Assembly: GCF_018139645.1 (NCBI RefSeq)
Contig: NZ_JAGSPM010000001.1
Location: 372,001-436,000, forward strand
Length of the DNA: 64,000 nt
Direction of reading: 5' to 3'
From: Affinundibacterium baiyunense
GTDB taxonomy: Bacteria; Pseudomonadota; Gammaproteobacteria; Burkholderiales; Burkholderiaceae_D
This document shows, in pieces, positions 1 to 64,000 of the stretch (within the stretch, counting starts at the first letter, position 1; each line of letters opens with the position of its first letter). A model generated the notes under the pieces. It had not been told where the DNA came from. It made no database searches and saw only the letters and a program-made list of their open reading frames with translations. The translations under genes and the position numbers were made by a program.

Positions 1-558
1 CACTATGCGCGTGGCATCGGTACGACTCATACCAGCTGTGGGTTCATCTAACAGAATGCAATCAGCACCACCGGCGATGCAGATACCAATTTCTAACAAG
101 CGTTGCTCAGCATACGATAGTTCACGCACAATCGTATCTTTACGCTCGCGCAAAGCCAGTAAATCGAGAAGCTGCTCGGCATTGCGGATGACTTGTTTCT
201 CATTTTTTAAGCGACGCCAAAACATCAATGGCGAGCTAAATCGCTGAATCAGTGCGCAACATAAGTGGTCAAATACATTCAAGTTCGTAAATAAATGACT
301 AGTCTGAAAGCTTCGATTAAGCCCCTGTCTAACAATTTGATACGCAGGCAAACGCGTAATGTCTTTGTCGCGCAGCATAATTCGACCGCTGGAACAAGTT
401 TGTCGCCCTGAAATCACATTAAACAAACTCGATTTTCCCGCTCCATTTGGACCAATCAAAGCAAGACGCTCACCAGCCTTCAATTGGAGATCGACGCCGC
501 GTAAAATAGCTGTTTGACCAAGCTGTAATTTGACCTCTTGTAATGTTAGCGCATGCAT
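1..558 (-). CDS. livG: ABC transporter ATP-binding protein, LivG type (partial, C-terminus outside window)
   Basis: The 186 visible residues are the N-terminal part of an ABC ATPase that powers an amino-acid-type importer from the cytoplasmic face of the membrane. Seen in the sequence: Walker A GPNGAGKS at residues 36-43, a signature helix of the form LSYAEQRLLEIG, and Walker B CILLDEPTAG close to the cut. The LivG flavour comes from the Q-loop region (NRSFQTSHLF) and from the permease neighbours. The ATG at 556-558 overlaps the stop of the upstream permease gene by 13 bases, so the two are probably translated together. The signature has A where LivG proteins usually have G, a mild change. 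The gene runs off the left edge; a LivF partner, if present, lies beyond it. Confidence 0.9.
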   Translation of the reverse strand, partial: MHALTLQEVKLQLGQTAILRGVDLQLKAGERLALIGPNGAGKSSLFNVISGRQTCSSGRIMLRDKDITRLPAYQIVRQGLNRSFQTSHLFTNLNVFDHLCCALIQRFSSPLMFWRRLKNEKQVIRNAEQLLDLLALRERKDTIVRELSYAEQRLLEIGICIAGGADCILLDEPTAGMSRTDATRIV

Positions 559-1799
559 CGCAATACTCTCTTAGCCACGAGCTTTAGCAGCACGCCTAGT
601 GCGAACATGCAGATGGGAATAATCCAGTGATTTACATCGAACGTATTATGCTTAAACCAATCTAAGAGCATCCCATTTTGATCAGCAGAACGAAGCTGAT
701 AAGTAAGTTCAATCAAGATGACAAGGCTGGCGCCAATCATTGCGTTTGCAAATAAATGTAAGCAAGATACCCTGATCACGTTAATTAAATTATTTCTTTG
801 ATAGAGCGCTTTCATCTGGTCTAAATAGGCAGAAATGTAGCCACTAATTCCTTTTGGCGCAAAGCTCACAACCAAGATAAACAATATCCCCAAATACAGT
901 TGCCAAGCGGGTGTGAGTTCTGACAAAAACACCGTCATGCAGACAGCCAAAATAGCACCAAGCACAGGCCCAAGAAACAAACTAATTCCACCAATATAGG
1001 TGAATAATAAGATCGATCCAGATCGATACATGCTTAGACTATCAGTAGTGGCAATTTCAAAATGCAAAGCGGATAGCGCACCTGATATGCCTGCAAAAAA
1101 ACTAGCAATGCAAATCATAAAGAATCGAATTAAACGCGGATTAACGCCCAAGAATGCGACACGTTCGTGATTATCACGCACAGCGCTTGCAAGCTTGCCC
1201 AGAGGACTTAGTGTGAGAAAGAACATCGCGCTCATCGACAATAAAGTCCACACGATAATCAAGTAAGTCACTTCAATTTGCGGTCCAAAACTCAGACCTA
1301 AGAAAGTATCACCGATGACGCGATTGGTACTGATCCCCGCTTCTCCACCAAAAATTTGTGGGAACATCGGCGCCATCACGAATATCAACTCGCCAATTCC
1401 CAAACTAATCATGGAAAACACGATGCCAGCTCTTTTGCTCGATATCCAGCCGCAGATCACGCCGACCAATAAGCCAGCTAGACCGCCAACCAAAGGAATG
1501 AGAATTACTGGAAATGCGGACTCACCCAAGCCAATTTTATTCATCACATGCACGCTGGCAAATGCGCCTAAACCAGCATACATTGCATGTCCAAAAGACA
1601 GCAATCCAGTTTGTCCAAGCAGGATATTGAAAGACAAGCCAAGTACCGCTGCGATGCAAACTTGCGTAATAAAATTCAGTGCTGCACTAGAAGAACAAAT
1701 AAAGGGAATAAACAACAAGCTCACAGTAATCAGCAGCGCCCAATAAAATGTCGCAGGCAGAGAACCCGAATTGATACACTTAGATAAAAATTTAAGCAT
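546..1799 (-). CDS. livM: Branched-chain amino-acid-type ABC permease, LivM family, with C-terminal extension
   Basis: Integral membrane permease of a LivHMGFJ-type importer. The family hallmark GQTGLLSFGHAMYAGLGA lies near residues 62-79, and hydrophobic segments recur to about residue 320. LivM proteins of this class usually end near there. This one continues for about 90 residues with a basic linker (DQMKALYQRNN) followed by two more predicted membrane spans, so it is unusually long at 417 residues. The ATG at 1797-1799 overlaps the end of the livH-like gene by 8 bases, and the 3' end overlaps the ATPase gene. The import role is secure by family; the substrate is not, because LivM-type systems also carry urea, amides and aromatic compounds. 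Confidence 0.9.
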   Translation of the reverse strand: MLKFLSKCINSGSLPATFYWALLITVSLLFIPFICSSSAALNFITQVCIAAVLGLSFNILLGQTGLLSFGHAMYAGLGAFASVHVMNKIGLGESAFPVILIPLVGGLAGLLVGVICGWISSKRAGIVFSMISLGIGELIFVMAPMFPQIFGGEAGISTNRVIGDTFLGLSFGPQIEVTYLIIVWTLLSMSAMFFLTLSPLGKLASAVRDNHERVAFLGVNPRLIRFFMICIASFFAGISGALSALHFEIATTDSLSMYRSGSILLFTYIGGISLFLGPVLGAILAVCMTVFLSELTPAWQLYLGILFILVVSFAPKGISGYISAYLDQMKALYQRNNLINVIRVSCLHLFANAMIGASLVILIELTYQLRSADQNGMLLDWFKHNTFDVNHWIIPICMFALGVLLKLVAKRVLRCMR

Positions 1800-2751
1800 G
1801 AGAATTCAAGCCCGATTGTTGACCGAACAATCCTCGCGGACGTACAACCAACATCAACAATAAGATGACAAATGGCAGCATAGGCGCCATGTGCGAAATT
1901 GGGATAGAGAGCACACATTGATTGCTCGCTTGGTACTGAATTGGCATAAACAGCGCCAACAAATCTTGTAAGCTCAGCTCAGATGTAATGGCAAAGGTTT
2001 GAGAAATGGCAATCAACATCGATGCCCAAAAAGCGCCCTGCAGTGAGCCAATACCGCCCAGCACAATCACCACAAAAATAATACTGCCAACATGCGCCGC
2101 CATGCTCGGTTCGGTAACCAATAAGTTGCCGCCGACTACGCCCGCCAATCCAGCCAGTCCACAACCAAATCCAAACACCCACATAAAAATGCTAGGCACA
2201 TTGTGACCTAATGCTTCGACCATGGTTGGTGCGGTCCATGCTGCTTGTATTACTAAGCCGACATTGGTACGGCGTATCAACAAATACAGTAAGCCCAGCA
2301 CAAGTAAAGCGAGTAAGGCGATGAAGCCACGATAAACTGAAAATGGGCTGGAATAAATCAAAAACAAGCTGCCCTGTAATGCTTGTGGAATTTGATACGG
2401 CAACGCCAATTTACCCCAAATCAGTTGCACAATCTCAAGCATCACATAAGCTAAGCCGAAGGTGAATAACAGCTCAGCAAGCTGACCTCGCGCATGCAAT
2501 CGACGCAAGGCAAATCGTTCAAGCAAGGCTCCAAGTAATCCTGTAATTACGGGAGCAAAAAATAAACCCCACCAAAATCCCCAAAGCCCAGTAAAGGTAT
2601 AACCTAAATAAGCTCCCAGCATATAGAAACTAGCATGGGCAAAATTGAGAACGCCGAGCAAGCTAAAAATCAAGCTTAAGCCGGCCGTCAACATGAATAA
2701 CAAAAATCCGTAACTAAGACCGTTGAGTAAGTTGATCAAAAAAAATTCCAA
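1792..2751 (-). CDS. livH: Branched-chain amino-acid-type ABC permease, LivH family
   Basis: Second membrane permease of the importer, with about eight hydrophobic segments and the typical LivH opening EFFLINLLNGLSYG. I place the start at the TTG at 2749-2751: it is preceded by AGAGGA seven bases upstream, a strong ribosome-binding site, and it aligns with the usual LivH N-terminus. A GTG at 2770-2772 would add seven residues but has no visible ribosome-binding site. The gene lies between the binding-protein gene (81-base gap from 2772, 102 from 2751) and livM, which it overlaps, so the four genes read as one operon. The pairing of LivH and LivM as a heterodimeric channel is family knowledge; the transported substrate cannot be read from the sequence. 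Confidence 0.88.
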   Translation of the reverse strand: MEFFLINLLNGLSYGFLLFMLTAGLSLIFSLLGVLNFAHASFYMLGAYLGYTFTGLWGFWWGLFFAPVITGLLGALLERFALRRLHARGQLAELLFTFGLAYVMLEIVQLIWGKLALPYQIPQALQGSLFLIYSSPFSVYRGFIALLALLVLGLLYLLIRRTNVGLVIQAAWTAPTMVEALGHNVPSIFMWVFGFGCGLAGLAGVVGGNLLVTEPSMAAHVGSIIFVVIVLGGIGSLQGAFWASMLIAISQTFAITSELSLQDLLALFMPIQYQASNQCVLSIPISHMAPMLPFVILLLMLVVRPRGLFGQQSGLNSHA

Positions 2752-2853
2752 AACGGTATCCTCTGTTTGCACCTAGTTTTATTTTTTAACGGAATTAATC
2801 TAGTTGATAAACTGCATTTCTTTTACCACTTAGTCGTGCCCATAAATTAGCAA

Positions 2854-4149
2854 TTAATTTGGTCGCTTCATCTGACAGGAAGTGGCTTGACTCGCGACAT
2901 AGGGTTCAAAGATTTGAAGTGTCTTCCATCCTAGCCCCGTGTTTTCTTGATCGAATCGTTGTGATTTACCGTCGATTTTTACCCAGTTTGATACGTACAA
3001 AGGCAGTTGCAATTGATGATCTGCTTTACGCATGCTTGCAGGCATTCCAAAAAAATCAATTTGTAAATCTTCCAAAGCATAAGCGATCTTGACTGGATCG
3101 ATCGTTTGCTTGGATTTGTCTTTGATTTGCTCCTCGACGATTCGAATTGCTTTCGCCAAACTGGCGATCATGGCGTAAGTTGATGTGGATGAAAAATCGT
3201 CCCTGTACTGCGCTTTATATCCCTGCGTCAAACTTGCACCAAGCTTGGATGGATTATTTGGATGCCAGTATCCAACCAATTTAACTTTATCGACACCAGC
3301 CTCACCGATAGCGGTTGGTACGCCAGTCGAACTGGCATAGTAAGTATAAAAATTGACGTTTAAATTCTGCTCTTTAGCGGATTTAATCAATAAAGCTAAA
3401 TCAGTCCCCCAGTTGCCGGTAATGACCGAATCTGCCCCCGATGCTTTGATTTTGCTGATGTAAGGTGAAAAATCTTTGACAGTGGCAATGGGATGTAAAT
3501 CATCACCGACAATTTGTATATCTGGACGCTTGCGTGCGAGATAGGATTTGGCTGCGCGCGCTACTTGATGTCCGTGAGAATAGTTTTGGCCCAACAGGTA
3601 GACTTTTTTTATCTGCTTATCTTTCGCTATAAAGCTGGTTAATGCTTCCATCTTCATATCAGAATTAGCATCAAAGCGAAAATGCCAAAAACTGCATTTG
3701 CTATTCGTCATATCTGGATCGATTGAACCATGATTAAGATAAATGATCTCTTGCCCAGGATGACGTTGATTGTGCTTATTAATCGCATCAATTAAAGCCA
3801 AACCAACCGCCGAGCCTGTGCCCTGCGTAATGAATCGGTAACCTTTGTCGGCAACCGTCTTGAGCAAGCTTAAACTTTCTTGTACGCCAGCTTTATTATC
3901 GAATCCATCGAACACGATTTGATGTGCGCCTGCCCACTTTTCAGCATTCGCACGCGCAGTAATAAACTTAAATGAATTGAAGGTATTTAAGCCCACCGGC
4001 CCAAACGGACCAGACATAGGATCGATCACGGCAATTTTTATGGTGTCGGCATGAGCGACGCTGGTGTTCAATAGGCTTGATAAGCACAATCCGACCAACA
4101 TCAAACCGTAAGCAGTTTGAAAAATAGTTTTTAAAACTGATGTTTGCAT
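2854..4149 (-). CDS. Periplasmic substrate-binding protein of the Liv-type ABC importer
   Basis: Type I periplasmic binding protein (peripla_BP_6 / LivJ-like), 431 residues. It begins with a classic signal peptide: a short basic N-terminus, a hydrophobic core (TAYGLMLVGLCLSSLL) and an SVAHADT cleavage region near residue 34. The mature protein opens with IKIAVIDPMSGPFGPVG, the ligand-pocket loop of the family. It is the first gene of the four-gene importer operon running to the left edge. The length and the region around the NHGSIDPDMTNSKCSFWHF segment suggest the subgroup that includes urea-, amide- and aromatic-acid-binding proteins rather than strict leucine binders, so I leave the symbol open. 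Confidence 0.9.
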   Translation of the reverse strand: MQTSVLKTIFQTAYGLMLVGLCLSSLLNTSVAHADTIKIAVIDPMSGPFGPVGLNTFNSFKFITARANAEKWAGAHQIVFDGFDNKAGVQESLSLLKTVADKGYRFITQGTGSAVGLALIDAINKHNQRHPGQEIIYLNHGSIDPDMTNSKCSFWHFRFDANSDMKMEALTSFIAKDKQIKKVYLLGQNYSHGHQVARAAKSYLARKRPDIQIVGDDLHPIATVKDFSPYISKIKASGADSVITGNWGTDLALLIKSAKEQNLNVNFYTYYASSTGVPTAIGEAGVDKVKLVGYWHPNNPSKLGASLTQGYKAQYRDDFSSTSTYAMIASLAKAIRIVEEQIKDKSKQTIDPVKIAYALEDLQIDFFGMPASMRKADHQLQLPLYVSNWVKIDGKSQRFDQENTGLGWKTLQIFEPYVASQATSCQMKRPN

Positions 4150-4372
4150 GAGTTTTCCATATCAATAATCGACTAAGCCTGCGATTGGTTGATCTAGACA
4201 TGCTTCGATGTCGACGCATCAAAAAACACAGCTAGCTTGCGAGTCGAGATTAATTGTCATTTGTCTTGTTGGTGATGCTTCAGCATCAGTCGATGAATGC
4301 ATGCGCCGCAGCACATGCATTATCAAGTAGCGTCGTTCCAAAGCGGACGCGAAATAGCTTAGTTCAATTTGT
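4150..4372. other. Intergenic region between livJ-like and rlmJ
   Basis: About 220 bases without a credible gene. It should hold the promoter of the importer operon on the minus strand and the 3' end of rlmJ. I see no hairpin with a T-run. Confidence 0.4.
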
Positions 4373-5533
4373 TCAACGAGAACGTGATTTAGATAAATTT
4401 GCTGGACGTGCTGTACGCTTTCCTTGCCCAAGATCACGATTTGTAGAGCTAGCTGCCCTGGCCGTATTTGTTCTGGAATCAATGCGTTTAGGCCCACTCA
4501 AATTATTGCTATTGTTGGTTCTCAAACTACCCACTTGCGGGCGCCCTGTGCTCGTCGTTGTGGCATTTATGGATTTGCCAGCGCCTACAGTATTTCTGGC
4601 AGTACGCTCTGCCGAAGCGCGCACCGGTGGCTTGACACGCACCTGCTCGGTTTCACCTGATTCAATTTCAAACTTGGCACTAACATCCTTACCTAGTACA
4701 CGTACCAAGTAAGGCATGACTTCGCGTAGTGTCGCTTCCAAAGTCCAAGGAGGATTAATAATAAACATCCCACTACTATGTAATCCGAATCCATCGGGTG
4801 TTGGTCCGCTGATACTTAGGGTAACGTTCAACCAACCATTTGCAGGAATACGCTTTAAGCGCTCTGGCAATTGCTTCGATTCGATGCGTGATAGAACTGG
4901 ATACCAAACCGCATAAGTACCAGTTGGAAAACGGACTAGCGCATCTTCAAGGCATACTTTGACGCGTCGATAATCGTCTTTGACTTCATATGGTGGATCA
5001 ATCAATACCAAACCACGGCGTGATGGTGGCGGCAATATCGCTTTTAAGCCTTCAAAACCATCACCTGCATTAATCATAATGCGCTTTCCACGGACCGTTT
5101 GACGCTCACCCTGCTCGGCTTTGTGCGCTTCTAGTTTGCGAAAATTTTCACTGAGAATCTTGATTTCGCTTGGATGTAACTCAAACAAGCGCAAACGATC
5201 TTGTGCACGCATCACTTCATTCGCACAGTAAGGTGAACCAGGGTAATAGCGCATCTTGCCACTTGGATTTAGTGTTTTCACCAGATCGAGATACGCTTGC
5301 AAGGCAGCTGGTGCATCATCTCTATCCCACAGGGGAGCGATTCCAGTTTCGTACTCTGCGTTCTTAGTTGCATAGCCAGTATCTAAAGAATATAAACCTG
5401 CTCCAGAATGGGTATCCACATAGGTGTAAGCGGTGTCTTTTTGGCCGAGATAATTGAGCAGTTCAATTAAAACAAAGTGTTTAAGAACGTCAGCATGATT
5501 GCCAGCGTGAAAACCATGGCGATAGCTCAGCAT
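4373..5533 (-). CDS. rlmJ: 23S rRNA (adenine(2030)-N(6))-methyltransferase RlmJ with long basic tail
   Basis: RlmJ methylates A2030 of 23S rRNA using S-adenosylmethionine. The N-terminal signature SYRHGFHAGNHADVLKH is present at residues 3-19, and the N6-methyltransferase motif IV occurs as DPPYE near residue 180. The conserved core ends at about residue 290, close to the length of Escherichia coli RlmJ (280). The remaining ~95 residues are a low-complexity tail rich in Arg, Lys, Ser, Thr and Asn (for example RTARNTVGAG and GPKRIDSRTN), which looks disordered and RNA-binding. The gene stands alone with 200-plus bases on either side. Function of the core is secure; the role of the tail is unknown. 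Confidence 0.95.
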   Translation of the reverse strand: MLSYRHGFHAGNHADVLKHFVLIELLNYLGQKDTAYTYVDTHSGAGLYSLDTGYATKNAEYETGIAPLWDRDDAPAALQAYLDLVKTLNPSGKMRYYPGSPYCANEVMRAQDRLRLFELHPSEIKILSENFRKLEAHKAEQGERQTVRGKRIMINAGDGFEGLKAILPPPSRRGLVLIDPPYEVKDDYRRVKVCLEDALVRFPTGTYAVWYPVLSRIESKQLPERLKRIPANGWLNVTLSISGPTPDGFGLHSSGMFIINPPWTLEATLREVMPYLVRVLGKDVSAKFEIESGETEQVRVKPPVRASAERTARNTVGAGKSINATTTSTGRPQVGSLRTNNSNNLSGPKRIDSRTNTARAASSTNRDLGQGKRTARPANLSKSRSR

Positions 5534-5773
5534 AGTGGAAATTCCTGAAAGATTGATGTTGCCCTGACCTGATCAAGGCAATCATATAGATGAAGATAAG
5601 CCGAGATTTTACTCTGTTTATGATATAAGCGCTTGATTTTACGATGTTTTTAGTGCATCAACCTAAGTTAAACTAAGTCGTTCACAAGTATTAATCAGTA
5701 TAAGAATGGTTTCGACTTGCCGATACCCGCGCGAATCGCAGATAGTTAAGCCGCTACTTGTGCATGCCAAGAC

Positions 5774-6292
5774 TTAAGCGACGCGCTTTCCAAAGATAAT
5801 CAAATCGCGCTCTATCCCGTCCAAATTCGCAACTCGCGGCATATTTGCCCAAATTTCAAAATTAAACGAAGCAAACAAATTCATGCTGGGCACATTATGT
5901 CCAAAGATAAATCCGAGCAAAGTATGTACTTGAATTTGAGGTGCGAACTGAATTGCTTGTTCGAGCAAATAACGCCCTAAGCCTTGTCGACGAGTTGATT
6001 CATGCAAGTAAATCGATAACTCGGCGGTACCAGAATACGCTGGGCGTCCATAAAAATTGGAAAATGATAGCCAGCCGATGATTTGTCCATCTTCGCCTTC
6101 AACCACCCATAATGGACGCTTTTCTGGCGTGTGCTCGTGAAACCAATTTAGGCGTGACTCTACAGCGATTTCTTCAGTATCTGCGGTCACCATACGTGAT
6201 GCAACGGTCGAATTGTAGATCGCCACGATTGCCGGTAAATCATCGAGGCGTGCGATTCTATGTGTGAAAGAAACTTGATTTTGCGTGGACAT
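5774..6292 (-). CDS. GNAT family N-acetyltransferase, phosphinothricin-acetyltransferase-like
   Basis: A single GNAT domain of about 172 residues. The N-terminal IRPAxxxD-like strand occurs as HRIARLDDLPAIVAIYN, the VASRMVTADTEE and WFHEHTPEKRPLWVVE segments are typical of the PAT/Bar/YncA subgroup, and the acetyl-CoA loop reads RRQGLGRYLLEQA. These enzymes acetylate small amines such as phosphinothricin or methionine sulfone; the true substrate is not predictable. I prefer the ATG at 6290-6292; a TTG five codons earlier would only add a non-conserved segment. It sits just downstream of the terminator of the mltG-pilZ operon and is a separate transcription unit. Confidence 0.85.
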   Translation of the reverse strand: MSTQNQVSFTHRIARLDDLPAIVAIYNSTVASRMVTADTEEIAVESRLNWFHEHTPEKRPLWVVEGEDGQIIGWLSFSNFYGRPAYSGTAELSIYLHESTRRQGLGRYLLEQAIQFAPQIQVHTLLGFIFGHNVPSMNLFASFNFEIWANMPRVANLDGIERDLIIFGKRVA

Positions 6293-6327
6293 GGAAAATA
6301 CTATCAAAAGAATGCGATCAAAATAAA

Positions 6328-6356
6328 AGCGCTGAACTCAAGGGTAAGTCAGCGCT
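6328..6356 (-). terminator. Probable rho-independent terminator of the mltG-tmk-holB-pilZ operon
   Basis: A perfect 8-bp inverted repeat (AGCGCTGA / TCAGCGCT) encloses a 13-base loop. Reading along the minus strand it is followed by a U-rich stretch (TTTTATTTTG). It lies about 45 bases beyond the stop of the PilZ gene, where the operon should end. Confidence 0.65.
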
Positions 6357-6402
6357 ATTTGTATTAAATATACAGGAGCAGAAACTAAAAGAAAGTAGTT
6401 AA

Positions 6403-6792
6403 TTACAGTGTGTGTGTCGCTCGTGAAGAACGTATGGTTGCACCAAGCACTTCTTCTACACGGGTTTTGACACGAATCCCGCTTTCATCTTGTGGGAAGT
6501 GCACACCGATTCCTTGCGATTTATTGTTGCCAGCACCAGCCGGTGTAACCCACGCCACTTTGCCAGCAATCGGGTATTTGCTCGGATCATCTAACAAAGT
6601 CAGAATCACATAAATTTCTTCGCCCAATTTATACGATTTATTCGTAGGCACAAAAATCCCACCATTTTTTAAAAATGGCATATATGCAGAAAACAAAGCC
6701 GACTTTTCTTTGATCGCCAAAGAGAGTACCGACGGCCGCGATGGAGATGGCATGTTTAAGGGAACACTGGGGTCTTGTGGTAGCTCAGCCAT
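6403..6792 (-). CDS. pilZ: PilZ-domain protein, type IV pilus PilZ class
   Basis: A 129-residue PilZ protein. The core runs from KEKSALFSAYMPFLKNGG to GVHFP, covering the beta-barrel. The c-di-GMP-binding signatures RxxxR and (D/N)xSxxG are not seen: the loop reads LKNGGIFVPT. That matches the original PilZ of type IV pilus assembly, which works through FimX/PilB-type partners rather than by binding c-di-GMP itself. Position immediately after holB is conserved across beta- and gammaproteobacteria and supports the name. The ATG at 6790-6792 follows holB by 76 bases, and a terminator hairpin follows the stop. Confidence 0.88.
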   Translation of the reverse strand: MAELPQDPSVPLNMPSPSRPSVLSLAIKEKSALFSAYMPFLKNGGIFVPTNKSYKLGEEIYVILTLLDDPSKYPIAGKVAWVTPAGAGNNKSQGIGVHFPQDESGIRVKTRVEEVLGATIRSSRATHTL

Positions 6793-6868
6793 AATTTTTC
6801 CTATTGATGTGCGCGACTGTTTGCCATCAAGAGCTCAATTCAGCGCACATACAAAATCTTCGTTAGAT

Positions 6869-7912
6869 TTAGTTAAAAGCAGAAGAATATTCTAACAGCA
6901 TATCCTCTAAAAATAGCTTCCCTGACAGAGGGTGACTCGCAATTGCTTGTCTTTCCTGCACATTTTTTATCAAATGCTGCAATTTATCCACGCTCACTCG
7001 ATCTGAGAGCTTGGCAATATCGGTTTGGTACTTCGGATAATAGCGAATCTTTCCAGCTTGTTTGTATGAGAAAATATCATATAACCAGCGTTGTATCCAT
7101 GAAACCGTGCGCGGCATATCCATTTTTTGCATTTTATCTGCGGTCTTTAAGCACACTTCCACATCAGGTTTGGCCAAACTGCGCAGCAGATCTTCAAGAT
7201 CTTTAACATCGTCCGATTGCGACATCGCCAATGCCAATAAAGGCGCCCCACCTTGCTGAGCAAGCCAAGCTTCTGCGTCCCGAACAGATTGTGTTTCCAG
7301 CCAAGCTAAAGCTTGTGATTTGCTTGGCATCGCTAACGGCAATTTGTGACAACGCGACAAAATAGTTGGCAACAAACGATCAATTTTATGCGACACCAAA
7401 ATAAATACCGTATTCGGATTAGGCTCTTCTAAAGACTTCAGTAAAGCATTTGCCGCTGGTACGTTTAGCGCTTCCGCCGGATACATCACAACCACCCTAG
7501 TGCCTTGCCGATGAGTAGAGATATTCATGAAATTGGCCAAAGCGCGAACTTGGTCAATGACGATTTCTTTAGATGGCGTCTTGCTTGATTTGGCAGATTT
7601 CTTTTCAGTTTCCTCGGCGCCCTCGCCTGCCTCTGACTCCGCAGCATCCTCTTCATCGAGTAAGCCCGGACGTACACGGCGATAATCAGGATGGCTATAT
7701 TGATCGAACCAATTACACGACAAACACGCGCCACATGCATGACCATCATCACTAGGTGATTCACATAGCAGAGACTTGGCTAAATGCTCAGCAAAATTAG
7801 CTTTGCCGATACCCTCGGATCCATACAATAAAAATGCATGCGGCATTTTGCCGCGCATCGCCATAATCTGCTTCCAAGTATCTAGTTGCCAGTCGAATAA
7901 AGGACTATTCAT
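6869..7912 (-). CDS. holB: DNA polymerase III subunit delta prime
   Basis: HolB is the delta-prime subunit of the clamp loader that places the beta clamp on DNA. Seen here: a modified P-loop (LYGSEGIGKANFAEH) around residue 32, four zinc-ligand cysteines (CGACLSC preceded by C at about 52), and the sensor region LLKSLEEPNPNTVFIL with the SRC motif (ILSRCHKLPL). There is an acidic insertion of about 25 residues after the zinc module (DEEDAAESEAGEGAEETEKK), common in length variation of the betaproteobacterial protein. The gene starts 20 bases after tmk and precedes pilZ, a conserved order. The delta-prime P-loop is normally ATP-inactive. Confidence 0.95.
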   Translation of the reverse strand: MNSPLFDWQLDTWKQIMAMRGKMPHAFLLYGSEGIGKANFAEHLAKSLLCESPSDDGHACGACLSCNWFDQYSHPDYRRVRPGLLDEEDAAESEAGEGAEETEKKSAKSSKTPSKEIVIDQVRALANFMNISTHRQGTRVVVMYPAEALNVPAANALLKSLEEPNPNTVFILVSHKIDRLLPTILSRCHKLPLAMPSKSQALAWLETQSVRDAEAWLAQQGGAPLLALAMSQSDDVKDLEDLLRSLAKPDVEVCLKTADKMQKMDMPRTVSWIQRWLYDIFSYKQAGKIRYYPKYQTDIAKLSDRVSVDKLQHLIKNVQERQAIASHPLSGKLFLEDMLLEYSSAFN

Positions 7913-7932
7913 TTTTATTTTTCTTATTTTTT

Positions 7933-8598
7933 CTAATTGCGAAAATCAACGATAGTATTTGCATTTGAATTTGCAACCAAGGCATCAACAATCTGTTTTA
8001 ACTCTTGTTGTATTTCTTCAATACTACGCGTTGAATCAATCACTTTTATGCGCGCTGGAAATTCCGCAGCGCGACGCAAATATTCATTGCGTGTATCGTT
8101 AAAGAAATCACTTTTTTCCTGCTCAAATTTATCTAAGGTGCGTGTTGCATCTAGTCGAGCACGCGCAACCTCAAGTGGAACATCAAACAGTAAAGTAAGA
8201 TCAGGTTGCAAATACGGATGAACCCACTGCTCTAGAGCATTCAATTTATCAATAGACAAATGACGTCCACCACCTTGATAGGCAAAACTCGCATCGGTAA
8301 AACGATCGGAAATCACCCAAGTACCCGCATCTAAAGCGGGTTGAATTACTTGCGCAATATGTTCACGACGCGACGCAAACATCAATAAAGCTTCGGTTTC
8401 TAAATGCATTGATTCTTTTAATAGCAGCGCGCGTAAAGCTTCACCAAGCGGCGTCCCACCAGGTTCACGGGTGGCGGCCACCTTCAAACCATGACTCTCT
8501 AGAATTTGTTGTACAAAACTGATGTGGGTAGATTTACCAGCTCCATCAATGCCCTCAAAGCTAATGAAACATCCCGTTTTAGACTTATTGTTCGTCAT
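7933..8598 (-). CDS. tmk: Thymidylate kinase (dTMP kinase)
   Basis: Tmk phosphorylates dTMP to dTDP in the cytoplasm, a step of dTTP synthesis. The P-loop [11 protein letters not shown], the DR motif ([19 protein letters not shown]) and the [14 protein letters not shown] segment are all intact. I choose the ATG at 8596-8598; a GTG four codons earlier (8608-8610) is possible. It sits between mltG (40-base gap) and holB in the conserved mltG-tmk-holB-pilZ operon. The C-terminus carries about 15 extra residues ([12 protein letters not shown]) beyond the usual end, without recognisable features. Confidence 0.95.
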
Positions 8599-8637
8599 AC
8601 TATTTCTCACTTGAATTTGGCATACAGCGTCATAGAA

Positions 8638-9633
8638 CTAACGTTGATATTTGTTCACAGCGCGATTGTGGTCATTTAAATTTTCTGAAAACTGACTTGT
8701 GCCATTGCCGCGTGCGACAAAATAATAGGCATTGCTTGGTTCAGGATTTAAAGCAGCTCTAATCGCGTCAAGCCCCGGTAAGGCAATTGGCGTTGGCGGC
8801 AAACCAGCTCGAGTGTAGGTGTTGTAAGGCGTGTCTGTGGTTAAATCACGCTTGCGAATATTGCCTTGAAATCGGTCACCCATGCCATAAATCACAGTGG
8901 GATCTGTTTGCAGCAACATACCTGAGCGCAGACGATTCACAAAAACACTGGCAATCATTCCGCGCTCTGAGGCCTGTCCAGTTTCTTTTTCAATGATTGA
9001 AGCCATCACCAAGGCTTGATAAGCATCTTTGTACGGTAAATTTTGTGCGCGTTTACGCCATGCCTCGTCTAACCGCGTCAGCATGGCTTGATGTGCTTGT
9101 TGATAAACTTGGACGTCGCTACTATTTTTGACAAACAAATAGGTGTCTGGAAAAAATAGACCTTCCGGATGCGTATATTTACTGCCAATTTTTATAAGCA
9201 AGTCACGATCCGAAAGCCCCACTGTATCGTGCCGAATCGCGGGATGCGCATCAATCGCGCTGCGCATTTGTTTAAAACTCCAGCCTTCGATGATACTTAA
9301 ACTGGTTAGGCTAAACTTGCCTTCAACAATTTTTTGTAAAAGTTGCTGCGGTGTTTCTTGTAATTGCAATTCAAAGGAGCCTGCCTTCAAACTGGCGGCT
9401 TTGCCCGTCACACGCGCGAGTATCTCAAATAAGTAAGGATGAATTGGCACCCCTGCATCAACCAATTGGCGTGACGCGCTGCGTATGCTACTTCCTGATT
9501 TAATCGTAAATTCAATTTGCTTGTCATGACGGATTGGCGCATCCATCCAATTTATGAACCACCAAACACTGGCAGCAGATGACACCAGCAGTATTAAAAT
9601 ACAAAATCCCAAGAGTTTTTTCAAAGAGGCCAT
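8638..9633 (-). CDS. mltG: Endolytic peptidoglycan transglycosylase MltG
   Basis: MltG (YceG family) cleaves nascent glycan strands at the inner membrane and so sets their length. The protein has an N-terminal membrane anchor (LLGFCILILLVSSAASVWWF, residues 7-26), a LysM-like region, and the catalytic block MASIIEKETGQASERGMIASVFVNRL with the catalytic Glu in IEKETG. The C-terminal PTPIALPGLDAIRAALNP segment is typical of the family. It is the first gene of the mltG-tmk-holB-pilZ operon and is divergent from ygfZ. Length (331) is normal. Confidence 0.95.
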   Translation of the reverse strand: MASLKKLLGFCILILLVSSAASVWWFINWMDAPIRHDKQIEFTIKSGSSIRSASRQLVDAGVPIHPYLFEILARVTGKAASLKAGSFELQLQETPQQLLQKIVEGKFSLTSLSIIEGWSFKQMRSAIDAHPAIRHDTVGLSDRDLLIKIGSKYTHPEGLFFPDTYLFVKNSSDVQVYQQAHQAMLTRLDEAWRKRAQNLPYKDAYQALVMASIIEKETGQASERGMIASVFVNRLRSGMLLQTDPTVIYGMGDRFQGNIRKRDLTTDTPYNTYTRAGLPPTPIALPGLDAIRAALNPEPSNAYYFVARGNGTSQFSENLNDHNRAVNKYQR

Positions 9634-9735
9634 GTGAACACTAATCTCGATTTGCTGCGATAATCATAAAAATCGCTGTCATTGTAAATGGAAGCATTCC
9701 GCATTGACATATAAACTGGAAAAAATGAGTACAAC

Positions 9736-10755
9736 ATGAGCACAACACTGCAATTTTTTGAATCCGCCAATCAATTCAATGTCGCCACACTCGATCGAAT
9801 GCAAATTAGCAGGGGCTATATTTGCCAATTGCATGATCAAAGTTTAATCCTTGCAAATGGCGATGATGCTGCCAGTTTTTTGCACAACCAATTAAGTAAT
9901 GACGTCGAACATTTGTCGCAGAGCGAAGCGCGTTATGCGGCCTACTGCACACCCAAAGGACGTATGTTAGCGAGCTTTTTCTATTGGAAGGACAGCGACA
10001 ATATTTTGTTGCAATGCTCAGCAAGCCTACAGCCTGCGCTGCAAAAGCGATTGCAAATGTACGTGATGCGCTCTAAGGTGAAGCTAAATGATGTAAGTGA
10101 ACAATTTGCGGTGATTGGTCTAGGTGGAGAAGCTGCAACGAGTTTTTTAACAACGCTATTTGGCAAACTGCCGACCAACTTGCATGAAAAAATCAGTCAG
10201 GAACAAGGAACGCTGATTCGCGTCCATGATGCGTTTGAATCAACACGTTATGAATGGATCGTTTCACATAAGCGATTTATCGAAATCGCGTCATCCATCC
10301 CAGACCAGCTCAAAGTAGTTGATAGCAGAATTTGGCGTTTGGGAAATATTTTGGCGGGGATACCGCAAGTGCTTGAACAAAGCAAAGAGAAATTCGTACC
10401 GCAAATGATTAATTTTGAGTTAATCGGTGGCGTTAATTTCAAAAAAGGATGTTACCCAGGACAAGAAATCGTCGCCCGTAGTCAGTATCTTGGCAAACTC
10501 AAGCGTCGTATGGCAATCGCGACTGTTAATGCAGAAACGGTTGATGTAGCAATGGAGATTTTTTCTGATAACGATACAAGTCAAGCTTGCGGCATGATTG
10601 TGAATGCAGAACGCGGCTTTCACAAAGAATTCGTCTGTTTGGTGGAGATAAAATTAGCCGATCAAGAACAAGATAAAGTACACTTGGGGCAGCAAGATGG
10701 ACCTGTTTTAAAATTCCTGCCACTGCCGTATGCGTATCTCGACGTAACTGAATAG
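9736..10755 (+). CDS. ygfZ: Folate-binding protein YgfZ (tRNA-modifying / Fe-S repair factor)
   Basis: YgfZ is a tetrahydrofolate-binding relative of GcvT needed for full activity of some iron-sulfur enzymes such as MiaB. The family signature KGCYPGQE with its essential Cys lies at about residues 237-244, followed by IVARSQYLGKLKRR. Start: the ATG at 9736 follows a near-copy of itself (ATGAGTACAAC at 9725, ATGAGCACAAC at 9736), but the first is out of frame and stops after four codons. It is divergent from mltG and seven bases before the DUF4936 gene, so both form a short operon ending at the terminator at 11141. Confidence 0.92.
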   Translation: MSTTLQFFESANQFNVATLDRMQISRGYICQLHDQSLILANGDDAASFLHNQLSNDVEHLSQSEARYAAYCTPKGRMLASFFYWKDSDNILLQCSASLQPALQKRLQMYVMRSKVKLNDVSEQFAVIGLGGEAATSFLTTLFGKLPTNLHEKISQEQGTLIRVHDAFESTRYEWIVSHKRFIEIASSIPDQLKVVDSRIWRLGNILAGIPQVLEQSKEKFVPQMINFELIGGVNFKKGCYPGQEIVARSQYLGKLKRRMAIATVNAETVDVAMEIFSDNDTSQACGMIVNAERGFHKEFVCLVEIKLADQEQDKVHLGQQDGPVLKFLPLPYAYLDVTE

Positions 10756-10762
10756 GTGAAAT

Positions 10763-11065
10763 ATGGATTGCTATATTTACTACAAGGCCCATGTGCAAAA
10801 TGCCCGTCAGGTGCAAGTAAGTGCCCAGCGTTTACAGCATTATGTGGTGGAGAATTTGTGGGCAAGTAGTGATTTTGCAATGACACCACCTTTGCTTCAA
10901 CGTCGTCCAGAGCCTACAGATGGCGTGCATACTTGGATGGAAGTGTATAAAGATATTCCAGCCCAATTCGAACAAGTTGCAAGCGATGCTGAAATTGCTT
11001 CGGGCATACTCGAATACATCATCGGTGATCGACGCATAGAGTATTTTATGAATGCGGACGAATAA
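10763..11065 (+). CDS. DUF4936 family protein
   Basis: A 100-residue cytoplasmic protein. The opening DCYIYYKAHVQNARQV and the central RRPEPTDGVHTWMEVY segment match DUF4936, a family largely confined to betaproteobacteria and regularly found beside ygfZ; no activity is known to me. The fold is probably a small alpha-beta barrel (dimeric ferredoxin-like), judged from alternating strands and helices. It starts seven bases after ygfZ with GTGAAAT upstream of the ATG, implying co-expression. No signal peptide or membrane span. Confidence 0.82.
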   Translation: MDCYIYYKAHVQNARQVQVSAQRLQHYVVENLWASSDFAMTPPLLQRRPEPTDGVHTWMEVYKDIPAQFEQVASDAEIASGILEYIIGDRRIEYFMNADE

Positions 11066-11140
11066 GCGTTAATTTCGCGATTAAGTTGCACTAATAATTC
11101 ACGCTACTAAGTTGCGCTAATAACTAAGAGGCTAAAGCAA

Positions 11141-11167
11141 AAAAGAGAGGTGAATTACCTCTCTTTT
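11141..11167. terminator. Bidirectional rho-independent terminator between ygfZ operon and hom
   Basis: A perfect 11-bp stem (AAAAGAGAGGT / ACCTCTCTTTT) with a 5-base loop has a T-run after it on both strands. It lies between two convergent units, so it can end the ygfZ-DUF4936 transcript on plus and the alaA-hom transcript on minus. Confidence 0.9.
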
Positions 11168-11228
11168 TTATGACGCCTATCATGACAGCCATCACAGTTA
11201 GCGCTGTCAATGATTGACGATCAATAAT

Positions 11229-12539
11229 TTAGCTGAGTTCTTCTAATCGCAACTTGGTGACACTGCCAGTGACGGAAGCGAGAGCTTCAATTTGCGCAAT
11301 GGCAGCATCGACGTTTTTCTCTTGCGTTTGATGCGTCAACATAATGATGTCGGTACGAGACTCACCTTCACCCGGCTCTTTCTGCAACATCGCATCAATC
11401 GAAATCGAGAAGCTCGCAAGAATCTTAGTGACATCCGCTAGCACACCTGGCTTATCTTCGACACGCATGCGCAAGTAGTAGCTGGTGAATACTTCCGAAA
11501 TCGGCAGTACCGTTAAGTCGCTCAAGGCATTTGGCTGGAATGCCAAATATGGCACTCGATGTTCAGGATCAGCCGTTGCCAAGCGTGTGATGTCAACAAC
11601 ATCGGCGATTACCGAAGAAGCTGTCGGTTCTGAGCCAGCACCTTTGCCGTAATACAAAGTCGCACCCACCGCATCGCCTTGCACTAACACCGCATTCATT
11701 GCGCCCTCTACATTGGCAATTAAACGCTTCTCTGGGATCAAGGTTGGATGTACGCGCAATTCAATACCAGCTTCGCTGCGTTTGGTAATGCCTAATAATT
11801 TAATGCGATAACCCAACTGCTCTGCATATTCAATATCAGTCGCTTCTAGTTTGGTAATGCCTTCAATGTAGGCTTTATCAAACTGGGTCGGAATACCAAA
11901 TGCGATTGATGCCATAATCGTCAACTTGTGCGCAGCATCTATGCCTTCGATATCAAAAGTAGGATCGGCTTCCGCATAGCCGAGTGCCTGCGCTTGCTTT
12001 AATACTGTCGCAAAGTCCAAGCCTTTGTCACGCATTTCGGACAAAATGAAATTCGTCGTGCCATTGATAATGCCAGCTATCCATTGAATACGATTTGCGG
12101 TTAACCCTTCACGCAAGGCTTTGATAATCGGAATGCCGCCCGCAACTGCTGCTTCAAATGCGACCATCACACCTTTATCTTGCGCTGCTTTGAACACCTC
12201 GTTGCCATGTTTAGCAATTAAAGCTTTATTCGCTGTGACCACATGTTTGCCGTTGGCGATCGCTTTCAATACCAAATCTTTAGCAATATCATTGCCACCG
12301 ATTAGCTCAATCACAATGTCTATGTCGGGACGATTGACGACTAAATTGCCATCGGTAACGATTTCAACCTCGCCTTTCACAATGTCTTTTGCACGCTCTA
12401 CATTACGCACCGCCACCATCGTAATTTCAATCGCACGACCCGCACGGCGCATAATCTCTTCTTGATTGCGCTTAAGAACATTGAAGGTGCCGGAGCCGAC
12501 TGTGCCTAATCCTAATAGGCCTACTTTGATGGGTTTCAT
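11229..12539 (-). CDS. hom: Homoserine dehydrogenase
   Basis: Reduces aspartate semialdehyde to homoserine with NAD(P)H, the branch point to threonine and methionine. The Rossmann motif GLGTVGSGTF lies at residues 10-19, the catalytic region GTTNFILSEM and the AEADPTFDIEGIDAAHKL segment are intact, and a C-terminal ACT domain (about residues 350-430, beginning YLRMRVEDKPGVLADV) gives threonine feedback control as in other monofunctional enzymes. It follows alaA with a 38-base gap. In many Burkholderiales thrC is next; here a terminator follows instead. Confidence 0.96.
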   Translation of the reverse strand: MKPIKVGLLGLGTVGSGTFNVLKRNQEEIMRRAGRAIEITMVAVRNVERAKDIVKGEVEIVTDGNLVVNRPDIDIVIELIGGNDIAKDLVLKAIANGKHVVTANKALIAKHGNEVFKAAQDKGVMVAFEAAVAGGIPIIKALREGLTANRIQWIAGIINGTTNFILSEMRDKGLDFATVLKQAQALGYAEADPTFDIEGIDAAHKLTIMASIAFGIPTQFDKAYIEGITKLEATDIEYAEQLGYRIKLLGITKRSEAGIELRVHPTLIPEKRLIANVEGAMNAVLVQGDAVGATLYYGKGAGSEPTASSVIADVVDITRLATADPEHRVPYLAFQPNALSDLTVLPISEVFTSYYLRMRVEDKPGVLADVTKILASFSISIDAMLQKEPGEGESRTDIIMLTHQTQEKNVDAAIAQIEALASVTGSVTKLRLEELS

Positions 12540-12577
12540 ATTGAATTAAATATTAATTAAAAAAGATGGATTATAAA

Positions 12578-13834
12578 TTATTCGACAGCCTGTTTCGCTG
12601 CAAATTCACCAGTGCCATGACGACGGCGGTAGCCTTCAAGAAAAGTTGCTATGCGCTTGATTGCATCGGTTAAATCGTCAGTATTAGGAAGGAAGACCAC
12701 ACGGAAGTGATCCGGTGCAATCCAATTAAATCCCGTGCCTTGCACCAATAAAACTCGCTGCTCAACTAATAATTCTTGGATAAATGCTTGATCATCTGTA
12801 ATCGGATAAATCTCAGGATCGAGCTTTGGAAACATATACAGTGCTGCTTTTGGCTTGACACATGTAACTCCAGGTATTGCCGTTAACAATTTATGCGCGA
12901 GATCGCGCTGCTTTAAAAGTCGACCACCGGGACCGACTAAATCTTTGATGCTTTGATAGCCACCTAGCGCGGTTTGTATCGCGAATTGTCCTGGTGCATT
13001 CGAACATAAACGCATCGAGGCTAACATATTTAAGCCTTCAATATAATCTTTGGCGTGACGCTTCTCACCTGAAATCACCATCCATCCAGCACGATAGCCG
13101 CAAGAACGGTAGTTCTTCGACAGGCCATTGAGAGTCAAAAACAAAACATCATCGGCCAAAGAGGCGATTGATACATGCTCAGCTTCGTCATACAAAGTTT
13201 TATCGTAAATTTCGTCAGCGAATACGATTAATTGTTTTTCTCTGGCGATATCGACGATTTTTTGTAGTACATCGACTGGATATAAAGCACCGGTTGGATT
13301 ATTCGGATTGATGACGACGATTGCTTTGGTATTCGGTGAGATTTTGCGTTTTATATCCTCGATATCAGGCATCCAATCTGCGCTTTCATCACACACGTAA
13401 TGCACAGGTTTGCCGCCAGATAGACTGACTGCTGCCGTCCAAAGTGGGTAGTCCGGCGCAGGTACCAAAACTTCATCGCCTGGATTTAACAAGGCATTCA
13501 TGCCCATCACAATCAGTTCTGACGCGCCATTACCGATATAAATATCATCCATCGTCACACCACGAATCTTCTTTTCTTGGGTGTAATGCATAATCGCTTT
13601 ACGCGGTGCAAACATTCCTTTGGAATCGGTATAGCCCGCCGCACTCTGCATGTTCAAAATCATGTCCTGGACGATTTCGTCCGGCGGACCAAAATTAAAC
13701 ACGGCTAAATTACCAATATTTAATTTAATGATTTTCTGACCTTCTTCTTCCATCTGCTTGGCTTTTTCCAAGACTGGGCCGCGAATGTCATAACAAACGT
13801 CTGCGAGTTTTTGCGATTTTTGGATGGGGCGCAC
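12578..13834 (-). CDS. alaA: Alanine-synthesising aminotransferase AlaA-like (PLP-dependent, class I/II)
   Basis: Aligns along its full length, from memory, with E. coli AlaA, a glutamate-pyruvate aminotransferase: VCYDIRGPVLEKAKQMEEEG near the start, NPNNPTGALY, and the PLP lysine in NGLSKNYRSCGYRAGW. The GTG at 13832-13834 (then RPIQKSQKLADV) matches the E. coli start best. An ATG at 13886-13888 and a TTG at 13895-13897 would add 18-21 non-conserved residues; none of the three has a clear ribosome-binding site. It precedes hom in one operon, the arrangement common in Burkholderiales, where it is thought to feed amino-acid synthesis. Substrate is inferred from family only. Confidence 0.88.
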   Translation of the reverse strand: MRPIQKSQKLADVCYDIRGPVLEKAKQMEEEGQKIIKLNIGNLAVFNFGPPDEIVQDMILNMQSAAGYTDSKGMFAPRKAIMHYTQEKKIRGVTMDDIYIGNGASELIVMGMNALLNPGDEVLVPAPDYPLWTAAVSLSGGKPVHYVCDESADWMPDIEDIKRKISPNTKAIVVINPNNPTGALYPVDVLQKIVDIAREKQLIVFADEIYDKTLYDEAEHVSIASLADDVLFLTLNGLSKNYRSCGYRAGWMVISGEKRHAKDYIEGLNMLASMRLCSNAPGQFAIQTALGGYQSIKDLVGPGGRLLKQRDLAHKLLTAIPGVTCVKPKAALYMFPKLDPEIYPITDDQAFIQELLVEQRVLLVQGTGFNWIAPDHFRVVFLPNTDDLTDAIKRIATFLEGYRRRHGTGEFAAKQAVE

Positions 13835-14138
13835 GAGACTACTTTCAAAAAGTGAATTAAAAAAATGCTGCACTGCCGAATGATCCATTCTGCCCAAAGC
13901 GCCCTATTTTATCAATGTGTTTTACCAAATTATTTTAGGAGATTTACCAGCAGATAGACTTTTACTCTTGGTTTTTACGGTTTAGGCACAATTTAATGGA
14001 TTAAATGTGTTAAATCTCCGCAGGAAATCAGAGCGCACTTGTTTGCCTTAAATCGAATTTAGCTGATAAATTAAAAATCAAGCTAATCAAATTGCAACAG
14101 CCTAAATTGCAATACACAAACAATTTTCCATCAAGCCT
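13835..14138. other. Intergenic region between divergent alaA and the Gcr-family gene
   Basis: About 300 AT-rich bases without a credible gene, which must hold the two divergent promoters. The only structure seen is a 9-bp inverted repeat, GGAGATTTA at 13938-13946 and TAAATCTCC at 14011-14019, 64 bases apart. It could be chance. The left 60 bases would be coding if the longer alaA starts are used. Confidence 0.5.
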
Positions 14139-16169
14139 ATGCTAAAAAGTCTTTTACTCGCTTTACCGCAAACCGACGATACCAATCACGGTTCGTCGCC
14201 TATTAATCCCTTGCCAGCGTTAATGGCATTGTTTGATGGAATACGCCCAAGTTCTAAGGGAGATCAATCACAATTACCGAGCTTGCTACGTTTACTTCAA
14301 CAAGAACCTGAATTAATTAGCCGACTGCGTTCAGCGCTTTTGCAGCTATTCCAGCAACGGCATGCCGTTTTGCTGTTGGCAACTTCTGGCATTTATCCTG
14401 CGACAAGTGTGCTTTCTGAAACCGTGCGTCGCGTCTCTCACAAACTCTTGCCGGAAGTCGATGATCCTTCACAACTGAAAGATGCGCTAAGAGAAATCCT
14501 AAAACCTAGCGATGTCGAATGGATAAACGCAAGCAATCCAAACGATTGGCAAGATTTAATTCGTCTTTTAGGGTTTGACGAAAATATCAACTTGCAGTCG
14601 CACCTTGGACTCACCAGCATGCTGGCAGACATCATTGAAGCCTTACGTGTGGTCGCGCATAGAATCGCTGCTGCTGGCTTGGAGCCAGAGATGTTACGTC
14701 TAGATCCGAGTTTAGAAAATCACGCATCCCCTTTTCTAGGTGTTTGTGAAGAGGCACTCAATGTAACGAAAGCGATCGAAGCGCAACTAAATCAGAAGCG
14801 CAGCTTTGAACAAAACAAAGACACAGACATTTCTCATCTTGAGGTCTTGATTACACAAGCACGTCAAACCATAGACCGCATCCGAAAACGCGCACAACAA
14901 CAAGGCGCTAGTTTCTATTTAACTTTCCATTTAAGGCGTTTGCAGCAGCATCTTGATCGACTCACACGATTGGCTTACCTACTATCGAGCCTTGTACAAA
15001 ATGATAAAAAAAGCAGCGTGCAACATATCGCCGCATTGTGGCAAGAATTAGCAATTGCCGAATGCTCGCAAAATAATGTGCGCCAATTTTGGAAACAAAA
15101 CGCGGAATTAGTCGCCCTACGCGTTACCGAAAATGCTGGGCGTAGTGGTGAACATTACATCACCGAGACCAGACAGGACTATTTCGCTATGTTGAAAGCC
15201 GCTGCTGGCGGTGGTTGTGCTGTTGCACTTATCGCTGCGATCAAAATCAATATCGGTATGCGCGGCTTAGCTCCGTTAGCAGAAGTATTAGCAAACTGCA
15301 TCAACTATGGTCTTGGATTCGTGCTTATTCACTTATTGCACTTCTCAGTCGCGACCAAACAACCGGCAATGACCGCAAATGCGATTGCCGCTGCGATTGG
15401 TGAAATTCAAGGTAATCCGCGTGAACGCAAACGCGACCTTGAACCGCTCGTTAGCTTGATCGCACGCACAATCAGAACACAACTCGCAGCCATCGTTGGC
15501 AATATCGGCTTAGCAATTCCTGTGGCGCTGATGATCGCGTTCTTGGTTCAGCATTTCAGCGGCGCTCATTACTTAACGCCCGCGAAAGCCAAGCATCTGT
15601 TGCAAGACATCGACATTTTGAGCGCTGGGACTTTATTATTCGCGGCAGTCGCAGGCATTTGCCTATTTTTGGCGGGGCTCATCGCGGGCTATTATGACAA
15701 TTTGTGTAGCTACAGCAGAATCCCAGAGCGCTTAAATCAATTAAAGTGGGCACAAAAACTATTTGGTGCGGCACGTTGGCAGCGAGTCAGTGACTATATT
15801 CGTGACAATTTAGGTGTATTGGCTGGCAATTTCTTCCTTGGTTTCTTATTGGGTGGTGCCGCTGGTTTAGGTGCGCTGCTAGGACTGCCACTAGATGTAC
15901 GTCATACGACCTTATCATCTGCGATGTGGGGCTATTCATTATTTGCGCTTGACTTCAACTTACCTTGGCAGTTGATATTAACTACTGCACTAGGTTTCTT
16001 GGGTATTGGTATCGTTAACTTGGGTGTGAGTTTTTATTTGGCATTATCGGTTGCACTTCGCGCTCGTGGAGTTGATTTCACTCAGCGACTAGAGCTACTG
16101 AAGGCTTTAGGTCGAAGATTTAGAAATAATCCTCGAGAATTTTTGCTAGCACCTAAAAATGTTAAATGA
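14139..16169 (+). CDS. Gcr-family ('site-specific recombinase', PF10136) multispanning membrane protein
   Basis: 676 residues. The first ~370 are soluble and helical, rich in Gln and Leu, with the PF10136-like block RQDYFAMLKAAAGGGCAVALIAA leading into the membrane part. The last ~300 residues hold roughly six to seven hydrophobic segments (for example LAAIVGNIGLAIPVALMIAF and GTLLFAAVAGICLFLAGLIA) with the conserved TKQPAMTANAIAAAIG motif. The family is annotated as 'site-specific recombinase Gcr', but no tyrosine- or serine-recombinase motif is visible and the topology is that of an inner-membrane protein. True function unknown. It is monocistronic, with a hairpin just after the stop. Confidence 0.82.
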   Translation: MLKSLLLALPQTDDTNHGSSPINPLPALMALFDGIRPSSKGDQSQLPSLLRLLQQEPELISRLRSALLQLFQQRHAVLLLATSGIYPATSVLSETVRRVSHKLLPEVDDPSQLKDALREILKPSDVEWINASNPNDWQDLIRLLGFDENINLQSHLGLTSMLADIIEALRVVAHRIAAAGLEPEMLRLDPSLENHASPFLGVCEEALNVTKAIEAQLNQKRSFEQNKDTDISHLEVLITQARQTIDRIRKRAQQQGASFYLTFHLRRLQQHLDRLTRLAYLLSSLVQNDKKSSVQHIAALWQELAIAECSQNNVRQFWKQNAELVALRVTENAGRSGEHYITETRQDYFAMLKAAAGGGCAVALIAAIKINIGMRGLAPLAEVLANCINYGLGFVLIHLLHFSVATKQPAMTANAIAAAIGEIQGNPRERKRDLEPLVSLIARTIRTQLAAIVGNIGLAIPVALMIAFLVQHFSGAHYLTPAKAKHLLQDIDILSAGTLLFAAVAGICLFLAGLIAGYYDNLCSYSRIPERLNQLKWAQKLFGAARWQRVSDYIRDNLGVLAGNFFLGFLLGGAAGLGALLGLPLDVRHTTLSSAMWGYSLFALDFNLPWQLILTTALGFLGIGIVNLGVSFYLALSVALRARGVDFTQRLELLKALGRRFRNNPREFLLAPKNVK

Positions 16170-16171
16170 AG

Positions 16172-16204
16172 TCAAATCCTCGTTCGCTAACGAAGAGGAT
16201 TTGA
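16172..16204 (+). terminator. Hairpin after the Gcr-family gene, possible weak terminator
   Basis: A perfect 10-bp outer stem (TCAAATCCTC / GAGGATTTGA) continues into TTCG/CGAA past a one-base bulge, with CTAA as the loop. It begins three bases after the stop codon at 16167-16169. No T-run follows, so intrinsic termination is uncertain; it may stabilise the 3' end. Confidence 0.45.
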
Positions 16205-16383
16205 TGCGCATATCAGCGACAATACTGTCGTTTCAAGCAAATACGGCCGCAGTTCTCAAAATGGTCGATTAAAAAATCAACAAGCACCACTTTGATACGC
16301 ACACAGAAAAAGCTACAATGCGCCAGCTATTTCTTCTGGCTGCGCATGCGAGGTGCGCAAAAATTATAACTATATTAAAAATC

Positions 16384-16761
16384 ATGAAGCTGCACTCAAC
16401 CAATACGCAACAATACCAAACCGTCACCGCTTACGATGAGCAAGGTGTCGAATTTAATCTAGTTCGATACGAACATAGCTTAATTGTCTTACCTGAATCT
16501 CGACCTGTGGTTTGGGATGTCACTAATTTCGAAGCGCTAACAGCGACACACTTTGAACAAATCGCAGCCTTGCAGCCAGATGTGGTGATTTTAGGAACAG
16601 GCAAAAAACAGCGATTTATTCACCCCAAACTGATTAGCTCCCTCAGTGCTCAACATAAGGGGGTTGAATGCATGGACAATCAAGCAGCCTGTAGAACCTA
16701 TAATATTTTAATGACCGAAGGTCGCAAAGTTGCGCTTGCGCTGATATTGGAGCAAGCATGA
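16384..16761 (+). CDS. Mth938-like / Xcc1710-like domain protein
   Basis: A 125-residue cytoplasmic protein of the Mth938-like (DUF498) fold. The hallmark PDVVILGTGKKQRF lies at about residues 60-73, followed by HPKLISSL and the GVECMDNQAACRTYNILMTEGRKVA block that ends the family. I start at the ATG at 16384 because the family begins with MKLH; an upstream in-frame ATG at 16318 adds an unrelated stretch. Homologues occur next to lipid-A or respiratory genes, with no proven activity (the human member NDUFAF3 assists complex I assembly). It overlaps the arnT-like gene by 4 bases (ATGA), so it heads the L-Ara4N operon. Confidence 0.85.
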   Translation: MKLHSTNTQQYQTVTAYDEQGVEFNLVRYEHSLIVLPESRPVVWDVTNFEALTATHFEQIAALQPDVVILGTGKKQRFIHPKLISSLSAQHKGVECMDNQAACRTYNILMTEGRKVALALILEQA

Positions 16762-18452
16762 AACAGCATCTACATCCATCTTCACAGCAAGCAAATACAC
16801 AATCTCCCTATGAGTCACCTCGCACCTTATGGGCGGTGGTGATAGGCTTTCTAATCGTATGGTTTTACATGCTTGGTGCACGAACCTTGGTGCCTACCGA
16901 TGAAGGCAGATATGCCGAAATGGCGCGCGAAATGGTGGCAACTGGCGATTGGATCACACAACGCTTAAACGGCATCAAATACTTTGAAAAGCCACCGCTA
17001 CAAAATTGGATGAACGCGCTCACTTTCAGTTTGTTTGGATTAGGTGACTGGCAAGCAAGACTATGGACAGGATTATGCGGTTTGATTGGTATCGCGATCT
17101 CTAGCTATACCGCATTCAAAATTTACGGTCGTCGTATTGCAATCAGTACGGCTGTCATTCTAGGCTCCAGTTTTTACTGGGCGGCGATGGGGCACGTCAA
17201 TTCGCTCGACATGGGCTTGTCTGGAATGATGACACTGGCCTTGTGTGGCTTATTACTGTCGCAACGCGATGGTGCCAATGCAAAAGAACAACGTAATGGT
17301 ATGTTGCTATGTTGGGCTGGGATGGCGCTAGCAACAATGTCGAAAGGCTTGATTGGTTTTGTTTTGCCTGGCGCAGTGTTGGTTTTATATACGATCTGGA
17401 CGCGTGATTTTGGCCTGTGGTTACGCTTACACATGGGTAAAGGATTGCTGTTATTTTTCGCTATTACAGCACCATGGTTTATTTTGGTTTGGCAAGCGAA
17501 CCCTGAGCATCCGCACTTCTTCTTTATTCATGAGCACTTCCAACGTTTTACCAGCACGATTCATAAGCGTGGTGGTGCTTGGTACTATTTCTTCCCTCTA
17601 TTGTTGATTGGAATTCTGCCTTGGTTAGGCTTGTTATTGCAAAGTATGTTCGCCAGTTTGCGTAAAGAACAAAGCCAATTTCAAGCAAAGAAAATGTTGC
17701 TGACTTGGGCTGTATTCATTTTCTTTTTCTTTAGTATTTCTGGGTCAAAGCTCCCATCTTATATTTTGCCAATTTTTCCTGCGCTAGCAATTTTGATTGC
17801 CTGTCAGTTAGAGAGCATATCCACACTGAGTCTACGCATCAATGCATTAATCATGACGCTAATCGGTGCGGCATCCATCTTTATGACACCGAAAATCGCA
17901 GGCATGGCAAAACACGTCTATGAAGCACCGTTTTATGCCGCCATGATTCCTTGGGCATATGCTGCCGCTGGCTTGACTTTGATTGGTGGTTTGTTCGCTT
18001 TAATTTATGCGCAACGTAATAAAGACTGGTCAGTCTTAAGTTTAGCGATTACCGTGTTCTTGGCAGGGCAAGCACTGTTCTTGGGCCATGACACTTGGGG
18101 TAAATATAATGCCGGCGTGTATCATTTAACGGCAATTCAAGCTGAACTAAAAGCCGATACACCAATTTTTTCAGTTGGACGCTACGAGCAAGCTTTACCA
18201 TTTTATTTACAGCGCACAACGATATTGGTTGAACATCCTGACGAAATGCAGTTTGGTGTCGGTATTCAGCCAGAACTTTGGATTCCGAAACAAACGGACT
18301 TTGTCCTCAAATGGCGTGATATGCATGCCAAGGGGCAAAACGCGGTTGCGTTTGTACGTCAAGAAATTTATGACGATTTACAAAAACAGAATTTGCCGAT
18401 GCGCGTGATAGGGCATGATCCTAAACGCGTCATTATCGCTATTCCCCACTAA
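16758..18452 (+). CDS. arnT: ArnT-like lipid A 4-amino-4-deoxy-L-arabinose transferase (GT83 family)
   Basis: Inner-membrane glycosyltransferase expected to move L-Ara4N from undecaprenyl phosphate to lipid A phosphates on the periplasmic side, lowering negative charge and raising resistance to cationic peptides. The catalytic loop after the first span is intact: PTDEGRYAEMAREM (acidic DE near residue 49) then GDWITQRLNGIKYFEKPPLQ. About a dozen hydrophobic spans follow, then a soluble C-terminal domain (residues ~450-564). Length 564 is close to the family's 550. Its start overlaps the Mth938-like gene and arnB follows 48 bases later. Transfer specificity is inferred from the operon. Confidence 0.88.
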   Translation: MKQHLHPSSQQANTQSPYESPRTLWAVVIGFLIVWFYMLGARTLVPTDEGRYAEMAREMVATGDWITQRLNGIKYFEKPPLQNWMNALTFSLFGLGDWQARLWTGLCGLIGIAISSYTAFKIYGRRIAISTAVILGSSFYWAAMGHVNSLDMGLSGMMTLALCGLLLSQRDGANAKEQRNGMLLCWAGMALATMSKGLIGFVLPGAVLVLYTIWTRDFGLWLRLHMGKGLLLFFAITAPWFILVWQANPEHPHFFFIHEHFQRFTSTIHKRGGAWYYFFPLLLIGILPWLGLLLQSMFASLRKEQSQFQAKKMLLTWAVFIFFFFSISGSKLPSYILPIFPALAILIACQLESISTLSLRINALIMTLIGAASIFMTPKIAGMAKHVYEAPFYAAMIPWAYAAAGLTLIGGLFALIYAQRNKDWSVLSLAITVFLAGQALFLGHDTWGKYNAGVYHLTAIQAELKADTPIFSVGRYEQALPFYLQRTTILVEHPDEMQFGVGIQPELWIPKQTDFVLKWRDMHAKGQNAVAFVRQEIYDDLQKQNLPMRVIGHDPKRVIIAIPH

Positions 18453-18500
18453 TTTCTTATCTGCTGCTACGGCCGTTTTACCGTTTTTTAGAAAGTTTTT

Positions 18501-19625
18501 ATGAGCGCAACAGCTACCTTTCTCCCCTTCACAAAGCCAAGTATTGATGAAGAAACTATTAGCGCGGTGAATGAGGTTTTACGTTCAGGTTGGCTTACCA
18601 GCGGCCCTAAAGTGAAAGAATTAGAGGCACAATTGTCTGCCTATTTTGGTGGACGACCGGTTCGCACATTTAATTCGGGCACATGCACAATGGAAATAGC
18701 GCTCCGCATCGCCGGAATTGGCGCGGGCGACGAAGTGATCACCACGCCTAACTCATGGGTCGCCACTGCCAATGTGATCATTGAAGTCGGCGCAACCCCG
18801 GTGTTTGTAGATATTGATCCCAAGACGCACAACATTGACCTGAACAAAGTAGAAGCGGCGATCACTGCACGTACCAAAGCAATTATTCCGGTACACATGT
18901 GTGGTTTGCCATGCGATATGGATCAGTTGTACGCACTCGCACAAAAACATCGTTTGCGCGTGGTAGAAGATGCTGCACAAGCTATCGGGTCAACTTGGAA
19001 TGGACAACGCATTGGTGCTTTTGGTGATTTTGTGTCATTCAGTTTTCAAGTCAATAAAAACATCATGACTGCCGAAGGTGGTTGTCTGGTATTGAATAAT
19101 GAAGCAGAAGCAAAGTTGGCGGAGAAGTATCGATTGCAAGGTGTGTCGCGCAGTGGTCTAGACGGCATCGATGTTGATGTACTCGGTGGAAAATACAATA
19201 TGACCGATCTTTCTGCCGCAATTGGATTAGGACAATTAAAGCGCTTGCATGAATTTAATGCGCAAAGAAAAAAACTTGCGCTGCATTATTTCGATCAATT
19301 TGGTAAAGATTTTGAATCAAGTACGGGCGCGGAATTGCCTGTTGCCGATTTCACTAACTCAAATTGGCACATGTTTCATATCGTCTTGCCCGAGCGAATT
19401 CATCGCGCAGAGTTTATGCAAAAGATGCTCGATCTTGGGATCGGTTTGGGTTACCACTATCGTCCTATCCATTTATTTACATTGTATCGTGAGCGTGGTT
19501 TTACCGATGGCATGTTCCCAATTGCAGAAAGAATAGGCAAACAAATCGTTACCTTGCCCTTATTCCCAAACATGAACGAAAGCGATGTTGATCGCGTAGT
19601 CGCCGCAGTAAAATCTTGTCTTTGA
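18501..19625 (+). CDS. arnB: UDP-4-amino-4-deoxy-L-arabinose aminotransferase ArnB (DegT/DnrJ/EryC1 family)
   Basis: PLP-dependent sugar aminotransferase converting the UDP-4-keto-pentose to UDP-L-Ara4N using glutamate. Motifs seen: TFNSGTCTMEIALRIAGIG for phosphate binding, VVEDAAQAIGS, and the PLP lysine in FSFQVNKNIMTAEGGCL (about residue 190). The C-terminal YHYRPIHLFTLYRERG and LPLFPNMNESDVDRVV blocks are shared with E. coli ArnB. Normal length (374). It sits between arnT and arnC, 22 bases before the latter, and works with the split ArnA products below. Confidence 0.92.
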   Translation: MSATATFLPFTKPSIDEETISAVNEVLRSGWLTSGPKVKELEAQLSAYFGGRPVRTFNSGTCTMEIALRIAGIGAGDEVITTPNSWVATANVIIEVGATPVFVDIDPKTHNIDLNKVEAAITARTKAIIPVHMCGLPCDMDQLYALAQKHRLRVVEDAAQAIGSTWNGQRIGAFGDFVSFSFQVNKNIMTAEGGCLVLNNEAEAKLAEKYRLQGVSRSGLDGIDVDVLGGKYNMTDLSAAIGLGQLKRLHEFNAQRKKLALHYFDQFGKDFESSTGAELPVADFTNSNWHMFHIVLPERIHRAEFMQKMLDLGIGLGYHYRPIHLFTLYRERGFTDGMFPIAERIGKQIVTLPLFPNMNESDVDRVVAAVKSCL

Positions 19626-19647
19626 TATTTTAATTACAGAAGCTCAC

Positions 19648-20598
19648 ATGCATCCTGAACTTTCAGTCGTTATTCCCGTGTACAACGAGGAAGCTGGACT
19701 TGCCAAACTCTATGCCAGACTTTATCCCGCCTTAGATAAATTGGCAGAACGCGGTATTACTTACGAAATCGTGTTCGTCAATGACGGTAGTCGAGACCGC
19801 TCTGCTGAAATTTTGGCTGAGCAATTTCGCGCAAGGCCCGATGTCACCCGCGTCGTCTTATTTAATGGTAATTACGGTCAACACATGGCAATCTTGGCTG
19901 GATTTCAAGCAACTCGTGGCGATATCGTTGTTACGCTCGATGCAGACTTGCAAAATCCACCAGAAGAAATTGGTGCGCTGGTCGATAAAATGCGCGAAGG
20001 CTATGACTATGTCGGCTCAATTCGTCGAAAACGTCAGGATGCGGCATGGCGCACCTATCTCTCAAAAGCGATGAATCGCCTGCGTGAAAAAATCACGCGT
20101 ATCAAAATTACTGATCAAGGCAATATGCTGCGCGCCTATGGTCGAAATGTAATCAATCTCATCAATCAGTGCAGCGAGGTCAATACTTTTGTACCCGCCC
20201 TCGCCTATACCTTTGCCCGCAAACCGACAGAAATTGTGGTCGAACATGAAGAACGTACTGCGGGTGAATCAAAGTATTCATTCTATAGTTTGATTCGTCT
20301 CAATTTCGATTTGATGACGGGCTTTTCCATCATGCCATTGCAGCTATTCTCCATGATGGGGATGATCTTATCTGGTTTGTCAGGTGGATTGGTGGTCTTG
20401 CTATTGATTCGTCGATTCTTTCTCGGTGCCGAGGCCGAAGGCTTATTCACTTTGTTTGCAATTGCCTTCTTCTTGATGGGCGTGATTTTATTTGGTATTG
20501 GTCTACTTGGTGAATACGTTGGTCGTATTTACCAGCAAGTACAAGGTCGTCCACGTTTCGTCGTTCAAACAATCTTGGAAGAAAAATCCAGAGAATAA
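19648..20598 (+). CDS. arnC: Undecaprenyl-phosphate 4-deoxy-4-formamido-L-arabinose transferase ArnC
   Basis: GT2-family enzyme that attaches the formylated pentose to undecaprenyl phosphate on the cytoplasmic face. Seen: SVVIPVYNEEAGL at the start, FVNDGSRDRSAE, the DXD-like TLDADLQNPPEEI, and EERTAGESKYSFYSLIRLN. Two C-terminal membrane spans (about residues 230-285: MMGMILSGLSGGLVVLLLI and LFAIAFFLMGVILFGIGLL) anchor it, as in ArnC/DPM1-like proteins. It precedes the formyltransferase gene by 7 bases. Assignment rests on both sequence and operon context. Confidence 0.92.
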   Translation: MHPELSVVIPVYNEEAGLAKLYARLYPALDKLAERGITYEIVFVNDGSRDRSAEILAEQFRARPDVTRVVLFNGNYGQHMAILAGFQATRGDIVVTLDADLQNPPEEIGALVDKMREGYDYVGSIRRKRQDAAWRTYLSKAMNRLREKITRIKITDQGNMLRAYGRNVINLINQCSEVNTFVPALAYTFARKPTEIVVEHEERTAGESKYSFYSLIRLNFDLMTGFSIMPLQLFSMMGMILSGLSGGLVVLLLIRRFFLGAEAEGLFTLFAIAFFLMGVILFGIGLLGEYVGRIYQQVQGRPRFVVQTILEEKSRE

Positions 20599-20605
20599 AT
20601 TAATC

Positions 20606-21562
20606 ATGAGCACTACCGGATTTGCCCAAACAGCCGAACAGCCGACACCTTCCGCGGTGGTCTTTGCGTATCACACAGTTGGTGTACGCAGCATTAAAAC
20701 CTTACTTGCGCGTGGTATCGATATTCGCTTGGTGGTTAGTCATGAAGATAGTGCAAACGAAACGATCTGGTTTGAATCGGTTGCTGCTTTATGTGAGGAA
20801 CATGATATTCCTCGTATCACGCCAGAGAACCCAAATACTCCTGAAATCATCGCCCAAATCGCGGCTTTAAAGCCAGATTTTATTTTCAGCTTTTACTATC
20901 GAAACATGCTGTCGGCAGAAGTGTTAGAAATAGCTTCGCACGGTGCCTATAACTTGCATGGTTCATTGCTACCCAAGTACCGCGGTCGGGTTCCGGTCAA
21001 TTGGGCAGTCTTGCACGGAGAGACTGAAACCGGTGCAACTTTGCATGAGATGACAGTCAAGCCAGATGCGGGGGCGATTATTGCGCAAACTAGCGTACCT
21101 ATTTTGCCTGATGACACCGCGTTTGAGGTCTTTGGAAAACTGAGTGTCGCCGCTGAACAAACATTATGGAATGCCTTGCCTTCATTAATTGCTGGTACGG
21201 CTACAAAAATTCCCAACGATTTGAGTCAAGGGAGTTATTTCGGTGGTCGTAAGCCAGAAGATGGTCGCATCGATTGGAGTCAATCAGCGCAACAAGTTTA
21301 TAACTTGCACAGAGCTGTTGCGCCACCGTATCCAGGCGCGTTCACAGAACATGATGGTAAAACATTTATTATTGAAAAAGCACGTATTTTTAAGCACACC
21401 ACATTAAAACTGCCTGCAAATTTGCCGCTTGGCATATCTGTAGTGGATAATGTCACCTTTGGCGTTTGTGGTGATGGAAAAGCAATCGAGATTTTAGCTT
21501 TACAGCATCAAGGTTGCACGATGGATAATCAAGCATTAGCAAAGTTTTTCGGTCGTACTTAA
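20606..21562 (+). CDS. UDP-L-Ara4N formyltransferase (stand-alone ArnA N-terminal domain)
   Basis: A 318-residue formyltransferase that uses 10-formyl-tetrahydrofolate to N-formylate UDP-L-Ara4N. The formyltransferase active-site run is visible: FSFYYRNMLSAEVL, then HGSLLPKYRGRVPVNW with catalytic Asn/His and GATLHEMTVKPDAG with the Asp. In E. coli this domain is fused to the decarboxylase in ArnA; here the two are separate genes in the same order, 144 bases apart. The ATG at 20606 is chosen; the open frame extends 38 codons into arnC but that part is not conserved. Other UDP-amino-sugar formyltransferases are possible alternatives, but the operon argues for Ara4N. Confidence 0.88.
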   Translation: MSTTGFAQTAEQPTPSAVVFAYHTVGVRSIKTLLARGIDIRLVVSHEDSANETIWFESVAALCEEHDIPRITPENPNTPEIIAQIAALKPDFIFSFYYRNMLSAEVLEIASHGAYNLHGSLLPKYRGRVPVNWAVLHGETETGATLHEMTVKPDAGAIIAQTSVPILPDDTAFEVFGKLSVAAEQTLWNALPSLIAGTATKIPNDLSQGSYFGGRKPEDGRIDWSQSAQQVYNLHRAVAPPYPGAFTEHDGKTFIIEKARIFKHTTLKLPANLPLGISVVDNVTFGVCGDGKAIEILALQHQGCTMDNQALAKFFGRT

Positions 21563-21706
21563 TGTTATTTTTGCACAAAAAGTATTGACAAAAAATCCGC
21601 GGCAATTTGCGATTGTTAGACAGTTGGTTTGCTTTTCATTAGCGATACAAACTGTAGCGACCTCACTATTCGAATTCCTACTATTTAATCTTTCAGAGAA
21701 ATCATT

Positions 21707-22747
21707 ATGAAAAAAGTCCTCATCCTCGGTGTAAATGGTTTTATTGGTCACCACTTATCCAAGCGCATCTTAGAAACAACCGATTGGGAAGTGTATGGCA
21801 TGGATATGCAAACCGAGCGTTTGGGTGACTTGCTGAATCATCCACGTATGCATTTCTTTGAAGGCGACATCACGATCAATAAAGAATGGGTTGAATACCA
21901 TATCAAAAAGTGTGATGTGATCTTGCCTTTGGTGGCGATTGCGACGCCATCGACTTATGTAAAGCAACCATTACGAGTATTTGAACTCGACTTCGAAGCC
22001 AACTTACCTATCGTTCGTTCTGCTGCAAAGTATGGCAAACACTTGGTATTTCCATCAACATCTGAAGTGTATGGCATGTGCCATGACCAAGAATTCGATC
22101 CAGAGAACTCAGAACTCATTTGCGGCCCGATCAACAAACCACGTTGGATTTATTCCTGCGCTAAACAATTGATGGATCGCGTGATCTGGGGCTATGGCAT
22201 GGAAGGCCTGAACTTCACTTTGTTCCGCCCATTTAACTGGATTGGTGCAGGCTTAGATTCTATTCATACACCGAAAGAAGGTAGCTCACGCGTTGTGACG
22301 CAATTCTTTGGTCATATCGTACGTGGAGAAAATATCTCTTTGGTTGATGGTGGAGCACAAAAACGTGCGTTTACATACATCGACGACGGTATTGATGCCT
22401 TGGTTCGTATCATCGCAAACAAGGATGGCGTAGCTTCTGGTAAGATTTACAATATTGGCAATCCTTCCAATAACCACTCTATTCGTGAGCTGGCACATAT
22501 GATGCTGGAGTTGGCTACAGAATATCCTGAATACGCTGAGTCTGCTAAAAAAGTACAGCTGACTGAAACGACTTCAGCAGCATACTACGGTGGCGGCTAT
22601 CAAGATGTACAAAATCGTGTACCTAAGATTACGAACACTTGTGAAGAATTAGGCTGGAAACCAACAACCACCATGGCTGATGCAATGCGTCACATCTTTG
22701 ATGCTTACCGTAGCCAGGTAGCTCAAGCGCGCGCGTTAATGGATTAA
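21707..22747 (+). CDS. arnA: UDP-glucuronate decarboxylase (stand-alone ArnA C-terminal domain)
   Basis: NAD-dependent SDR-type enzyme that oxidises and decarboxylates UDP-glucuronate to UDP-4-keto-pentose, the first committed step to L-Ara4N. The Rossmann motif LGVNGFIGHHLS starts at residue 7, the catalytic Tyr-Lys occurs as RWIYSCAKQLMDRVIW, and the ArnA-specific PFNWIGAGLDSIHTPKEGSS block carries the conserved Arg/Ser region. At 346 residues it equals the ArnA C-terminal domain. A 144-base gap separates it from the formyltransferase gene, longer than elsewhere in the operon, and contains a TTGACA at 21585-21590 that might serve an internal promoter. Confidence 0.92.
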   Translation: MKKVLILGVNGFIGHHLSKRILETTDWEVYGMDMQTERLGDLLNHPRMHFFEGDITINKEWVEYHIKKCDVILPLVAIATPSTYVKQPLRVFELDFEANLPIVRSAAKYGKHLVFPSTSEVYGMCHDQEFDPENSELICGPINKPRWIYSCAKQLMDRVIWGYGMEGLNFTLFRPFNWIGAGLDSIHTPKEGSSRVVTQFFGHIVRGENISLVDGGAQKRAFTYIDDGIDALVRIIANKDGVASGKIYNIGNPSNNHSIRELAHMMLELATEYPEYAESAKKVQLTETTSAAYYGGGYQDVQNRVPKITNTCEELGWKPTTTMADAMRHIFDAYRSQVAQARALMD

Positions 22748-22785
22748 TAGATCAATGGAGTAATAGCGTCAAATTTACTACTTAC

Positions 22786-22814
22786 AAAGCGCGTACGATT
22801 AGATAACGCGCTTT
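22786..22814 (+). repeat. Hairpin between the ArnA-C gene and arnD
   Basis: A perfect 9-bp inverted repeat (AAAGCGCGT / ACGCGCTTT) with an 11-base loop. It is not followed by a T-run, so it does not look like an intrinsic terminator. It may act in mRNA stability or partial attenuation before arnD. Confidence 0.45.
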
Positions 22815-22865
22815 GGTGAACGACCAATTCCAAATTACTTTCAAAAAAATTCAACAGTTTTATAG

Positions 22866-23819
22866 ATGCCCACGATCGTATTAAAGATTGATGTGGACAC
22901 TTACCGAGGCACCCGCGAAGGTGTGCCGAGTTTAGTGCGCATCCTCAAGCAACATCAAGCGAATGCCACATTCTTGTTTTCCTTAGGAAAGGATCACACA
23001 GGATGGGCATTGCGTCGTGCATTTCGGCCTGGTTTTTTCAAGAAGGTATCACGCACTTCAGTCTTAGAGCATTACGGTTTTAAAACGCTGACGTATGGTG
23101 TTTTTTTACCAGCACCAGATATCGGTAAAGAATGTGTAGAAGAAATGCGTGCAGCAAAAAGAGCTGGCTTCGAATGTGGCATCCACTGCTGGGATCACGT
23201 AGTTTGGCAAGACAATGTCCGTCGACGTGGCGAAGCATGGACTCAAAGACAAATGCAGGCTGCATATGATCGCTATATTGAAATTTTTGGTGCACCACCA
23301 AAAACTTTCGGTGCGGCTGGTTGGCAAATGAATCGACATGCGTTTGCACAATTAGACCAATTTGGCATTCGCTATACTTCTGACACCCGTGCATTATTGA
23401 ACGAAGATGGATCACTAGAGAATCCAGCTGCAGGCCCCTATCGTTTAAGTGATGGTGATGAAGTATTTGAAGCAGTACAAATGCCAACGACACTACCAAC
23501 CTTGGATGAACTGCTAGGTGTAGAAATACATGGTGCGGAAATTACTGAAGCGAATATTGCAGCGCATATTTTGTCTCTAACTACTGAGCAAAAAAATCAT
23601 GTATTTACGATGCATGCGGAACTTGAAGGACAAAAGCTTGCCCCCATATTGATAGAATTGTTGAATGGTTGGAGTGAGCAAGGTTATCAGTTCATTTCGA
23701 TGGGGCAATATTATGCTCAATTAAAGGAGCAAGAACTGCCAGTTCATCCAATTTCATGGCGAGAATTACCAGGGCGTTCAGGCGAGCTACTCGCTTTTGA
23801 TGCTAAACCAATACGATAA
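22866..23819 (+). CDS. arnD: 4-deoxy-4-formamido-L-arabinose-phosphoundecaprenol deformylase ArnD
   Basis: Polysaccharide-deacetylase (NodB-like) protein that removes the formyl group from the undecaprenyl-linked sugar before export. ArnD hallmarks: VLKIDVDTYRGTREGVPSL at residues 5-23 (catalytic Asp pair), GIHCWDHVVWQ (metal His), AAGWQMN, and TMHAELEGQK near the C-terminus. Length 317 is close to the usual ~300. The next genes are unrelated (bcp), so arnE, arnF and ugd are not part of this cluster and the flippase step must be encoded elsewhere or done by another protein. Confidence 0.92.
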   Translation: MPTIVLKIDVDTYRGTREGVPSLVRILKQHQANATFLFSLGKDHTGWALRRAFRPGFFKKVSRTSVLEHYGFKTLTYGVFLPAPDIGKECVEEMRAAKRAGFECGIHCWDHVVWQDNVRRRGEAWTQRQMQAAYDRYIEIFGAPPKTFGAAGWQMNRHAFAQLDQFGIRYTSDTRALLNEDGSLENPAAGPYRLSDGDEVFEAVQMPTTLPTLDELLGVEIHGAEITEANIAAHILSLTTEQKNHVFTMHAELEGQKLAPILIELLNGWSEQGYQFISMGQYYAQLKEQELPVHPISWRELPGRSGELLAFDAKPIR

Positions 23820-23851
23820 AGCACTCCACCACACATTTTCAGGAGATACTC

Positions 23852-24337
23852 GTGTCAGATATTCATAGTACAGTTAGCGCCATAGGTTGCACAGTGCCAC
23901 AATTTTCAGCAGCAATGACTGGCGCTTCTGAATTTCAGTTATCCGCTTACGCTGGCAAGAAAGTCATTCTGTATTTTTATCCGAAAGACAATACCCCAGG
24001 CTGTACTACAGAGAGTATCGCCTTCCGTGAAATACATCAGCAACTTCAAGAAAATAATGCGGTGATTTTTGGTATTAGCCGCGATAGCTTACGTTCGCAT
24101 GAAGGCTTCAAAAGCAAGCTTGAATTGCCATTTGAATTAATTTCTGATCCAGATGAAACACTTTGCCTGATGTTTAATGTAATGAAAATGAAAAACATGT
24201 ATGGTAAACAAGTGCGCGGCATAGAGCGCAGTACATTTGTGATTGACGAATCTGGTAAATTAGTGAAAGAATGGCGTGGAGTGAAGGTCGCCGATCATGC
24301 TCAAGCCGTATTAGATTTTGTGAGTAATCAAAGTTAA
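23852..24337 (+). CDS. bcp: Thioredoxin-dependent thiol peroxidase, Bcp/PrxQ type
   Basis: Peroxiredoxin that reduces hydrogen and organic peroxides. The peroxidatic Cys lies at about residue 51 in KDNTPGCTTESIAFRE. The resolving Cys five residues later found in E. coli Bcp is absent (Ala-Phe there), so this is the one-Cys-at-helix form and may use another Cys (about residue 109) or an external thiol. The start is a GTG at 23852 with AGGAGA seven bases upstream, a strong site that decides the call. It follows arnD by 32 bases and is closed by the terminator at 24362. Confidence 0.92.
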   Translation: MSDIHSTVSAIGCTVPQFSAAMTGASEFQLSAYAGKKVILYFYPKDNTPGCTTESIAFREIHQQLQENNAVIFGISRDSLRSHEGFKSKLELPFELISDPDETLCLMFNVMKMKNMYGKQVRGIERSTFVIDESGKLVKEWRGVKVADHAQAVLDFVSNQS

Positions 24338-24361
24338 TTGAAACCCCATCTTCATCCGATC

Positions 24362-24412
24362 AAAGCCGTTTCAGAAGACTGCAGTGTCTTCTCAAGCGGC
24401 TTTTGTTTTTTC
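24362..24412 (+). terminator. Rho-independent terminator after bcp
   Basis: Two nested stems, AAAGCCG/CGGCTTT outside and AGAAGAC/GTCTTCT inside, precede TTTTGTTTTTTC. It separates the arn-bcp unit from the phoH-like gene. Confidence 0.85.
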
Positions 24413-24504
24413 TCAGCCCCTGCAAAAGCAAACCCGCAACTATTGCATTATTTATTTTTTTCTCGTTTTCCTTTTATTTCTCCAATTTTTATTAAGAGGT
24501 TCTA

Positions 24505-26229
24505 ATGCCCCTGCCAAAAATGCCGACAAAACCAGCGGCCCTGCTTTCACCAAAAGATTATCCTAAAGCAGACAAAGGAAAATTAAACCAAATCGCGAGC
24601 GCTGAATCGAAATCCACACAAAGCAGCAAAGCTTCGATGACGTCTAAAGCTCTACCAAAAGTCAGCACAGCAAAGCAAAAAACAGAAAGTGTTACGGCAA
24701 AAACAAGCAGCAAATCTGCCGCAACTTCGATCGCCAAAACGAAAATCACCGAGGTCATTGCAAGCCAGAAATCCAAAGATAATCCGGCAAAGTCGCCAGT
24801 AAGTAAAGCGGCTGACAAAAAAGGGATTACTAAATTATTTGTGCTCGACACCAACGTCTTGATGCATGATCCGACATCCTTGTTCCGTTTTGAGGAGCAT
24901 GATGTTTATTTGCCCATGATCACACTAGAAGAATTAGATGATCATAAAAAAGGCATGTCAGAAGTAGCACGAAACGCACGTCAGATTTCTCGATCATTGG
25001 ATGCCTTAGTCGGCGGCATTGAAAGTGAAGATATCGAACAAGGCATTGCGCTTTCCAAACTTGGTAACAAAGACGCCAAAGGTCGACTATTCTTTCAAAC
25101 CAAGCTCCAAGGCGGTGCTCTACCGCAAGGTTTGCCGCAGGGGAAAGCAGACAATCAGATTTTGGGCGTCGTGCGCGCACTAGAAGATCAATTTCCTGGT
25201 CGCCCAATTGTGCTGGTATCAAAAGACATCAACATGCGTATCAAAGCGCGTGCGATGGGTTTGCCTGCAGAAGATTATTTCAATGATCATGTGCTCGAAG
25301 ATTCCGATCTCCTTTACAGCGGTATCGTGCAGCTACCGAATGATTTCTGGAGCAAGCATGGTAAAGGGATTGAGACTTGGCAAGAAAACAAAAATGGTCT
25401 GAGCACTACTTTTTATCGTATCACCGGCCCATTAATTCCCTCTTTGCTAGTCAATCAGTTTGTCTACTTAGAACCCAACAATGGCGAAGCTTCGTTCTAT
25501 GGACAAGTACGCCAAATCAATGGCAAAACCGCAGTGCTGCAAACCCTACGTGATTATGGACATTCTAAGCACAGTGTTTGGGGTGTCACATCTCGCAATC
25601 GAGAGCAAAACTTTGCCTTGAATTTGCTGATGGACCCTGAATGTGATTTCGTTACCCTTCTGGGACAGGCTGGTACAGGTAAGACGCTATTGGCGCTTGC
25701 CGCCGGACTTGCGCAAGTACTTGAAACCAAAACCTACAATGAAATTATCGTCACACGTGTTACGGTGCCAGTTGGTGAAGATATCGGTTTCTTACCAGGA
25801 ACGGAAGAAGAAAAAATGTCGCCATGGATGGGTGCTTTCGACGATAACTTAGAGGTTTTAAACAAGTCGGATAGCGACGCTGGCGATTGGGGACGTGCAG
25901 CGACGCAAGACTTAATTCGCTCAAAAATAAAAATTAAGTCACTCAATTTTATGCGCGGCAGGACTTTTGTGAATAAATTTTTAATCATCGACGAAGCGCA
26001 GAACCTAACGCCCAAGCAGGTGAAAACTTTAGTGACGCGTGCAGGCCCTGGAACCAAGATCATTTGTCTCGGTAATATCGCACAAATCGACACGCCCTAC
26101 TTGACCGAAGGCTCTAGCGGCTTAACCTATGTGGTTGATCGCTTCAAAGGTTGGGCGCATAGCGGGCACGTAACTTTAGCAAGAGGTGAGCGTTCTCGCT
26201 TAGCTGATCATGCCAGCGAAATTCTATAA
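24505..26229 (+). CDS. PIN domain and PhoH-like ATPase fusion protein
   Basis: A 574-residue PhoH2-type protein: a PIN ribonuclease-like domain (about 110-250, LFVLDTNVLMHDPTSL with conserved Asp, later acidic residues in PMITLEELDDHKKG) followed by a PhoH ATPase domain (about 365-574) with Walker A GQAGTGKT near residue 388 and Walker B FLIIDEAQNLTP. PhoH2 proteins couple RNA helicase and RNase activity; some belong to toxin-antitoxin loci, though no small partner gene is seen here. The first ~110 residues are a low-complexity Lys/Ser/Thr/Ala tail, probably disordered. The ATG at 24505 follows GAGGTTCTA, a good ribosome-binding site. Confidence 0.9.
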   Translation: MPLPKMPTKPAALLSPKDYPKADKGKLNQIASAESKSTQSSKASMTSKALPKVSTAKQKTESVTAKTSSKSAATSIAKTKITEVIASQKSKDNPAKSPVSKAADKKGITKLFVLDTNVLMHDPTSLFRFEEHDVYLPMITLEELDDHKKGMSEVARNARQISRSLDALVGGIESEDIEQGIALSKLGNKDAKGRLFFQTKLQGGALPQGLPQGKADNQILGVVRALEDQFPGRPIVLVSKDINMRIKARAMGLPAEDYFNDHVLEDSDLLYSGIVQLPNDFWSKHGKGIETWQENKNGLSTTFYRITGPLIPSLLVNQFVYLEPNNGEASFYGQVRQINGKTAVLQTLRDYGHSKHSVWGVTSRNREQNFALNLLMDPECDFVTLLGQAGTGKTLLALAAGLAQVLETKTYNEIIVTRVTVPVGEDIGFLPGTEEEKMSPWMGAFDDNLEVLNKSDSDAGDWGRAATQDLIRSKIKIKSLNFMRGRTFVNKFLIIDEAQNLTPKQVKTLVTRAGPGTKIICLGNIAQIDTPYLTEGSSGLTYVVDRFKGWAHSGHVTLARGERSRLADHASEIL

Positions 26230-26246
26230 TTGACGATAAACAACAT

Positions 26247-26283
26247 AAAAGCGCGAATCGAACATGATTCGCGCTTTTTTTTT
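26247..26283 (+). terminator. Rho-independent terminator after the PIN-PhoH gene
   Basis: Stem AAAGCGCGAATC / GATTCGCGCTTT with a 6-base loop, followed by a run of eight or more T residues. It lies 18 bases beyond the stop codon. Confidence 0.92.
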
Positions 26284-26465
26284 ATGTAATTTGTTTGTTT
26301 GCGGAAATAATCTTTACAATCAGCAATAAAGACTTACCAGCACAGAGCTTGCTTAAAGATAAATACTAACCTAGTTGTAGTTTAAGTCAATCTACTTTTC
26401 TCACAATTCACCTGTTAGGCAAAAGTCCAGCCCAACAGATGCGTGACTAATGAGCTGAATGCAAC

Positions 26466-28715
26466 ATGAATAACATGAATTCTGAAGATCCGTTTCTGTT
26501 CATCGAAGACGATGGAAACGCGAATCAAAGTGAAAGCGTTGCCGATCAAAATGTATGGAACATTTTGATTATTGACGACGATCCAGACGTGCATTCTGCA
26601 ACGATGTTTGCTCTGCATGACCTCAAAATTCTCTCCCGTAATCTGCATTTTCTACACGCATACACTACCGCTGAAGCAAGACAAATTTTGATCCATCAAG
26701 AAGACATCGCAGTGGTTTTGCTTGATGTCGTGATGGAAAAAGATAATACGGGTCTTCAATTAGTAACCTTTATTCGAGATACATTAAATCGACGAGATAT
26801 TCGGATTATTCTACGCACAGGTCAGGCTGGTTATGCCCCTGAGATTGATGCGATCCGCGACTTTGATATCAATGATTACAAAAACAAAACCGAATTAACA
26901 CAAGCGAAGCTGTTTACCGCGGTTACTTCAGCGATTCGGTCCTATCAACAAATTAGAATTATTTCGTCAAATAACGAAAGTTTAGAGTTGATTGTTGGCG
27001 CAGGTAGTTTATTGATGACAGTGAACACCTTGCCGTCATTCTCCAAACTCTTACTGGATTACATCATCGAGTTGTTACAGATCGATGTAGAGGGTTTTGT
27101 TTGCATCACAAATATTTCTACGTATGATCAAAATGTCGAATATGAGACTCAACTTGGTCCGCGCGTAATCGTTACCACTGAAAAATTTGAAAATTACGCA
27201 AATAAATTCTTAGCTTTAAATGGGCAAACCAACGAATTGCAGTTGGTGCAAAAGGCCCTATTCGAACAGAGACATTTATTTCACTCTCAGCAAACCGCGC
27301 TCTATCTCAGCAACTTAAATGGTTCCGCAATCGTGATTTATTTGGATCAGAGTCTTGAGGAAGCTCCATACGCAAGGCACATGATTGAACTATTTTGTAG
27401 CAATGCTTCGGTATGCTTGCAAAATGTGATGCTGAATTCAAAAATGCATAATCTGGCATTTCATGACCCATTAACAGGTCTGGCGAATCGACTGCAATTA
27501 CTGCAAAATTTACAGCAAATCTTGCATTCGCAACAGCGAGCCGACAGTGTACTTGCCTTAATTGACATCAATCATTTTGCGGAGACAAATGATGCACTCG
27601 GACATCGATTTGGAGACGTATTACTCCACAGTGTAGGACAACGATTGCGTGAACACTTTGCTGACAATTGCAAAATTGCGAGAATCGGCAATGATATTTT
27701 CGCGTTGCTTGGACACGAAGAGATCGTCTCACCGAAGCTAGTTTTGAGCCTATTTAGTACGCCTTTTTCAGTCGAAAATCAATCTGTTCAATTATCGGTG
27801 AGCTTAGGATTGCTACGCTTGTGCGACTACGAATTGAGCGCACCAGACGCATTAAAAGACGCGAATATCGCACTGAAAAGAACCAAGTCAGATCTACGCT
27901 CAGATCACACCTACTTCACGCGTGAAATGGGAGTTGAAATACGAGAACGCGTACGCATGATGCATGCCCTACGTGCTGCCTTTGAAGCTGAGCGCTTGTA
28001 TATCGTCTATCAACCACAAGTCGAAATCGGTAGCGGAAAACCATTCGGCGTAGAAGCCTTGCTGCGTTGGAAAAACGATGATGGTGAACTCATCCCACCA
28101 GATCAATTTATTCCTATCGCTGAGTATTCAGGTTTAATCGTCAATATCGGCGAATGGGTGTTGCGCACCGCATGTTTTGAATTAGTTCGCATTAGTGAAT
28201 TGGGGTTTCAACAATTCCGTATGGCAGTGAACGTCTCACAAGCGCAGTTTATGCATCCGCTGTTCTTGCAAATGCTAAAGCGTGCGCTGACTGATAGTGG
28301 CATTTCGCCGCAGAATTTAGAATTGGAAATCACAGAGTCGATGGCAATGACCGACCCTGAACTGGTGATCGCCAATCTAGAAAAAATAAAAGAAATGGGT
28401 GTAAGAATTTCGATTGATGATTTTGGTACTGGTTTCTCTTCACTTAGCCAACTACAAAAACTCAAGGTCAATAAATTAAAAATCGACCGTGCGTTTATCA
28501 ATGATATTTGTATCGGCACAGACGAGGGAAGTATCGCAAAAATGATCATCGAGCTCAGTCAAAGTTTGCAACTAGAAGTCATCGCTGAAGGTGTCGAGAA
28601 TCAGTTACAAGCAGACACATTAAGAACCTTTGGTTGTCATCATGCGCAAGGCTTTCTATTCGCGAAACCGAAAAACAAAAATGATCTGTATTCTTGGCTA
28701 GAGCAACACATCTAA
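26466..28715 (+). CDS. Receiver-DUF3369-GGDEF-EAL protein, probable c-di-GMP phosphodiesterase
   Basis: 749 residues with four parts: a receiver domain (about 30-160; IIDDDPDVHSAT, phospho-acceptor Asp in VVLLDVVMEKD, conserved Lys in DYKNKTEL), a GAF-like DUF3369 region (170-320), a GGDEF domain (335-480) and an EAL domain (490-749). The GGDEF signature is degenerate (ARIGNDIFALLG), so cyclase activity is unlikely. The EAL domain keeps its catalytic set: EALLRW near 529, ELEITES, DDFGTGFSS, KIDRAFI and AEGVE. Expected role: hydrolysis of c-di-GMP in response to phosphorylation by an unlinked kinase. No kinase gene is adjacent; the gene has its own terminator-isolated position. Confidence 0.93.
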   Translation: MNNMNSEDPFLFIEDDGNANQSESVADQNVWNILIIDDDPDVHSATMFALHDLKILSRNLHFLHAYTTAEARQILIHQEDIAVVLLDVVMEKDNTGLQLVTFIRDTLNRRDIRIILRTGQAGYAPEIDAIRDFDINDYKNKTELTQAKLFTAVTSAIRSYQQIRIISSNNESLELIVGAGSLLMTVNTLPSFSKLLLDYIIELLQIDVEGFVCITNISTYDQNVEYETQLGPRVIVTTEKFENYANKFLALNGQTNELQLVQKALFEQRHLFHSQQTALYLSNLNGSAIVIYLDQSLEEAPYARHMIELFCSNASVCLQNVMLNSKMHNLAFHDPLTGLANRLQLLQNLQQILHSQQRADSVLALIDINHFAETNDALGHRFGDVLLHSVGQRLREHFADNCKIARIGNDIFALLGHEEIVSPKLVLSLFSTPFSVENQSVQLSVSLGLLRLCDYELSAPDALKDANIALKRTKSDLRSDHTYFTREMGVEIRERVRMMHALRAAFEAERLYIVYQPQVEIGSGKPFGVEALLRWKNDDGELIPPDQFIPIAEYSGLIVNIGEWVLRTACFELVRISELGFQQFRMAVNVSQAQFMHPLFLQMLKRALTDSGISPQNLELEITESMAMTDPELVIANLEKIKEMGVRISIDDFGTGFSSLSQLQKLKVNKLKIDRAFINDICIGTDEGSIAKMIIELSQSLQLEVIAEGVENQLQADTLRTFGCHHAQGFLFAKPKNKNDLYSWLEQHI

Positions 28716-28804
28716 GCAGCACATCTAAACAGCAAACATGCATCAATTATCAGAACAAGTTAGCGCACACCTTACATGTCATTGTGTCTCAATTGCTACA
28801 ACGG

Positions 28805-29413
28805 CTAGTCTTCTAATCCTTGAAAACATACTCGCAGCATGTTCTCCACGATCGCATTTGTATCCATCTTGCTAAATCGCTGCAAATATTCAACCGCTGG
28901 ATCACAGCTTCGTGCATAGTAACTAAACAGAATCACATCGGGACTCAATTTATTATTTAAGTCACCATTTTTTTGCGCAGCAATGACCAGTTTTTCTAAC
29001 TGAGAATTCAGTTTGATCACTCTTCCAACATATTTCAAATTGCGCATCAGCATCTCGCGCACCGCATTACTTGTGGACGGTAGAAATGGCAAACCACCAT
29101 CAAGACGCACTCGAAGTGCCCATTCTAATAACGCTGACAATTTTTCCTTCGCCGTGTATTCCGCTGGAAATGATTCAAGCTGTGTGGTGGCGCCATCGAG
29201 TAAGCGAATCATTGCAGCACCGACCAAATCTTCTTTGGACTTAAAGTGTTTGTATAGGCTGGGTTTGGAAATACCAATCAAATTGGCAACGTCGTCCATC
29301 GTCATTAAATCAAAGCCTTTGCTTGCAAGCACTGTGGTAGTAGCGTCAAGAATCGCATCTTCACGTAGACGAAAAGCTTGATCTTTAAAATTTAGTTTGC
29401 TAAAGATACTCAT
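28805..29413 (-). CDS. TetR family transcriptional regulator
   Basis: 202 residues. The N-terminal helix-turn-helix is clear: REDAILDATTTVLASKGFD, then MTMDDVANLIGISKPSLYKHFKSKEDLV, the conserved recognition-helix block of TetR proteins. The C-terminal ligand domain is variable and gives no inducer. It is divergent from the FAD oxidoreductase operon, with 211 bases between the start codons, and a perfect 14-bp palindrome lies 13 bases before its own ATG. It therefore most likely represses itself and the fatty-acid modification operon at 29625; that is inference from layout. Confidence 0.92.
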   Translation of the reverse strand: MSIFSKLNFKDQAFRLREDAILDATTTVLASKGFDLMTMDDVANLIGISKPSLYKHFKSKEDLVGAAMIRLLDGATTQLESFPAEYTAKEKLSALLEWALRVRLDGGLPFLPSTSNAVREMLMRNLKYVGRVIKLNSQLEKLVIAAQKNGDLNNKLSPDVILFSYYARSCDPAVEYLQRFSKMDTNAIVENMLRVCFQGLED

Positions 29414-29425
29414 AAGTATTAATAT

Positions 29426-29439
29426 CTACCAATTGGTAG
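29426..29439. promoter_or_regulatory. Candidate TetR operator
   Basis: CTACCAATTGGTAG is a perfect 14-bp palindrome, the size and symmetry of TetR-family operators. It sits 13 bases before the regulator's ATG, where binding would block its own promoter, and on the same intergenic stretch as the divergent operon promoter. Confidence 0.65.
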
Positions 29440-29624
29440 CGGTTTTTCCAAATCAGTATTAATCTTAACACCGAAGTATATGTCACACAATGCTTTCAGA
29501 CGGGTCAATTTATAAAACCCGATTCGATAGGGAAATTGAAATACTTAATTGGACGCTCAAAGTGTTCAACTAAGGGTTCAACCAAGCGACTAAACAAGCG
29601 TCAAATAAGTTAGGAAATCGTGTA

Positions 29625-30917
29625 ATGCATAAAAAACAAAAAATCGCGGTGATCGGTGCAGGCATCTCAGGCCTAGCAAGCGCCTATTTTTTACAGCGCC
29701 AACATGATGTAACTTTGTATGAAGCAAATGCCTATTTAGGTGGGCACACCAATACCGTCGAAATTGTTATTGACGGCAAAACCTTGGTCGTTGACACTGG
29801 ATTTTTAGTTTTTAATGACAAGACTTACCCTAACTTAATTGCCTTGTTTGCAGAATTAGGCATCGACAGTTACGGCACCGATATGTCTTTTGGCGTATCA
29901 CTAAACAATGGCGCACTAGAATGGGCTGGCACTAATCTCGATACCGTCTTCGCACAAAGAAAGAACATTTTCTCTCCATCGTTCTTGAGCATGATTAAAG
30001 ATATTCTGCGATTTAATCGTGATGCTGAAAGTAATCTGCAACGAAGTACCGAATCAGGAATCAGCTTAGGGCAATTACTCGTCGATCAAAAATACAATGC
30101 CGCTTTTGCGAATCATTATTTGATACCGATGGCGGCAGCCATCTGGTCAAGTTCACCAAAGGACATCTTAGATTTTCCAGCGCGAACTTTTTTACGGTTT
30201 TGTATCAATCACGCCTTACTCCAAGTGAATGACCGTCCACAGTGGCGCACTGTACAAAATGGTGCGCGCAGCTACGTCAGAAAAATCGCCGAAACTTTAC
30301 AAGATATTCGGCTCAATAGCCCTGTGAGCTCAGTAACACGTAGTGATCAAGGAGTTATGGTTACTAGCAATGGTAATTCCGAAAAATTTGATCAAGTCAT
30401 TTTTGCGACGCATGCACCAGATACACTGCGTATGCTAGCTGACGCGAGCGCAGCCGAATTGGCATTATTATCAAAAGTACGTTATCAGCCAAATACCGCT
30501 TATTTGCATACAGACAGCACTTTGTTGCCACGATCCAAGAAGGTTTGGAGTGCATGGAATTACATAGGAACTAGTGCAGACGCCAGTTCAACTTCAGGTT
30601 CGCCCCAATCTGTTTGTGTTAGCTACTTACTCAATCAGTTGCAACGTCTCGAGACAGAAACGCCCGTGATTGTGACCTTAAATCCAACTCATCAACCGAG
30701 GCAAGAATCGATATTTGCGCAATTTGAATATGACCATCCCGTGTTTGATCAAAGCGCGATCGACAGCCAAACAAATTTATCTAGCATACAAGGTACCAAC
30801 AAAACTTGGTTTGCCGGTGCGTGGACTGGCTATGGTTTTCACGAAGACGGATTGAAATCGGCATTACGTGTGGTGAAGCAATTTGATTTGAGTCCTGCTT
30901 GGGCTCGCATCGATTAA
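29625..30917 (+). CDS. FAD-dependent oxidoreductase (amine-oxidase fold), fatty-acid-modification cluster
   Basis: 430-residue flavoprotein. The dinucleotide-binding motif IAVIGAGISGLASAYFLQRQ is at residues 8-27 and continues into the YEANAYLGGHTNTVEI signature of NAD(P)/FAD amine-oxidase-like proteins. The C-terminal flavin motif reads TWFAGAWTGYGFHEDGLKSA. Homologues beginning this same gene string (with DUF1365, CFA-like methyltransferase) are annotated in many proteobacteria; in Rhodobacter a related flavoprotein takes part in furan fatty-acid formation, as I recall. The probable job is desaturation or oxidation of an acyl chain in membrane phospholipid. First gene of the operon, downstream of the TetR operator. 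Confidence 0.88.
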   Translation: MHKKQKIAVIGAGISGLASAYFLQRQHDVTLYEANAYLGGHTNTVEIVIDGKTLVVDTGFLVFNDKTYPNLIALFAELGIDSYGTDMSFGVSLNNGALEWAGTNLDTVFAQRKNIFSPSFLSMIKDILRFNRDAESNLQRSTESGISLGQLLVDQKYNAAFANHYLIPMAAAIWSSSPKDILDFPARTFLRFCINHALLQVNDRPQWRTVQNGARSYVRKIAETLQDIRLNSPVSSVTRSDQGVMVTSNGNSEKFDQVIFATHAPDTLRMLADASAAELALLSKVRYQPNTAYLHTDSTLLPRSKKVWSAWNYIGTSADASSTSGSPQSVCVSYLLNQLQRLETETPVIVTLNPTHQPRQESIFAQFEYDHPVFDQSAIDSQTNLSSIQGTNKTWFAGAWTGYGFHEDGLKSALRVVKQFDLSPAWARID

Positions 30918-30967
30918 TCGAGAATGAAACAACCGTTACGAAAACATAAAGAGAACGAAGATAAACA

Positions 30968-31768
30968 ATGGCATCGACACTAGTCAACGCTTTAGTAATG
31001 CACCAACGACTACGACCAGTCAAGCATCGATTCGTCTATCCAGTTTTTATGCTGAAGCTGGATATCGATGCACTAAGTGACATGTCGAAAGACCTTCCAA
31101 ACAGCGCAATATTTGGCATCAATTGCTGGCGTCCAATATCGATTCATACTGAAGATTACGGTCCACGTGATGGCTCTAGTTTGAAGGTCTGGATACAAAA
31201 TATTCTGAACAGGCATCAGGTACCAGAGATAGAAAAAGTTGAATTACTGAGTTTTCCAAGAGTATTTGGTTATGCCTTTAACCCCATTAGCATTTGGTAC
31301 TGCTATGACAAGCAATCACAACTTCGTGCTGTATTGGCAGAGGTGAATAACACTTTTGGTGAGCATCACTTTTATTTATTACAAGCTGTAGAACATGGTG
31401 TGATCGATACCAACACAGAATTGATGAGTACCAAAATGATGCATGTCTCTCCATTTTGCGAAGTAAAAGGACATTATCAATTTAAGTTTGCCGAAACCAC
31501 GAATAAATTGAAAGTACATATCGATTATCACGATGACCAAGCTACATTGCTGCAAACCGCCATCATCGGGAAAACACAACAACTTACATCTGGCAATTTA
31601 TTAAAGGCGCTCTGCAAGCAACCGCTACTTACATTTGGTGTGTTCTACCGCATTCATTGGCACGCACTAATCCTGTGGTTGAAGAAAGTCCCATTTCACC
31701 GTCAGGTCCATTTCACCAATCAACAAGTTTCGACTGGCACAACAATAAAACAGGAGCAGATTAAATGA
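30968..31768 (+). CDS. DUF1365 family protein
   Basis: 266 residues, no signal peptide. DUF1365 features: LVMHQRLRPVKHRFVYPVF near the start, LSFPRVFGYAFNPISIWYCYD in the middle, and VSPFCEVKGHYQFKF. The family is nearly always found between the FAD oxidoreductase and the CFA-like methyltransferase, as here; no biochemical activity is established to my knowledge. The conserved His, Tyr and Phe residues suggest a lipid- or cofactor-handling role, which is inference. Its stop overlaps the methyltransferase start (ATGA, 31765-31768), so expression is coupled. Confidence 0.88.
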   Translation: MASTLVNALVMHQRLRPVKHRFVYPVFMLKLDIDALSDMSKDLPNSAIFGINCWRPISIHTEDYGPRDGSSLKVWIQNILNRHQVPEIEKVELLSFPRVFGYAFNPISIWYCYDKQSQLRAVLAEVNNTFGEHHFYLLQAVEHGVIDTNTELMSTKMMHVSPFCEVKGHYQFKFAETTNKLKVHIDYHDDQATLLQTAIIGKTQQLTSGNLLKALCKQPLLTFGVFYRIHWHALILWLKKVPFHRQVHFTNQQVSTGTTIKQEQIK

Positions 31769-33006
31769 GTTCAATTCAAACCACCTCAAGTGCAATGACG
31801 AACAATTCGAATGCGATGAAGACATCTGCGATGCCGGCGAGTGCCCAATTGTTTATTCGCATGCTCAATAAAATCAAGCATGGCAATCTCCATCTAGTTA
31901 CACCGAGTGGCGATGTATTGAAATTCGGTGATCAACAACTTTCTCAGTCAGTTATTTTGACGATTCACGATTGGCAAGCTTGTCGGAAAATTCTGCAAGG
32001 CGGCGATATAGGATTCGCAGAATGCTATGAAGCAGGCTGGATTAGCACGAGCGATTTAACTGCTCTACTTCGCTTAGCAATTCAAAACGAGAATGCATTA
32101 GACAAGGCGATATTCGGCGGAAAATTAATGGGGCTATGGTACAAACTCAAACACTTATTACGCCCGAATACACGCAAAGGTAGTCGCAAAAACATCCATG
32201 CGCACTACGACATAGGCAATTCCTTTTATCAATTATGGTTGGACGCAAGTTGGACTTATTCTAGTGCGATTTTTTACGGTGATTACGACATCAGCTTGCA
32301 AGAAGCGCAGTACCGCAAATATCAGCGCATTATCGATGTGCTGGGTTTAAAAGCGGGAGATCGTGTTTTAGAAATTGGTTGCGGTTGGGGTGGATTTGCA
32401 GAACACGCTTCGACACGCGGGATTCATGTTCACGGCGTCACTATCTCGCCTTCACAATTAGAAATTGCAGAACAAAGAATCCAACAAGCGCAACGACAAG
32501 ATTTAGTCAAATTGGAATTGTGTGATTATCGTGATTTGAACGGCAGCTATGACGCGATCGTTTCGATCGAAATGTTTGAAGCAGTTGGTGAAGAATATTG
32601 GCCAACTTATTTCAAAACGGCAAATCAACGTCTGAAGCCAGGTGGCAAGGCGCTTATACAAACTATTACGATTGACGAAGCGCGCTTTGAACGCTATCGC
32701 AGCGGCACGGATTTTATTCAACAGTATATTTTCCCTGGCGGCATGCTGCCAAGCCCACCTCGCTTTGTGCAACTCGCACAGCAGCATGGTTTGCAAACGC
32801 ACGATCAATATGCATTTGGCAAAGATTATGCAGAAACTTTACGTCGCTGGAACCACGATTTTGAAAACAACATCGACGGTATTCATGGCATGGGTTTTGG
32901 CACCGCGTTCCAACGAATCTGGCAACTCTATTTCTCGTATTGCGAAGCGGGCTTTGATGAAGGTCGTACCGATGTTTATCAATTCTTATTACAGAAGAGT
33001 GCATGA
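31765..33006 (+). CDS. Cyclopropane-fatty-acyl-phospholipid synthase family SAM methyltransferase
   Basis: 413 residues. An N-terminal lipid-binding part (FADCYEAGWIS-like segment at about 85-100) is followed by the SAM-binding domain with VLEIGCGWGGFAEHA near residue 203 and SIEMFEAVGEEYWPTYF. The family blocks NIHAHYDIGNSFYQLWLD and FIQQYIFPGGMLPSPP are present. Compared from memory with E. coli Cfa, the bicarbonate ligands Cys139 and His266 are replaced by Ser (TYSSAIF) and Gln (IQTITI). That points to a methyltransferase making methyl-branched or methylene products rather than a classical cyclopropane synthase. Coupled by 4-base overlaps to genes on both sides. Confidence 0.9.
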   Translation: MSSIQTTSSAMTNNSNAMKTSAMPASAQLFIRMLNKIKHGNLHLVTPSGDVLKFGDQQLSQSVILTIHDWQACRKILQGGDIGFAECYEAGWISTSDLTALLRLAIQNENALDKAIFGGKLMGLWYKLKHLLRPNTRKGSRKNIHAHYDIGNSFYQLWLDASWTYSSAIFYGDYDISLQEAQYRKYQRIIDVLGLKAGDRVLEIGCGWGGFAEHASTRGIHVHGVTISPSQLEIAEQRIQQAQRQDLVKLELCDYRDLNGSYDAIVSIEMFEAVGEEYWPTYFKTANQRLKPGGKALIQTITIDEARFERYRSGTDFIQQYIFPGGMLPSPPRFVQLAQQHGLQTHDQYAFGKDYAETLRRWNHDFENNIDGIHGMGFGTAFQRIWQLYFSYCEAGFDEGRTDVYQFLLQKSA

Positions 33007-33578
33007 TGCGCAATTACTTGCCGATGCTTTTTTTAAGCTCAACACTACTTTGCTGCGCAGCAGGCGCACAGGCGCAAGTGTGGAAGCAACATTTGCCACA
33101 AGCAAAAATGCTTGGTGGTGGAGAATTTCGCTGGTGGGGATTTTCAATTTATACCGCAAGAATCTGGCAACAAACCCCAAATAAAGATGGCGGACTTGAT
33201 CAAAACGCGAGTTTTGCTCTAGAGATTACGTATAACAAATCCATTAGTCGCGAGCGATTTGTCGATTCCAGCATCGATGAAATCAAACGTTTACATGGTG
33301 ATAAATTTAATGCGGACAAATTAAAGTTATGGCGCCAATACATGGAAAAAGCCTTTATCGACGTAAAGTCTGGTGACCAGTTAATCGGTGTTTACTTACC
33401 TGGAACTGGCTGTCGCTTTTATAGCCAACAAACATTATTAGCAGAGATCCCTGATGAATCTTTTGCGAATGCTTTCTTCTCAATTTGGTTAGACCCACGT
33501 ACCAAAGACAATAACTTGCGCCAAAAATTACTGGGCAATAATAAATCTTCCGCTGCGAGCACGGATCCCTCAATGTGA
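33003..33578 (+). CDS. Exported chalcone-isomerase-like protein
   Basis: 191 residues with a signal peptide (MLFLSSTLLCCAAGAQAQV, cleavage near residue 24). The mature part has the chalcone-isomerase-like blocks GGGEFRWWGFSIYTARIW, EITYNKSISRERF and AFFSIWLDPRTKD. Bacterial members of this fold bind fatty acids or other hydrophobic ligands in the periplasm; enzymatic isomerase activity is not implied. It overlaps both neighbours by 4 bases. Two ATG codons in tandem (33003, 33006) can start it. Role in the cluster: perhaps chaperoning a modified lipid in the periplasm (inference). Confidence 0.85.
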   Translation: MMRNYLPMLFLSSTLLCCAAGAQAQVWKQHLPQAKMLGGGEFRWWGFSIYTARIWQQTPNKDGGLDQNASFALEITYNKSISRERFVDSSIDEIKRLHGDKFNADKLKLWRQYMEKAFIDVKSGDQLIGVYLPGTGCRFYSQQTLLAEIPDESFANAFFSIWLDPRTKDNNLRQKLLGNNKSSAASTDPSM

Positions 33579-34882
33579 AATCCGATGCGAAAACTAAAGT
33601 GAAAACTTCTGCGCTGATTTTTTATGGATTGTTAGGACTGCCATTAGCCATGGCTGCCTTGCCCGTGTATGTGCAAATTCCGAACTATTACACTGCGCAG
33701 TTAGGTTTACCACTGGCGACTACGGGTTTGGTATTATTTTTCGCCCGCATGTTTGATACAGTACAAGATCCATTCATCGGACAACTGGTTGATAAATTTG
33801 GCTCCAGCAATCGTCGCTGGATCATTTTCTCAGCCGCTTTACTCTGCCTAACTTTCGCGGGGCTGTGGCTGCCGCCTGCATTCGCGCGTGATTCCTCTAC
33901 TCTCTTATTGATCTGGTTAGGTGTCATGCTAAGCCTTGCCTACACTGCACACAGTATGCTCAATATCGCTTACTTGGCATGGGGTTCTAGCCTTGAGAAT
34001 CCGAGCGCAACTAAAGATAGTCAGCAAGACACAGCATATCATCAATTGCTTGGTGCATCGGCTTGGCGCGAGGCATTTGGCATGATCGGCGTCATCCTTG
34101 CGAGTATCATCCCGAGTTGGATTATCCTTCAAGACAAGAGCGCCGCCACGACGCAATTAAGTCAATATGCAATCGGTTTTACCGTCTTAGTCATGATCGC
34201 CATTTGTGCCTTGTTGATAGGTGCAGCCAGACCGTTGCGCCGCAGTGTTCATGCAGTCATTGCATTAGGCAGCTTGCTCAAGAATGCCCAGTTCGTCGCA
34301 CTATTGCGTATCTATTTCTTAAACTCTTTATCGGTTGCCATTCCCGCTAGTTTGATCCTGTTTTTTATCAATGACAGAATTCAAGCGCCTGAAAAAACTG
34401 CCCTCTTTTTATCATCGTACTTTACTGCTGGCGCTTGTGGTTTGCCCTTATGGGTCAAATTGGCGAAACGTATTGGTGCGCAACTTTCATGGCAATTAGG
34501 CATGTTGATTGCCGTACTAAGTTTTGTCGGTGCGAGCCTGCTTGGGGCTGGCGATGACTATGTTTTCTTGTTAGTTTGCATTGCTTCAGGATTGGCACTT
34601 GGTGCTGATTTAGCGCTGCCCCCAGTTTTACTCACAGTGGTAGTCAACGACAAACAAAATATGGGCGCCTATTTTGGTCTTTGGTCATTGATAGGAAAAT
34701 TTACTTTGGCACTTGCTGGACTAAGTTTATCGCTTCTTGCTCTACTGAGCTATCAACCAAACCAAGTTAATCAAACAAACGGTTTGTTAGCATTAACTTT
34801 TACCTATGCGGTTCTCCCCTGCGCTTTCAAATTGATCGCGCTCTTTTTACTTCGTCATTTTTCTAAGAGCATTTCATCATGA
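33575..34882 (+). CDS. MFS transporter of the fatty-acid-modification cluster
   Basis: 435 residues with about twelve hydrophobic segments. The loop FARMFDTVQDPFIGQLVDKFG resembles the GPH cation symporter (MelB-like) branch, with a central cytoplasmic loop near 190. A GTG start at 33575 overlaps the preceding TGA (GTGA), and the stop overlaps the lipoprotein start. MFS proteins of this type travel with the DUF1365-CFA cluster; whether it moves a lipid, a precursor or an efflux substrate is unknown. Confidence 0.87.
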   Translation: MKSDAKTKVKTSALIFYGLLGLPLAMAALPVYVQIPNYYTAQLGLPLATTGLVLFFARMFDTVQDPFIGQLVDKFGSSNRRWIIFSAALLCLTFAGLWLPPAFARDSSTLLLIWLGVMLSLAYTAHSMLNIAYLAWGSSLENPSATKDSQQDTAYHQLLGASAWREAFGMIGVILASIIPSWIILQDKSAATTQLSQYAIGFTVLVMIAICALLIGAARPLRRSVHAVIALGSLLKNAQFVALLRIYFLNSLSVAIPASLILFFINDRIQAPEKTALFLSSYFTAGACGLPLWVKLAKRIGAQLSWQLGMLIAVLSFVGASLLGAGDDYVFLLVCIASGLALGADLALPPVLLTVVVNDKQNMGAYFGLWSLIGKFTLALAGLSLSLLALLSYQPNQVNQTNGLLALTFTYAVLPCAFKLIALFLLRHFSKSISS

Positions 34883-35418
34883 TCAAAAAAATTCTATTCG
34901 CCCTAGGCGCAGTGTCATTCACTTTTTTTCTCAGCGCCTGTGCGATCACCGATGTGAATCACTATAAAGACGTTAAACCACAACTCGACCTAGAAAAGTT
35001 CTTCCTCGGCACAACCGATGCATGGGGCATGTTCCAACAAAGGAATGGTGCAGTCGTCAAACGTTTTCATGTAGTCATCGACACCAAAAAAATTGGCGAC
35101 GAGTTAGTTCTTGATGAGCGTTTCGTATATGACGATGGCAGCAAACAACAACGCATTTGGCGCTTACGTAAAAACGCCGATGGTCGCTGGGTCGGCAAGG
35201 CAGACGATGTGAAAGGCGACGCCCAAGGCGAGCTTGCTGGTAACGCCTTCAAATGGCAATACACTTTACTGTTACCAGTTGACGGTAGTGTATATGAAAT
35301 GGCGATGGACGATTGGATGTATCTAATCGATGAAAACACCATGGTCAATCGCGCCAAAATGAGCAAGTTCGGTTTTGAAGTGGGTGAAGTCACTTTATTT
35401 TTCCGTCGGAGAGGATGA
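34879..35418 (+). CDS. DUF3833 lipoprotein
   Basis: 179 residues. Type II signal: basic start (MIKKILFALGAVSFTFF) and lipobox LSAC with the acylated Cys at residue 21. The mature part has the DUF3833 blocks LDLEKFFLGTTDAWGMFQQR and MAMDDWMYLIDENTMVNRAKM. The position +2 residue after Cys is Ala, consistent with outer-membrane sorting by the Lol system. Function unknown; always reported in the same gene string. Overlaps of 4 bases on both sides. Confidence 0.88.
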   Translation: MIKKILFALGAVSFTFFLSACAITDVNHYKDVKPQLDLEKFFLGTTDAWGMFQQRNGAVVKRFHVVIDTKKIGDELVLDERFVYDDGSKQQRIWRLRKNADGRWVGKADDVKGDAQGELAGNAFKWQYTLLLPVDGSVYEMAMDDWMYLIDENTMVNRAKMSKFGFEVGEVTLFFRRRG

Positions 35419-36209
35419 TGCGACTCCCTTTCTTACAACCATTAAATAAGCCCATTCGGGATTGGCACGACCAAACTATTTGGATTATCGGTGCCTCTAG
35501 CGGAATCGGTGCTGCTCTGGCAAAGTCTTTGCTAAAGCTAGGTGCTCATGTAATCTTATCTGCACGTCGCCAGCACCATCTTGATTTGGTGGCAAATGAT
35601 CATCCACATGCACATGTATTGGCGTTTGATGTTGCAGATCAAAATAGCTGGAGCGAAGCTCAATCACTGTTACGAAAAAAGTATTCCAAGATTGATTTAG
35701 TGATTTTTTGCGCAGCCAAGTATCAACCAGAACGTAGTTGGGAAGTAAATGCCAATGATGCCGCTGACACCCTTAAAATTAATCTAGCAAGTGTTTATCA
35801 TGGATTGGGAACTGTTTTACCAAACATGCTTCAACAAGGCAAAGGCGGTATCGCGATTCTGGCCAGTGTAGCTGGTTATCTTGGTTTACCGAATGCCAGT
35901 GTGTATGGCCCGAGCAAGGCCGCACTGATTAATTTAACTGAATTGCTATACAGCGATTTGCACGAGAAAAATATCAACGTCTATTTGGTGAACCCAGGAT
36001 TTGTCAGTACCGAGCTCACCAGTAAAAATGATTTCACCATGCCCGCCTTACAAACACCGGAACAAGCATCGCAAGCGATACTCGACGGCATCGCAAATGG
36101 CGACTTTGAAATCCATTTCCCTAAACGTTTCACGATGGGACTGAAACTAATGCAGATGCTGCCTTATCGTTTGCGCTTTGCTTTGATACGGCGCTTTGTG
36201 ATCGCTTAG
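35415..36209 (+). CDS. Short-chain dehydrogenase/reductase of the cluster
   Basis: 264 residues, classical SDR. Cofactor motif GASSGIG at residues 26-32, NAG-equivalent region weak (FCAAKY), catalytic Tyr-Lys in YGPSK at about 165-169, and VNPGFVSTELT after it. The ATG at 35415 is preceded by GGAGAGG, a strong ribosome-binding site, and overlaps the DUF3833 stop. In other genomes an SDR is part of the same string; it may reduce or oxidise the acyl intermediate (inference). Confidence 0.9.
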   Translation: MMRLPFLQPLNKPIRDWHDQTIWIIGASSGIGAALAKSLLKLGAHVILSARRQHHLDLVANDHPHAHVLAFDVADQNSWSEAQSLLRKKYSKIDLVIFCAAKYQPERSWEVNANDAADTLKINLASVYHGLGTVLPNMLQQGKGGIAILASVAGYLGLPNASVYGPSKAALINLTELLYSDLHEKNINVYLVNPGFVSTELTSKNDFTMPALQTPEQASQAILDGIANGDFEIHFPKRFTMGLKLMQMLPYRLRFALIRRFVIA

Positions 36210-36267
36210 CTTGCAAGCTTAGATAACTCGTTTAGACCACGAATCGATACCTTTCTACGGACGCATA

Positions 36268-36693
36268 ATGACGACTCCACAAGTACAAAACATCATGGCT
36301 TGGTATGCAAATTTGAGCCCGACTAGCTTGCAAGATATTGCCAAGTATTATGCTGATGAGGCGCGATTTAAAGACCCCTTCAACGAAGTCCAAGGGCTTA
36401 AAGCTATTCGAGCGATTTTTGAGCACATGTTCGCCACCACGCAGTATCCTAAGTTCACATTTGAAGAAGTAATCGAGCAAGAGTCCAAAGTCTTCCTCAC
36501 CTGGCAATTTCACTTCGGCTTACGCGGCAAAAGCTATATCGTCAAAGGCGGCTCTATGCTGACTTTTGATGCGCAAGGCCTAATCATCGATCACCGCGAT
36601 TATTGGGACGCTGCTGAAGAGTTATGGGAGAAATTACCGATCGTAGGCGGATTAGTTGGATGGTTGCGGCGGCGGTTTAAGGTCACGATCTAA
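36268..36693 (+). CDS. NTF2-like / SnoaL-like protein
   Basis: 141 residues. The NTF2-like fold is indicated by FKDPFNEVQGLKAIRAIFEHMF, FLTWQFHFGLRGKSYIVKGGSM and the C-terminal IIDHRDYWDAAEELWEKLPIVG. Such proteins act as small isomerases or binding pockets; this member is annotated as nuclear transport factor 2-like in the same gene neighbourhood elsewhere. It begins 58 bases after the SDR and is the last plus-strand gene of the block. Confidence 0.83.
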   Translation: MTTPQVQNIMAWYANLSPTSLQDIAKYYADEARFKDPFNEVQGLKAIRAIFEHMFATTQYPKFTFEEVIEQESKVFLTWQFHFGLRGKSYIVKGGSMLTFDAQGLIIDHRDYWDAAEELWEKLPIVGGLVGWLRRRFKVTI

Positions 36694-36766
36694 GTCGCAA
36701 TTACAATCACAAGTAGACCAACAGGATTCAGATGTCTACTATGTTAAGCGAGGACGTCATTAAATT

Positions 36767-37204
36767 TTACACGTCACATGAAGCTAAGGCTTGCAATAGC
36801 GAAGATCCAAGATTCTCGTCGTTCTTATTACATCGAACAATTTTGTCCAAAAGGTCTTTGCCACCATTTTTTGAATATTCGGATGAAGGTGTGAGCGCGA
36901 TAATATATCCATCTTCTTGGATACCAACAGCCTTAGTACCTTTTGCGAGAGTTGCCCAAGTCCCTACTCCCACCGCTTCTAACATTGGTGCTTGAATTGC
37001 TTTCCACTGATCTTGAGAAGGGTGCGACAAATTGCAAACGGAATTTAGTAAAGCTGCATTAATTTTTGCACCTATCTCAGCATGTGAGTCAGCAAAATTG
37101 GCGACATATACAGGACCATTTGCGACCCAAAGTTTTGTAACCGTTTCAGCATAGCCTTGAACATAAATCTTGCCTTTACGAAGAAAGACTGTTGCTAGTT
37201 TCAT
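36767..37204 (-). CDS. Unrecognised small protein, possible Ntn-hydrolase-like or immunity-like
   Basis: 145 residues from the ATG at 37202-37204 (a TTG directly before it would add one residue). No signal peptide and no family I can name with confidence. The sequence opens MKLATVFLRKGKIYVQGYAE, then shows VYVANFADSHAEIGAKINAAL and WATLAKGTKAVGIQEDGYII, a soluble alpha-beta pattern. The composition is protein-like and the opposite-strand frame there is a shadow. It is followed by a convergent NTF2 gene and preceded by another orphan gene, so the two could be a small accessory pair. Confidence 0.6.
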   Translation of the reverse strand: MKLATVFLRKGKIYVQGYAETVTKLWVANGPVYVANFADSHAEIGAKINAALLNSVCNLSHPSQDQWKAIQAPMLEAVGVGTWATLAKGTKAVGIQEDGYIIALTPSSEYSKNGGKDLLDKIVRCNKNDENLGSSLLQALASCDV

Positions 37205-37272
37205 CAATATTCACTTTTCAAAAAAAGGGGTATATCAGATTTTTTAAGAGGTAGACATAAAAAAAACAATTA

Positions 37273-37692
37273 TTACTCTTGCGCGAAATGATTTACCCAT
37301 AAATTTGCGTCGCCCCAACCGACAAGATAGTCGTGATGATTAAAACAAACGAGGTAATTAAATGCAATGTCGCACACATAAAATTCAAATGGTGGGCATT
37401 CTTGAAGAATCAACATTAAATCCTTACCGCTACCAAGTCTCCATACTGCCGATGCGCTTGTCGTCATCAACAAACAGCTTTCCCCCCCAACAAAGGAAGG
37501 TATTAATTTCCACCCATCGTGATTCAATACGCCATCTGGAGCGTCAAATTTATCCCATGGTGAATGTGAGCTAACGTCAACTCTTAATCGTTCGCACAAA
37601 CAATCAACCACACCTTCTCGCTCATGTGACGATAACAGTTTAGCTGACACCCTAGTGGTGACTACAGCAGCCGCAATAACTTCATTGATCAC
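37273..37692 (-). CDS. Unrecognised small soluble protein
   Basis: 139 residues from a GTG at 37690-37692 that overlaps the stop of the MFS-acyltransferase gene (GTGA), which suggests coupled translation; a TTG two codons earlier is the alternative. No signal peptide or membrane span. Features: WDKFDAPDGVLNHDGWKLIP, then FEFYVCDIAFNYLVCFNHHDYLVG and a C-terminal WGDANLWVNHF. Trp/Phe/His-rich small proteins of this style occur among polymorphic-toxin immunity families, but I cannot assign one. Confidence is in the coding call, not in any function. Confidence 0.55.
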   Translation of the reverse strand: MINEVIAAAVVTTRVSAKLLSSHEREGVVDCLCERLRVDVSSHSPWDKFDAPDGVLNHDGWKLIPSFVGGESCLLMTTSASAVWRLGSGKDLMLILQECPPFEFYVCDIAFNYLVCFNHHDYLVGWGDANLWVNHFAQE

Positions 37693-39575
37693 TTCCAATC
37701 CCCACGCAACTCCTTCACCTGCTGCTGTAGACTTTCTGGTGAAATTTTCTCTGGATCTTGTGGCTCCCCCACCACTAACTCCAAACGAGAAAATGGTCCA
37801 CGACGGAATGAGCGATGGAAAGGATTTCCCTTATCTCGTGACAACAAACTACCCCAGAGACCGCGTAAGGCCATAGGAATCACCGGCACAGGCGTGCGTT
37901 CAACGATTTTCATCACGCCTCCTTTAAACTCATTGATTTCACCATCGCGGGTGAGTTTGCCTTCAGGGAAAATGCACACCAAATCACCTTCATGCAATGC
38001 TTGCGCCACATCGATAAACGATTTTTCCATCAACCAAGGATTTTCCTTTGCGGGCGCAATCGGAATTGCTTTCGCAGTACGAAATACCCAAGACAGAAAT
38101 GGAATCTTAAAAATATTATGATCCATCACAAAGCGTATCGGTCGTGGGCTATACGCCATGATGACAATTGCATCCATATAGCTGACATGATTGCAGACTA
38201 ATACAGCCGCCCCCTCGTCTGGAATTTTATCAACATTGACACCCTTCACTCTGTGCACGGTATGAATCAAAATCCAAGCGACAAAACGCATTAAAAATTC
38301 TGGCACTACGCTGAAAATGTAGATCGCTACCAAGGCGTTCAAAATTGCGGTTGCCATAAAAATCTGTGGAATGGTAAATCCTTGCTTCAACATTAGCATC
38401 GCAGCTAAAGCAGCGACCACCATGAATAAGGCATTCATGATATTCATGCCGGCAATCGTGCGCGATAGATGTTTAGGATCACAACGTGTTTGAATCAAAG
38501 CGAACAAGGGGACGATATACAAGCCGCCGAAGATACCTATCATAAAAATATCGAACAAGATTTTGTAGCTACCGACTTGATCGATAAAACTCATCGCGGT
38601 CACCGCTGCAGTGTTGGTGTACATCAAACTCGACAGATACAAATCGAAGCCAAAGATCGACAAACCGATAGCACCAAATGGCACCAGACCAATTTCCACT
38701 TTATGTCCAGATAATCGCTCACACAACAATGAGCCGGCACCTATACCAAAAGAAAAAATCGTCAGTAACAAAACAAAAACACTATGGTCGCCGTGCAGAT
38801 AATCTTTGGCATAGAGTGGAAATTGCGCGAGTAAAATTGCGCCGTAAAACCAAAACCAAGAGTTCGCCAATAAGGATAAGAAAACCGGACGATTCTTTCT
38901 GCTAAAGCTGATGTTACGCACTGTTTCGGTGGCTGGATTCCAGTTGATCTTTAGATTGGGGACGGGTGCGGGTGAAACAGGAATGCGTAAGCTAAACAAC
39001 CAACCCAAGACCGCAATCAAAATACATCCACCAGCGACCGACTCAACGCCCCAGGGCTTATGCACGACCAACATGGCACCTAAAATTTCGCCTAAAAGAA
39101 TACCGACAAAGGTACCCATTTCAATCACGCCATTGCCACCGACTAACTCATCCGAACGCAAATGTTGTGGCAAATAAGCGTACTTGACTGGGCCAAACAA
39201 AGTCGAATGAATACCCATGCCAGCGACAGCCGCCACCAAAATCCAAATGTTTTTGCTCATCCAACCATAGGCTGCAATTGCCATGATGGCGATCTCTAGC
39301 AATTTAACGTAACGCGCAACCTTTCCTTTTTCAAACTTGTCAGCTAATTGGCCGGATGTCGCTGAAAACAACACGAAAGGCAAAATGAATAATCCAGGAA
39401 TAAGATTATTCAACAAGCCTACGTCCAACGTAGTCCAAGTCAAAGCATCGTAAGTCAAAACGGTCAGTAAAGCCGTTTTAAACACATTGTCATTAAATGC
39501 CCCAAAAAATTGCGTCCAAAAAAACGGCGCAAAGCGGCGCTCTTTCAATAGGGTGAACTGGCTGTGTTGGCTCAT
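37689..39575 (-). CDS. MFS transporter fused to 1-acylglycerol-3-phosphate acyltransferase (LplT-Aas-like)
   Basis: 628 residues. Residues 1-420 form an MFS domain with about twelve spans (FNDNVFKTALLTVLTYDALT at the start, as in LplT). Residues 430-628 are a PlsC-type acyltransferase with the catalytic NHVSYMD near 459 and FPEGKLTRDGEINEFKGGV. In E. coli, LplT flips lysophospholipid inward and Aas re-acylates it; Aas also carries an acyl-ACP synthetase domain that is lacking here. The expected role is lysophospholipid uptake and repair, so acyl-ACP or acyl-CoA must come from another enzyme. Preceded by the hairpin at 39612. Confidence 0.92.
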   Translation of the reverse strand: MSQHSQFTLLKERRFAPFFWTQFFGAFNDNVFKTALLTVLTYDALTWTTLDVGLLNNLIPGLFILPFVLFSATSGQLADKFEKGKVARYVKLLEIAIMAIAAYGWMSKNIWILVAAVAGMGIHSTLFGPVKYAYLPQHLRSDELVGGNGVIEMGTFVGILLGEILGAMLVVHKPWGVESVAGGCILIAVLGWLFSLRIPVSPAPVPNLKINWNPATETVRNISFSRKNRPVFLSLLANSWFWFYGAILLAQFPLYAKDYLHGDHSVFVLLLTIFSFGIGAGSLLCERLSGHKVEIGLVPFGAIGLSIFGFDLYLSSLMYTNTAAVTAMSFIDQVGSYKILFDIFMIGIFGGLYIVPLFALIQTRCDPKHLSRTIAGMNIMNALFMVVAALAAMLMLKQGFTIPQIFMATAILNALVAIYIFSVVPEFLMRFVAWILIHTVHRVKGVNVDKIPDEGAAVLVCNHVSYMDAIVIMAYSPRPIRFVMDHNIFKIPFLSWVFRTAKAIPIAPAKENPWLMEKSFIDVAQALHEGDLVCIFPEGKLTRDGEINEFKGGVMKIVERTPVPVIPMALRGLWGSLLSRDKGNPFHRSFRRGPFSRLELVVGEPQDPEKISPESLQQQVKELRGDWK

Positions 39576-39611
39576 ATTAGGATAGGCTCGCGATTGCGGC
39601 TATTAACAAAA

Positions 39612-39655
39612 AAGCCAATTCTAAAGTAATTAGCTTTGGAATTGGCTTATTTTTT
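39612..39655 (-). terminator. Terminator after the GNAT gene
   Basis: A 15-bp stem with one mismatch (AAGCCAATTCTAAAG / CTTTGGAATTGGCTT), loop TAATTAG, and a T-run after it on the minus strand (GGCTTTTTTG). It separates the GNAT gene from the MFS-acyltransferase gene. Confidence 0.8.
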
Positions 39656-39715
39656 CTTACTGCGTATTCGACAACAATTGATTACTGCTTCGAACAATAC
39701 AGCTTCAAAAAATAC

Positions 39716-40144
39716 TTAAAGCGTTTTATTCATGTGCACATGCTGAATGCCAGCCTCCATAAATAACTCGCCTTCGCGATGAAATCCCTCACGTTGATAA
39801 AAAAGTTCAGCCGAAATTTGTGCATTCAATTGCACCGCATACATCCCGCGTATCTTTGCTTGCGCCATCAATTGACGCAAAATCTCTGCACCCACACCGC
39901 AATTACGTGCTGTGTTCAACACCGCCATACGACCGATATGACCATCTGGTAGTAAACGTCCGGTGCCTATCGCTTTGCCTTGCGCATCGTAAGCAACTGC
40001 ATGCAGGCATTGCGCGTCCATCACATCCCATTCGAGCTCTGCCGGAATTTTTTGTTCTTCAACGAAGACGGCGGTACGTACTGCTTGTGCATCAGCTTGC
40101 AACTCAGACCATTCGCCTAATTTAATTTGTATTTCGGGATTCAT
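39716..40144 (-). CDS. GNAT family N-acetyltransferase
   Basis: 142 residues. The start EIQIKLGEWSELQADAQAVRTAVFVEEQKIPAE is that of the small ElaA/YjcF-like GNAT group, with the acetyl-CoA segment GRMAVLNTARNCGVGAEILRQLM and the terminal LFYQREGFHREGE. Substrate unknown. The start ATG is 45 bases from the end of the oxidoreductase gene. Confidence 0.87.
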   Translation of the reverse strand: MNPEIQIKLGEWSELQADAQAVRTAVFVEEQKIPAELEWDVMDAQCLHAVAYDAQGKAIGTGRLLPDGHIGRMAVLNTARNCGVGAEILRQLMAQAKIRGMYAVQLNAQISAELFYQREGFHREGELFMEAGIQHVHMNKTL

Positions 40145-40188
40145 TTATATTCTCAATCTGATCGTTTTCTATTTCATCTATATCGAAA

Positions 40189-41190
40189 TTATGGAATCAA
40201 ACGCACTAATTGTTTTCCAAGATTTTTACCTTTCAACAAACCGATAAATGCCTCAGGTGCGGCGGCTAAATTTGGAGCGATACTTTCTCTGAACTTCAAT
40301 TTACCTTGCGCAACCAGCATACCTAATTCCTTTAAGCCTTGCGGCCATAAATCTAGATGTTCAGAAATAATAAAACCACGTAACGTGACACGCATACTGA
40401 GCAACATTCGTGCATTGTGGATAGACATGTCGCCACCATCATAGCCTGCGATCATGCCACAAAAAGCTATCCGTGCAAACGGATTCACGCGCGCCAAACA
40501 AGCATCAAAACTCGCGCCGCCGACGTTTTCAAAAATCGCATCAATCCCATTTGGTGTTGCCGCTGCGAGCTGATCTTCTAGGTTTCCAGCTTTGTAGTCG
40601 ACACATGCATCAAAGCCTAAGTCGTTAACCACGTAGGCACATTTTTCGGCTCCACCAGCGATACCGACCGCGCGACAACCACGTAATTTGGCTAATTGTC
40701 CAACCACGCTACCGACTGCACCACTGGCTGCCGAGACGACAATGGTTTCGCCTTCTTTTGCTTGCATAATTTGAGTCAGACCATACCAAGCGGTCATACC
40801 CGGCATACCTACGGCGCCTAGATAGGCGGATAAAGGAATGTGGGTCGTATCGAGTTTGCGTAACAAGCTTCCATCAGAGACGCCCATTTCCGCCCAACCC
40901 ATCATGCCAATCACTTTGTCACCGATTTGAAATTGTGGATTTTTGCTGGCAACAATTTCACCTACCGTGCCACCTATCATGGTTTCATTTAAGGCTTGCG
41001 GTGCTGCATAGTTTTTTACATCATCCATGCGTACCCGCATATAAGGATCGAGAGAGAGAAAATGATTGCGGATTAACACTTGGCCTTCTGTAATTGTCGG
41101 AACTGGCACAGTCTCCAGACGAAAATTTTCTGGTGTGACCTCACCATTTGGGCGGGACGCCAAAACAATACGTTGATACTGCGCATTCAT
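40189..41190 (-). CDS. NADP-dependent MDR oxidoreductase (prostaglandin/leukotriene reductase type)
   Basis: 333 residues of the zinc-free medium-chain dehydrogenase family, often named curA or ltb4dh. Seen: LSLDPYMRVRM near residue 50, the nucleotide motif VSAASGAVGSVVGQLAKLRG at about 150, and ENVGGASFDACL. These enzymes reduce the double bond of alpha,beta-unsaturated ketones or aldehydes with NADPH. The ATG at 41188-41190 is preceded by AGGGAA and is preferred to the TTG two codons before. No operon partner is tightly linked. Confidence 0.9.
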   Translation of the reverse strand: MNAQYQRIVLASRPNGEVTPENFRLETVPVPTITEGQVLIRNHFLSLDPYMRVRMDDVKNYAAPQALNETMIGGTVGEIVASKNPQFQIGDKVIGMMGWAEMGVSDGSLLRKLDTTHIPLSAYLGAVGMPGMTAWYGLTQIMQAKEGETIVVSAASGAVGSVVGQLAKLRGCRAVGIAGGAEKCAYVVNDLGFDACVDYKAGNLEDQLAAATPNGIDAIFENVGGASFDACLARVNPFARIAFCGMIAGYDGGDMSIHNARMLLSMRVTLRGFIISEHLDLWPQGLKELGMLVAQGKLKFRESIAPNLAAAPEAFIGLLKGKNLGKQLVRLIP

Positions 41191-41223
41191 ATTCAATTTT
41201 CCCTGTTAATTAGTTCTGTTTTT

Positions 41224-41306
41224 GTAGGGCGGGTGCAACCCGCGCCGCACATAAAATCGGTCTCACTTATACTACGTTCTGGCGGCGCGGGTTGCACCCG
41301 CCCTAC
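41224..41306. repeat. REP-like long palindrome
   Basis: Two perfect 25-base inverted arms (41224-41248 and 41282-41306) begin and end with GTAGGGCGGGTGCAACCCGC and its complement. They are separated by a 33-base AT-richer spacer. The arms are far more GC-rich than the surroundings, as in REP/BIME-like or MITE-like elements of betaproteobacteria. It occupies the gap between the thioesterase and MDR genes. Seen once in the window. Confidence 0.8.
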
Positions 41307-41328
41307 GAGACGACAAATATTTTCAAGC

Positions 41329-41832
41329 TCAAGCGCTGCCGCCCATCTTCACTAATCCAGCTTTAGATTTCAGACTACGCAAATACTTATACGTCCCCAT
41401 CGCTTTCGCCACCAATTTGTCACCGCTCCAAATTTCGCCATCACAAAAACACATGGTCGTCGATTGATGAAAAGCGACACTGCGCGCTTCAAGGCGTCCA
41501 CCTACGACACCGCCTGGCTGTAAAAAAGTGGTTTTCATCTCGACCGTGACTACACCTTTTTGATCGTCATGCAAAGAGCGCCCTGCCATTGCCATCACCA
41601 CATCAAGCAAGGTCATCAGTACACCACCATGCGTGATTTGCCAGCTATTCATGTGGTGATGATGTAGTTCTAAAAACAAATTGGCTTTACCCTCTTTCAT
41701 CTCGCCTGAAACGATGCCGAGATAATCGAGGAAAGGATTTTCTATTTGCGAAATCACACTAGCATTTTGGGTGGGATTTTGGGGGAAATCAGACATCTTA
41801 TTCATCACTAAAAATGGATCTTTGCAATTCAC
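41329..41832 (-). CDS. PaaI/HotDog-fold thioesterase
   Basis: 167 residues if the GTG at 41830-41832 is used; internal ATGs at 41803-41805 and 41794-41796 are likely alternatives since the first ~30 residues are not conserved. The HotDog core shows NSWQITHGGVLMTLLDVVMAMAG, with the catalytic-helix region, and VEMKTTFLQPGG. Such enzymes hydrolyse acyl- or aryl-CoA esters. It starts two bases after the thiolase stop, so the pair acts in acyl-CoA turnover. Confidence 0.87.
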   Translation of the reverse strand: MNCKDPFLVMNKMSDFPQNPTQNASVISQIENPFLDYLGIVSGEMKEGKANLFLELHHHHMNSWQITHGGVLMTLLDVVMAMAGRSLHDDQKGVVTVEMKTTFLQPGGVVGGRLEARSVAFHQSTTMCFCDGEIWSGDKLVAKAMGTYKYLRSLKSKAGLVKMGGSA

Positions 41833-41834
41833 GT

Positions 41835-43013
41835 CTATAAAACTTCAAACAAACCAGCAGCGCCCTGCCCGCCACCTATACACATGGTAACGACAACATA
41901 TTTGATGCCGCGACGTTTACCTTCTAACAAAGCGTGCCCAGTCAGACGTGCACCAGAAACACCATAAGGGTGACCAACGGCAATTGCACCACCATTCACA
42001 TTCAATCTCTCCATAGGAATGCCTAGTTTGTCGGCGCAGTACAATACTTGCACAGCGAACGCTTCATTCAGTTCCCATAAGCCAATGTCATCGATGCTTA
42101 AGCCCGCACGTTTGAGCAATTTAGGAATCGCAAATACGGGACCGATACCCATTTCGTCTGGTTCACAACCCGCCACAGCAAAACCACGAAACACGCCTAA
42201 TGGCTGCAAACCTTTACGTTCAGCGACTTGGGCATTCATGACGATAGTCATCGCCGCTCCGTCTGAAAATTGGCTGGCATTTCCTGCCGTAATAACACCG
42301 TCGGGTAATGCCGTTCTGATTTGAGAAACCGCTTCCAAAGTTGTCCCTGCGCGTATGCCTTCATCGGCAGCAATCGTCACTTCATGCAAGTGATGTTCGC
42401 CTGTTTCTTTATCCGTAACGCGCATGGTTGTCGTTACGGGAATAATTTCTGCATCAAATAAACCAGCAGCTAAGGCAGCGCTCGCGCGTTGTTGACTGCG
42501 GACACCATATTCATCCTGACGTTCACGTGAAATCTGATAACGCTTGGCGACTATCTCTGCGGTTTCGAGCATAGGCATATAAACTTGCGGAATATGCTGT
42601 TGTAACCATGGATCACTGAGCATGTGCTTATTCATCTCGTTTTGTACACAAGAGATAGACTCAACACCACCCGCAGCGATGATATCGACTTCACCTGACA
42701 TCACGCGTTGCGCAGCCAGCGCGATGGATTGCAATCCTGACGAACAGTAACGATTGATTGTAATTCCGGGTACAGTGACCGGACATCCTGCACGTAGGGC
42801 GATTTGCCGTGCGATGTTGCGACCATTCGCACCTTCGGGAAATGCGCAACCGACCATCACATCTTCGATTTCGGCTGGCTCAAGATTGGCTCTTTGAATA
42901 ACAGCAGCGAGCGTCGGCCCCGCCATACTCGCGCCGTGTGTCATGTTAAAGGCGCCCTTCCATGACTTTGCTAATCCGGTGCGAGCTGTCGAGACGATCA
43001 CTGCGTCTGTCAT
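41835..43013 (-). CDS. Acetyl-CoA C-acyltransferase (thiolase, FadA-like)
   Basis: 392-residue thiolase that cleaves 3-ketoacyl-CoA or condenses acyl-CoAs. Nucleophilic Cys90 in [10 protein letters not shown], the NEAFAVQ motif, the [16 protein letters not shown]is motif and the second Cys in [10 protein letters not shown] are all present, so the enzyme should be active. No fadB-type gene is linked, only the HotDog thioesterase downstream. Probably part of beta-oxidation. Confidence 0.93.
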
Positions 43014-43040
43014 TTTTGTCTCCGTATTCTTTTGAGTTAA

Positions 43041-43958
43041 TTAGAATTCTGCGGTAAGTTTTACTTGCGTTCCGTTAACGCTCAGATGTGCGATTGAACC
43101 TTGCATCAAGCTCGCTTTATCATCGCAATGACCAAACGGTAGCCCAGTCACAATAGGTGTCGTGATGGTCGCGCGCAAAAACTTCAGCATCGCCGCGAAG
43201 TCGTAACCATTGTCTTGTGGTGCCAAGCGATAAGCAGAAAAATTTCCTAATACGATCGCCTTTTGTTTCGCCAAAATGCCTGCCATATGGAGTTGTAGCA
43301 GTATACGCTCGACACGATAAGGATGTTCAGCAATATCTTCAACAAACAGGATGCCACCTTCAATGTTTGGAAAATATTCGGTACCAAGCAGATGACAAAT
43401 CATGGCCAAGTTACCGCCCCACAATCTTCCTTCAACCTTCAAGCTCGTGTCTTGATCCGATTCAAATTCGAGATAGGTTTTGCGCTCACGCAAAGCTGTC
43501 AGAAATTGGTCTTGGGTAAACGGACGCAATTCTTCGCGCGTGAAGTCATTGCACAGCATAGGGCCACATAAACTAGCCGTATCCGTCTTTGCCAACATCG
43601 CCAATTGCAAGGCGTTGAAGTCGCTGTAGCCAATCAACCATTTACCGCTACTGGCAATTTTTTGGAGATTAATATTTGGCAAAATTCTCGACAAGCCATA
43701 ACTTCCGCGCAAGCCCATCACTATATCGACCTCAGGATTGTCTATCGCAGCATGTAATTGATTCAAACGTCCTTGATCTGTGGCACCAAATCGCTCGAAA
43801 CGATCCGTATGTCGATAGTAGTTGATTACCCTAAATCCGGCATTTGTGAGAGCATCCAAACCAGCTTCAATATTCGTATCATCTAATGCCGCACCGCTCG
43901 GCGCTACGATGGCGATGCAAGGATGCACAGGAAGAATTTTTGGAAAAGAAATGGGCAT
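43041..43958 (-). CDS. ldcA: Muramoyltetrapeptide L,D-carboxypeptidase (LdcA, S66 family)
   Basis: Cytoplasmic serine peptidase that trims the terminal D-Ala from recycled murein tetrapeptides. The nucleophilic Ser lies in WLIGYSDFNALQL, the Glu in GILFVEDIAEHPYRVERI, and the His in GLPFGHCDDKAS; the substrate loop is GLRGSYGLSRIL (GGYG in most relatives, here GSYG). Length 305 is normal. It stands 28 bases after the thiolase start region and 45 bases before tadA, in the same direction. Confidence 0.93.
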   Translation of the reverse strand: MPISFPKILPVHPCIAIVAPSGAALDDTNIEAGLDALTNAGFRVINYYRHTDRFERFGATDQGRLNQLHAAIDNPEVDIVMGLRGSYGLSRILPNINLQKIASSGKWLIGYSDFNALQLAMLAKTDTASLCGPMLCNDFTREELRPFTQDQFLTALRERKTYLEFESDQDTSLKVEGRLWGGNLAMICHLLGTEYFPNIEGGILFVEDIAEHPYRVERILLQLHMAGILAKQKAIVLGNFSAYRLAPQDNGYDFAAMLKFLRATITTPIVTGLPFGHCDDKASLMQGSIAHLSVNGTQVKLTAEF

Positions 43959-44002
43959 CGCTAATACTCGTCTGTTCAGTAATCAGCGATCGATAACGGC
44001 TA

Positions 44003-44506
<504 letters not shown>

Positions 44507-44577
44507 TTAGACTGAAATATTAGCCGCTGTGTCAAGCCATGTAATCATGTTGCGATCTGTCTCTTTTGCGTTGGGGC

Positions 44578-44751
44578 TTACTTATTTCTTTTTGAAAAGA
44601 AATGTCCTAGCAAGTAGGCAAATCCTGTAGTAAATGTAATCGTTCGAGAAATGTGTGGCCAATCTGCAATTTCTAGAAAATGTAAAATTAAGACCCCTAA
44701 CATAAAGCCCGCAACTGTAAAGAGAATTACAACTTGATTCTTTGGGCTCAT
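44578..44751 (-). CDS. Small hypothetical membrane protein
   Basis: 57 residues from the ATG at 44749-44751: a short N-terminus, a span (VVILFTVAGFMLGVLILHFL), a polar loop and a second weakly hydrophobic segment (ITFTTGFAYLLGHFF) ending in SKRNK. The frame is open further upstream to a TTG at 44797-44799 overlapping queD, which would give 73 residues. No family recognised. The membrane-like pattern and a basic tail make it a plausible small protein. Confidence 0.45.
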   Translation of the reverse strand: MSPKNQVVILFTVAGFMLGVLILHFLEIADWPHISRTITFTTGFAYLLGHFFSKRNK

Positions 44752-44788
44752 TCTTCTAGTTCTTATTTCAATAGATTCAATCGATTGC

Positions 44789-45232
44789 CTAGCCGTCAAT
44801 CTCCGCCCAGCAATTAGGCGTTTCGTATAGCGTGATTTTAGTCAATGACAAATGACGACCATAACGATCGTGATACACGTCTTTTAGCATATCAAACGCA
44901 ATCTTCGCCAGATTTTCAACCGTAGGGACGCGGTCAATCACGACGGTTTTGTGTCCAGGCATACTTTCTAAAAATTGACGTACGGCTGTATCTTTTTCAT
45001 AGACGATAAATGCATGATCCCAGAGATCGACCAAGTGCTTATTGGCGAGTGCTTTGATATCACCAAAATCCATGATCATGCCGTTATCAGACTCACCGTC
45101 TTTTTCGACGACATCACCAGTCAAGGTAATCAACAAGGTATAGCGATGCCCATGCAAATTGCGGCATTGGCTATTGTGATCGGGAATCCGATGTCCGGTA
45201 TCGAATTCAACTTTTCTGGTAATGGTTAACAT
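44789..45232 (-). CDS. queD: 6-carboxy-5,6,7,8-tetrahydropterin synthase QueD
   Basis: Second step of queuosine biosynthesis, making 6-carboxytetrahydropterin from dihydroneopterin triphosphate. Zinc-binding histidines: FDTGHRIPDH and NLHGHRYTLLI (His-x-His), and a Cys in the first loop (QCRNLHGH). The catalytic ETPNCWAEI-like end reads LYETPNCWAEIDG. Length 147 fits the bacterial QueD type with an extended loop. It is 71 bases downstream of queE on the same strand. Confidence 0.93.
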   Translation of the reverse strand: MLTITRKVEFDTGHRIPDHNSQCRNLHGHRYTLLITLTGDVVEKDGESDNGMIMDFGDIKALANKHLVDLWDHAFIVYEKDTAVRQFLESMPGHKTVVIDRVPTVENLAKIAFDMLKDVYHDRYGRHLSLTKITLYETPNCWAEIDG

Positions 45233-45303
45233 GTATTGCCTGTGTACATAAGGTCAAACAAAACGTTATAGTCACGTCATGTCGACAGCTAATAAAAAAT
45301 TAT

Positions 45304-45939
45304 TTAAGGAATCTGCAGCAATTTATGCGTCTGCAAACTCAATTTCCATTTTGGATGCGCTTTGCAATAATCGATGGCTTTATTCAGATTATCCTGCAAC
45401 AAAGGGCCATCCATCGCTTGCAAATAATGATGCGTAAAATCGAGCGCCTCGTACGCCTTCAAATCTTGTCCCAACTGCGGAATCACGACCTTTAGCTCAT
45501 CGCCTTTGCGCACCACAAGTTGCGAACCCATTTTCGGGCTGACACAAATCCAATCCACGCCAGTCGGCACTTCTATCGTGCCGTTCGTTTCTATTGCAAT
45601 TTCAAAGCCGACATCGTGCATCGCATCGATTAACGCTTCATCCAGTTGCAGTAATGGTTCTCCGCCAGTGAATACGACGAATTTACTGGCGGTATGCGCT
45701 TCAGGCCATAAAGAATTGATTCGAGCAGCAACAGCTTGTGGCGTCTTAAACTTACCGCCACCATCGCCATCCGTTCCAACGAAATCGGTATCGCAAAATT
45801 GACAAACCGCTGAGGTACGATCTTCTTCACGCCCAGTCCACAAATTGCAGCCAGCAAAACGACAAAAAACAGCGGGACGCCCAGCATGGGTGCCCTCGCC
45901 CTGTAAAGTGTAAAAAATTTCTTTAATGCTGTAGCTCAA
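45304..45939 (-). CDS. queE: 7-carboxy-7-deazaguanine synthase QueE
   Basis: Radical-SAM enzyme, third step to queuosine. The start is TTG at 45937-45939, decided by GGGAG eight bases upstream and the family opening SYSIKEIFYTLQGEG. The Fe-S cysteines have the QueE variant spacing: FCRFAGCNLW, then CQFCDTDF, with about 14 residues inserted instead of the usual CxxxCxxC, the type seen in Burkholderia QueE. The GGEPLLQLD block follows. The start lies seven bases after the guaA stop, so queE is probably co-transcribed with guaA. Confidence 0.93.
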   Translation of the reverse strand: MSYSIKEIFYTLQGEGTHAGRPAVFCRFAGCNLWTGREEDRTSAVCQFCDTDFVGTDGDGGGKFKTPQAVAARINSLWPEAHTASKFVVFTGGEPLLQLDEALIDAMHDVGFEIAIETNGTIEVPTGVDWICVSPKMGSQLVVRKGDELKVVIPQLGQDLKAYEALDFTHHYLQAMDGPLLQDNLNKAIDYCKAHPKWKLSLQTHKLLQIP

Positions 45940-45945
45940 AAGAAA

Positions 45946-47538
45946 TTACTCCCACTCGATTGTTGCCGGCGGCTTACCTGAAATATCGTAGACAACACGA
46001 TTAATTCCACGCACTTCATTGATAATGCGATTGGAAACTTTACCCAACAATTCATGTGGCAAATGTGCCCAATGCGCTGTCATAAAGTCTTGTGTTTGCA
46101 CAGCACGCAAAGCCACCACATATTCATAAGTACGACCATCACCCATCACACCAACCGATTTGACTGGTAAGAACACAGCAAATGCTTGGCTAGTCGCGTC
46201 ATACCAAGTTTGTGGTTTTTCTGCGTTCGGATCAACGTAAGTATTACGTAATTCTTCGATAAAAATCGCGTCAGCACGGCGCAATAAATCGGCGAAATCT
46301 TTTTTGACTTCACCCAAAATACGCACGCCCAAGCCAGGACCAGGGAAAGGATGACGATACACCATGCCGTGTGGCAAACCTAAAGCCACGCCGAGTTTAC
46401 GCACTTCGTCTTTAAACAATTCACGCAGTGGCTCTAATAATTTCAAATTTAATGTATCTGGCAAACCACCAACATTATGATGACTCTTAATTGTATGCGA
46501 ACCTTTTTTACCTTTGCCCGCGCTTTCAATCACGTCTGGATAAATCGTACCTTGCGCCAGCCATTTTGCATTCTTAAGTTTGCCAGATTCTGCTTGGAAT
46601 ACTTCGACAAATTCGCGACCGATAATTTTACGTTTGGCTTCTGGATCAGTGACGCCCGCCAAATGACCCATGAATTGTTCAGTCGCATCTACATGAATGA
46701 CTTTCACACCCAAATTATGGGCAAACATTTCCATGACCATCTTGCCTTCATCGAGGCGTAATAGACCGTGATCGACAAAGACGCAAGTCAATTTATCGCC
46801 AATCGCACGATGGATTAATGCTGCCGCGACGCTACTATCTACACCACCGGACAAGCCGAGAATCACTTCATCGTCGCCAACTTGGGCGCGAATCGATGCG
46901 ACTGCTTCAGAAATATAATCAGGCATATTCCAGTCAGATTTGCAGCCACAGATATCATGAACAAAGCGACCAATGATCGCTTCACCTTGAATCGTGTGCG
47001 TGACTTCTGGATGGAATTGCACTGCATAAAAACGACGATCTTCATCCGCCATTGCGGCGATTGGGCAATTGTCGGTCGATGCCATCAACTTAAAGCCGGC
47101 TGGCATTTCGTTGACTTTATCACCGTGGCTCATCCACACCTTGAGCATGCCGTGACCTTCTGGTGTCACAAAATCGTTGATACCTTCTAATAATTTGGTA
47201 TGGCTACGCGCGCGAACTTCAGCGTAACCAAATTCACGCACCTTACCATTTTCAACTTTGCCACCGAGTTGTTCTGCCATAGTTTGCATGCCATAGCAAA
47301 TTCCCAAAACAGGCACGCCAGCATCATATACAGCCAACGGTGCACGTGGGGTATCGCCTTCAGTCACACTGCTTGGACCGCCAGATAAAATAATCCCAGC
47401 TGCACCATAATTACGAATAAATTCATCACTGACATCGTAAGGATAAACTTCTGAAAAAACGCCAGCATCACGAACGCGGCGAGCGATCAATTGAGTAACT
47501 TGGGAACCAAAGTCGAGGATAAGGATTTTTGAATGCAT
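45946..47538 (-). CDS. guaA: GMP synthase (glutamine-hydrolysing)
   Basis: Converts XMP to GMP with glutamine and ATP. The glutamine amidotransferase half has Cys81 in LGICYGMQ and His/Glu in FHPEVTHT; the synthetase half has the PP-loop [12 protein letters not shown], and the C-terminal dimerisation domain ends with the invariant PPATIEWE. Full length 530 residues. It follows the GAF-GGDEF-like gene by 15 bases and guaB lies just before that, so the guaB and guaA genes are interrupted by a signalling-type gene. Confidence 0.97.
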
Positions 47539-47553
47539 GATTCTATTTATTGA

Positions 47554-48603
47554 TTAAAGAAGAATATCAAGCTGGTCAGCTTCTGCTTGAACTATTAGGT
47601 TACTTTCTAAACGTCTGGCCGCGAGTAAGGCTTTTTCTGCGTGAGCAACCAGTGCTTCAGGCGCGACATTTGGGAATACGCTGGTTGACGCTATTCCCAT
47701 GCTTATTTCAATCTCGATGTTTTGATCATTTAGCATTTCTGGACGTGAAATGACCGCCAGACGAATACGCTCAGCGACTGCCGCTGCCACCAAATTCGAT
47801 GCTCCGGGTAAAACAATCAAAAAAGCATCCACTTCAAATCGCCCCAAAGCATCAAAAGGGCGAATGCAAGACCGCATACGACTAGCAACTTTCAGTAAAA
47901 ACGTATCACTGACGGAGCTACCATGCTGTTCTTTTAAACTTTGATACTGATTGATACTAATATATATAAGCGATACTGGCTTTTCTGCTTTGAGACAGCG
48001 ATCTAGCTCTAAACCAAGAGAACGGGTAATCGCCGCGCGATTCCACATCCCAAGCACAGGGTCAAGCAAAGCATCTCTTTTTAAATTGCGAATTTGTTTG
48101 ATCAATTCACCATGCTGAACTCTTAAGGCTCCCATCACCAATTCACGCTCGACCATCACAGCAAGATCTGCGAGCAACAATCGGGATTCATCATCGAATT
48201 CGCGTTCGGTGTAATCAATCAAATAAATGCAACCAACACATTGATCATTCGCATCAAACACAGGATGCTGGGCACAAAACACAATGTGCGGCTCCCCTTT
48301 TACCGAGGGATGTTCGGCATATTCCTCTTCAAAATTCAAATTCGTAAAAACACGAATCTCTTCAGAAAAGCCTAAATGCTCACAAAAAGCCGCTTCAATC
48401 GTCACCATCGCCTGTTCGCTACGATTGAAGCGTTCGCGCAAATTGCCAAAGCTGACGATGCAATTAGCAACACCAAATAAACGAATTCCGAGACGTTCAA
48501 AACGAGCAATCTTCGCCTCGTATTTACTGGGATCTACTCGTGACAAGCCCGCATCATCGAGCATAAGTTCCATGCGACTAACACCTGTAGCTGATGTCAC
48601 CAT
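47554..48603 (-). CDS. GAF and degenerate GGDEF domain protein within the guaBA string
   Basis: 349 residues: an N-terminal GAF domain (about 25-165; LGIRLFGVANCIVSFG, HPVFDANDQCVGCIYLIDY) and a GGDEF-like domain (about 180-340). The active-site signature reads LGRFEVDAFLIVLPG, that is EVDAF where GGDEF is expected, so diguanylate cyclase activity is very unlikely; the domain may bind GTP or act as a scaffold. The ATG at 48601-48603 is 62 bases after guaB and the stop is 15 bases before guaA. GMP supply and c-di-GMP-type signalling genes are thus coupled in layout. Confidence 0.88.
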   Translation of the reverse strand: MVTSATGVSRMELMLDDAGLSRVDPSKYEAKIARFERLGIRLFGVANCIVSFGNLRERFNRSEQAMVTIEAAFCEHLGFSEEIRVFTNLNFEEEYAEHPSVKGEPHIVFCAQHPVFDANDQCVGCIYLIDYTEREFDDESRLLLADLAVMVERELVMGALRVQHGELIKQIRNLKRDALLDPVLGMWNRAAITRSLGLELDRCLKAEKPVSLIYISINQYQSLKEQHGSSVSDTFLLKVASRMRSCIRPFDALGRFEVDAFLIVLPGASNLVAAAVAERIRLAVISRPEMLNDQNIEIEISMGIASTSVFPNVAPEALVAHAEKALLAARRLESNLIVQAEADQLDILL

Positions 48604-48665
48604 TGCTTGCTCCGCGTAAATGAACCTTGATCAAACATCTCGGAACGATATCGTGCTAGCGACAA

Positions 48666-50153
<1,488 letters not shown>

Positions 50154-50247
50154 TTATACAGAAAACTTGCCGATCCGTCTCGTTCCGTGTAAAACTTGCT
50201 TTAAACTTTCAGGAAATTTAGTCTTTCAAATAGAAATCGAGTTAACT

Positions 50248-50757
50248 ATGCAAAAGAAGTCTCCATTCCTCAGCGCAGGATTTATTTTATCGCTATTACT
50301 TTCTCAATCAGTAATGGCACAGTACATTTGGCTCAATGAAAAAGGTGTTAAACAGTACTCGGATACACCTCCACCCAAGTCGGTTCCACGTGACAAAATC
50401 ATTAAAACACCATTCGGCACGGCAAGAGCAGCAAGCGCGGCACCAGTGGAAAATACGTCGACTACTTCCGCAAGCAATCCCAAATTGGAAAAGCCTGTGA
50501 CCATTGCTAGCAAAAATGAGGACTTTAATAAGCGCAAGTTAGCAAAAGAAGAAGCAGAGAAAAAAATAGCAGATGAGAAGCAACAAAATGCAGACAAAGC
50601 GAAGAACTGCGAACGCGCCAAGTCCTATAAGCAAAGCTTAGACGAAGGCCTGCTCATCATGTCGAGAGACAAAAATGGTGAACGCATACCTTTGGATGAA
50701 GCACAACGCGCTCGTGAAATGGCTGATGTGAAAAAAGTATTGGCAGATTGTCGTTGA
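50248..50757 (+). CDS. Exported DUF4124-domain protein
   Basis: 169 residues from the ATG at 50248, chosen because it begins a signal peptide (MQKKSPFLSAGFILSLLLSQ, cleavage after VMA near 25). The DUF4124 motif YIWLNEKGVKQYSDTPPP follows directly, then a low-complexity middle and a Lys/Glu-rich coiled-coil (residues ~95-130, KLAKEEAEKKIADEKQQNAD). DUF4124 proteins are periplasmic, common in betaproteobacteria, and without known function. A longer frame from 50167 is less likely. Confidence 0.85.
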   Translation: MQKKSPFLSAGFILSLLLSQSVMAQYIWLNEKGVKQYSDTPPPKSVPRDKIIKTPFGTARAASAAPVENTSTTSASNPKLEKPVTIASKNEDFNKRKLAKEEAEKKIADEKQQNADKAKNCERAKSYKQSLDEGLLIMSRDKNGERIPLDEAQRAREMADVKKVLADCR

Positions 50758-50792
50758 TTAGTAATTCACTCGACACGCGAAAAACCAACTCA

Positions 50793-51113
50793 TTACATTT
50801 TTCCTGATTTGTGCTCGCGCTTTGCGCGAAGGCGACGAGCACTCATAGGATCAGCAATCAGCGGGCGACACAACTCAAGTCGATCGCCTTCGAGAAGACA
50901 ATAATCCGCGTTCTTTTTTTTGCCAAAAACAGCCCATACGCTGTGATTTTGGAGTAAAGACTGTACATCATTAAGTTGTGGAGCAGAAAGATATGCCATT
51001 ACCTGCTGAGGCTTAGTACCAGATTCAACCAACAAGGGAATCAATACAGGACTAGCATTTGGCAATGCATAGCAAAGTTCAATTTTTATGCGCTGCATAA
51101 ATTGCTTATCCAT
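50793..51113 (-). CDS. ratB: RnfH family protein (RatB)
   Basis: 106 residues of the RnfH/UPF0125 ubiquitin-like family. Typical blocks: IKIELCYALPNASPVLIPLLVESGT, NHSVWAVFGKKKNADYCLLEGDRLELCRPLIADPMSARRLRA, ending with a basic tail. The ATG at 51111-51113 overlaps the ratA stop by 8 bases, giving coupled translation. In E. coli the gene is paired with ratA and was proposed as an antitoxin, which was not well supported. Function in detail is unknown. Confidence 0.9.
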   Translation of the reverse strand: MDKQFMQRIKIELCYALPNASPVLIPLLVESGTKPQQVMAYLSAPQLNDVQSLLQNHSVWAVFGKKKNADYCLLEGDRLELCRPLIADPMSARRLRAKREHKSGKM

Positions 51114-51537
51114 ACACCGCCTCTGCTCGCTCACAAAAAGCGTCAACAAAACTATTGGTGATCTTACTAAACACAGGCCCGATTAAGTGCTCCAGCAGTT
51201 TGCTTGAAAATTCATAGCGCAGATCAAACTCGATCTTACAAGCGTCTTTTCTCAGTGCGGTAAAGGTCCAAGTTCCATGTAATTGCTTAAATGGGCCATC
51301 AACTAGATGCATTTCCATCGAATGCGGAGGTGAATTGACGTTTTGCGTGGTAAAACTTTGCTTGATTCCGTGGTAATTGATAGATAATGTCGCCTTCAAA
51401 TTGGTGTCGGTGCGCTCTGCGACATCAACGCCACCGCACCATGGCAAAAACAAAGGGTAGTCTTCTACTTTCTCGACAAGTGCAAACATCTGTTCGGCAC
51501 TATAGGCTACAAGGACATTTTTTTTGACAACTGCCAT
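51106..51537 (-). CDS. ratA: RatA / COQ10-like START-domain protein
   Basis: 143 residues with the polyketide-cyclase/START fold: YSAEQMFALVEKVEDYPLFLPWCGG near the start and WTFTALRKDACKIEFDLRYEF later. Homologous to yeast Coq10, a ubiquinone-binding chaperone, and to E. coli RatA, which was reported to block ribosome subunit joining. Either role may apply, but the Coq10-type function is more widely supported in proteobacteria. Divergent from smpB, a conserved neighbourhood. Confidence 0.9.
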   Translation of the reverse strand: MAVVKKNVLVAYSAEQMFALVEKVEDYPLFLPWCGGVDVAERTDTNLKATLSINYHGIKQSFTTQNVNSPPHSMEMHLVDGPFKQLHGTWTFTALRKDACKIEFDLRYEFSSKLLEHLIGPVFSKITNSFVDAFCERAEAVYG

Positions 51538-51551
51538 TATCTCAAGTCATT

Positions 51552-51560
51552 TGGTATGAT
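51552..51560 (+). promoter_or_regulatory. Candidate extended -10 element of the smpB promoter
   Basis: TGGTATGAT fits an extended -10 (TGnTATAAT) with one mismatch. It lies 112 bases before the smpB ATG on the plus strand, just outside ratA. No convincing -35 is seen at 17 bases, as is common for extended -10 promoters. Weak call. Confidence 0.3.
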
Positions 51561-51671
51561 CACAAATCGAATTTTAACTGAAACAAGGCTCTTCTCGGGA
51601 ATTAAGCGAAAAACCAGCATCGAACGCCGCAGAAGTCACTACACAATAAATCGAATAAGTATGAGAGCAGT

Positions 51672-52121
51672 ATGAGTATTGCAGATAATAAAAAAGCATT
51701 TCACGATTTTTTCATTGAAGAACAATATGAAGCTGGTATTGTCTTGCAAGGCTGGGAAGTCAAAGCGATTCGCGCTGGTCGCGTACAATTGAAAGAAGCC
51801 TACGTGATCATAAAAAATGGAGAAATTTTTCTGTTTGGTGCACACATAGGCGCACTCCCAACAGCATCAACCCACATCCATCCAGATTCTGTGCGAACCA
51901 GAAAATTGCTGTTGCACGCAGAAGAAATTAAAAAGTTAATCGGTAAAGTGGAACGTTCAGGCTACACCATGGTGCCAGTGAATATGCATTACTTGAATGG
52001 ACGCGTCAAATGCCAGATCGGGTTAGCCAAAGGTAAAAAGCAACACGACAAGAGAGAAACCGAAAAAGAACGCGATTGGCAGCGAGAACAGCAAAAAATT
52101 ATGAAGCAACACCGACGCTAA
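51672..52121 (+). CDS. smpB: SsrA-binding protein SmpB
   Basis: Partner of tmRNA in trans-translation, rescuing stalled ribosomes. 149 residues with the SmpB core: [51 protein letters not shown], and the tail [21 protein letters not shown] that enters the mRNA channel. The tmRNA gene itself was not seen in the window. Divergent from ratA-ratB. Confidence 0.97.
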
Positions 52122-52202
52122 TCTACCAAAGATACAAAAAGCAAAAAACAAATTAGGTGAATCGTTTCTCATCGCTTAACGATATGCATGACAATATTCG
52201 CC

Positions 52203-52583
52203 TTACTTTTTTTGTTGCCGACGTAAATAAATATCTTGCCGTGCTTCACGAATCTGCCTACGTAGCGCCATTCGCTCTTCGGGGCTTAAACGATTTAATT
52301 TAGCTGCTGGTCTGTCTTCATTATTCAAACGGTTTTTTTCAACCCCGCGTAAAACTGGTGAAGGATTTCTCTCAAAGCCAGAACCATTACGAAATTCTTC
52401 AATACGCTCGGCTCGACGATTAAATCTGAGTTCTTGCAGCTCACGAAATTGTTGGCGTCGCTTTTCAATCTTTTGGCGAGTTTCTGCATCTTGCTCTTGA
52501 GGCGCCAATGCAGAAGCATCTTCACCTATCCACAATGAAGAAATAATCATCAAACAAATGAATCGGCACTTAACAGACAACAC
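52203..52583 (-). CDS. Small secreted Arg/Glu-rich protein
   Basis: 126 residues from the GTG at 52581-52583, chosen because AAGGA lies five bases upstream; the frame is open to a TTG at 52602-52604 without such a site. An N-terminal signal peptide (MLSVKCRFICLMIISSLWIG, processing near ASA) is followed by a helical, highly charged mature region (KIEKRRQQFRELQELRFNRR and LSPEERMALRRQIREARQDI). The LSPEER block is common in small exported proteins of Burkholderiales. No enzymatic motif. It could be a periplasmic coiled-coil protein; function unknown. Confidence 0.7.
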   Translation of the reverse strand: MLSVKCRFICLMIISSLWIGEDASALAPQEQDAETRQKIEKRRQQFRELQELRFNRRAERIEEFRNGSGFERNPSPVLRGVEKNRLNNEDRPAAKLNRLSPEERMALRRQIREARQDIYLRRQQKK

Positions 52584-52831
52584 AATAATCCTTAACTTTG
52601 TCAATTTATCGACATAAGCACGTCGACATAAACATGATCAAACATAGTCCATTTTATTCGGAAAAATATCGTGAACCAAGCGGTTTAAAGTCTAAGTCCA
52701 TGAGAAGAAGATTGATAGGCCTTTTTTTGTAAGCGCTGTAACAGTTTGTAATCTTTCACAAAGATGATTTGCCGATTCATTGTTTAGCAGTAAGATAAGA
52801 CTTTTCCATTTGCAAAGAAGTGAGCATTTGA

Positions 52832-53557
52832 ATGAGCGAATCCAAAGCAAAAATTTTAGTGGTTGATGATGATTTACGCTTGCGCGATTTATTGCGACGC
52901 TATTTGAGCGAGCAAGGATTTCAAGTTGTGGTCGCTGAAAATGCACAAGCCATGAACAAATTATGGATGCGAGAACGTTACGATTTAATGGTCCTCGATT
53001 TGATGTTACCCGGTGAGGATGGCTTATCTATCTGCCGCCGCTTGCGAGGTGGTGGCGACAATACACCAATTATTATGCTCACCGCAAAAGGCGAAGAAGT
53101 CGATCGTATCATCGGCTTGGAAATGGGAGCGGATGATTATTTGCCCAAGCCATTCAACCCAAGAGAGCTAGTTGCTCGAATCAATGCGGTACTGCGCAGA
53201 AAAGCACCGGATGAAGCTCCTGGAGCGCCTTCTGAGCAAGGTCAGAGTTTCCAATTTGGTGAATTTGTATTGGATTTGTCGACGCGCAATCTCAAAAAGA
53301 ACGGCGAAAATATTAGTCTAACTACAGGGGAATTTTCTGTACTGAAGGTATTCGCCCGCCACGCAAGACAACCTTTATCAAGAGAAAAGCTGATGGAACT
53401 TGCACGTGGTCGTGAATATGAGGTGTTTGATCGCAGTCTTGATGTGCAGATTTCTCGACTACGAAAATTAATTGAACAAGACCCAACCAATCCGCAATAT
53501 ATACAAACCGTGTGGGGATTAGGCTATGTTTTCATACCTGATGGTCAAAGTCAGTAA
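52832..53557 (+). CDS. ompR: OmpR-type response regulator
   Basis: 241 residues: receiver domain (1-125) with acidic pocket VVDDD at 10-14, phospho-Asp56 in LMVLDLMLPGEDG and Lys in DYLPKPFNPREL, then a winged-helix Trans_reg_C domain (145-235) with FDRSLDVQISRLRKLIE and VWGLGYVF. Identical in plan to OmpR, and paired with an EnvZ-like kinase 57 bases downstream. The regulon is unknown; porin or osmotic genes are the usual target. Confidence 0.93.
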   Translation: MSESKAKILVVDDDLRLRDLLRRYLSEQGFQVVVAENAQAMNKLWMRERYDLMVLDLMLPGEDGLSICRRLRGGGDNTPIIMLTAKGEEVDRIIGLEMGADDYLPKPFNPRELVARINAVLRRKAPDEAPGAPSEQGQSFQFGEFVLDLSTRNLKKNGENISLTTGEFSVLKVFARHARQPLSREKLMELARGREYEVFDRSLDVQISRLRKLIEQDPTNPQYIQTVWGLGYVFIPDGQSQ

Positions 53558-53614
53558 GCATCACAATCGAAGAATCTTCTTTCGTCGCTATCAACATTCA
53601 AAGAAATCATCGTA

Positions 53615-54973
53615 ATGCGCAAATACCTGCAAGGATTAGCTTGGTTTCAAAACAGCTTGTTTTGGCGCACCTTTCTTTTGCTCGCATTATTGGTCACTGC
53701 CAGCCTATTGACTTGGTTTGTCAGCATCAAATTATTAGAACGCAAACCGCGCGCGCAGCAATTATCAAATCAAATTGTTTCGATAGTTACGATTACTAGT
53801 GCGGCACTTACGCATTCCGCCGAAGACAAACGACGAGAATTATTAATCGACCTAGCGCGCAATGAAGGAATACGGATTTACTTATTAGAAGATAGCGATC
53901 AAGTGCAGAAAATCGCAGAGACGCCACTACTCACTGAAGTACGCCGATTGGTTCAGCAAAAGCTTGGCAAACAAACGCAATTTGCCAATAGTGTGAATGG
54001 TGAGGATGGATTTTGGCTGAGCTTTCAAATCGATGAAGATCAATTTTGGTTGAGATTAGAAGCGGATCGCTTACAAACTGAAGTCGGCTTACAGTTTCTC
54101 GGATGGGCGATTTCCAGCTTAATTTTAGCACTCATCGGTGCGGTATTTATATCGAGACGAATCAACCAACCGCTCACCAATCTGATCATCGCGACCAGGC
54201 AATTATCACGAGGACGCCATCCAAAACCTTTGTCAGAAAATGGGCCTAAAGAAATCCGTGAGACCAATGCAAGCTTTAATCAAATGGTCGATGATCTAGC
54301 AAGAATTGAATCAGATAGAACCGTGATTCTTGCGGGGATCTCACACGATCTCAGAACACCGCTCACGCGACTACAACTCGAATTAGAAATGGCAAATTTA
54401 GAAGTCGATACGCGCGAAGCAATGCAAGCCGACCTCAGGCAAATGGATAGCATCATTCAACAATTTCTTGACTATGCAAAGCCCTTACATGAATCGACTT
54501 TTAGTAGCTTCAATTTAAGCGAACTTATCGATAAGATTTTTTCGGATTTGGCAAAATCGAGTGATATCGTTATCGAAGCCAACATCGAACCTAATCTTTA
54601 TGTCACCGGTATCGAAATTGAGTTTCAACGACTGTTTGATAATCTGATTCAAAACGCCATGCGCTACGGAAGAGATGCTCAGACCCATCAACTCAGATTA
54701 GCAATTCTGTGCAAACGTCAAACGAATGCTGCGAGAAGCGCAAACTCAAACGAAATTTACGTGCAGCTTAGAGACTTCGGCAGTGGCATCGACGATGCAC
54801 AAATTCCTCGCTTATTGCGACCTTTTACCCGCGGAGAAATCGCCCGTAGCCAAGCCAATGGTTCAGGTTTAGGATTGGCCATCGTTGAACGCATCGTAAA
54901 GCGACATGGTGGCAAAATGCATATTCGCAACCACGCACAAGGCGGTCTGGAAATTCAGTTAATGTTCCATTAA
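53615..54973 (+). CDS. envZ: EnvZ-type sensor histidine kinase
   Basis: 452 residues. First span LFWRTFLLLALLVTASLLTWF (about 17-37), a periplasmic sensor region to about 160, second span WAISSLILALIGAVFIS, a HAMP domain (RRINQPLTNLIIATRQLSRG), then HisKA with the phosphorylated His in GISHDLRTPLTRLQLE near residue 243, and a HATPase domain with N-box (DNLIQNAMRYG) and G-boxes (DFGSGIDD, GSGLGLAIVERIV). All catalytic motifs intact. It phosphorylates the OmpR-like regulator upstream. Confidence 0.93.
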   Translation: MRKYLQGLAWFQNSLFWRTFLLLALLVTASLLTWFVSIKLLERKPRAQQLSNQIVSIVTITSAALTHSAEDKRRELLIDLARNEGIRIYLLEDSDQVQKIAETPLLTEVRRLVQQKLGKQTQFANSVNGEDGFWLSFQIDEDQFWLRLEADRLQTEVGLQFLGWAISSLILALIGAVFISRRINQPLTNLIIATRQLSRGRHPKPLSENGPKEIRETNASFNQMVDDLARIESDRTVILAGISHDLRTPLTRLQLELEMANLEVDTREAMQADLRQMDSIIQQFLDYAKPLHESTFSSFNLSELIDKIFSDLAKSSDIVIEANIEPNLYVTGIEIEFQRLFDNLIQNAMRYGRDAQTHQLRLAILCKRQTNAARSANSNEIYVQLRDFGSGIDDAQIPRLLRPFTRGEIARSQANGSGLGLAIVERIVKRHGGKMHIRNHAQGGLEIQLMFH

Positions 54974-55164
54974 AACTGAATGAGCTTACTAGTATCAATT
55001 CTATATTCACAAATACAAATCAATCCAATGTGAACCGGAACAACAATAAAATATTGTGAGCGGATGATGCACTTTCGTCTTAGCATCTTTTTATTGTCGA
55101 CATTCACTTTATCATTTAGTATCTTCTGATCAACAAAAACTTAGCTCATAAAAAAGGATGTGGT

Positions 55165-55815
55165 ATGACGCAAGCAGCTCCATCTCTGCACATGATCAAT
55201 TCAGAACATACCGAAGGCGATTCTGAATTAATGTATAAAGGTTTGGGTCATGTAGTCAGAGCCTTACACGACGCACTAACTTGGGTTGGCGCGGACGGCA
55301 TATTGGCGGAAGCATCAACTGAGTTTCCATCAGCACGTGAGCGACTCAACCACATTGGGGCACTAACTGAAAAAGCAGCAAACAAGGTACTTTCTGCGGT
55401 TGAAGAAACATTGCCCTTGCAGCAAGCAACAATCAAAGATGCCGAGCTAATTTTGCAAGCGAAGGATAAACAAGCACTTGATAACTTTTCGAAAGAAGAA
55501 TTAATTCATCTCAACCTACAAATGCTTAGCTTTATCCAACAGACACACGAAAATAGCCTTCGCACTGAGCAGTCGCTTTCAGACATCATGATGGCGCAAG
55601 ACTTTCAAGATTTAACAGGCCAACTAATCAAAAAAGTAGTCGGATTATTGGAACGCACTGAAAAAGATTTATTAGGATTACTTTTGAGTGGAGCGCCAGA
55701 GGGAGCGGTATCTTTCAATAAAAAAGAAGACCTTCTAGCCGGCCCAGGTGCTGTCGGTGGTGTGCAACTTAGTCAAGACAATGTCGATGACCTTTTATCT
55801 GACTTAGGTTTCTAA
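55165..55815 (+). CDS. cheZ: Protein phosphatase CheZ
   Basis: CheZ dephosphorylates CheY-P and so ends the chemotaxis signal at the flagellar motor. The core helix carries MMAQDFQDLTGQLIKKVVGLL with the catalytic Asp-Gln pair, and the C-terminus (LSQDNVDDLLSDLGF) is the CheY-binding peptide. 216 residues, normal. The ATG at 55165 follows AAGGATGTGGT. No cheY, cheA or flagellar gene is adjacent, unlike most proteobacterial cheYZ operons, so this copy is isolated. Confidence 0.93.
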   Translation: MTQAAPSLHMINSEHTEGDSELMYKGLGHVVRALHDALTWVGADGILAEASTEFPSARERLNHIGALTEKAANKVLSAVEETLPLQQATIKDAELILQAKDKQALDNFSKEELIHLNLQMLSFIQQTHENSLRTEQSLSDIMMAQDFQDLTGQLIKKVVGLLERTEKDLLGLLLSGAPEGAVSFNKKEDLLAGPGAVGGVQLSQDNVDDLLSDLGF

Positions 55816-55864
55816 TTGGATACATTCAATTAATTTGTCTTCGAGATTAGGCATTCACAAATCA

Positions 55865-55895
55865 CGAAAAAAAAAGCAGGCTTGTTACGCCTGCT
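55865..55895 (-). terminator. Terminator between cheZ and the small 74-residue gene
   Basis: Perfect 7-bp stem (AGCAGGC / GCCTGCT) with a 7-base loop. On the minus strand it is followed by a run of nine T residues, so it ends the small gene at 55991; the plus-strand tail (CTTGATTCTTTC) is U-rich too and may serve cheZ. Confidence 0.78.
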
Positions 55896-55990
55896 CTTGA
55901 TTCTTTCAATTTAATCTAAGTTCGTCTCAACACAATAGTCATTACAATTCGACCAAACTAGATCATCGCTAACAAAGCATGAACAAATTC

Positions 55991-56215
55991 TTATCTCGCT
56001 TTAGACAAAATTACTAACCATTTGCGAAATAATAAAATCTCTAGGTGCCCCGCTTGAACGCCTGTCGAACAATCAATGACAGGATTCACATGATAGTGGC
56101 GATTTCTAAAATCGTTACAGATAAAAATTTCACGGCGTCCAAAACGCATCAAAAATGTGCTTGGTGAAAATTGCACGGCGAAACGCGTGTCTAATGTTTG
56201 TTCTAAATTAGTCAT
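55991..56215 (-). CDS. Small hypothetical protein
   Basis: 74 residues, soluble, no family recognised. The ATG at 56213-56215 has CGGAGAT 10-11 bases upstream, and a strong terminator lies downstream on the same strand, so it has both ends of a real gene. Sequence features: FSPSTFLMRFGRREIFICNDFRNRHYHVNP, with a cluster of aromatic and basic residues. Possibly a small PilZ- or DUF-type protein of betaproteobacteria, but this is not supported by a motif. Confidence 0.55.
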   Translation of the reverse strand: MTNLEQTLDTRFAVQFSPSTFLMRFGRREIFICNDFRNRHYHVNPVIDCSTGVQAGHLEILLFRKWLVILSKAR

Positions 56216-56479
56216 TTGAAGAAATCTCCGTATTTGAATGTCGATATAGTCTAGGCTGACTTACTCACAATTCTTCGCACAAAGAATACTGTATGTGCGT
56301 TCAGTGGTTAGTAATGTAAAGCAAAAGTACTGTTCATGCAATCAGTATTTTATTGCTGTTGTTTTGATTTCAGCTTATATAGACAATATACAAATCATTC
56401 ATCTACGACGCGCTTCAGACTTCAGTAATCGATCTAAGCACAAAGGTTTTTCGAAAATTACTCACTAAATTCAGCTTCG

Positions 56480-57166
56480 CTAACTTTCAACCAAGCCTTG
56501 TTCGGTAAGTCTAAGCACGCGATCACAGCGCTTCGCCAAATCAGCATCATGCGTCACGATCACAAATGCAGTTCCCAATGTTTTAGACAGTTCCAACATC
56601 AAAGCAAACACTTGATCTGCGATACCGCGATCTAAATTTCCTGTAGGTTCATCGGCTAATACGCAGGCAGGATTGGTGACCAAAGCACGTGCTAATGCAA
56701 CACGTTGACGCTCACCGCCAGATAACTCTCCAGGCACGTGGGTAATGCGATGTGCTAAACCAACTTTACTCAACATGGTCTTAGCGATCGCTTGAGCATC
56801 AGCGCGTTTCATCCTTCGGATGAACAAAGGCATGGCGACATTATCTAATGCCGAAAACTCAGGTAGCAAATGATGAAATTGATAGACAAACCCTAACGAC
56901 TGATTACGCAATTCACCGCGCGTTGATTCATTCATACCGGCAAAATCATTGCCAAGCAAATTCACTACGCCTTGCGTCGGCGTATCCAAACCTCCGAGCA
57001 AATGTAGCAAGGTTGATTTACCTGAACCAGATGCACCAACAATCGCGATACGCTCACCAGCATGAATCGCAAAATTAATGCCCTGCAAAACCTTGACGGC
57101 ATGCTCACCCTGACCATAGATTTTTGCCAAATTCTTGCAAGACAAAACGGTTTGCAACTTATTCAT
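56480..57166 (-). CDS. lolD: Lipoprotein-releasing ABC transporter ATPase LolD
   Basis: Powers release of outer-membrane lipoproteins from the inner membrane to LolA. Walker [10 protein letters not shown] near residue 43, the LolD motif [23 protein letters not shown], the signature [15 protein letters not shown] and Walker [13 protein letters not shown] are all intact. 228 residues, normal. It overlaps the lolC-like gene by 8 bases; together they make the transporter. Supplies sorting for the lipoprotein at 34879 among others. Confidence 0.95.
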
Positions 57167-58415
57167 AACGTAATGCCTCCGCAGGTTTTACGCGGGCAGC
57201 ACGCCAGCTAGGATAAATAGTCGCCAAGAAAGCCAAGACGACGGCGATACCTCCAATAGTCCAAACATCCGACCAATGTAAATCCGAAGGTAAAGTACTA
57301 ATCACATATATCTCTTTTGCTAAAAACTGTATGCCCAAAACTTTTTCGATGAATGGAACGATCACCTCAATATTCAATGCCACAATAATCCCTGACAAGA
57401 CTCCAAGAGCAGTGCCAAATAAGCCTACTAATCCGCCCTGCACCATAAAGATTTTCATGATCGACATTGGAGATGCGCCTAAGGTACGCAAAATCGCAAT
57501 ATCCGCCTGTTTCTCTGTCACTGTCATCACCAAAGTTGAGACTAAATTAAACGCAGCAACAGCAATAATCAAAGTCAAGATAATGAACATCATGGTCTTC
57601 TCGGTTTTTACTGCTGCAAAGTAATTACTGTTTTGCTGCGACCAATCGCGCGTGATTAAACTGCCACCTAAATTTCGACTTAGTTCAAACGCGACCTGCG
57701 GAGCTTGCAACATATCTTTGATACGGAGGCGGACCCCAGTTGGTGCTTCTTGGCGGAAAAATTTTTGCGCATCAGCGAGATGAATAAACGCCATACCTGA
57801 ATCAAACTCGTAATGACCGGCTTCAAAAACTGCGACAACGGTAAATCCTTTTAAGCGAGGAATCGTTCCAGCTGGGGTTAATTGTCCTTCAGGTGCAGCC
57901 AAGGTCACTTTATCGCCGATGCCAACATGCATCGCACGCGCTAAATCAACACCGAGAATAATGTTGAAAGCCCCCTCTTTTAAGTCAGCTAATTTACCTG
58001 CCTTTACCTTACTGGCAACTATCGATACTTTAGGTTCCTCTTCCGGCAAAATCCCACGGATCACGGCACCACGCATCACGCCATCGTTCACAATCATACT
58101 TTGTGCATCAACATAAGGCGCCGCGCCCAGCACCGAAGAATGTTGTTGCGCTTGCTTCGCAGTTGCTTGCCAATCAGGAATCACACCACTCGCATCAAAC
58201 ACTTCAATATGCGGTAACACCGATAGCATCCTATCTCGCACTTCTTTCTGAAAACCGTTCATCACCGACAAAACGATAATCAACGCAGCCACGCCCAATG
58301 CGATGCCAGCCATAGAAATAAGAGAAATAAAAGAAATAAAACTATTGCGACTGCTACGACGACCTGCACGGGTATAGCGCAAGCCAACTAGCCATTCAAA
58401 AGGAAGATTTTTCAC
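57159..58415 (-). CDS. lolC: Lipoprotein-releasing ABC transporter permease LolC/E family
   Basis: Four-span permease with a large periplasmic domain: first span around [27 protein letters not shown], FtsX-like C-terminal domain with three spans. The GTG at 58413-58415 gives the usual start [17 protein letters not shown]; an ATG at 58485-58487 adds 24 hydrophobic residues and would leave only 11 bases to the divergent gene, so the shorter form is preferred. Only one permease gene is present, with no separate lolE, as expected for a homodimeric LolF-type system. Confidence 0.9.
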
Positions 58416-58498
58416 GAAAGGAGCAATTCCAAAAAACAAAATGCAAACAAAAAGCAGACAAATTTTCAAGAGCCCGTAGTTTGCCATACAATGACGTT

Positions 58499-59497
58499 AT
58501 GAGCTATTTAGAAATTATTTTGCCTTTTGGCATTCCCCCCGCGCCTTTGGCTAAAGAACTAGTCAAGCAAATGAAAACGCCTTCACTTGCTATGCTTTTA
58601 GGACATGCGCGACAAGATTCGAAACAAAACTTTGACGAATTTGCGCGATTATTACCGCATGAGTTTTGGCTCAGTCGACATTTCAATTCATCAAAATCCA
58701 TTCTAAACAGCCCTGCACTTACGCATAGTCGTATGCATGCGTTTGATCTACAAACTTCTGAGGGATATTGGTTTACCTTGAGTCCAGTACATATCCATAT
58801 CGCGCGCGATCATATGGTGATGACCGACCCGCGCCGTCTCGATATTTCCACCGAAGAATCACGCTCGCTATTTGAGGCAGCCAAAGAAATTTGTGAAGAA
58901 TTAGGAAAAACGCTGGTGTACGGCGACGCCAAAACATGGTTCTTATGCGCCGATGAGTGGGCTACCTTGCAAACAGCGAGTTTGGATGCGGCCGCAGGCC
59001 ACAATATGGAAGTTTGGATTGCAAAAGGTGAACACGAAGTCGCTTGGCGCAAACTCCAAAATGAAATACAAATGCTTTGGCATATTCACCCTGTCAATCA
59101 AAGTCGCGATGAACAGGGTCGAAACACGATCAATTCTGTTTGGCTACATAGCGGAAGCGACGAACTGCATCATTTAGATTGCGAATTGAATATTTCTAGC
59201 TTTGCTGAATTAATGCAGAAAAAAGATAGGAAAAACAGTGTGTACGTAGAAGACTTACTGGAGCCTGCACTCAATAGTGACTGGGGAACATGGCTAATTC
59301 ACATGAATCAATTGGAGCACAATTGGTTTGCGCCCGCACTACAAGCGCTACAGAGCAAACAATTGAAAGCCGTGCGATTGGTATTAAGTGATGACCTATG
59401 CTTGGCTGAATTATCCTGCACGACACCACAAAGCTGGAAATTCTGGCGCAAACCTAGTTTAGATACCTTACTCAAACTAGCACAATCATCGCAATAA
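58499..59497 (+). CDS. COG4255 protein, annotated as cofactor-independent phosphoglycerate mutase homologue
   Basis: 332 residues from the ATG at 58499. Family blocks: LEIILPFGIPPAPLAKEL, PHEFWLSRHF, MTDPRRLDISTEESRSLFEAA and QIEMLWHIHPVN-like (IQMLWHIHPVNQSRDEQGRNTINSVWLH). The family lies beside recJ and lolCD in Burkholderiales. The mutase label comes from distant similarity; no canonical metal-binding set of phosphoglycerate mutases is evident to me, so activity is unproven. Divergent from lolC. Confidence 0.75.
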   Translation: MSYLEIILPFGIPPAPLAKELVKQMKTPSLAMLLGHARQDSKQNFDEFARLLPHEFWLSRHFNSSKSILNSPALTHSRMHAFDLQTSEGYWFTLSPVHIHIARDHMVMTDPRRLDISTEESRSLFEAAKEICEELGKTLVYGDAKTWFLCADEWATLQTASLDAAAGHNMEVWIAKGEHEVAWRKLQNEIQMLWHIHPVNQSRDEQGRNTINSVWLHSGSDELHHLDCELNISSFAELMQKKDRKNSVYVEDLLEPALNSDWGTWLIHMNQLEHNWFAPALQALQSKQLKAVRLVLSDDLCLAELSCTTPQSWKFWRKPSLDTLLKLAQSSQ

Positions 59498-59555
59498 TAT
59501 TCGTCGACCTACACATCAGCACAGTCCACAAATTCAATATTGAAGCACACTTGAT

Positions 59556-61250
59556 ATGACACGCATCAGCACTCGCCCCTACGCTTTTCGTCAAGCAGAA
59601 TTATTAAAGCAAAGTGGTTTGCATCCAGTATTAGCACGCCTATTTGCGGCGCGTGGCATTGTAAGTGCAGATGAATTACTCACCGACTTACCTGCGTTAA
59701 TTCCACCAAATCGCTTATTAAATAATGAGAAAGCGGCGAACTTTTTAGCAGATGCCATTACCGCCAAAAAGAAACTCGTGATTGTGGCGGATTATGACTG
59801 TGATGGCGCGACGGCTTGTGCGGTCGGCTTGCGTGGCCTACGCATGTTGGGCGCAGAAGTAGATTACATCGTTCCCAATCGTTTCGAGTATGGTTACGGT
59901 TTAACACCAGAAATCGTTGAACTCACCGCTCGTGAGAAATCACCCGACATTATTGTTACAGTGGACAATGGCATCGCGAGTATCGATGGGGTCGCCGCCG
60001 CGAACGCAAGAGGCATACAAGTTCTCGTAACCGATCATCATTTACCCGCTGACACTTTGCCACAAGCGAGTGTGATTGTGAATCCGAACCAGCCATTTTG
60101 CGATTTTTCTAGCAAGAATTTGGCAGGGGTTGGTGTCATGTTTTACGTGCTGTTGGCATTGCGTGCTGAACTAAGAAAACGCGGCGCATTTGATCAGCAG
60201 AATCAGCCTAAATTAGACACTTTGTTGGATTTGGTTGCGCTTGGCACCGTTGCTGACGTAGTCAAGCTAGATCCAAACAATCGTATTTTGGTTGCGCAAG
60301 GCTTAAAGCGTATGCGTGCAGGACGCATGCACGCTGGAATCGCCGCATTGTTTCGCGTCGCTGGACGAGAGCCACGCTTGGCAAGTCCGTTTGATCTAGG
60401 CTTTGCAGTTGGTCCTCGCTTAAACGCTGCGGGTCGCTTGGCAGATATGGCACTTGGCATTGAATGTTTAACTACTGATGATGAAGTTCGCGCTTGGCAG
60501 ATCGCTCAAGAACTCAACAGCATCAATGCTGACCGCAAAGATATTGAACGTGAAATGCAAGACGTCGCTCTGCTTCATTTAGATGATTTTCAAGCGCAAG
60601 ACACTCACACGATTACTGTATTTGACGAATCGTGGCATCAGGGTGTCATTGGCATCGTTGCCTCAAGACTTAAAGATAAATTCTTTCGGCCGACCATCAC
60701 TTTCGCCCCGGGCGATGAAGGCTTAATTAAAGGTTCGGGTCGCTCAATTCCAGGCTTTCATTTACGCGATGCGCTCGATTTAGTGTCCAAACATGCGCCC
60801 AGCTTGATTCAAAAATTTGGTGGACACGCGATGGCTGCTGGTTTGACGATTCGTGCCGACGATTTCGCAGCGTTTCAATCTGCCTTTGAAGCTGTTGGTA
60901 AATCCTGGTTACGCCAGGAACAATTAGAGCGCATTATTGAAACCGATGGAGTTTTAGAAGATGCGTATTACACCACTGATTTTATTGAGCTGCTTGATAG
61001 TCAAGTATGGGGCCAAGGCTTTGCTCCTCCTATTTTCTGTGATGAGTTCAAATTAGTTTCGCAACGCATTTTAAAAGAGCGTCACTTAAAAATGGTGCTA
61101 GAAAAAAATGGTGTTCGCTATGATGCGATTTGGTTTGGACATACAGAGAGTTTTGGCGAGCGTATTCGAGTGGCATTTCGACTTGATGCGAATGAATACA
61201 ATGGTGTCACCAAAGTACAGTTATTAGTGGAACATGTGGAGCAAGCTTAG
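59556..61250 (+). CDS. recJ: Single-stranded-DNA-specific exonuclease RecJ
   Basis: 5'-3' ssDNA exonuclease in recombination and mismatch repair. DHH-family motifs: VIVADYDCDGATACAVGLRG (motif I, near residue 80), ITVDNGI, VTDHHLPAD and, in the DHHA1 domain, SGRSIPGFHLRDALDL and GGHAMAAGLTI. OB-like C-terminal region to residue 564. Length is typical. Its stop (61248-61250) overlaps the stop of the convergent Xre gene. Confidence 0.96.
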   Translation: MTRISTRPYAFRQAELLKQSGLHPVLARLFAARGIVSADELLTDLPALIPPNRLLNNEKAANFLADAITAKKKLVIVADYDCDGATACAVGLRGLRMLGAEVDYIVPNRFEYGYGLTPEIVELTAREKSPDIIVTVDNGIASIDGVAAANARGIQVLVTDHHLPADTLPQASVIVNPNQPFCDFSSKNLAGVGVMFYVLLALRAELRKRGAFDQQNQPKLDTLLDLVALGTVADVVKLDPNNRILVAQGLKRMRAGRMHAGIAALFRVAGREPRLASPFDLGFAVGPRLNAAGRLADMALGIECLTTDDEVRAWQIAQELNSINADRKDIEREMQDVALLHLDDFQAQDTHTITVFDESWHQGVIGIVASRLKDKFFRPTITFAPGDEGLIKGSGRSIPGFHLRDALDLVSKHAPSLIQKFGGHAMAAGLTIRADDFAAFQSAFEAVGKSWLRQEQLERIIETDGVLEDAYYTTDFIELLDSQVWGQGFAPPIFCDEFKLVSQRILKERHLKMVLEKNGVRYDAIWFGHTESFGERIRVAFRLDANEYNGVTKVQLLVEHVEQA

Positions 61251-61483
61251 CCCTCATCCGCCAAATACAAATCAGCAGGATCCACTTCATAGTCAAGAAT
61301 ATCGGCGGGCTTGCAATCCAACACCAAACAAATCTTAGCCAGCGTATCAAACCGTATGCCACGTACTTTTTCGGTACGTAGCATCGACAACTGTGTTTCT
61401 GAGAGACCAATTTGCTCGGCCAATTGTTTTGCGCGCATTTTTCGGCGCGCTAACATGACATCTAAGTTAACTCGAATCGGCAT
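61247..61483 (-). CDS. Xre-family helix-turn-helix regulator (YozG-like)
   Basis: 78 residues from the ATG at 61481-61483 (a GTG two codons earlier is also possible). It is almost wholly a Cro/C1-type helix-turn-helix: MLARRKMRAKQLAEQIGLSETQLSMLRTEKVRGIRFDTLAKIC. Small Xre proteins of this type are regularly encoded downstream of DUF2975 membrane proteins, as here with an 18-base gap. Likely regulates its own operon; the target is unknown. Confidence 0.88.
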   Translation of the reverse strand: MPIRVNLDVMLARRKMRAKQLAEQIGLSETQLSMLRTEKVRGIRFDTLAKICLVLDCKPADILDYEVDPADLYLADEG

Positions 61484-61501
61484 CGTCACGCACTTTGCAA
61501 T

Positions 61502-62011
61502 CTAGACAAAACTATCGACCTGAGCTTGCAAATTCTGCGCGCGCTGTGCAACGTATTTCAAAATCAATCCGACCATGCCGATAGTGACAGCTTCAACATC
61601 CCAATTCGTTTTTAAACCGCGCTCACCTTGATTAATCCACGCTTCGATCGTGGGTACAAATAAAATCGCTGCCATTGCGGCATACATTAAATTGGCGCCA
61701 ATTAGTTGCAAACTTTTGAGTAAGCCTGCGTCAAAAGATTTGCTCTGTTCAAACCGCTTTAAAAAATCTGCAGCAGCCCACAATGCGCAAACATAGACGA
61801 TCGGCACAAGTAATCCTGTCCAAAAATAAGGCAAACGCAGCGACAACATCAGCGTATTTTCTATATTGAAATTTCCGCCTAAGCTAAAGGCTGGCAATAA
61901 CTGCATAGCGCGATCCGCGATTAAATTAAGAACCAAAACAAACGCGATCACCTTAATAAAAATACTGAATTTACTGGTCTTTAACGAAAGCTGTTGTTGA
62001 TTTGAACTCAT
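61502..62011 (-). CDS. DUF2975 membrane protein
   Basis: 169 residues with four hydrophobic segments (IFIKVIAFVLVLNLI, LRLPYFWTGLLVPIVYVCAL, LQLIGANLMYAAMAAILFV and VEAVTIGMVGLILKYV) and a C-terminal helical tail. This is the DUF2975 plan, and its pairing with a small Xre regulator is a known conserved linkage. The role is unknown; it may transmit a membrane signal to the regulator. Confidence 0.85.
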   Translation of the reverse strand: MSSNQQQLSLKTSKFSIFIKVIAFVLVLNLIADRAMQLLPAFSLGGNFNIENTLMLSLRLPYFWTGLLVPIVYVCALWAAADFLKRFEQSKSFDAGLLKSLQLIGANLMYAAMAAILFVPTIEAWINQGERGLKTNWDVEAVTIGMVGLILKYVAQRAQNLQAQVDSFV

Positions 62012-62197
62012 ATACTGCCCCCTAATAGCAAAGCTTAAATATCATTAATACCTATATTAATTTAAGTAAAACCTAAAGTAAACGATTTTATTTCAATATC
62101 TCGCTTGAGTAATTTAATGTAAATGATAAGATTCTTCGCCAGCTAGTTTGATCCACATTTGGGATAAACGACGCTCTTATTTTGAATGGAAATTATC

Positions 62198-62809
62198 ATG
62201 TACAAAATCATCGCCCTAATCGCCAGCTTGTTATTGCCGATATCCATCGCCAGTGCACAATCCAACATCAAGCTAAGCACGATTGATGGTGTAGAAAATG
62301 AAGACTTAATGAATGTCTTGCGTTTCCAAGGTATCAACTATCAAAAAGTGAAGTTTACAGGCACGCACTTATGGGGCAAAGATTTTAAGATTGTTATTCG
62401 CGATTTCGCGAACGGCAAGCTGATCAAAACTTATGAAATTTTTGATTCAAAAGAAGATGAATATTTCAAACTCAAAGAGCAAGAGTTTCACTTTAATGTG
62501 CTCGTACAAAAAACACCGAACGGCAAAGCCAAATTTGATTTTCGCTTCTTGGGATTCGGTGTTACGAAAGAAATCGCACTCGGCGCAGACCAGAAAGATT
62601 TCGCTCTGAAAAGCTTTCAAGCTGGCGCTAACGAAGTTGGTTTCCCAATCAATCAAAGCCAGAGTATTATTGCGTTCACCATGCCTTATCAATCAAAAGG
62701 CAAATCAACGCAATACCCCGACTTAATCAACGCCAATGTGCCACCAGAAAATCTAGGGCGTCAATTTAAGATTCCACGCTATTTTTTAGTCGATCTACGA
62801 TTCGACTAA
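62198..62809 (+). CDS. Secreted hypothetical protein
   Basis: 203 residues from the ATG at 62198, which starts a signal peptide (MYKIIALIASLLLPISIASA, cleavage after ASA). GGAAA precedes it; an ATG at 62186 adds four residues. The mature part is beta-rich, with LSTIDGVENEDLMNVLRFQG and FKIVIRDFANGKLIKTYEIF, and ends in YFLVDLRF. No family recognised and no cysteines in the mature part, so no disulfides are expected. Closed by the terminator at 62832. Confidence 0.75.
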   Translation: MYKIIALIASLLLPISIASAQSNIKLSTIDGVENEDLMNVLRFQGINYQKVKFTGTHLWGKDFKIVIRDFANGKLIKTYEIFDSKEDEYFKLKEQEFHFNVLVQKTPNGKAKFDFRFLGFGVTKEIALGADQKDFALKSFQAGANEVGFPINQSQSIIAFTMPYQSKGKSTQYPDLINANVPPENLGRQFKIPRYFLVDLRFD

Positions 62810-62831
62810 TTCCAAACAACAGACACCAATA

Positions 62832-62870
62832 ATAAAAGAAGCGCATCAAAATCTGATGCGCTTCTTTTAT
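62832..62870. terminator. Bidirectional terminator between the secreted protein and the protease gene
   Basis: Perfect 16-bp stem (ATAAAAGAAGCGCATC / GATGCGCTTCTTTTAT) with a 7-base loop. A/T tracts at both feet of the stem give U-runs on either strand, suited to the two convergent genes. Confidence 0.9.
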
Positions 62871-62926
62871 CACTCACAATTTATAAGCCAGCAGTTAGTT
62901 CGGCCGCTTCACTTTCAATCCTCGTT

Positions 62927-64000
62927 TTATTTCGCATTCCAAATTGCCATCATGTCTGGCGAACCCTGCGATCGAATTCCATTGTCGGATAACACCGCCT
63001 CCGTTTCAGCGAGCATCGCTTTGCGTGGCAGCACCATTGTTTCTCCATAGCGTTGATCATAATGAATTACGATCAAATCATCTTGCATGTCACGTAACAG
63101 CGCGACCAAGTGCTTTAAACTTTTCACTGGTATTCCATTAATCGAATACACCACTGAACCAAATCGATTGCTATAGCCAGTCACAAGCTTATGTGGAAAA
63201 AATGGCGAGCTAATCACGACTAACTCTTCACGATCTGTACTTGGCTTTTCACCTCGTAAGGTAATCAGCGGGCTTGCATTGTATGCATAACCATTAATCG
63301 CGGGCGCGTTATTACTCAAGAAACTCATGTACTCAACCGTAGCGCGTGAAAATACGATTGGCCCAAAAATAAAATAAGACGGATAACCACCTTGCAAATC
63401 GCCAATCAAGTGAGGACGACCAATATGCACCGGCGCTTGTACATTCATAGGTTGTCCGCCGCGAATGATTTTTAACGCCACCTTGCCGTTGTTTGCTGCT
63501 TGTTGAACTTTGTACTTAAACATGACCCGCACACTTGGCTTAATTCTGACCATGCATTGGTTATCAATTGCGGTATCACCGATGTGCGTAATCACGTCCC
63601 ACTCTTTCAGAATTGATGTCGCAGATTGATCGTAAGGCTTATGGATGATACAACCCTCAACACTTTTATCTAGTTTCAAATACTCACGTACAGTAGGATT
63701 TTCTAGGGTCTGCGTGATATCGAGCAAGGATGGTTTTCCATCGTATTTTTTATCTGCGATATCTTTGAGGAAAATTTCTATCTCTTCATTAGGAATAATG
63801 TAGCCAATATTTTGTGCATGCATTAAACCTGAGAATGCCAAACCAATCATCTTATCGCCGGCGATAACAGGACCGCCGCTATTGCCTGGATTAATGGCCG
63901 CATCAATTTGAATACGCAATCCACCTGTGCTTCCATCGTAATCAACGAACTCAATACGAGAAACAATGCCCTTGGTGATCGACAATGAATTTCCACCTGT
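62927..64000 (-). CDS. Trypsin-like serine protease with PDZ domain, DEG9-like (partial, N-terminus outside window)
   Basis: The visible 357 residues are the end of a Deg/HtrA-type protease. The catalytic Ser is in INPGNSGGPVI after the GIVSRIEF strand; the His and Asp lie outside the window. A PDZ domain follows (CIIHKPYDQSATSILKEWDV to VALKIIRGG), then a long C-terminal region with GGYPSYFIFGPIVFSRATVEY, YSINGIPVKSLKHLVALL and VLSDNGIRSQGSPDM. That region is the second-PDZ layout of plant-type DEG9 rather than of bacterial DegP/DegS. Coding runs to the window edge; the TTG near 63985 is not a real start. Confidence 0.88.
   Translation of the reverse strand, partial: TGGNSLSITKGIVSRIEFVDYDGSTGGLRIQIDAAINPGNSGGPVIAGDKMIGLAFSGLMHAQNIGYIIPNEEIEIFLKDIADKKYDGKPSLLDITQTLENPTVREYLKLDKSVEGCIIHKPYDQSATSILKEWDVITHIGDTAIDNQCMVRIKPSVRVMFKYKVQQAANNGKVALKIIRGGQPMNVQAPVHIGRPHLIGDLQGGYPSYFIFGPIVFSRATVEYMSFLSNNAPAINGYAYNASPLITLRGEKPSTDREELVVISSPFFPHKLVTGYSNRFGSVVYSINGIPVKSLKHLVALLRDMQDDLIVIHYDQRYGETMVLPRKAMLAETEAVLSDNGIRSQGSPDMMAIWNAK

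Follow-up and report, generated by a model that had tools for sequence, protein, structure and literature searches.

The window, a 64,000-nucleotide stretch of the Affinundibacterium baiyunense genome, contains a ufa-type gene cluster that is predicted to make a methylated furan and is likely repressed by a divergently encoded TetR protein through two palindromes whose cores (ACTCATAAGT) lie 20 bp apart. The probability of this reading, judged from sequence, is about 0.68. The cluster likely comprises a ufaD-ufaO-ufaM furan-fatty-acid core and five accessory genes, with protective furan fatty acids as the product. The furan pathway is already published and its enzymes are not new; the new part is the switch. 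The genes and sites are:

28805-29413, minus strand: tetR, predicted repressor, divergent from the operon (TetR_N, Pfam, 56 bits against a cut-off of 24)
29406-29419: operator-like site 1, ATACTCATAAGTAT, over the tetR start codon, conserved in alignment A3
29426-29439: operator-like site 2, perfect palindrome CTACCAATTGGTAG, core between tetR and ufaD
29456-29470, plus strand: conserved block in alignment A3, possible -10 of a ufaD promoter
29625-30917, plus strand: UfaD-like FAD-dependent oxidoreductase, predicted desaturase (Pfam Amino_oxidase / NAD_binding_8)
30968-31768, plus strand: DUF1365 protein, predicted UfaO-like (PF07103, 260 bits)
31765-33006, plus strand: predicted UfaM-type SAM methyltransferase of the CFA family, CMAS/CFA-like (PF02353, 279 bits)
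33003-33578, plus strand: Chalcone_3 (chalcone-isomerase-like) protein (PF16036, 57 bits)
33575-34882, plus strand: MFS_2 carrier (PF13347, 173 bits)
34879-35418, plus strand: DUF3833 protein (PF12915, 226 bits)
35415-36209, plus strand: short-chain dehydrogenase/reductase, SDR (PF00106, 141 bits)
36268-36693, plus strand: SnoaL_2 / NTF2-like protein (PF12680, 62 bits)

Eight genes run in one direction, where the initial annotation gave seven to eight, and open reading frames and Pfam matches agree with the domains it assigned. Its count of six genes overlapping by 4 bases also holds, six being the genes and five the joints, each of which reads ATGA or GTGA. Gaps of 50 bp and 58 bp separate the FAD gene from the DUF1365 gene and the SDR gene from the NTF2-like gene, respectively. 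A scan of 36150-36900 gave no terminator-like site, so the sequence alone leaves the 3' end of the transcript unfixed. Judged by eye, the Chalcone_3 protein has an N-terminal leader and the DUF3833 protein has a lipobox, LSAC; the PDB matches of the MFS_2 carrier to MelB are weak. The gene string is not due to chance, because the DUF1365 gene comes directly after ufaD in 160 of the 161 neighbourhoods, and other genera have the full eight-gene string too, with the NTF2-like gene after the SDR gene. The FAD, DUF1365 and methylase genes are adjacent and in the window order here and in 140/161 loci. Among 36 loci of the genus, the MFS gene is present in 13 and absent from 20, in which the chalcone-isomerase-like and DUF3833 genes are at most about 110 bp apart; three are cut contigs.

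Domains and gene order support the earlier proposal that the operon acts on membrane lipids and is of furan-fatty-acid type. The pathway gene set (DUF1365, flavin desaturase and CFA-like methylase) is fully encoded in the genome, with DUF1365 in a single copy; the DUF1365 protein of U. macrobrachii KCTC 23916 is 97% identical to it. According to PMC7380195, the activities of UfaM, UfaD and UfaO were shown for the R. sphaeroides proteins, and UfaO contains DUF1365. For the window cluster, the proposed route begins with methylation of phospholipid-bound cis-vaccenoyl chains by the UfaM-like enzyme. A conjugated double bond would be introduced by the UfaD-like flavoprotein, and the furan would form when the DUF1365 protein inserts O2-derived oxygen. 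The net outcome would be that the unsaturation in membrane 18:1 acyl chains becomes a methylated furan ring. More speculatively, the reaction of the DUF1365 protein with O2 might be redox-neutral and cofactor-poor (diene + O2 -> furan + H2O); ester masses in the literature, 308.2 and 322.2, balance under this equation. Judged from R. sphaeroides, the five other genes are probably dispensable for the core chemistry; single deletions of RSP1087, 1088 and 1089 are described as leaving the fatty-acid profile unchanged (PMC7380195), and these genes look like SDR, DUF3833 and MFS counterparts by order and length. The likely role of the five would be to handle or repair the lipid, or the products formed when it is oxidised.

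Three published systems resemble the core. In R. sphaeroides, RSP1091-1087 and ufaM are placed in the RpoE-ChrR (ECF11) regulon (PMC7380195, PMC6852236). They share with the window UfaD, UfaO (DUF1365) and UfaM, and the operon has three further genes with lengths fitting MFS, DUF3833 and SDR. However, ufaM is unlinked there and the switch is sigma-E/ChrR (PMC7380195, PMC6852236), whereas the window has ufaM, Chalcone_3 and NTF2-like genes inside the string and lacks ChrR. The MFS, DUF3833, SDR order also occurs in loci L191, L195, L196, L198, L200 and L201. R. palustris RPA2571-2570-2569 has the same ufaD-ufaO-ufaM order; these genes replaced the ufa genes of R. sphaeroides, and the three together make 9M5-FuFA in that host (PMC7380195), but neither a TetR nor an accessory tail is part of the published description in its available portion (PMC7380195). 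The light-inducible LitR/PmlR1 cluster of Pseudomonas likewise places UfaM, an SDR, an FAD oxidoreductase and hypothetical genes close to a LitR, and differs in its light switch and photolyase gene (PMC9758184).

The regulator has a TetR_N helix-turn-helix (recognition helix ISKPSLYKHF) and an all-helical sensor domain, and its AF2 model consists entirely of helices (pLDDT 91.5). Adjoining, divergent copies occur at 39 loci including the window (261-355 bits), many of them close relatives. The palindrome core is present in 36/39 tetR-ufaD intergenic regions, compared with a mean of 0.56 and a maximum of 3/39 in shuffles, the core having been defined on the same loci as were counted; without the three in which it lies only at the tetR start overlap (L075, L076 and L114), the count is 33/39. 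Among loci lacking a called tetR, the core stands upstream of ufaD in 1/121, itself a contig cut inside tetR. The recognition helix and the operator vary together between three TetR subgroups. Site 2 is the sole zero-mismatch fit to CTACYNATNRGTAG in the 4.27 Mb genome and lies approximately 185 bp from the ufaD ATG. With one mismatch allowed, 13 further genome sites were found versus 46 for a reversed control, counts that neither support nor exclude a wider TetR regulon. Conservation of site 1 is partly coding, because its left half also encodes Met-Ser-Ile. Binding of TetR to site 1, which covers the tetR start codon, and to site 2, next to the ufaD promoter, would shut tetR and the operon together.

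A reading of the methylase as a plain cyclopropane fatty acid synthase, in an operon for general membrane hardening, is highly improbable. The protein belongs to the CMAS family and its best NCBIfam rows are CFA synthases, yet the rows shown are all under their curated cut-offs; the next CMAS match in the genome scores 38.7 bits, and there is no other strong one. The bicarbonate ligands of cyclopropane synthase are reported as Glu239, His266 and Tyr317 (PMC11387697). This set is incomplete in the window methylase, which retains Glu239, Ile268 and Tyr317 of E. coli CFA but has Gln at His266 and Ser at Cys139. Gln266 is found in 144/145 operon-type methylases and in 6/6 unlinked methylases tested, from genomes whose ufaD-ufaO lacks an adjoining methylase, while the cfa2 group (n=22) retains His266; the survey covered these three sets, and the characterised UfaM proteins (RSP2144, RPA2569) lie outside it. 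The sole operon-type copy with His266 (L183) also retains Cys139. In addition, UfaD and UfaO, the partners, are described as acting on methylated alkenes (PMC7380195). Gln266 favours methylation without ring closure: because Gln replaces the bicarbonate-ligand His, a proton next to the cation would be lost, leaving a methylated alkene rather than a cyclopropane. This signature may help to tell UfaM-type methylases apart from genes that carry a cyclopropane synthase annotation. It is also unlikely that the neighbouring TetR controls only itself or distant genes, leaving the operon under other control. Four complete Undibacterium loci have the operon without tetR, and a search of 29380-29640, around the sites, gave no sigma70 consensus promoter. 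However, the palindrome is also gone from those four loci, and it lies between both genes at nearly all TetR loci and has its only exact genomic fit at site 2.

With modest confidence, the repressor is proposed to sense an oxidised or electrophilic lipid, which would release TetR by acting at or near Cys170. This residue stands in R168-x-C170-D171-P172 and is kept in 38/38 alignable TetR copies, across three DNA-specificity groups. Because Arg168, Asp171 and Pro172 are equally conserved, Cys170 may instead be part of a structural motif, and the Cys residues of CssR, a TetR-type stress repressor, are reported not to be used for redox sensing (PMC8176726). The initial suggestion that the inducer is not singlet oxygen is not established, since the invariant sensor-domain Cys leaves room for an oxidation or electrophile signal. 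A serious possibility, if rated below even, is that the furan lipid is made but TetR responds, like FadR and FasR, to a ligand that is not oxidised, for example an acyl-CoA or a free fatty acid, with the switch following fatty-acid supply rather than oxidative stress. Acyl chains are the operon's substrate, and the TetR model resembles FadR and FasR in overall fold; its top Foldseek rows include B. subtilis FadR, a C. perfringens fatty-acid regulator and FasR among other TetRs. The fold says little about the ligand, however, because identities are 13-25% (16-20% for FadR/FasR, compared by fold, not operators) and the same list has RutR, DarR and AibR, which have quite other ligands. The window TetR also scores far below what NCBIfam requires for FasR (34.1 against 330 bits) or Bacillus FadR (23.1 against 200). 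Retention of the one Cys through all three groups, though with its neighbours, argues against a non-oxidised ligand, as does, weakly, a glutathione peroxidase gene near 16/40 TetR operons; the support is weak because all 16 are from one Undibacterium lineage, the window lacks the gene, and it also occurs near 7/40 MerR loci and 5/34 loci with no regulator.

The genome-context search for TetR versus RpoE/ChrR that had been suggested found TetR near 40 of 161 operon neighbourhoods and ChrR near 47, plus a LitR-like MerR near 40, with none of these at 34. The three are mutually exclusive, no neighbourhood having two, as counted after one weak TetR match was dropped. That TetR takes the place of RpoE/ChrR in the window is upheld, tetR being linked by position and the conserved palindrome: ChrR (TIGR02451) has no match in this genome, which is 99.45% complete, and is over the cut-off in 0/41 genomes (this one and 40 relatives), with weak matches in 20/41. 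Among the 45 same-order loci, the main alternative to TetR is a LitR-like MerR, at 29, and not RpoE/ChrR, at 2. The best window site for the sigma-E promoter TGATC-N16-18-CGTAW has 3/10 mismatches, a weak test given that only 10/47 ChrR loci have a site with 0-1 mismatch; at one mismatch the pattern occurs in 2/39 TetR loci. No LitR-like MerR lies beside the window operon, and the only match to it elsewhere in the genome is HTH-level (46.6 bits, 348 aa frame). A photolyase gene is nearby in 0/40 TetR operons versus 27/87 MerR and ChrR loci. A single clade of TetR operons on the operon tree was rejected (p-AU 2.6e-42, 22 against 26 rows), and TetR and LitR-like MerR apparently replaced each other several times.

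Bacterial furan fatty acids have been studied within the singlet-oxygen response (PMC7380195, PMC6852236), and ufaM clusters as light-induced (PMC9758184). In this freshwater Undibacterium, an oxidative-stress lipid has probably been rewired to a different signal. A third switch over the same genes, in several places, makes the role of furan lipids without a light signal testable in a freshwater genus. A more speculative and rather doubtful proposal is that a dedicated one-cysteine TetR family displaced a LitR-type light sensor from the furan operon on several occasions, and that lipid electrophiles modify the repressor to give furan lipids on demand. If true, the trait would be cut loose from light, and a damaged membrane would trigger its own antioxidant lipid in a closed loop. 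Many related clusters elsewhere adjoin regulators of kinds known for light or singlet-oxygen sensing.

The operon is a genuine, well-formed member of a known pathway. ORF calls and domain scans bore out the reading frames and domain assignments of the initial annotation, including its 4-base overlaps among six genes, which make five joints. According to the excerpted text of PMC7380195, R. sphaeroides UfaM methylates 18:1 chains, the product of UfaD is a methylated diene, and UfaO, a DUF1365 protein, uses O2 as the oxygen source to convert this diene to a furan; in R. palustris the homologous genes are ordered D-O-M. All three families recur in the window, in that order. Among 161 annotated neighbourhoods (160 fetched plus the window), DUF1365 directly follows ufaD in 160, and ufaD, DUF1365 and the methylase are consecutive in 140. 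A genome search found one DUF1365 gene in the window's genome; its closest named relative, from U. macrobrachii, is 97% identical, which places the genome in Undibacterium.

A TetR switch over a furan fatty acid operon, as predicted here, was not described in the literature excerpts and database listings searched. Genomes with DUF1365 number 153 of 398 in the phylum sample, 120 of 250 in the order sample and 37 of 43 in the genus Undibacterium. ChrR scored above the cut-off in 102 of the 398 phylum-sample genomes and in none of 41 nearer genomes, 20 of which gave weak matches; it is absent from the window's genome. To list gene strings, profiles were built from the neighbourhoods and clusters were named by Pfam scans of representatives. 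Within the fetched stretches, 40 of the 161 loci have this TetR near the operon, 47 ChrR, 40 a MerR of a LitR-like group and 34 none of the three. No locus has two kinds (0/161) after removal of a weak TetR match in L170. The two MerR proteins checked, from L105 and L137, both contain B12-binding regions. No full-length match to the L105 protein occurs among 43 Undibacterium genomes; 12, including the window's, have an HTH-only match. The complete eight-gene string accompanies TetR at 10 of 31 genus loci and 6 of 9 same-order loci, and MerR at 14 of 29 same-order loci. Loci with a nearby photolyase gene number 0/40 for TetR, 12/40 for MerR, 15/47 for ChrR and 10/34 for the others (TetR versus MerR plus ChrR, Fisher p 1e-5, uncorrected for kinship); within the same order the counts are 0/40 for TetR versus 4/29.

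At 39 loci, the window counted, tetR and ufaD lie back to back; the fortieth tetR locus (L072) is a short contig with tetR and the remaining operon, in which the neighbourhood profiles did not detect ufaD. Three TetR DNA-reading subgroups pair with three palindromes.

TetR subgroups and their palindromes (predicted operators)
Subgroup A (window type): helix SKPSLYKHF; palindrome CTAC[CT]AATT[AG]GTAG and variants
Subgroup B: helix IAKGSLYKHF, and L092; palindrome GTGACTGAT[CG]AGTCAC and variants
Subgroup C: L112 and L118; palindrome TGAACTCATCAGTTCA

The common core, ACYNATNRGT, was defined on the same loci in which it was counted and lies between tetR and ufaD at 36 of the 39. L056 has a variant palindrome, and L045 and L096 have no core. 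At L075, L076 and L114 the only core is the one that overlaps the start codon of tetR and is half coding; without these loci the count is 33/39. In 100 shuffles the core appeared in at most 3 of the 39 loci (mean 0.56). Among loci without a called tetR, the ~240 bp upstream of ufaD contain it in 1 of 121, namely L069, whose contig ends inside tetR. The core is absent from four Undibacterium loci without tetR (L043, L061, L063 and L065). These four have a glutathione peroxidase gene near ufaD, with both tetR and palindrome missing (ORFs of L043 and L063 were read). By hand count, two core sites stand 20-21 bp apart at 15 of 20 group A loci, including the window. No sigma70 consensus promoter was found in the window's tetR-ufaD intergenic region; a conserved block adjoining the core sites may be the ufaD -10 region. 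Without mismatch, CTACYNATNRGTAG occurs in the whole genome only at the window locus; at one mismatch it has 13 more places versus 46 for the reversed control.

A quick IQ-TREE analysis of UfaD plus UfaO (70 rows, SH-aLRT support, unrooted) placed the TetR rows in four positions, with at least eight label changes.

Positions of TetR rows on the tree
Place 1: L092, placement uncertain
Place 2: clade of the window and other subgroup A rows
Place 3: L112 with L118 (subgroup C)
Place 4: subgroup B, the rest of the Undibacterium operons, nested among MerR rows

A single TetR clade was rejected (p-AU 2.6e-42; 22 TetR rows versus 26 others), and this smaller tree has at least five changes. Neither tree is rooted, so each regulator swap may have run either way. 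The presence of two non-sister operon lineages inside one genus points to transfer of the operon.

Cys170 of TetR, in the motif R-x-C-D-P, is present in all 38 alignable copies of 39, across all three subgroups; the L077 copy is cut short. Arg168, Asp171 and Pro172 are equally conserved, and Cys196, the other cysteine of the window's TetR, is variable. A structure model places Cys170 at a break between two sensor-domain helices. The excerpts of PMC9342713 describe DitR, and cite NemR, as TetR repressors inactivated through cysteine, but CssR is a counter-example in the portion of PMC8176726 seen. At 13-25% identity, the top Foldseek rows for the model are fatty-acid regulators interspersed with TetRs that have other ligands. 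A gene for glutathione peroxidase (Pfam GSHPx) lies near 16/40 TetR and 7/40 MerR loci. It carries little weight, because the 16 TetR loci all belong to one Undibacterium lineage that excludes the window and the gene also occurs near MerR loci. An oxidised or electrophilic lipid is favoured as the inducer, with modest confidence. In one Undibacterium genome (G014), tetR (L077 6430-6924) and DUF1365 (pieces at C1:2435877-2436594) are both broken, through either decay or sequencing error.

The methylase carries a signature of its own. In E. coli CFA synthase the catalytic bicarbonate ligands are Glu239, His266 and Tyr317 (excerpts of PMC11387697). Operon-type methylases (145) and other CFA-like proteins of the neighbourhoods (22) were aligned with E. 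coli CFA synthase (L203). Glu239, Ile268 and Tyr317 are invariant across the operon-type proteins, and position 266 is Gln instead of His in 144 of the 145. At position 139, Cys in E. coli, 139 of these proteins have Ser or Ala, 5 retain Cys and 1 has Gly. The sole operon-type copy with His266 is the second methylase of L183, which also keeps Cys139; the 22 other proteins all have His266, with Phe at 268. The signature was also checked in methylases not linked to the operon: six genomes of one family (f68), in which ufaD-ufaO lacks an adjoining methylase, each encode one strong methylase elsewhere, and all six have Gln266 and Ser139. Their operon order is chrR, rpoE, ufaD, DUF1365, MFS, DUF3833, SDR, which by gene number and length appears to correspond to R. 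sphaeroides RSP1091-1087. Loss of His266 may steer the cation away from ring closure. The window's genome has no second strong CMAS match (the next scores 38.7 bits and lacks CFA motifs); therefore, cyclopropane chains are predicted to be absent. A second operon type, at L081, L083, L084, L086, L087, L090, L094 and L097, has MerR and a CFA-like protein with His266 and Phe268. DUF2878, DUF1295 and a fatty acid desaturase precede ufaD in 8/8, and 7/8 have a lipocalin. It possibly makes a different modified lipid.

In the excerpts of PMC7380195, RSP1087-1089 of R. sphaeroides are each dispensable, their loss leaving fatty acids unchanged, so the role of the accessory genes probably follows synthesis or runs alongside it. 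The MFS gene is present at 13 of 36 genus loci; at 20 others it is missing and chi adjoins duf3833, and the last 3 loci are on cut contigs. The MFS gene is thus not essential to the operon. The methyl ester masses published there (diene 308.2, furan 322.2) differ by +O -2H, that is, O2 in and H2O out. By this arithmetic alone the DUF1365 step requires no net reductant, and the authors remark that none had to be supplied (PMC7380195, excerpts).

Genes flanking the operon in the window
26466-28715, forward strand, adjoining tetR: response regulator with DUF3369, GGDEF and EAL domains
37689-39575, reverse strand, beyond the operon: fusion of MFS and acyltransferase domains (domain scan)

The fusion is presumably LplT-Aas-like, and a lysophospholipid carrier may lie close to the operon.
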